From a virus: DNA of 25,819 nucleotides. The position numbers and the translations under genes were made by a program. Numbering within the stretch: position 1 is the stretch's first letter; each line of letters opens with the position of its first letter. Below, piece after piece: positions 1 through 25,819 of this stretch. The stretch is taken from positions 1 to 25,819 of the IMG/VR virus record IMGVR_UViG_3300043411_000392, one strand, 5' to 3'. The notes under the pieces are model-generated. The model ran no database searches. It worked only from the letters and a program-made list of their open reading frames with translations, and was not told where the DNA came from.

Positions 1-6249: not shown

Positions 6250-7038
6250 ATGGCATACGAGCAGACCGTATCGTCCGACAGCGTCGCCCAAGACCAGATC
6301 AAGGCCTTCGTGGATCGCATCCTGCGCCTTCGCGAAGAGGCGCAGGCGATCAAGGACGACATCAAGGAAATCTACGCCGAAGCCAAGGCCAACGGGTTCG
6401 ATAAGACCGTTCTCGGCAACGTCGTCCGCTATGTCGAAAAGACCGGCGAAGAGCTGGCCGCCGAACAGGAGCGCGATGCGTTGTTCGACCTGTACCTCGC
6501 GGCCTACACCGGCACTCCCTCGCGTACGCATGCGCATGCACGTGAGGGCAACCATACCGCCCCATCCCCCCAGGTTGTCCAGGCGGACCAAGGCAGCGAG
6601 GGCCCGTGGAGCTTGGCTCTCGCTGCCGGACAAATTCCCGAACCCGGCAACGGGCAGGCTGGTGAGAAGCCGGTCAGCGCGGGTGCGCAATCGACGGGGA
6701 ATGTGGATGGGAGTGCGGGCCGTTCGCACTCTAGGTCTCAGCTGTCCACAGAAAGCACGGCCAGCGTCCCCGTCGATACCCATTCCATCGCGAAGATCAA
6801 CGCAGGAGGCGAAGATGTAGACGCTGCGGCGGATAATGCCGGGGGTGGGGACTCGCTCCCGGCTGTCGCTTCCAACGTCCTCGTCATGCCGGCGCCGAAA
6901 CCCATTCGCCCATGGTGCCAGCACCTTGACGATCTGACGAAGTGCGGCGGCTACGGTCGGGTGCATTGCAGCTCCTGTCAGAAGCTGAAGGACGCGGGCG
7001 CCGTGGCCGTTCCGATCATCGGGAGCATTGGTCAATGA
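6250..7038 (+). CDS. GapR (DUF2312) family protein with long linker and Cys-rich tail
   Basis: Residues 10-86 match the GapR family: DQIKAFVDRILRLREEAQAI, then DIKEIYAEAKANGFD and VVRYVEKTGEEL. In Caulobacter, GapR is an about 89-residue nucleoid protein that binds AT-rich, overtwisted DNA ahead of replication and supports topoisomerases. This copy is about three times longer: a low-complexity, Gly/Ser/Ala-rich linker (about 88-215) is followed by a C-terminal segment with four cysteines and two histidines (WCQHLDDLTKC, VHCSSC; about 223-246), a candidate metal site. The gene overlaps the next one by four bases. Domain identification is confident; the role (aiding phage replication or disturbing host chromosome structure) is inference. 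Confidence 0.85.
   Translation: MAYEQTVSSDSVAQDQIKAFVDRILRLREEAQAIKDDIKEIYAEAKANGFDKTVLGNVVRYVEKTGEELAAEQERDALFDLYLAAYTGTPSRTHAHAREGNHTAPSPQVVQADQGSEGPWSLALAAGQIPEPGNGQAGEKPVSAGAQSTGNVDGSAGRSHSRSQLSTESTASVPVDTHSIAKINAGGEDVDAAADNAGGGDSLPAVASNVLVMPAPKPIRPWCQHLDDLTKCGGYGRVHCSSCQKLKDAGAVAVPIIGSIGQ
6521..6544. other. 24-base alternating pyrimidine-purine tract with a 12-base palindrome
   Basis: Every base from 6521 to 6544 alternates pyrimidine and purine, and 6528-6539 (GCATGCGCATGC) is its own reverse complement. Such tracts can adopt Z-DNA or cruciform forms under negative supercoiling. It lies in the linker of the GapR-like gene and encodes RTHAHAR. Confidence 0.75.
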
Positions 7039-7349
7039 GCGCATGGTGGAATCGAGCATCTGTAGAACAGCGCCTTGCGCAGATTGATGGCGGGATCGAG
7101 TGCGGGATGACCGCACGGCAAGTAGCACTGTGCAGCGGTTTCCCCGACAATAGGGCTGCCGGCATGCTTGTCGGCACCTACGCGAACAAGCACGGCCGGG
7201 CGTTTGCCCAGAGCATGGGCGGCAAGCACCGCAGGCGCTACGAGGTCGCGGACCTAAAGCGGTCTTACTGGCAGGGTGGGCGAGACTTTGCCGATGCGAC
7301 GACGCCGAGCGTCCGCGTGATGGATGCTGACTTCGATGAGGCAGCATGA
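7035..7349 (+). CDS. GcrA-like helix-turn-helix protein
   Basis: The start at 7035 overlaps the GapR-like stop as ATGA; an upstream start at 6942 would duplicate coding sequence of that gene. The 104-residue product has a segment (residues about 27-60) with GMTARQVALCSGF followed by NRAAGMLVGTYANKHGR. Spacing and key residues resemble the GcrA DNA-binding motif (G-S-A-x-Q-I-A then N-A-V-I-G-K-x-x-R-L-G). GcrA controls transcription of methylated cell-cycle promoters in Alphaproteobacteria. The resemblance is by eye and moderate; a generic HTH is the alternative. It ends -DEAA. Confidence 0.6.
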   Translation: MSAWWNRASVEQRLAQIDGGIECGMTARQVALCSGFPDNRAAGMLVGTYANKHGRAFAQSMGGKHRRRYEVADLKRSYWQGGRDFADATTPSVRVMDADFDEAA

Positions 7350-7714
7350 TCGCGGCCAGCTACAATGCGCAAAGATGGAACCCGGCTGGGGCGGGCGAGC
7401 CCCTTACGCGGCGGCATGGGATGCCGGGCTCCGTCATTGCACACAATCAATCTCAGTTTCCCGCGCGGTCCCCTGACCTCCTCCCTCTCCGCGCCAACTG
7501 GCAAGCCTTCACCGGCTTGCCCCTTTATTCCAGCGTTACGCTCCGGTCCCTCACCGGGCGTTGCAGGCGGCTCGTTCATCCCCTCCCGAGTGGACGGGCC
7601 GCCACTAATTCCCGGCGCCTCATTGGCAGCCGCAACCAGTTTCGCCGGATCGGCTATCAGCCTGGCAGCTACGTCTCCGATCCGCTGAACCATCCACCAA
7701 GGGGCATCGGGAAC
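7350..7714 (+). other. Gene-poor, highly structured stretch before the DpdA-like gene
   Basis: No convincing gene is seen in these 365 bases. The DpdA frame is open back to an ATG at 7346 in an ATGA overlap, but the extra 123 residues are Arg/Pro/Ser-rich and unlike any family member. The other frames also give low-quality open frames on both strands. The DNA holds inverted repeats: an outer stem 7377-7386 with 7423-7432 (nine of ten pairs), an inner stem GGGGC/GCCCC (7388-7392 with 7399-7403), and a perfect eight-pair stem GGCAAGCC/GGCTTGCC (7500-7507 with 7514-7521) followed by a weak T-rich run. It could be a structured leader, an attenuator or a decayed gene. Confidence 0.5.
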
Positions 7715-8515
7715 ATGGGGCAGAACGTGGAGGAGGTTGAATTCTATGTCGGTCTACATCAGCCGTCCGACGCTCATCGCTTTGGGCTCGCTTGCATCAG
7801 CATCAACCGGCTGCGCGGGCGGAAGAAGCCCATCGTCGGTTGCCGCGTCCTTGTCGATAGCGGGGCCTTCACCGAACTTCATATCCACGGGCAATATCGC
7901 CATGACGTTGAGGAGTATGCTCGGGAGCTTCACCGGCTTCATTCGGAGGGCGTTGTCCAGATCGCGGCGGCGGTAGCCCAAGACTATATGTGCGAGCCAT
8001 TCATGCTGGCGCGTACCGGGCTCAGCGTGGCCGACCACCAGCGCATGACCATAAGCCGCTATGACGCGCTGTTCGGCGCTCTCAATCGGCTGTTCGCCGG
8101 CAAGTGCCCGTTTCCCATCTTGCCGGTGCTGCAAGGCTACAAGCCAAGCGAATACGTCTCGCACCTTTTGGCCTATGGGCGCCGCCTAAAGCGCAACATG
8201 TGGGTTGGCGTCGGCTCGGTGTGTAAGCGCAACAGCGCACCTGAGAAGATCGCGGAAGTGCTGCAGGCCATATCTTCGATCCGTCCGGACCTTCGGCTGC
8301 ACGGGTTCGGCGTCAAGCTGACCGCTCTACTCAATGGGACCGTCCGCGAGCTGCTAACGACGGCCGATAGTATGGCCTGGTCGTTCGCAGCTCGGAAGCA
8401 GGGGCGCAACGCGAACTCGTGGGTCGAGGCGGAGAATTTTGTTCGGCGCATCGCTGCAACGAGCGTCCCACGCGTGGCTGTGCAGCCTGATCTATTTGAG
8501 AGGATCGCAGCATGA
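7715..8515 (+). CDS. dpdA: DpdA-like tRNA-guanine-transglycosylase homologue (deazapurine DNA modification family)
   Basis: From the ATG at 7715 the product has 266 residues and the organisation of phage DpdA-type proteins. These TGT-fold enzymes exchange guanine in DNA for a 7-deazaguanine such as preQ0, protecting the DNA from restriction. Visible landmarks are FYVGLHQPSD (11-20), VDSGAFTEL (47-55, TGT substrate-pocket Asp48), QDYMCEP (89-95), PVLQGYKPSEY (137-147), VGVGSVCKR (165-173), LHGFGVK (195-201) and ADSMAWS (217-223, candidate nucleophile Asp218). The usual C-terminal zinc cysteines of TGT are not seen. No preQ0 biosynthesis genes are in the window, so the base would have to come from the host or from genes outside. 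Start choice is uncertain: the frame is open to 7346. Confidence 0.82.
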   Translation: MGQNVEEVEFYVGLHQPSDAHRFGLACISINRLRGRKKPIVGCRVLVDSGAFTELHIHGQYRHDVEEYARELHRLHSEGVVQIAAAVAQDYMCEPFMLARTGLSVADHQRMTISRYDALFGALNRLFAGKCPFPILPVLQGYKPSEYVSHLLAYGRRLKRNMWVGVGSVCKRNSAPEKIAEVLQAISSIRPDLRLHGFGVKLTALLNGTVRELLTTADSMAWSFAARKQGRNANSWVEAENFVRRIAATSVPRVAVQPDLFERIAA

Positions 8516-8760
8516 ACTTCCCATTCCTCCCCAACCTCTTCCGCAAGCCCGACCCGCTCCCCCACGTCCTCATGGACGTACCCATGCGGTCCAGGGACGG
8601 GACATTCGCCCCCTCGCCAAAGACGATGGCACGGCAGAGCCGCTACGCTTCGGTGAAGACCCAGCTCGCGGTCTACATGGAGCGTACTCCTCACGAGCAG
8701 CGCAAGCGTGAAGCTGAGGCAGCCATAGCCCGTCTTCGCGAGACGGAGAGGGCGAGATGA
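8512..8760 (+). CDS. Hypothetical 82-residue protein between DpdA and helicase
   Basis: It overlaps the DpdA-like stop and the helicase start by four bases each, so it belongs to the same translational unit. The N-terminus is Pro/Phe-rich (MNFPFLPNLFRKPDPLPHVL), followed by a basic helical C-terminal half (RKREAEAAIARLRETERAR). No cysteine cluster or membrane helix is seen. No family recognised; it could be a small partner of either neighbour. Confidence 0.6.
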   Translation: MNFPFLPNLFRKPDPLPHVLMDVPMRSRDGTFAPSPKTMARQSRYASVKTQLAVYMERTPHEQRKREAEAAIARLRETERAR

Positions 8761-10151
8761 CCATGGACGCTTACGAAACATTCCTTGCGGGCAAGCGCAT
8801 CATGGACCCTGCGACCGGCCTTGCCTCAGTGCCAGACCTGCATGCCGACCTGTTCGACTTCCAGCGCGATATCACCGCGTGGGCATTGCGTCGGGGCCGG
8901 GCGGCTTTGTTCGCCGGCACGGGCCTGGGCAAGAGCCTCATGGAACTGTCATGGGCCGACGCCGTGCACAAGGCGACCGGCAAAGACATTCTGCACTTGG
9001 CGCCGCTCGCGGTGTCGGCGCAGTTGGCGCGCGAGGCGAGCAAGTTTCGCATCGGCGCCCGCATCGTCAAATTCGCCGCCGATGTTGAGCCCGGCATCAA
9101 TATCACGAATTACCAGAAGATCGAGCACTTCGACCTGTCGCAGTTTGGCGGCGTCATTCTTGATGAAAGCTCGATCCTCAAGAGCACCGACGGCCACTAT
9201 CGAACGAAGCTGATCGAGGCGTGTGCCGATATCCCGTTCCGGCTTGCCGCTACTGCTACGCCCGCGCCAAACGACTTCATGGAGCTTGGCAATCACGCCG
9301 AGTTCCTGGGCGTCATGTCCTACACCGACATGCTCGCGACGTTCTTTGTGCACGATGGCGGCGACACGCAGAAGTGGCGCCTCAAAGGCCATGCCGAGAC
9401 AGAGTTCTGGAAATGGCTGGCGTCCTGGGCGGTGATGATCCGCAAGCCGTCAGACCTTGGCTATGCCAATGACGGCTACGACCTTCCACCGCTGCACCAG
9501 GTGCAGCACCTTGTGGCGGCCGATTACGCGCCGTCGCTCGATACCGGGCTGCTGTTTCCCATGGAAGCGCGGACGATGAAGGAACGGCTTGCCGCCCGGC
9601 GCGATACTGTTGATGAGCGCGTGGCGCTTGCTGCATCAATGACGCCAGCAGATCGGCCGTTCGTCTGGTGGTGCAACCTCAACGCTGAAAGCGAGAAGAT
9701 CGCTGCAGCCATTGACGGCGCCGTTGAGGTGCGCGGTTCCGACGATGAGGCCGACAAAGAGCGCAAGCTGATCGATTTCAGCGAGGGGCGCATCCGCGTG
9801 CTGGTCACGAAGCCGTCGATTTGCGGTTTTGGCATGAACTGGCAGCACTGCGCCGACACCGGCTTTGTCGGGCTCAACGATAGCTTCGAGCAGGTTTATC
9901 AGTCGATCCGCCGCTTTTGGCGCTTCGGGCAGACGAAGCCCGTCACCGTGCATTTCATCGCCGCTGAGACGGAGGGCGCCGTGGTGGCGAACCTCCGCCG
10001 CAAGGAAGCCGACGCCGACCGCATGGCCGCGTCGATGGTGATGCACATGGCCGACCTGTCGCGGCGCGAAGTCGCCGGCACCGTCCGCACCATTCCCGAC
10101 TACAACCCGACGCAGCCGCTTGTGCTGCCGGATTTCCTGAGGGCATCATGA
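8757..10151 (+). CDS. SF2 (SNF2-like) DNA helicase/translocase
   Basis: The 464-residue protein has the superfamily 2 motifs in order: a Q-like FDFQRDIT at 33-40, Walker A GTGLGKS at 54-60, motif II DESS at 136-139 in place of DEAH, motif III TATPAPND at 166-173, and motif VI QSIRRFWRFGQ at 382-392. The RRFWRFGQ arginine-finger pattern is characteristic of SNF2-like ATPases. No nuclease or zinc domain is attached. It overlaps the DNA methyltransferase gene downstream by four bases (ATGA), an arrangement seen in other phages of this host group. Likely a double-stranded DNA translocase for replication, recombination or DNA modification; which of these is not decided by sequence. Confidence 0.88.
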   Translation: MTMDAYETFLAGKRIMDPATGLASVPDLHADLFDFQRDITAWALRRGRAALFAGTGLGKSLMELSWADAVHKATGKDILHLAPLAVSAQLAREASKFRIGARIVKFAADVEPGINITNYQKIEHFDLSQFGGVILDESSILKSTDGHYRTKLIEACADIPFRLAATATPAPNDFMELGNHAEFLGVMSYTDMLATFFVHDGGDTQKWRLKGHAETEFWKWLASWAVMIRKPSDLGYANDGYDLPPLHQVQHLVAADYAPSLDTGLLFPMEARTMKERLAARRDTVDERVALAASMTPADRPFVWWCNLNAESEKIAAAIDGAVEVRGSDDEADKERKLIDFSEGRIRVLVTKPSICGFGMNWQHCADTGFVGLNDSFEQVYQSIRRFWRFGQTKPVTVHFIAAETEGAVVANLRRKEADADRMAASMVMHMADLSRREVAGTVRTIPDYNPTQPLVLPDFLRAS

Positions 10152-11143
10152 CCGATATCAAGGCCGTCGATCAGGTGGTGACACCTGAGTATGCGATCTA
10201 CCAGGGCGACTCCTGCGAGCTTATCCGAGCCATCCCAAGCGAGAGCATCGACTTCGGCGTTCACTCGCCGCCGTTCGAGGGGCTCTATCGCTTTTCCAAC
10301 TTCGACCGGGACATTTCCAACAATGACGGGCCTCAGTTTTGGGAGCACTACGCCTTCCTGATTTCGGAAATGCTGCGCGTCACGAAGCCGGGCCGGCTGC
10401 ACTCGGTGCACTGCATGCAACTGCCTATGAGCAAAATCCGCCACGGCAATATCGGCATGCGGGATTTCCGCGGCGAAGTCGTGCGGGCCTATGAGGACGC
10501 AGGCTGGATATTTCACTCCGAGGTCTGCATCTGGAAAGACCCTGTAGTCGCCCAGCAGCGCACGAAGTCGATCCGCCTGCTGCATGCCCAGATCCTCAAG
10601 GATAGCTCGATCAGCGGGCAGGGGCTTGCCGATTACATCCTGACCTTTCGCAAGCCGGGCGAGAACGCCGCGCCAATCGACGGGCCGTTTCAGCAGTTCA
10701 TCGGCACCGGCACCGATATCAGCCGCGAGGCATATGATCGCGAGTGCGCCGCGTTCGCCAGCGATGGCCGGGAGCCGTGGCCGTTCGACAAATGGAAGTC
10801 TATCCTTGTGTGGCAGCGCTACGCGTCGCCGGTGTGGATGGATATCAACCAGACCCGCACGCTGCAGTATCGCAACGCTCGCGACGAAAAGGACGAGGTC
10901 CATATCTCGCCCCTGCAACTCGACGTGATCGAGCGGTGCATCGACCTGTGGTCGCTTCCCGGTGAGACCGTTCTGACGCCGTTCCTCGGCATCGGCAGCG
11001 AGGTCTATTGCGCCGTCGAAATGGGCCGCAAGGGGATCGGGTTTGAACTCAAGCCGTCCTACTTCGCCCAGGCTGTCAGGAACATCGAGGGGCTTCACAA
11101 GGCGCGTACCGACAGCATGTTCACGCCCAACGAGGCATCCTAG
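10148..11143 (+). CDS. Beta-class DNA (amino) methyltransferase
   Basis: The 331-residue protein has the permuted beta-class order: catalytic motif IV SPPF at residues 40-43 comes first and the AdoMet motif I FLGIGSE (279-285) followed by GFELKPSYF (298-306) comes last. The enzyme methylates the exocyclic amino group of adenine or cytosine. SPPF rather than DPPY is closer to the N4-cytosine variants, but that is not decisive. The recognition sequence cannot be read from the protein. No cognate restriction nuclease is next to it, so it is an orphan methyltransferase coupled to the helicase. Self-protection or gene regulation are both possible. Confidence 0.88.
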   Translation: MTDIKAVDQVVTPEYAIYQGDSCELIRAIPSESIDFGVHSPPFEGLYRFSNFDRDISNNDGPQFWEHYAFLISEMLRVTKPGRLHSVHCMQLPMSKIRHGNIGMRDFRGEVVRAYEDAGWIFHSEVCIWKDPVVAQQRTKSIRLLHAQILKDSSISGQGLADYILTFRKPGENAAPIDGPFQQFIGTGTDISREAYDRECAAFASDGREPWPFDKWKSILVWQRYASPVWMDINQTRTLQYRNARDEKDEVHISPLQLDVIERCIDLWSLPGETVLTPFLGIGSEVYCAVEMGRKGIGFELKPSYFAQAVRNIEGLHKARTDSMFTPNEAS

Positions 11144-11145
11144 CC

Positions 11146-11535
11146 ATGCTCGATACCAAAGCCATACAGGGGACAGAGGTGAGGTTGGCGCTGCCGTGGC
11201 CCGACCGCAAGCTGTCGCCAAATGCCAGGTGCCATTGGGCGGTCAAGGCCAAGGCCGTGAAGGCTGCGCGCGAGGGGGCTTACTTCCTCGCATTGCAAGC
11301 TCGCATCCGCCGCATGGACGTGGGCAGCACCGGCCCGATTGCCGTCAAGTTCGAGTTCTGCCCGCCGAACAATCGCAGGCGGGACCGTGACAACTGCATC
11401 TCCTCGATGAAGGCGGCGACCGATGGGATCGCTGATGCCCTTGGGGTGGACGATAGCAGGTTCGTTTCAACCTACAGCATGGGTCAGCACATCAAGGATG
11501 GCGCTGTTCTCGTAACCATTGGGAGGTCTGCATGA
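11146..11535 (+). CDS. rusA: RusA-family Holliday junction resolvase
   Basis: The 129-residue product has the RusA signature: residues 76-83 NRRRDRDN with acidic residues Asp80 and Asp82, followed by DALGVDDSRF with the third metal ligand at Asp102 or Asp103. In E. coli RusA the equivalent residues are Asp70, Asp72 and Asp91. It cuts four-way junctions made by phage recombination and can clear branched DNA before packaging. It complements the ERF/exonuclease pair on the other operon. The length fits the family (about 120). Confidence 0.9.
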   Translation: MLDTKAIQGTEVRLALPWPDRKLSPNARCHWAVKAKAVKAAREGAYFLALQARIRRMDVGSTGPIAVKFEFCPPNNRRRDRDNCISSMKAATDGIADALGVDDSRFVSTYSMGQHIKDGAVLVTIGRSA

Positions 11536-11879
11536 CCGAAGAACAGGACCGCGCCGCTCGCAATCTTCTGCGGCCGGACAACCACGATCTGTTCGATGAA
11601 GTGGGCTTGCGGCTGAACGCCCGCAACCCTTCGATCCCGATTGATACGATTGCCGCCGACATAGGCGTCACGGTCGATGCGCTTTGCCGGTGGGTGATCG
11701 GCTTCAAGGAAAAGGGCGCCCGCCGTTCTGTTCCGCAGTCCAGGGACTTTGCGCCTGTGCGCCCAAGCCAGGGCCACGGCGGCAGCATGTGGTCGGATGA
11801 TGAAGACCGGCGCCGCCAGCGGATCATTCAGAAGGCCAGAGACGGCGCCAGAGCCACGCGGAAGGCGTTGGGCGGGTGA
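11532..11879 (+). CDS. Putative helix-turn-helix protein
   Basis: The 115-residue product starts in an ATGA overlap with RusA. Residues about 34-60 (PIDTIAADIGVTVDALCRWV) read as a helix-turn-helix, followed by a basic segment (KEKGARR). The C-terminal third is Arg/Ala-rich (RRRQRIIQKARDGARATRKA) and would bind DNA non-specifically. No named family. Its place next to the DUF1376 gene suggests a role in replication control, by position only. Confidence 0.6.
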   Translation: MTEEQDRAARNLLRPDNHDLFDEVGLRLNARNPSIPIDTIAADIGVTVDALCRWVIGFKEKGARRSVPQSRDFAPVRPSQGHGGSMWSDDEDRRRQRIIQKARDGARATRKALGG

Positions 11880-12469
11880 GCGAGCGCCCCTTCATGCAGC
11901 TCTACGTCTCCGACTTCGTCGGCGACACCCTACGCCTTAGCGCTGAGCTTGTGGGCGCTTACATGCTGCTCCTGATGGCAATGTGGAATGGCGATGGCGA
12001 GCTTCTGGACGATGAAGCCGAGCTGGCGCTTGTGGCTCGCATCCAGGCTGATCGGTGGCCTGCGGTGTGGGCAAAACTGGCGCCGTTTTTCGACATCGCC
12101 GATGGCAAAGTTACCCATGGGCGCATCAAGTTGGAGCTGCAGAAATTTGCTAGGAAGTCGGCAGCCAGAAAAGAGGCCGGAAGCCGTGGCGGGAAAGCTA
12201 AGGCATTGAAAGATAAGAACACTGGTCTAGCAATTGCTACACCAAATGCCATGGCATCTTCCAGAAACCATATAAAGAAAGGCGCGCAAGCGCTTTTGGA
12301 CCCGACTGATAAGACCGAGGATGTGTCTCGCCATGTCGAGCCAGACGTCTTCGCCGAGTGCGTTCGACGCACCGAGCCTGTCAAAGCCTTCATCGAGCAC
12401 AAGCAGTTTCCCGCCGCCCTCGTCGCTGAGGTGCGAGCACAGATCAAATCGCAGGAGAGTGTGCATTGA
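11876..12469 (+). CDS. DUF1376/YdaU-type putative replication initiator
   Basis: Translation starts at a GTG overlapping the previous stop as GTGA. Residues 5-95 match the DUF1376 domain: FMQLYVSDFVGDTLRLSAEL, GAYMLLLMAMW and a winged-helix-like C-terminal part (ALVARIQADRWPAVWAKLAP). This domain is found at the N-terminus of phage replication proteins (YdaU family). The rest is a Lys/Ala-rich linker and a helical tail, with no DnaC-like ATPase. It is the best candidate for an origin-binding protein here, since no primase or polymerase is seen. Confidence 0.75.
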   Translation: MSERPFMQLYVSDFVGDTLRLSAELVGAYMLLLMAMWNGDGELLDDEAELALVARIQADRWPAVWAKLAPFFDIADGKVTHGRIKLELQKFARKSAARKEAGSRGGKAKALKDKNTGLAIATPNAMASSRNHIKKGAQALLDPTDKTEDVSRHVEPDVFAECVRRTEPVKAFIEHKQFPAALVAEVRAQIKSQESVH

Positions 12470-12945
12470 GCGGCAAAGACCATTGGGATGCCATCCTCGC
12501 ATCGGCGCCACTCAACGCCACTGCTGGCGCGGTGACGGGCAAGGGATATGGCTTCAAGCCTGCGGCTCTGCGCCCAGAGCACACATGGTTGGCCCCGCCG
12601 CCAATGAAGCGCGACCTTGCAAGGTTAGCACTTGATCCGAACTTTCGGGACTACACAGGCTTGAAAAGTGGCCGCCTTACCGTGCTCGGGATGGCCGAGG
12701 ACAATGCTGACCAAACAGGCAATAAGGGCGCCCTATGGGTGTGCCGCTGCGCGTGCGGGAAGTACGTCGGGCGACGCGGCAAGGGGCTGAGGACCGGTAA
12801 GACAACGGCCTGCAACGAGTGCAACTACACCGATCATTTGCGCTGGAGCGCTTCGAGTGGCCAGGCTCGCAAAAGAGCCGAGGCGCCTGAGGCAAGGAAG
12901 TGGCTGACACCAGAGGAACAGGCTGCAAAGAAGGACGCCGCATGA
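12466..12945 (+). CDS. CxC zinc-ribbon phage protein (second copy)
   Basis: The gene starts at a TTG in a TTGA overlap. The 159-residue protein contains DYTGLKSGRLTVLG (about 64-77), then CRCACG and CNEC, the same zinc-ribbon family as the leftward gene at 1061-1540. Members are common in phages as putative DNA-binding proteins. The two copies share only the ribbon layout, not long identity. The basic, Gln/Ala-rich C-terminus ends -KKDAA. Confidence 0.7.
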   Translation: MSGKDHWDAILASAPLNATAGAVTGKGYGFKPAALRPEHTWLAPPPMKRDLARLALDPNFRDYTGLKSGRLTVLGMAEDNADQTGNKGALWVCRCACGKYVGRRGKGLRTGKTTACNECNYTDHLRWSASSGQARKRAEAPEARKWLTPEEQAAKKDAA

Positions 12946-13415
12946 ACTCCCCCCTCACCTACAAGCGTCCGACCGAGGAGACGAAACCTATGCGCGTGAT
13001 CTTCGATCTCGATGGCACCCTGTCCAATGCCGAGCATCGCGTCCATTACCTGACGGGCGAGATCAAGGACTGGCGCGCGTTTTATGCCGAGTGCGCGGGC
13101 GATCAGCCGATTAGGCCAATCATGGATGTGCTGACAGCGCTGGGCCTCATGGGTGCGGAAATCCATATCTGGACGGGCCGCTCCGCTGAAGTCGAGGCCG
13201 AGACCGTGGCGTGGCTCGAAGCGAACGATTTGGACGACATCGCCCTGAAGATGCGTCCGGTTGGCGATCACAGCCCGGACACTGAGCTGAAGGCCAAGTG
13301 GCTGGCGGAGTGCGGCTGGACGCCTGATCTGGTGTTCGAGGATCGCGCCTCGGTGGTCGAGATGTGGCGCTCTCACGGCATTATATGCGCCCAAGTCGCG
13401 CCGGGCAATTTCTGA
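12942..13415 (+). CDS. PNKP-type HAD phosphatase
   Basis: The start is the ATG at 12942 in an ATGA overlap. The 157-residue product is a HAD hydrolase: FDLDGT (nucleophile Asp22, acid Asp24), WTGR at 77-80, conserved lysines near 117-119 and FEDR at 132-135. The C-terminal pattern VVEMWRSHGI followed by QVAPGNF closely resembles the phosphatase half of T4 polynucleotide kinase-phosphatase. It lacks any kinase domain. The likely reaction is removal of 3'-phosphates from nucleic acid ends or nucleotides, which would make ends usable for ligation or polymerisation during recombination. Confidence 0.82.
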   Translation: MNSPLTYKRPTEETKPMRVIFDLDGTLSNAEHRVHYLTGEIKDWRAFYAECAGDQPIRPIMDVLTALGLMGAEIHIWTGRSAEVEAETVAWLEANDLDDIALKMRPVGDHSPDTELKAKWLAECGWTPDLVFEDRASVVEMWRSHGIICAQVAPGNF

Positions 13416-13477
13416 TGAGCAAAGCCGAACAGCAACCCAACGCGGCACGTCCGCACAACCAGGAGAAGACCGAATGA
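13415..13477 (+). CDS. Possible 20-residue micro-ORF
   Basis: An ATG at 13415 shares a base with the previous stop (TGATG), and its stop overlaps the next ATG (ATGA). It encodes MSKAEQQPNAARPHNQEKTE, which is hydrophilic. The AGGAGAAG within it is the ribosome-binding site for the following gene, so its main effect may be to couple translation. Confidence 0.35.
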   Translation: MSKAEQQPNAARPHNQEKTE

Positions 13478-13809
13478 GAAGCATATCGAGCATGACCGCT
13501 GAAATCCGTTCGCAGACGGAGGAGGTTTGGAGCGGCGTGCATCGCGTCCGCAATGCCAACCGTCGCATGACTGGCTCAACCGGTGAGCAGCCGACGCCAA
13601 TCAACGTGGTGAAGGGCAGCAACGTCGACAAGATCGATCGCGAGCTTTCCATGCTCGAGGAGTTGAGCATGGCGATTGAGCATCTCAACAGCGCCACGGC
13701 TGAACTGCGCGACGAACTCGCCTGTATGGAAGGCTACACGGAAACGGCGTCGACGCTTGGGATGGTTGAAAAGGGCTTTGCCACGCAAGGACTCGTGGGC
13801 CGCAACTGA
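13474..13809 (+). CDS. Hypothetical coiled-coil protein
   Basis: The 111-residue product starts in an ATGA overlap, with AGGAGAAG six bases upstream. Residues 52-85 (DKIDRELSMLEELSMAIEHL and following) have the heptad spacing of a coiled coil. The N-terminal 40 residues are Arg/Thr-rich and probably disordered. No family is recognised. Confidence 0.6.
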   Translation: MRSISSMTAEIRSQTEEVWSGVHRVRNANRRMTGSTGEQPTPINVVKGSNVDKIDRELSMLEELSMAIEHLNSATAELRDELACMEGYTETASTLGMVEKGFATQGLVGRN

Positions 13810-13840
13810 CCGGCAAACATGGCGGCATGGGGAACCCCTC

Positions 13841-13918
13841 ATGTTGCCACTGCATCGACGGCGCGACGAGAATCCAGAACTGGTCGCAGCCATGCGGGAA
13901 CTGGCTAAGGCCGCGTAA
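13841..13918 (+). CDS. Possible 25-residue micro-ORF
   Basis: An ATG at 13841 opens a 25-codon frame whose sequence (LHRRRDENPELVAAMRELAK near its end) looks like a real amphipathic helix. No clear Shine-Dalgarno is present and there is no overlap with neighbours, so support is weak. The surrounding 150 bases otherwise hold no gene. Confidence 0.35.
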   Translation: MLPLHRRRDENPELVAAMRELAKAA

Positions 13919-13961
13919 ATAAACGGTTATTTCCTCACGGGGCAAAGGCGAAGGCGGCAAC

Positions 13962-14474
13962 ATGGGCAAGCACATCTCGCATAGACTGATACCCGACCCC
14001 TCAATGTCGGATGCCGAGTATTTCGAGCAGCGCCGAACCAAGTCCGGCCCGAACGTCGGCAAGGTGATGGTGGCCGTCAACCTCAACGAGATGATCGGTG
14101 GCCTGGCCCGCATCGACAGCCGCACTGAGATCCACGTCGAAGCCGCCATGCGCTATCGCAACCTGTTCGATCGCGCCCAGATCGGCGGGGCCAAGGCGCT
14201 CGACTATGCCGCGGTCAAGGTCGACACGTCCGGCCCGTCCGAACTGGCGGTGTTTGAGGTTGGCGCGGACGCGCGCTCGAGCTACAGCGCCGCCATGCGC
14301 CATCTTGGCATGCTCCGCTCCAGCCTTGTCGAGCGCATCGTGTGCCATGACCAGTCCCTCGGTGCTGTTGCCGGCCGATCCGGGGCAGCTAGAGCGCGAG
14401 TCCGGAACGATCTGTTTACCGCCCTCGATGACTTGGCGGTGTATTTCAAGCTCACTCGTCGCAAGGCCGCTTGA
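13962..14474 (+). CDS. DUF6456-like protein, last gene of the rightward early operon
   Basis: The 170-residue product resembles DUF6456-type proteins in its C-terminal two-thirds (ALDYAAVKVDTSG, about 74-86, and a helical end with RIVCHDQSLGAVAG). These occur in phages and chromosomes of Alphaproteobacteria with unknown function. The position, just before an intrinsic terminator and the late genes, is where late-transcription antiterminators such as Q sit. A role in late gene control is inference from position only. The ATG at 13962 is preceded by a purine-rich GGCAAAGGCGAAGG stretch. Confidence 0.6.
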   Translation: MGKHISHRLIPDPSMSDAEYFEQRRTKSGPNVGKVMVAVNLNEMIGGLARIDSRTEIHVEAAMRYRNLFDRAQIGGAKALDYAAVKVDTSGPSELAVFEVGADARSSYSAAMRHLGMLRSSLVERIVCHDQSLGAVAGRSGAARARVRNDLFTALDDLAVYFKLTRRKAA

Positions 14475-14522
14475 CGCCGCAGGCCAAATCAGGGCAGATT
14501 TTGATAAGTTGCAGAATTTGTG

Positions 14523-14561
14523 AAAGGCCGCAGGCGAAAGCCCAGCGGCCTTTGTCGTTTT
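14523..14561 (+). terminator. Strong intrinsic terminator ending the early operon
   Basis: A nine-base perfect stem AAAGGCCGC (14523-14531) with GCGGCCTTT (14545-14553) encloses a GGC-GAAA-GCC tetraloop hairpin and is followed by GTCGTTTT (14554-14561). It separates early from late genes, so late expression needs read-through or its own promoter. Confidence 0.85.
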
Positions 14562-14783
14562 GGAGCAGCTATGCCGGTCTCAATCGCGGTGAGACCGCGA
14601 AACACTCAACCAAAATCTCCTACTCAGCCGCCTATGGTCTATTTTATCCGACTAGGCGACAGCCCAGTGGTCAAGAAGCGGGCCAACCCGAGAGGGAGCC
14701 AAGCGAGGCTGTATCCGTATACGCGACCAAGCCATTCCGGCAGTCGCAGGGAGCTAAGTCGCCCAAAGGCTTAGATCAAACCA
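14562..14783 (+). other. Early/late intergenic stretch
   Basis: Together with the terminator, about 309 bases (14475-14783) lack a supported gene. A hairpin CGGTCTCA (14575-14582) with TGAGACCG (14590-14597) and a seven-base loop follows the terminator closely. A TATTTTAT run at 14640-14647 could be a -10 element, but no matching -35 is obvious. Open frames here encode Arg/Ser/Pro-rich sequence and were not accepted. A late promoter or antiterminator target is expected in this interval. Confidence 0.5.
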
Positions 14784-14915
14784 ATGAAATTCTACGTCTA
14801 CCGCATCTTCGGCGGCCTTCTGGGCATCCTCGGCGCGTACATCGCAGCTCATGGCGAGAAGGCGATAGAGACAGCTGTCGTGCCGCATCTCCGACGCTTG
14901 TTGCGAGCGGCGTGA
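14784..14915 (+). CDS. 43-residue single-pass membrane protein before the terminase
   Basis: An ATG at 14784 opens a 43-codon gene whose stop shares a base with the small terminase ATG (TGATG). Residues 4-22 (YVYRIFGGLLGILGAYIAA) form a hydrophobic helix, and the C-terminus is basic (HLRRLLRAA). That gives an N-out or N-in single-pass protein with a positively charged cytoplasmic side. It heads the late operon. It could be a holin-like or other small lysis or superinfection protein; nothing specific can be assigned. Confidence 0.65.
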   Translation: MKFYVYRIFGGLLGILGAYIAAHGEKAIETAVVPHLRRLLRAA

Positions 14916-15388
14916 TGGCAGCGCCGGTAGGTAATCAGTTCTGGCTGCAGCGCAGTTCGCACGGCCGCAACCCAATTTTTGCAGGCCCAGACGAACTGTG
15001 GGAAGCATGCTGCGAGTATTTTGACTGGGTTGAGAAGAACCCGCTCAAGGAAGCGCAGGCCTTCGCGTATCAGGGTGACGTGAAGCTACAGGAGCTTCCG
15101 AAGATGCGAGCCATGACAGTAACGGGGCTCTGTATCTTCCTCGATATTGCCCGGAGCACGTGGGACGCGTGGCGGGAGACCGATGACTTTTCGGGCATCA
15201 CAACGCGGGTAGACGAAATTATCCGCACGCAAAAGTTTGAGGGCGCGTCCGCAGGGCTGCTGAACCCGGGCATCATCGCCCGAGATTTGGGGTTGGCTGA
15301 GAAGTCGGAACAAACCGGACGGCTAGACCACGTCCACGAAATCAGGCGCACCATTGTCCGGCCGCACGCTTCAGATACCAACGGCTGA
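14915..15388 (+). CDS. Small terminase subunit, P22 gp3 type
   Basis: From the ATG at 14915 the product has 157 residues (P22 gp3 has 162) and reads as the gp3 packaging family: GNQFWLQRSSHGRNPIFAGP near the N-terminus, ACCEYFDWVEKNP, MRAMTVTGLCIFLDI, and IIRTQKFEGASAGLLNP then IIARDLGLAEKSE. It recognises the packaging start and hands DNA to the large subunit, implying headful packaging. A longer in-frame start at 14471 was rejected because the extra residues cross the terminator. It overlaps the large subunit by 35 bases. Confidence 0.9.
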   Translation: MAAPVGNQFWLQRSSHGRNPIFAGPDELWEACCEYFDWVEKNPLKEAQAFAYQGDVKLQELPKMRAMTVTGLCIFLDIARSTWDAWRETDDFSGITTRVDEIIRTQKFEGASAGLLNPGIIARDLGLAEKSEQTGRLDHVHEIRRTIVRPHASDTNG

Positions 15389-16661
15389 GGTCTTCCTGCC
15401 GCTGCTTGAGCCAGCGCGCGACAAAGGAGCATGGGGCGGGCGAGGGTCAGGGAAGTCGCATTTCTTTGCCGGCCTGTTGATCGAAGACAGCCTGGCAAAT
15501 AAGGGGCTGCTCAGCGCGTGCATCCGCGAGGTGCAGAAGTCCCTCAAGGATTCAGCCAAGCGCCTCATAGAAGCCAAGCTGGCCGAGCACGGCTTGGGCG
15601 AGGCAGACGGCTTCAAGGTCTTTCGCGAGATCATCGAAACGCCGGGCGACGGCGCAATCATCTTCCAAGGTATGCAGGACCATACCGCGGAGTCGATCAA
15701 GTCGCTCGAGGGTTTTAAGCGGGCATGGGCAGAGGAAGCCCAGACGCTCAGCGCGCGATCGATAGGGTTGCTTCGCCCTACCATTCGCGCCGAAGGCTCG
15801 GAACTGTGGTGGAGCTGGAACCCACGCCGCAAGAATGATCCGGTCGATGTTTCGCTGCGAGGAACCACTAAGCCGACAGGCGCAATCGTGGTCCGGGCCA
15901 ACTGGTCGGACAATCCGTGGTTTCCAAGCGTGCTCGAGCAGGAGCGGCTGGACTGCCTCAGGAACCAGGCAGAGCAATATGACCACATCTGGGAAGGCGG
16001 TTACGCCACCGTGCTAGAGGGTGCCTACTACGCGCAGCCGATAGCCGAGGCGAGGGCGCAGAAGCGCATTGGCAGGGTCTCTGCAGACCCGCTGCTGACG
16101 ATCAAGCTGGTGTGTGACATCGGCGGCACCGGGGCCAAGGCCGACGCCTTCGCAATGGTTGCCGAGCAGTGGGTCGGCCGCGAAATCCGCGTGCTCAATT
16201 ACTACGAGTCGGTGGGGCAGCCGCTTGCGGCTCATCTCAACTGGATGCGCGCCAACGGCTACACGCCCGACAGGGTGCAGATCATCCTGCCGCACGACGG
16301 CAGCTCGCACGACAAGGTCTACGACGTTTCCTACGAGAGCGCGTTCCGCGATGCTGGGTACGACGTTGTCGTGATCCCGAACCAAGGCAAGGGCGCGGCA
16401 ATGCTCAGGGTGGAGAGCGCCAGGCGCCTGTTCCCGAGCATGTGGTTCAACGAAGCGACCACGGCGGCGTTGCTCGATGCGTTGGGCTGGTATCACGAAA
16501 AGCGCGACACAGAGCGCAACATTGGCCTTGGGCCGGAACACGACTGGTCATCGAACGGCGCCGACGCTTTCGGGCTGGGCTGTGTCGCTTACGAAGAACC
16601 GCAAGAGAAGCGCAAGGCGAAGGCACGCTCCTACAGCGGGGCAATGGGCTGGGCAGGGTGA
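15354..16661 (+). CDS. Large terminase subunit (packaging ATPase/nuclease)
   Basis: The 435-residue protein starts at a TTG inside the small-subunit gene; no later start would keep the N-terminal ATPase. Walker A is GGRGSGKS at 28-35 and Walker B AWAEEAQ at 124-130, with the coupling segment at SWNPRRK near 154-160. The C-terminal nuclease domain has candidate metal ligands Asp255 (CDIGG), Asp315 (LPHDGS) and Asp404 (GADAF). This fits Terminase_3-family large subunits. It drives DNA into the prohead and cuts it when the head is full. Confidence 0.93.
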   Translation: MSGRTLQIPTAEVFLPLLEPARDKGAWGGRGSGKSHFFAGLLIEDSLANKGLLSACIREVQKSLKDSAKRLIEAKLAEHGLGEADGFKVFREIIETPGDGAIIFQGMQDHTAESIKSLEGFKRAWAEEAQTLSARSIGLLRPTIRAEGSELWWSWNPRRKNDPVDVSLRGTTKPTGAIVVRANWSDNPWFPSVLEQERLDCLRNQAEQYDHIWEGGYATVLEGAYYAQPIAEARAQKRIGRVSADPLLTIKLVCDIGGTGAKADAFAMVAEQWVGREIRVLNYYESVGQPLAAHLNWMRANGYTPDRVQIILPHDGSSHDKVYDVSYESAFRDAGYDVVVIPNQGKGAAMLRVESARRLFPSMWFNEATTAALLDALGWYHEKRDTERNIGLGPEHDWSSNGADAFGLGCVAYEEPQEKRKAKARSYSGAMGWAG

Positions 16662-16664
16662 TCG

Positions 16665-18716
16665 ATGGCTGACGACGACGATCTCAAGCGCGGCAAGGAC
16701 CTGTTCTCCACAGCAGAGGACGCCGAGTCCGACAACCGCTCTGCCTATGAGGACGACATCCGGTTTGCCCGCCATGAGGAACAGTGGCCGGCTGACATTC
16801 GCAAGCAGCGCGAGCTTGACGGACGGCCCTGCCTGACCATCTCGAAGCTCAACGCGTTCTCTCGCCAGGTCGTCAACGACGCCCGCCAGAACAAGCCATC
16901 GATCAAGGTGCACCCGGCCGACAGTGGCGCCGATCCCGAGACGGCCGACGTGATGAACGGGCTGATCCGCAACATCGAATACACGTCAAACGCTGACGTG
17001 GCCTATGACACGGCTGTCGACTGCGCCGTCAACGGTGGTTGGGGCTATATTCGCGTCGGGCTCGACTACAGCTACCACGACAGCTTTGACATGGATCTCA
17101 GCATCCAGCGCGTTGCCAATCCGCTGTCGGTCTATGGCGACCCCAATTCGACACAGGCCGACTCATCGGACTGGATGAATGCCTTTGTCGTTGACCGGCT
17201 CAGCAAGGACCAGTTCGCCGCAAAATACGGCAAAGACGAAGACGGCAAGCCCACCAAGACTGTCGTTGATTGGGACGACTCGAGCTGGTGGGACGAGGCG
17301 TGGCGCGAAGGCGAAGACGCCATGGTGGCCGAGTGGTGGAACCGCGAGGAGATCGAGGTCAAGGTCGCGCAGTTCCGCAATCTGCAGGACGGCTCCGTCG
17401 TCACCTATGCGACCAGCGACATCGAGAAATCTCCCGATATCCAGGCCTTCATCGAGGCGGGACTGCTCGAGTTCACGCGGGAGCGCACCGGCAAGACGTG
17501 CAAGGTAATTCAGCGCATCATGACTGGCGCCGAAGTGCTCAAGACCAACGATTGGGTGGGCACCTATATTCCGATCATCCCGGTCTATGGGGATGAGTAC
17601 AACATCAAGGGCAAGCGCTATTTCCGCTCGCTGGTCCACTCGGCCAAGGACGCACAGCGGCAGTTCAACTACTGGCGATCGACGGCTACCGAACTGGTCG
17701 CATTGGCGCCGCGCGTGCCGTGGATCGGCCCGGAAGGCACGTTTGATGTCGACCCGAACTGGCAGACGGCAAACCGGATCAGCCATCCCTATCTTGAATA
17801 CAGCAACAAGGCCCAGCCGCCCCAGCGCATCCCGCTCGACAGCGGCCCTGCTGCCGGCGCATTGCAGGAAGCGTTGAACGCCTCCGACGACATGAAGGCG
17901 GTGATCGGGCTCTACGATGCGTCGCTCGGTGCGCGGTCCAACGAGACCAGCGGCAGAGCCATCATGGCCCGCCAGCGTGAAGGCGATGTGTCGACGTTCC
18001 ACTTCATAGACAACATGGCCCGTGCCATTCGCCACACGGGCCGCATTCTGATCGACCTTATCCCGCATGTTTATACTGGCGAGCGTGTGATCCGCGTCAT
18101 GGGCGAGGACGGCAAGCCGTCGAACGTGCCGATTGGTAAGGAATACCCGAAGGTTGACGAAAAGACCGGCCAGCCGATGGCAGGCCCGGACGGCAACCCG
18201 ATCATGGCGATGCACGACTTCAGCGCCGGCAAGTACGACCTTACCGTCACCACCGGCCCGAGCTTCACGACCCGCCGCGAGGAAGCGGCTTATTCGATGA
18301 CCGAAGCACTCAGGGCATTCCCTGCCGGTGCGCCTGTCATCGTGCCGGAACTGGCCAAAAATCTTGATTGGCCAGGCGCCGATAAGATTGCCGAAAAGCT
18401 CGAGGCGCAGATGGGCGGCCAGGTGCCACCCGAAATGCAGAAGATGATTGAGGAAGGCAAGCAGACCATCGCAGCCCAGGGCGAGGAAATCGCCCAGCTG
18501 AAGGGCGACCGCGCGATGGACGAAGCCGCACTGCAGCAGAAGGCCCGCGAGGCCGAGATGCAGGCGATGGCCGACATGCGGATTGCTGAAATCCAGATCG
18601 CATCGGACGAGCGCATTGCTGAGATGAAGATCGCAAGCGAGGCCCGTATTGCCGCCTACAAAGCCAGGCTGCAGGCCGACGCCGCAGCGGCACGTCCGCA
18701 GCCTCAGGCTGCATAG
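16665..18716 (+). CDS. Portal protein, P22 gp1 type
   Basis: The 683-residue protein is the dodecameric portal. Family features are the acidic N-terminus, FARHEEQWPADIRKQRELDG (about 28-47), CLTISKLNAFSRQVVND, and a conserved YVGDE-like region here read as IPIIPVYGDEYNIKGK. The last about 120 residues form a long, repetitive helix (IAEIQIASDERIAEMKIASE), equivalent to the barrel of P22 gp1. P22 gp1 has 725 residues. The gene begins just after the large terminase and ends nine bases before a small gene. Confidence 0.93.
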   Translation: MADDDDLKRGKDLFSTAEDAESDNRSAYEDDIRFARHEEQWPADIRKQRELDGRPCLTISKLNAFSRQVVNDARQNKPSIKVHPADSGADPETADVMNGLIRNIEYTSNADVAYDTAVDCAVNGGWGYIRVGLDYSYHDSFDMDLSIQRVANPLSVYGDPNSTQADSSDWMNAFVVDRLSKDQFAAKYGKDEDGKPTKTVVDWDDSSWWDEAWREGEDAMVAEWWNREEIEVKVAQFRNLQDGSVVTYATSDIEKSPDIQAFIEAGLLEFTRERTGKTCKVIQRIMTGAEVLKTNDWVGTYIPIIPVYGDEYNIKGKRYFRSLVHSAKDAQRQFNYWRSTATELVALAPRVPWIGPEGTFDVDPNWQTANRISHPYLEYSNKAQPPQRIPLDSGPAAGALQEALNASDDMKAVIGLYDASLGARSNETSGRAIMARQREGDVSTFHFIDNMARAIRHTGRILIDLIPHVYTGERVIRVMGEDGKPSNVPIGKEYPKVDEKTGQPMAGPDGNPIMAMHDFSAGKYDLTVTTGPSFTTRREEAAYSMTEALRAFPAGAPVIVPELAKNLDWPGADKIAEKLEAQMGGQVPPEMQKMIEEGKQTIAAQGEEIAQLKGDRAMDEAALQQKAREAEMQAMADMRIAEIQIASDERIAEMKIASEARIAAYKARLQADAAAARPQPQAA

Positions 18717-18725
18717 GAGAACGCC

Positions 18726-18914
18726 ATGCCAAGAGATGAATTGCAGCTCGACGCCAATGGCGCACTGAGCGTGGTCAAGGTCTATGACGAAGGCGAAGTG
18801 CCGGATGTTGAGGACCTGAAACCCGAGCCGTTTGGCGGCAAGGGCGACCACGACGGCAACGGCAAGACGGGCGGGGCCAAGCCTCCTGCCCCTCGCAAGG
18901 GTCGGCGCCAATAG
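18726..18914 (+). CDS. Small hypothetical protein between portal and scaffold
   Basis: An AGGAGAACGCC ribosome-binding site precedes the ATG. The 62-residue product has an acidic first half (VYDEGEVPDVEDLKPEP) and a Gly/Lys/Pro-rich basic end (GNGKTGGAKPPAPRKGRRQ), so it is probably disordered. No family recognised. Position suggests a role in prohead assembly. Confidence 0.65.
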   Translation: MPRDELQLDANGALSVVKVYDEGEVPDVEDLKPEPFGGKGDHDGNGKTGGAKPPAPRKGRRQ

Positions 18915-18966
18915 GCACGGCCTGAATACTGTTTTCTGCACCAACCCATGAAGGAGTGCATCGTCT

Positions 18967-19890
18967 ATGGCCGACGAGAATCTGGCTATTGCCCCGCTGC
19001 CCGGACAGGAGACTGCACCCGAGCCGCAGGCAACGACTGAAGCGACCCCGATTGACGAACCCGAACGCATCCCCGACCCTGAAGAGGTACATCGGGCGCA
19101 GACGGAACAGGCTGCGGCGGTCGAAGACGAGACGATCGAAATCGATTGGGACGACGGGAAGAAATATCGCATCCCCAAGGCCATCGAAGGCGGCATTCTC
19201 AAGAACAAGGACTACACGACCAAGACCCAGGAAGCAGCGGCGCTTCGCAAGCAGCTGGAATCTCGCGAAGTCGAGATCAAACAGCGCCTGCAGGCCACCG
19301 AAGCCGAACTGGACGCCCGCGCAGAACTGCGTTCTGTCTCCGCCGAGCTGGACAAGTATGCCAGCCTGTCGGCCGACGATTGGCAGTACCACGCGGCAAA
19401 CGACCCGCTGGGCACTCAGCAGGCCCGGATCGCACTCGACGCATTGCGAGACCGGAAAGCCGCGCTTGAGGGCACGCTCAGCAAAGTCACCACCGAACGG
19501 ACTGAAAGCGCCCAGGCTGACTTCGCCAAGCGCAAGCAGGAAACGTTCGAGGCGGCTGCAACCATTATCCCAGGCTGGACGCCTGAGACCGCGGACAAGA
19601 CCCTCAGGGGGCTGCTCGAATTTGCACACTCGGAAAACATTCCCGAGCAAGTGCTGATCGAGAATTGGAGCCCCACGATGCTGAAGCTCCTGCACCGCGC
19701 CTATCTCGGCCACAACCTGATGACGAAGCAAGCAACAGCGCCGAAACCTGTCCCGTCAATCGCGCCACAGCCCCTCCAGACTGTGGCCGGCAAATCGTCC
19801 CCCACCACCAGCGCCGATCTCGCCTCCGCCGATATGGAGTCGTACATCGCCGCCCGGAGGAAGGGCGTGGGCGGCAAGCCCCTGCGCTAA
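18967..19890 (+). CDS. Scaffolding protein
   Basis: The 307-residue product lies between portal and coat, has about the length of P22 gp8 (303) and the expected composition: acidic, Pro/Glu-rich N-terminus, then long helical segments rich in Glu/Lys/Ala/Gln (TTKTQEAAALRKQLESREVE, about 80-99, and QRLQATEAELDARAEL) and a C-terminal basic tail (AARRKGVGGKPLR) that would bind coat. The I-E-I-D-W-D-D-G segment (about 58-65) resembles phage scaffold/accessory families. AAGGAG lies 11 bases before the ATG. The call rests on position and composition. Confidence 0.78.
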   Translation: MADENLAIAPLPGQETAPEPQATTEATPIDEPERIPDPEEVHRAQTEQAAAVEDETIEIDWDDGKKYRIPKAIEGGILKNKDYTTKTQEAAALRKQLESREVEIKQRLQATEAELDARAELRSVSAELDKYASLSADDWQYHAANDPLGTQQARIALDALRDRKAALEGTLSKVTTERTESAQADFAKRKQETFEAAATIIPGWTPETADKTLRGLLEFAHSENIPEQVLIENWSPTMLKLLHRAYLGHNLMTKQATAPKPVPSIAPQPLQTVAGKSSPTTSADLASADMESYIAARRKGVGGKPLR

Positions 19891-19905
19891 ACCCAACCTG
19901 CTTTC

Positions 19906-19945
19906 CCGTCGTGATGACGGCAAGGCCCCGTGCCGCTGAGGCGGC
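19906..19945 (+). promoter_or_regulatory. Two stem-loops between scaffold and coat genes
   Basis: CCGTC-GTGAT-GACGG (19906-19920) and GCCGC-TGAG-GCGGC (19932-19945) lie in the 73-base gap. Neither has a T tract, so they are not classical terminators; they could protect or process the coat mRNA. An AAGGA ribosome-binding site follows at 19949-19953, ten bases before the coat ATG. Confidence 0.45.
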
Positions 19946-19963
19946 CAGAAGGACCCTCTCCAA

Positions 19964-21226
19964 ATGAGCAACACTACGCTTACCGCGGATATCATCGCCA
20001 AAGAGGCGGTGGCTATCCTCGAGAACCAGACCGTGATGGGCAAGCTCGTCTATCGCGGCTACGAGTCCGAGTTCGACAACAACGTCAACGGCTACAAAGT
20101 CGGTGAGACCGTGTCGATCCGCCGCCCCACTGACTTCACTGTTCGCGACGGCAAGGTTGCCGCGAACCAGGATGTCGTGGAAGGCAAGCTGCCCGTCACC
20201 GTCGACAAGCAGAAGGGCGTCGATTTCAAGTTCTCCAGCCAGGACCTCACCCTCCAGATTGGCGAACTGTCGGACCGCGTCGTTCGTCCCGCCATGGTGC
20301 AGCTGGCCGAACAGGTCGACCGCGACCTGATGGCGCTCTACAAGGAGGTGCCGAACCACGTCACCATCCCGTCGGGCGGCATCAACTCGTTTGCCGACTT
20401 CGCCCTTGCAGCGGAACGCATGGATACGATCGGCGTCCCGCAGGCCGACCGTAGCGCCGTCCTCACCCCGTCCGACTATTGGGCGATGCTGGGCTCGCAG
20501 ACCGCGCTCTACATCAACGGGCCGGCCAACGGCGCCTATCGCCAGGGCTCGCTGGGCATGATCGGTGGCATCGACACCTACATGTCGCAGAACGTCCCGC
20601 TGCACACGACCGGCGCCCGTACCGGCACCGACGTGAGCGATACCACGGGCACCAGCTACGACGCCGGCTACACCTGGGCGACGGTGAAGGATTCGACCTC
20701 GGTCACCTTCCACATCGACGGCATGGCCTCCGATACGGCTGGTTACTACAAGAAGGGCGACACCTTCACGCTGTCGACCGTCTATGACGTGAACCCCGTT
20801 TCCAAGGAACGGCTGGCTCACCTCAAGGTGTTCACGGTGATGTCGGACACGACCTCGGCCTCCAACGAAGCCGATGTGTCCATCTGGCCGCCCATCATCC
20901 TGTCGGGTGCGCAGAAGACGGCGGAACTCTCGACTGGCTCGGCGCTCGACGGTCTGACCGTCACCTACCAGGGCGTCGCGTCGACCGGCTATCGCCAGAA
21001 CCTGTTCTTCCACAAGAACGCCTTCGCCCTCACGATGGTCCCGATGGTCAAGCCGCCGGGCGCCGTGGACGTTGGCCGCCGCACCTACAAGGGTGTGAGC
21101 GTCCGCGTGATCCCGTACTACGACGGCACGAACGACGACAGCAATTGGCGTCTGGACGTGCTGTACGGCTGCACCACCGTCGATCCCCGCCTTGCCGTGC
21201 GCGCCTCTTTGGCGGCCGACATCTAA
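19964..21226 (+). CDS. Major coat protein, P22 gp5 family
   Basis: The 420-residue protein (P22 gp5 has 430) has the HK97-fold P22 coat signature near the N-terminus: EAVAILENQTVMGKLVYRGY (about 12-31) and GETVSIRRPTDFTVRDG (about 47-63), then GVDFKFSSQDLTLQI and a C-terminal VRVIPYYDG with RLDVLYGCTTVDPRLAVR. It is the most strongly codon-optimised gene in the window by eye. It forms the icosahedral shell with the scaffold encoded just upstream. Confidence 0.93.
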   Translation: MSNTTLTADIIAKEAVAILENQTVMGKLVYRGYESEFDNNVNGYKVGETVSIRRPTDFTVRDGKVAANQDVVEGKLPVTVDKQKGVDFKFSSQDLTLQIGELSDRVVRPAMVQLAEQVDRDLMALYKEVPNHVTIPSGGINSFADFALAAERMDTIGVPQADRSAVLTPSDYWAMLGSQTALYINGPANGAYRQGSLGMIGGIDTYMSQNVPLHTTGARTGTDVSDTTGTSYDAGYTWATVKDSTSVTFHIDGMASDTAGYYKKGDTFTLSTVYDVNPVSKERLAHLKVFTVMSDTTSASNEADVSIWPPIILSGAQKTAELSTGSALDGLTVTYQGVASTGYRQNLFFHKNAFALTMVPMVKPPGAVDVGRRTYKGVSVRVIPYYDGTNDDSNWRLDVLYGCTTVDPRLAVRASLAADI

Positions 21227-21247
21227 CGCCAGAAAGGAAAACCCATC

Positions 21248-21466
21248 ATGGCACTCAAGGAACTCTCGGATGGCGGCCCGGACGGCACTCGTCTCGGCCA
21301 GGCATCCACCGACAAGCTCGGCTTCTTCGGCCTCACGACGCCGATTGTTCGCCGCACCTGCACGCTCGCTGCGGCCCTCACCGCAGGCACGACCACGCCG
21401 GCCAATATCGCCGCTGCGGTCGATGAGCTGCACGCCGCCTTGGCCGCATACGGGCTCATCGCCTGA
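21248..21466 (+). CDS. Small head-fibre-like virion protein
   Basis: The 72-residue product begins LSDGGPDGTRLGQASTDKLG, a pattern found in phage head-fibre/decoration proteins (GT-LGQS-TDKIGFYG). It is followed by an Ala/Thr-rich region and a short helical end. The gene lies directly after the coat gene, where decoration proteins sit. AGAAAGGAAAA precedes the ATG. Confidence 0.65.
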   Translation: MALKELSDGGPDGTRLGQASTDKLGFFGLTTPIVRRTCTLAAALTAGTTTPANIAAAVDELHAALAAYGLIA

Positions 21467-22107
21467 TGCTGGTCTGTGTAGGCATCCCGACGATTGACGG
21501 GAAGCCCTGCACCAACCTCGTGGACTCCCTGCTGGCCGAGCAGTTTCTCGGGTTCCAGCAGGGGGTTCACTTTCTCATTCAGTGGGAAGTCGGGTGCTCC
21601 TTGATCGGAGTGGCCCGCAACAAACTGGCCCGGCGCTTTCTCGATACGCGCGGCGCCGATGCCATGGTGTTTGTGGACTCCGATATCAGTTGGAAGGGCG
21701 GCGATCTTATCCGCCTCGTGAAGCGTCCTGAGGACGTGATCGGCGCCACGTACCGGGCCAAGCGCGACGACGACTACTACCACTTTCGCGGAACGCCGCA
21801 AAAGGTGGGCGATCTCTACAAGGTCGACGGGCTGCCCGGCGGCTTCATCAAGATCACCCGCAATGCTTTCAACCGCATCCCGGCCAATCGGTACAAGGAC
21901 ATGGATGGACGGGAGGGGATCGACTATTTCCCCACGGGCTTCCACGACGGCATCATCTGGGGCGAGGATTACGGCTTCTGCCGCCAATGGCGCGAGACCG
22001 GCGGGGACGTGTGGCTGGATCCCGCGATCCACCTGCGCCACCACGATGGACTGAAATTCTACACTGGCGACCCGACGCCATGGCTCGAGGATGCAGCGCA
22101 TGGCTGA
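21466..22107 (+). CDS. Glycosyltransferase (GT-A fold)
   Basis: The 213-residue protein has a GT-A Rossmann-like start (VCVGIPTIDGK, 3-13), a metal-binding DSD motif at 71-73 in MVFVDSDISW, and a GED at 166-168 followed by FCRQWRETGGDVWLDPAIHLRHHD, a typical catalytic and C-terminal pattern of phage glycosyltransferases. It starts in a TGATG overlap with the head-fibre-like gene and overlaps a methyltransferase. The sugar and acceptor are unknown. Its place amid virion genes suggests modification of a virion protein or of a host surface glycan, but DNA glycosylation cannot be excluded. Confidence 0.82.
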   Translation: MLVCVGIPTIDGKPCTNLVDSLLAEQFLGFQQGVHFLIQWEVGCSLIGVARNKLARRFLDTRGADAMVFVDSDISWKGGDLIRLVKRPEDVIGATYRAKRDDDYYHFRGTPQKVGDLYKVDGLPGGFIKITRNAFNRIPANRYKDMDGREGIDYFPTGFHDGIIWGEDYGFCRQWRETGGDVWLDPAIHLRHHDGLKFYTGDPTPWLEDAAHG

Positions 22108-22627
22108 ATTGCTTTTGGGCGCGGGCGCGCGACACAAAAAGCTCCTGTCGTGGAATGACCGCGATGAATGGACCAAGCTCACAACGCTGGACATCAACCC
22201 CGACCACAAGCCGGATGTTGTCTGGGACTTGAACGACCCCGAACTCCCGTTCGATGACAATTCCTTCGATGAAATTCACGCCTATGAGGTGCTCGAGCAC
22301 GTCGGCAAGCAGGGCGACTGGCGCTTCTTCTTCGCGCAGTGGTCTGACTTCTGGCGCGTCCTTAAGCCTGGTGGCGTGTTCATCGGCACATCGCCGGCCT
22401 ATCGGTCGGCATGGGCATGGGGCGACCCCGGCCACACGCGCATCGTACAGGAAGAGAACTTCGTGTTTCTCCATCAGCCGTCTTACACGGGGCAGGTGGG
22501 GAAAAGCCCCATGACCGACTATCGCTTCGTCTACGAGGCGGATTTCGAGCCCAAGGCGCTGCATACGGGCGTCGATACCTTCCAGTACGTTCTCGAGGCC
22601 ATCAAGCCGTCCCGGATCACGAGGTAA
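22100..22627 (+). CDS. Class I SAM-dependent methyltransferase
   Basis: The start at 22100 has a GAGG ribosome-binding site nine bases upstream and overlaps the glycosyltransferase by eight bases; an ATG at 22091 is possible but lacks one. The 175-residue product has a glycine-rich LLLGAGARHKK at 4-14, a motif II acidic LDINPD, and IHAYEVLEHVG around residues 59-69, with the post-motif VLKPGGVFIGTSP. The substrate is unknown. Pairing with the glycosyltransferase suggests methylation of a sugar or glycosylated product. Confidence 0.82.
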   Translation: MAELLLGAGARHKKLLSWNDRDEWTKLTTLDINPDHKPDVVWDLNDPELPFDDNSFDEIHAYEVLEHVGKQGDWRFFFAQWSDFWRVLKPGGVFIGTSPAYRSAWAWGDPGHTRIVQEENFVFLHQPSYTGQVGKSPMTDYRFVYEADFEPKALHTGVDTFQYVLEAIKPSRITR

Positions 22628-22630
22628 GCC

Positions 22631-23284
22631 ATGGCCCTGTCGACTTACGCCGAACTCAAGGCTTCCGTTGCCTCGTGGATGGAACGCGCCGACATGACGG
22701 CGGTCATCACGGATTGCGTCACATTGGCCGAAGCGCGGCTCAACCGCGAGCTGGGGCCGGTGGAAACCACGTCATCGTTGACGGGCGTTGCAGACAGCAG
22801 GGCGCTCGACATCTCGAGCCTCAGCGTATTCGAGCCCATCCGCATGTGGATTGCCGACCCGGGCTCGACCGACGAGGCGGAGCTGCAGCAGCAGTCACCG
22901 TCCAATATGGCCTATGCGGAACAGTCTGGGCGGCCGTCGCAATGGTGTGTCGACACGCTATCGAGCCTGAAGCTGGATCGTCCGTGCGATCAGGCTTACG
23001 CTTTCCGGTTCCGCTACCGTGAACGGTTCGCGCTGTCGGACGCGGTGACGACCAATTGGCTGCTGACCAACCATCCCGACATCTACCTCGCTGCGACCCT
23101 GATGTGGGGCGCTGGCTATCAGGAAGCGTTTGTTGGCGGGTCGGTGTGGAAGTCGATTCTCGATGAACAACTGCCTGCTGTGGCGCACTCCCTTGCCAAG
23201 CAGCGCAAGGGCACGCTGCGCGTCGACCCGGCACTGGCCGATGTCGGCCGCCGCTACTCGTTCAGCTATGCGACGGGGCAGTAA
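22631..23284 (+). CDS. Head-tail adaptor protein
   Basis: The 217-residue product has the opening STYAELKASVASWMERAD and the internal FRFRYRERFALSD, LLTNHPDIYLAATLMWGAGY pattern of podovirus adaptor proteins that sit under the portal (P22 gp4-like position). The stop shares a base with the next ATG (TAATG). It closes the portal after packaging and connects the tail. The gene is longer than P22 gp4 (166). Confidence 0.8.
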   Translation: MALSTYAELKASVASWMERADMTAVITDCVTLAEARLNRELGPVETTSSLTGVADSRALDISSLSVFEPIRMWIADPGSTDEAELQQQSPSNMAYAEQSGRPSQWCVDTLSSLKLDRPCDQAYAFRFRYRERFALSDAVTTNWLLTNHPDIYLAATLMWGAGYQEAFVGGSVWKSILDEQLPAVAHSLAKQRKGTLRVDPALADVGRRYSFSYATGQ

Positions 23285-24741
23285 TGGAGTTCCCCTTCGG
23301 TCCATGGGCGCCTGACCTGGGCGAGAACAGCCCCGGCATTCTGATGCAGGCAACGGGTGCCGTGCCGCTCGATGAGGGCTATGGACCGTTCCCCGGTCTG
23401 GTGCAGGCCACGAGTGCAACGGCGCTCTCCGGCGCACCGCGCGGGGCGTTCTCTTACCAGACCAATGACGGCGCCTGGCGCCTTGTGGCTGGGACGGCAA
23501 CGACCATCGAAACCATGGCGTCGGATTTCACATGGAGCAGCATCGATACCGGGCTTACGCCGACCGCGGGTGATGATTTCTGTTTCGAGCGCTACGGCGA
23601 TTATCTGCTCTACACCGACACGACGGACGGCATGCGCCAGTTCGATGTTGAGACGGGTGGCGCGGCGTCTGCGGTGGCTGCCGCTGGGTCGCCGCGGTGG
23701 ATATTCGAGTGCGGCAATATCCTGTTCGCTCTCGATTGCCTCAACCGGGCCGGCGATCGCGACAACAAGCTCATTCGCTCCTGCAAGCGCGGCGATCATA
23801 CCGCATGGACGGGCATCGGAACGGACTACCAGCCCTTGCAGACGGGTGGAGCGCTGATCTGGGGCGGCAAACTCTCGGATACATCGGCGCTTATCCTGCA
23901 ACAGCGTGAAGTTCGGCTCCTTCAAGTCGGCAACGTCGGCAGCGCCAAATGGGGCCTGCAGTCGGTATCGAAGGAGTTCGGTGCTGTCGGGGCCAAGAGC
24001 GTCGTGGCCTTCGATGGCGCCGTCTACTGGCTGGCGACGGATGGCTGGCGGCGGTTCTCGCTCGGTGGCGGGCTGGAACGCATTGGGGCGGGTTTGGTGG
24101 ACCAGACCTTCCTTGCCGATCTGGACCAGTCCGATATGTCGCTGGTGCAGGGGACAATCGACCCGTTCCGCAAATGCGTCCTGTGGCGCTACAAGTCGCG
24201 GTCCTGCTCATCGACGGAAGTGTTTGACGACATCATCGGGTACTACTGGCCGAAGGGTCGGTGGTTCCGCCTCAGCGTGCAGACCTCGGCTCTGGCCTTC
24301 GGCTCGGAAGCGGCCATTACCTGGGATTCGTTCTCGGGCACATGGGACGGCGCGGATGTGGCATGGGATTCGCGCGCCTTGTCAGGCGGGCAGCCGCTGC
24401 TTGGTGCGTTCAACGATGATTTCGTGTTCGGCTACTTTGTCGGCGGGTCGATGGCGGCAACGCTCGAAACCAGCATTGCCCATAGCGGGGCATCGGGCCT
24501 GATCAATTGGGCCGATCCGGTGGACGACGCGGCGGGCGGAACGCTGGAGCTGGGCGTCAAGAACAGCCTGAGCGATACCACGACCTGGAAGACGGGCGCC
24601 GCCAAGGTTGCATCGGGTCGCGTTCCCTTGCGGGGCAGGGGCAAGAACATCGGCTTCCGGCGCAACATCGCGGCAAGCGAAACATGGACCTATGCCCGCG
24701 GCGTTGATCATGTCGTGGCCTCGGGTGGTGGCGTTCGATGA
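23284..24741 (+). CDS. Tail protein, P22 gp10-like
   Basis: The 485-residue product (P22 gp10 has 472) is the likely tail-hub/packaged-DNA stabilisation protein. It starts FPFGPWAPDLGENSPGILMQ and is beta-rich with blade-like repeats: GNILFALDCLNR, VAFDGAVYWLATDGWRRFSL and AITWDSFSGTWDGADVAWDS. This fits a beta-propeller-like fold seen in tail hubs. It overlaps the adaptor gene by one base and the next gene by four. No hydrolase motif is seen. Confidence 0.8.
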   Translation: MEFPFGPWAPDLGENSPGILMQATGAVPLDEGYGPFPGLVQATSATALSGAPRGAFSYQTNDGAWRLVAGTATTIETMASDFTWSSIDTGLTPTAGDDFCFERYGDYLLYTDTTDGMRQFDVETGGAASAVAAAGSPRWIFECGNILFALDCLNRAGDRDNKLIRSCKRGDHTAWTGIGTDYQPLQTGGALIWGGKLSDTSALILQQREVRLLQVGNVGSAKWGLQSVSKEFGAVGAKSVVAFDGAVYWLATDGWRRFSLGGGLERIGAGLVDQTFLADLDQSDMSLVQGTIDPFRKCVLWRYKSRSCSSTEVFDDIIGYYWPKGRWFRLSVQTSALAFGSEAAITWDSFSGTWDGADVAWDSRALSGGQPLLGAFNDDFVFGYFVGGSMAATLETSIAHSGASGLINWADPVDDAAGGTLELGVKNSLSDTTTWKTGAAKVASGRVPLRGRGKNIGFRRNIAASETWTYARGVDHVVASGGGVR

Positions 24742-25085
24742 ACAACGAAGTCGGCAAGGAAACCGTATTCGGCAAGATCACCGGGAACACCGCAACGGTG
24801 ATGTTCACGGCCACGAGCTCGACCATCATCCGGTCCATCCAGCTTTGCGAGAATGCCGGCTCGACACCGAACCTGACGCTCGACATTTACGACACCGACA
24901 ATGCCGTGGCCTATCTCAAGCGCCGGGCCATCGCCGTCACGGCGGGGACTGAAATTCTCTACACCAATGAGTTCGTGTTGCCGCAGGGCTGGTCGATCCG
25001 CGGCACGTCCAGCGATGCGGCCGGCAAGTTCGACTATTGCGTGAGCTATGACGATCCCGATGCGACCTCGCGCGGCCGGCCATGA
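24738..25085 (+). CDS. Hypothetical tail-region protein
   Basis: The 115-residue product starts in an ATGA overlap. It is beta-rich, with alternating hydrophobic residues (TATVMFTATSSTIIRSIQLC, LTLDIYDTDNAVAYLKRRAI), and no membrane helix. Such small beta-sandwich proteins next to gp10-like genes are often tail accessories, but no family is recognised. The C-terminus is Asp/Arg-rich. Confidence 0.65.
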   Translation: MNNEVGKETVFGKITGNTATVMFTATSSTIIRSIQLCENAGSTPNLTLDIYDTDNAVAYLKRRAIAVTAGTEILYTNEFVLPQGWSIRGTSSDAAGKFDYCVSYDDPDATSRGRP

Positions 25086-25501
25086 TGCTCGAATCCATCC
25101 CGGCGGCGCGGCTCCCCTATGAGTGGGAGACGATAGGCCCGACCCTAGCACGCGCCATTGAACTCGATCCCGAGCGCGATGCGATGCACGTCCTGGGGCA
25201 AGGCTTGGCCGGGGAATTGCAATTCTGGCGCGTAGGGGGCTCGCTGGTGGGCTTTCTCGTCACTCAGGTGTGCCGAGTGCCCGGAAGCCTCAAGCGGGCG
25301 CTGTGGGTCATCTACGTGGCCGGCATGGGCGGCTCGATCCGCGACAAGCGGGAACTGATGGAATTGGTGGAGCTGCAGGCGCTCAAACAGCGCTGTGGCG
25401 AAGTTCGTTTCGAGGGCAGGGACTGGCGCTTCGTCTTTCCCGACTACTCGGCAAATCGGTCGGCAGATGGCCGGTGGCACTTTCGTCGGAGGATAGCGTG
25501 A
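25082..25501 (+). CDS. Hypothetical protein, possibly GNAT-like internal virion protein
   Basis: This 139-residue protein has the order expected of a small GNAT-like fold: a helical start (TIGPTLARAIELDPERD), strands around FWRVGGSLVGFLVTQV, a WVIYVAGMGGS strand-turn that could bind a cofactor, a helix (RELMELVELQALKQRCGEVR) and a terminal strand pair (GRDWRFVFPDYS). T7 gp13 has a comparable layout. I cannot verify the match. It overlaps its upstream neighbour by four bases (ATGATG start) and the HNH remnant by GTGA. Confidence 0.6.
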   Translation: MMLESIPAARLPYEWETIGPTLARAIELDPERDAMHVLGQGLAGELQFWRVGGSLVGFLVTQVCRVPGSLKRALWVIYVAGMGGSIRDKRELMELVELQALKQRCGEVRFEGRDWRFVFPDYSANRSADGRWHFRRRIA

Positions 25502-25819
25502 TCACCGCCGAGCGGTTGCGAGAGGTCGTAACGTACGACCCAGAGACGATGGACGTCGGCGGTGTCGTCAACAAAGGTGCGGGCTGGTGATGTCGCCGGT
25601 TACGTCTGTAGCACGTTGGGATACGTGATGATGGGTGTAGATGGCGCGAGTTACCGTGCGCATCGTCTGGCGTGGCTTTACGTGCATAGAAGGTGGCCCA
25701 GCAACCAGATAGATCACATCAACGGAGCCAAAGACGACAATCGCTTGGCAAACCTGAGAGAAGCTACCGCTCAACAGAATGTGGCCAACCGCGGCCGGCA
25801 CAAGAACAACCAAAGCGGC
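25498..25819 (+). pseudogene. Frameshifted HNH endonuclease gene (cut by window edge)
   Basis: A GTG at 25498 opens ITAERLREVVTYDPET, the standard start of small phage HNH endonucleases, but that frame stops at 25590 after 30 codons. From 25550 the +1 frame continues without a stop to the window end and carries the rest of the same protein: STKVRAGDVAGYV, SYRAHRLAWLYVHRRWP, and NQIDHINGAKDDNRLANL with the HNH core. The joined protein would be complete if the base at 25549 were absent (or two more were present). A sequencing error or a genuine inactivation cannot be told apart here. Confidence 0.8.

Follow-up and report, generated by a model that had tools for sequence, protein, structure and literature searches.

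A compact DpdA-like enzyme without C-terminal zinc cysteines in a P22-like phage record, and the linkage of VUT-family transporter genes to dpdA among its relatives

The survey of Hutinet et al. (2019; PMC6884629) reports that CAjan requires dpdA for its 7-deazaguanine, places 76 phages that carry dpdA without preQ0 genes in its group 3, calls the modification status of such dpdA-only phages difficult to predict, and lists three Podoviridae among all the phages counted. According to the same source, the DNA of mycobacteriophage Orion was unmodified, its host having no preQ0 genes, 7-11 was slightly modified, and Mycobacterium, the host genus of the mycobacteriophage enzymes considered below, is reported to be without preQ0 genes. 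MED16, which has dpdA alone, contains dADG at ~0.13% of G, and most of the restriction enzymes tried still cut its DNA, dADG notwithstanding (PMC8306585). GrwAB is reported to target phages with 7-deazaguanine, and escapers carry DpdA mutations (PMC12137116). YhhQ, cited in PMC11888242 as the preQ0 transporter of E. coli and given there as present in ~9% of bacterial dpd islands, is described by Hutinet et al. (PMC6884629) as present in some phages, uncorrelated with their group. CAjan encodes a preQ0 pathway of its own, and a gene annotated as a putative preQ0 transporter stands some genes away from its dpdA.

The gene described here was found in a linear virus record, 25,819 bases long and taken in full (hereafter the window; GC 62%, no tRNA genes). 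It lies at 7715..8515 on the plus strand and encodes a compact protein of 266 aa, with no internal stops. The same frame is open in the 5' direction as far as an ATG at 7346, which would give a 389-aa form; because the Pfam match to the 266-aa form starts at its ninth residue and the ORFs of several relatives start near there, 7715 is the likely start. The initial annotation had recognized a DpdA-like enzyme by its TGT/DpdA landmarks, and all six of them (VDSGAF, QDYMCEP, PVLQG, GSVC, LHGFGVK, and ADSMAW) are present. Profile searches bear this out, with matches far above chance to Pfam DpdA (PF23859, E 3.9e-42) and phrog_1279 (E 2.5e-78), and the identification is sound at the superfamily and Pfam levels. 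Neither Pfam TGT nor the NCBIfam models at E 1 matched the protein, and a sequence search of solved structures returned chance matches to viral proteases (E 0.85 or worse). The gene is under purifying selection, pN/pS being 0.27-0.37 in all six comparisons, at dS values near or past saturation.

An AlphaFold2 model built from 68 sequences (mean pLDDT 93.5) predicts a TGT/DpdA-type barrel, which places the protein in this superfamily. The best Foldseek match in the PDB was 7ui4, a DNA preQ0 insertase DpdA (E 2.7e-8), and the best match among viral proteins was a mycobacteriophage queuine tRNA-ribosyltransferase (E 1.7e-21). In VIA-align, 7ui4 (Z 18.4, rmsd 3.3, 231 residues) was tied with tRNA TGTs (Z 18-20, highest 19.7), so that the fold cannot separate a DNA from a tRNA substrate. 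D48, D90, Q140, H196, G199, and D218 are invariant in the 68-row alignment; across a broader collection of 245 sequences, including frame-shifted and partial copies, the DSGAF-type motif occurs in 238, the HGFG-type in 241, the DSMAW-type in 219, and the DYxCEP-type in 178. In a profile comparison with CAjan and MED16 DpdA, D48 falls on the Asp in the CAjan motif DSGAF, H196 on LHAFGIT, and D218 on CDSSSW. Following TGT enzymology, we take D218 to be the nucleophile and D48 its partner, and the putative active site of the window enzyme (Asp48, Asp218, and His196) appears intact.

The PF23859 profile matches all three of Larva, Shandong1, and Phrappuccino (3/3), and it finds no match in CAjan, 9g, 7-11, nt-1, and Dp-1 (0/5) or in the Rosebush relatives Ares and Hedgerow, MED16, and Vid5 (0/4). 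Judged by these nine records, the window enzyme falls outside the sequence family of the phage DpdA types with measured 7-deazaguanine and shares a weak profile link with them: a comparison of the window family with CAjan and MED16 together reached a probability of 76% (E 2.4e-5), that with CAjan alone 41%, that with bacterial DpdA 50% (DSGAF and PVLQG aligned, with drift beyond them), and those with MED16 alone and with TGT essentially nil. Among bacterial DpdA proteins, one gives a weak match to the profile of the compact family (3.6e-4). CAjan DpdA (phrog_887) has the DSGAF, HxFG, and DSxxW motifs and lacks CxC..C, as does the window enzyme, but belongs to a separate sequence family. MED16 DpdA, also phrog_887, resembles the window gene in standing without preQ0 genes in its record, although its sequence family differs. 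The DpdA of bacterial Dpd islands (7ui4) has the same fold as the window model; in contrast, it has a CxCxxC motif and a DpdB partner, and the PADLOC DpdA models give no match to the window protein.

The closest described enzymes are those of the PF23859/phrog_1279 type itself. The mycobacteriophage members (Larva, Shandong1, and Phrappuccino) are ~40% identical to the window enzyme and have the active-site motifs in common with it, whereas most of those examined carry a C-terminal Cys cluster that the window branch lacks. We take Orion, in subcluster B1, to be of this type and the one assayed example known to us; phage Chah, presumably also of subcluster B1, matches PF23859. In Phrappuccino (L148 1-1732), a DarB-like antirestriction annotation stands a few genes from dpdA. 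Closer still is the protein annotated as queuine tRNA-ribosyltransferase in Sinorhizobium phage phiLM21, which is 68% identical to the window enzyme and stands in an early region of similar layout. phiLM21, for which an integrase and a repressor are annotated, differs in having other structural genes and a VUT gene that overlaps the end of dpdA, while the window is P22-like and without VUT. We found in the literature no PF23859 member with a detected product. The description of dpdA without preQ0 genes as a little explored state was overstated, given the 76 phages of Hutinet group 3 and the dADG of MED16 (PMC6884629; PMC8306585).

The C-terminal zinc cysteines had been reported missing from the window protein, and we confirm this for it and for its branch. 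With the motif scored as C-x2-5-C-x2-4-C within 70 aa after DSMAW, no Cys cluster was found among the 135 loci of L001-L136, and the full set of 245 sequences contains 48 with one; these 48, some of them duplicates, all belong to the mycobacteriophage- or actinobacteria-seeded sets. The zinc site of tRNA TGTs (CxCxxC...H) is likewise absent from the window protein C-terminus. Bacterial DpdA keeps CxCxxC, and CAjan DpdA lacks the CxC..C motif; since the latter is essential for modification, the absence of these cysteines weighs little and does not argue against DpdA activity.

The other genes of the window point to a P22-like phage of the podovirus type, encoding on the plus strand a terminase large subunit (15354..16661; 3.2e-22), a P22-like portal (16665..18716; 2.5e-188), and a P22-like coat protein (19964..21226; 1.3e-53). 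Further Pfam matches include a gp3-type small terminase, YqaJ, and ERF. Among the ten best matches listed, coat relatives are at most 34% and portal relatives at most 50% identical, and they come from varied hosts. A CI-like repressor (4212..5195, minus strand), with weak matches to Peptidase_S24 (0.0058) and HTH_31 (0.0071), both below cut-off, suggests that the phage is probably temperate; the small divergent ORF facing it (5271..5507, plus strand; no Pfam match) can be called Cro-like from its position alone, by analogy with phiLM21. The earlier wording "temperate podovirus-like" is thus well based in its second part, by portal and coat, and reasonable in its first. No lysis or integration gene was seen among the window ORFs scanned, so part of the phage genome is probably missing. 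QueC is absent from the record, and 33 other window ORFs compared with Pfam gave no match to preQ0-pathway families at the E-value limits used. The reported lack of preQ0 genes accordingly stands for the window but, as the 25.8-kb record is possibly a fragment, need not hold for the phage.

The following genes around dpdA are on the plus strand. Upstream lies a GapR-like DNA-binding protein (6250..7038; Pfam 6.4e-18), and 13 of 115 loci have a member of its cluster in the vicinity of dpdA; a small ORF matching no known family (8512..8760) overlaps the dpdA stop. There follow an SNF2/DEAD-like helicase (8757..10151; phrog_62 1.9e-60, phrog_16 4.1e-37), an N6/N4 DNA methyltransferase (10148..11143; Pfam 2.1e-17), a RusA-like resolvase (11146..11535; phrog_34 2.5e-22), and a DUF1376 protein (11876..12469; 2.1e-15). 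The helicase and methyltransferase (8757-11143) resemble a fused helicase-methylase divided over two genes, and their cluster has longer members (e.g., L091 2771-5668). Elsewhere in the window, positions 12900-13415 encode a HAD phosphatase domain of the PNKP type (3.8e-22), and the stretch 21466-22627, between the coat and the tail-side genes, holds a SAM methyltransferase and an ORF without a Pfam match that on visual inspection resembles a glycosyltransferase.

By tblastn, matches were found in 399 of 50,697 phage records, mycobacteriophages making up 390 of these, and in 71 plasmid records. Motif-based scans gave 25, 42, 80, and 80 partly overlapping loci, the last two sets being the best 80 of 226 and the best 80 of 572 confirmed relatives. 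The nearest tree neighbor of the window enzyme is that of locus L071 (77% over 233 columns, 99% SH-aLRT). A conserved neighborhood was considered as a strong signal for the window branch and set aside, the commonest cluster near dpdA, that of DUF1376, occurring in 14 of 115 non-redundant loci. Within 5 kb of dpdA, 26 of the 115 loci (raw count) have a member of one of four methyltransferase or helicase-methyltransferase clusters. Clusters resembling PAPS reductase occur within the same distance in eight (L027, L037, L055, L059, L061, L081, L105, and L124), an example from one such cluster scoring just under the Pfam cut-off, and a PAPS-reductase-like gene is annotated beside dpdA on a Shinella plasmid (L154). 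The dpdA copies of L024, L025, and L028 are frame-shifted toward the C-terminus, and an attL is annotated inside dpdA of Rhizobium phage RHph_TM3_3_3 (L027 20162-20176).

In some relatives, dpdA is adjoined by a gene of the VUT family (PF02592). All six candidates in one Pfam check scored above the cut-off, and that of L046 scored 27.0 against a cut-off of 27.2. On Nocardia and Embleya plasmids, a gene bearing the annotation VUT, queuosine salvage, stops 8 nt and 20 nt upstream of dpdA, respectively. Over all loci, the 35 VUT genes (three of them duplicates) lie on the dpdA strand without exception, at gaps of at most 460 nt; 30 of the 35 are within 60 nt of dpdA, where 2000 random placements gave 0.58 on average and never more than 5. 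VUT stands upstream in some loci and downstream in others. Counted by 90% clusters, it occurs in 4/71 of the viral window-branch set, 3/35 of the genomes, 23/64 of the viral actinobacteria-seeded set, and 3/9 of the phage and plasmid regions, so that linkage in the window's own branch is a minority condition, and there is no VUT gene in the window. None was seen near dpdA in Streptomycetaceae (0/27 loci, 0/20 clusters; loci of 3-4 kb where length is given). Its presence requires at least 22 state changes (raw count) on a quick 125-row tree in which half of the inner branches are poorly supported and VUT-bearing loci were favored as cluster representatives. Among 50 whole phage and viral records of relatives, a VUT match anywhere was found in two, both adjoining dpdA, and QueC in none. 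On actinobacterial plasmids, VUT-dpdA pairs lie at L152 3408-5281 and L153 3288-4744, and the Nocardia DpdA is 421 aa long, with an extra C-terminal HTH-like stretch. The tight VUT-dpdA linkage in relatives is a new observation: in the open-licence literature, as far as its accessible text goes, we found no publication on a direct pairing of VUT with PF23859 dpdA.

QueC was the preQ0-pathway gene searched for in hosts and relatives. At E<1e-20 it is present in 29 of the 39 genomes in which a relative occurs, one copy having an internal stop; seven of the remaining ten have a VUT match, and in the last three the QueC match is split (G014) or weak and partial (G020 and G039). Because QueC (12/14) and VUT (9/14) are also common in 14 control reference genomes, host supply is permissive rather than distinctive. 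Bacterial DpdA (PADLOC, E<1e-100) occurs in seven of the 39 carriers (G002, G003, G015, G017, G019, G021, and G033; loci L278-L284), with DpdB present in both of the Dpd-island genomes checked; the island and the compact dpdA lie on different contigs in all seven. The island dpdA has QueC within a few kb in six of the seven, and VUT in two. With carriers assigned to genus and order from record titles, bacterial DpdA was found, for the genus of G015, in 5 of 144 genomes, three of them carriers (3/5 vs 2/139, Fisher p 2e-4, counting G016 and G034 as members of the 144), and in the order of G003 in 3 of 397, one of them a carrier (2/11 vs 2/396, p 0.004). These comparisons are post hoc, involve small numbers and related genomes, and concern Dpd as the single defense system compared; as carriers were identified by a scan limited to motifs, some may have gone unrecognized in the background. 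At most, the counts suggest that encounters of compact-dpdA elements with Dpd systems are more frequent than would be expected.

From the homology to TGT/DpdA and the genomic context, we infer that the window protein is probably a compact DpdA-type DNA transglycosylase that swaps guanine in DNA for a host-made or imported 7-deazaguanine. By analogy with TGT/DpdA enzymes, one Asp, probably Asp218, would attack C1' of deoxyguanosine in phage DNA and guanine would leave, its place being taken by a 7-deazaguanine (preQ0 or a relative) that Asp48/Asp90 would help to hold. The host queuosine pathway would supply the base, or else, in some relatives, it might enter by the transporter encoded beside dpdA, and the resulting guanine mark on phage DNA might help against restriction. 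The enzyme kind has already been described, and the host-preQ0 interpretation is plausible and was largely anticipated in print. MED16, with dADG and dpdA alone, offers a precedent from another sequence family and supports, for that family, the idea of a phage dpdA that draws on host preQ0. That MED16 DNA is cut by most enzymes and that GrwAB targets such phages argue against a simple protective purpose.

Against the 7-deazaguanine reading stand the unmodified DNA of Orion and the 390 of 399 phage matches that fall to a host genus reported to have no preQ0 genes. Base exchange on DNA with a base not derived from preQ0 would explain why the enzyme is conserved in mycobacteriophages of such a host, and the family members there keep the catalytic motifs; Orion, which we assume to be of the PF23859 type, is without known 7-deazaguanines (PMC6884629), and the eight loci with PAPS-reductase-like clusters can be read in the same direction. 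However, the adjoining transporter is of the VUT family, annotated for queuosine salvage, which points to 7-deazaguanines, and mycobacterial hosts in nature could be unlike M. smegmatis. We regard a base of other origin as unlikely. A tRNA substrate, with the protein acting as a phage TGT that changes host tRNA queuosine during infection, is also unlikely. The model is as near to tRNA TGTs as to 7ui4, but Pfam TGT goes unmatched, all 135 loci lack the zinc-type Cys cluster, each of eight cellular genomes searched has its own full TGT, and the neighbors of dpdA include DNA methyltransferases and helicases. An inactive relic, which the three frame-shifted copies might suggest, is very improbable for the window enzyme, whose gene is intact, invariant at the key residues, and under purifying selection.

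Returning to the DNA transglycosylase reading, we offer tentatively, and with considerable doubt, the extension that the zinc-less compact branch may act as a portable salvage-and-mark device: a 7-deazaguanine borrowed from the host, which would make or import it, and in some relatives supplied with a linked VUT, would give mobile DNA the "self" mark of Dpd islands and so counter Dpd restriction rather than ordinary restriction enzymes.

The family spans 399 phage records, and its best-known members infect a genus reported to be without preQ0 genes. With QueC in 29 of the 39 genomes that carry window-branch relatives, the function of the family may be approachable in workable phages such as phiLM21, and two concrete hypotheses follow, one from the transporter linkage and one from the seemingly raised frequency of Dpd islands in carrier genomes.
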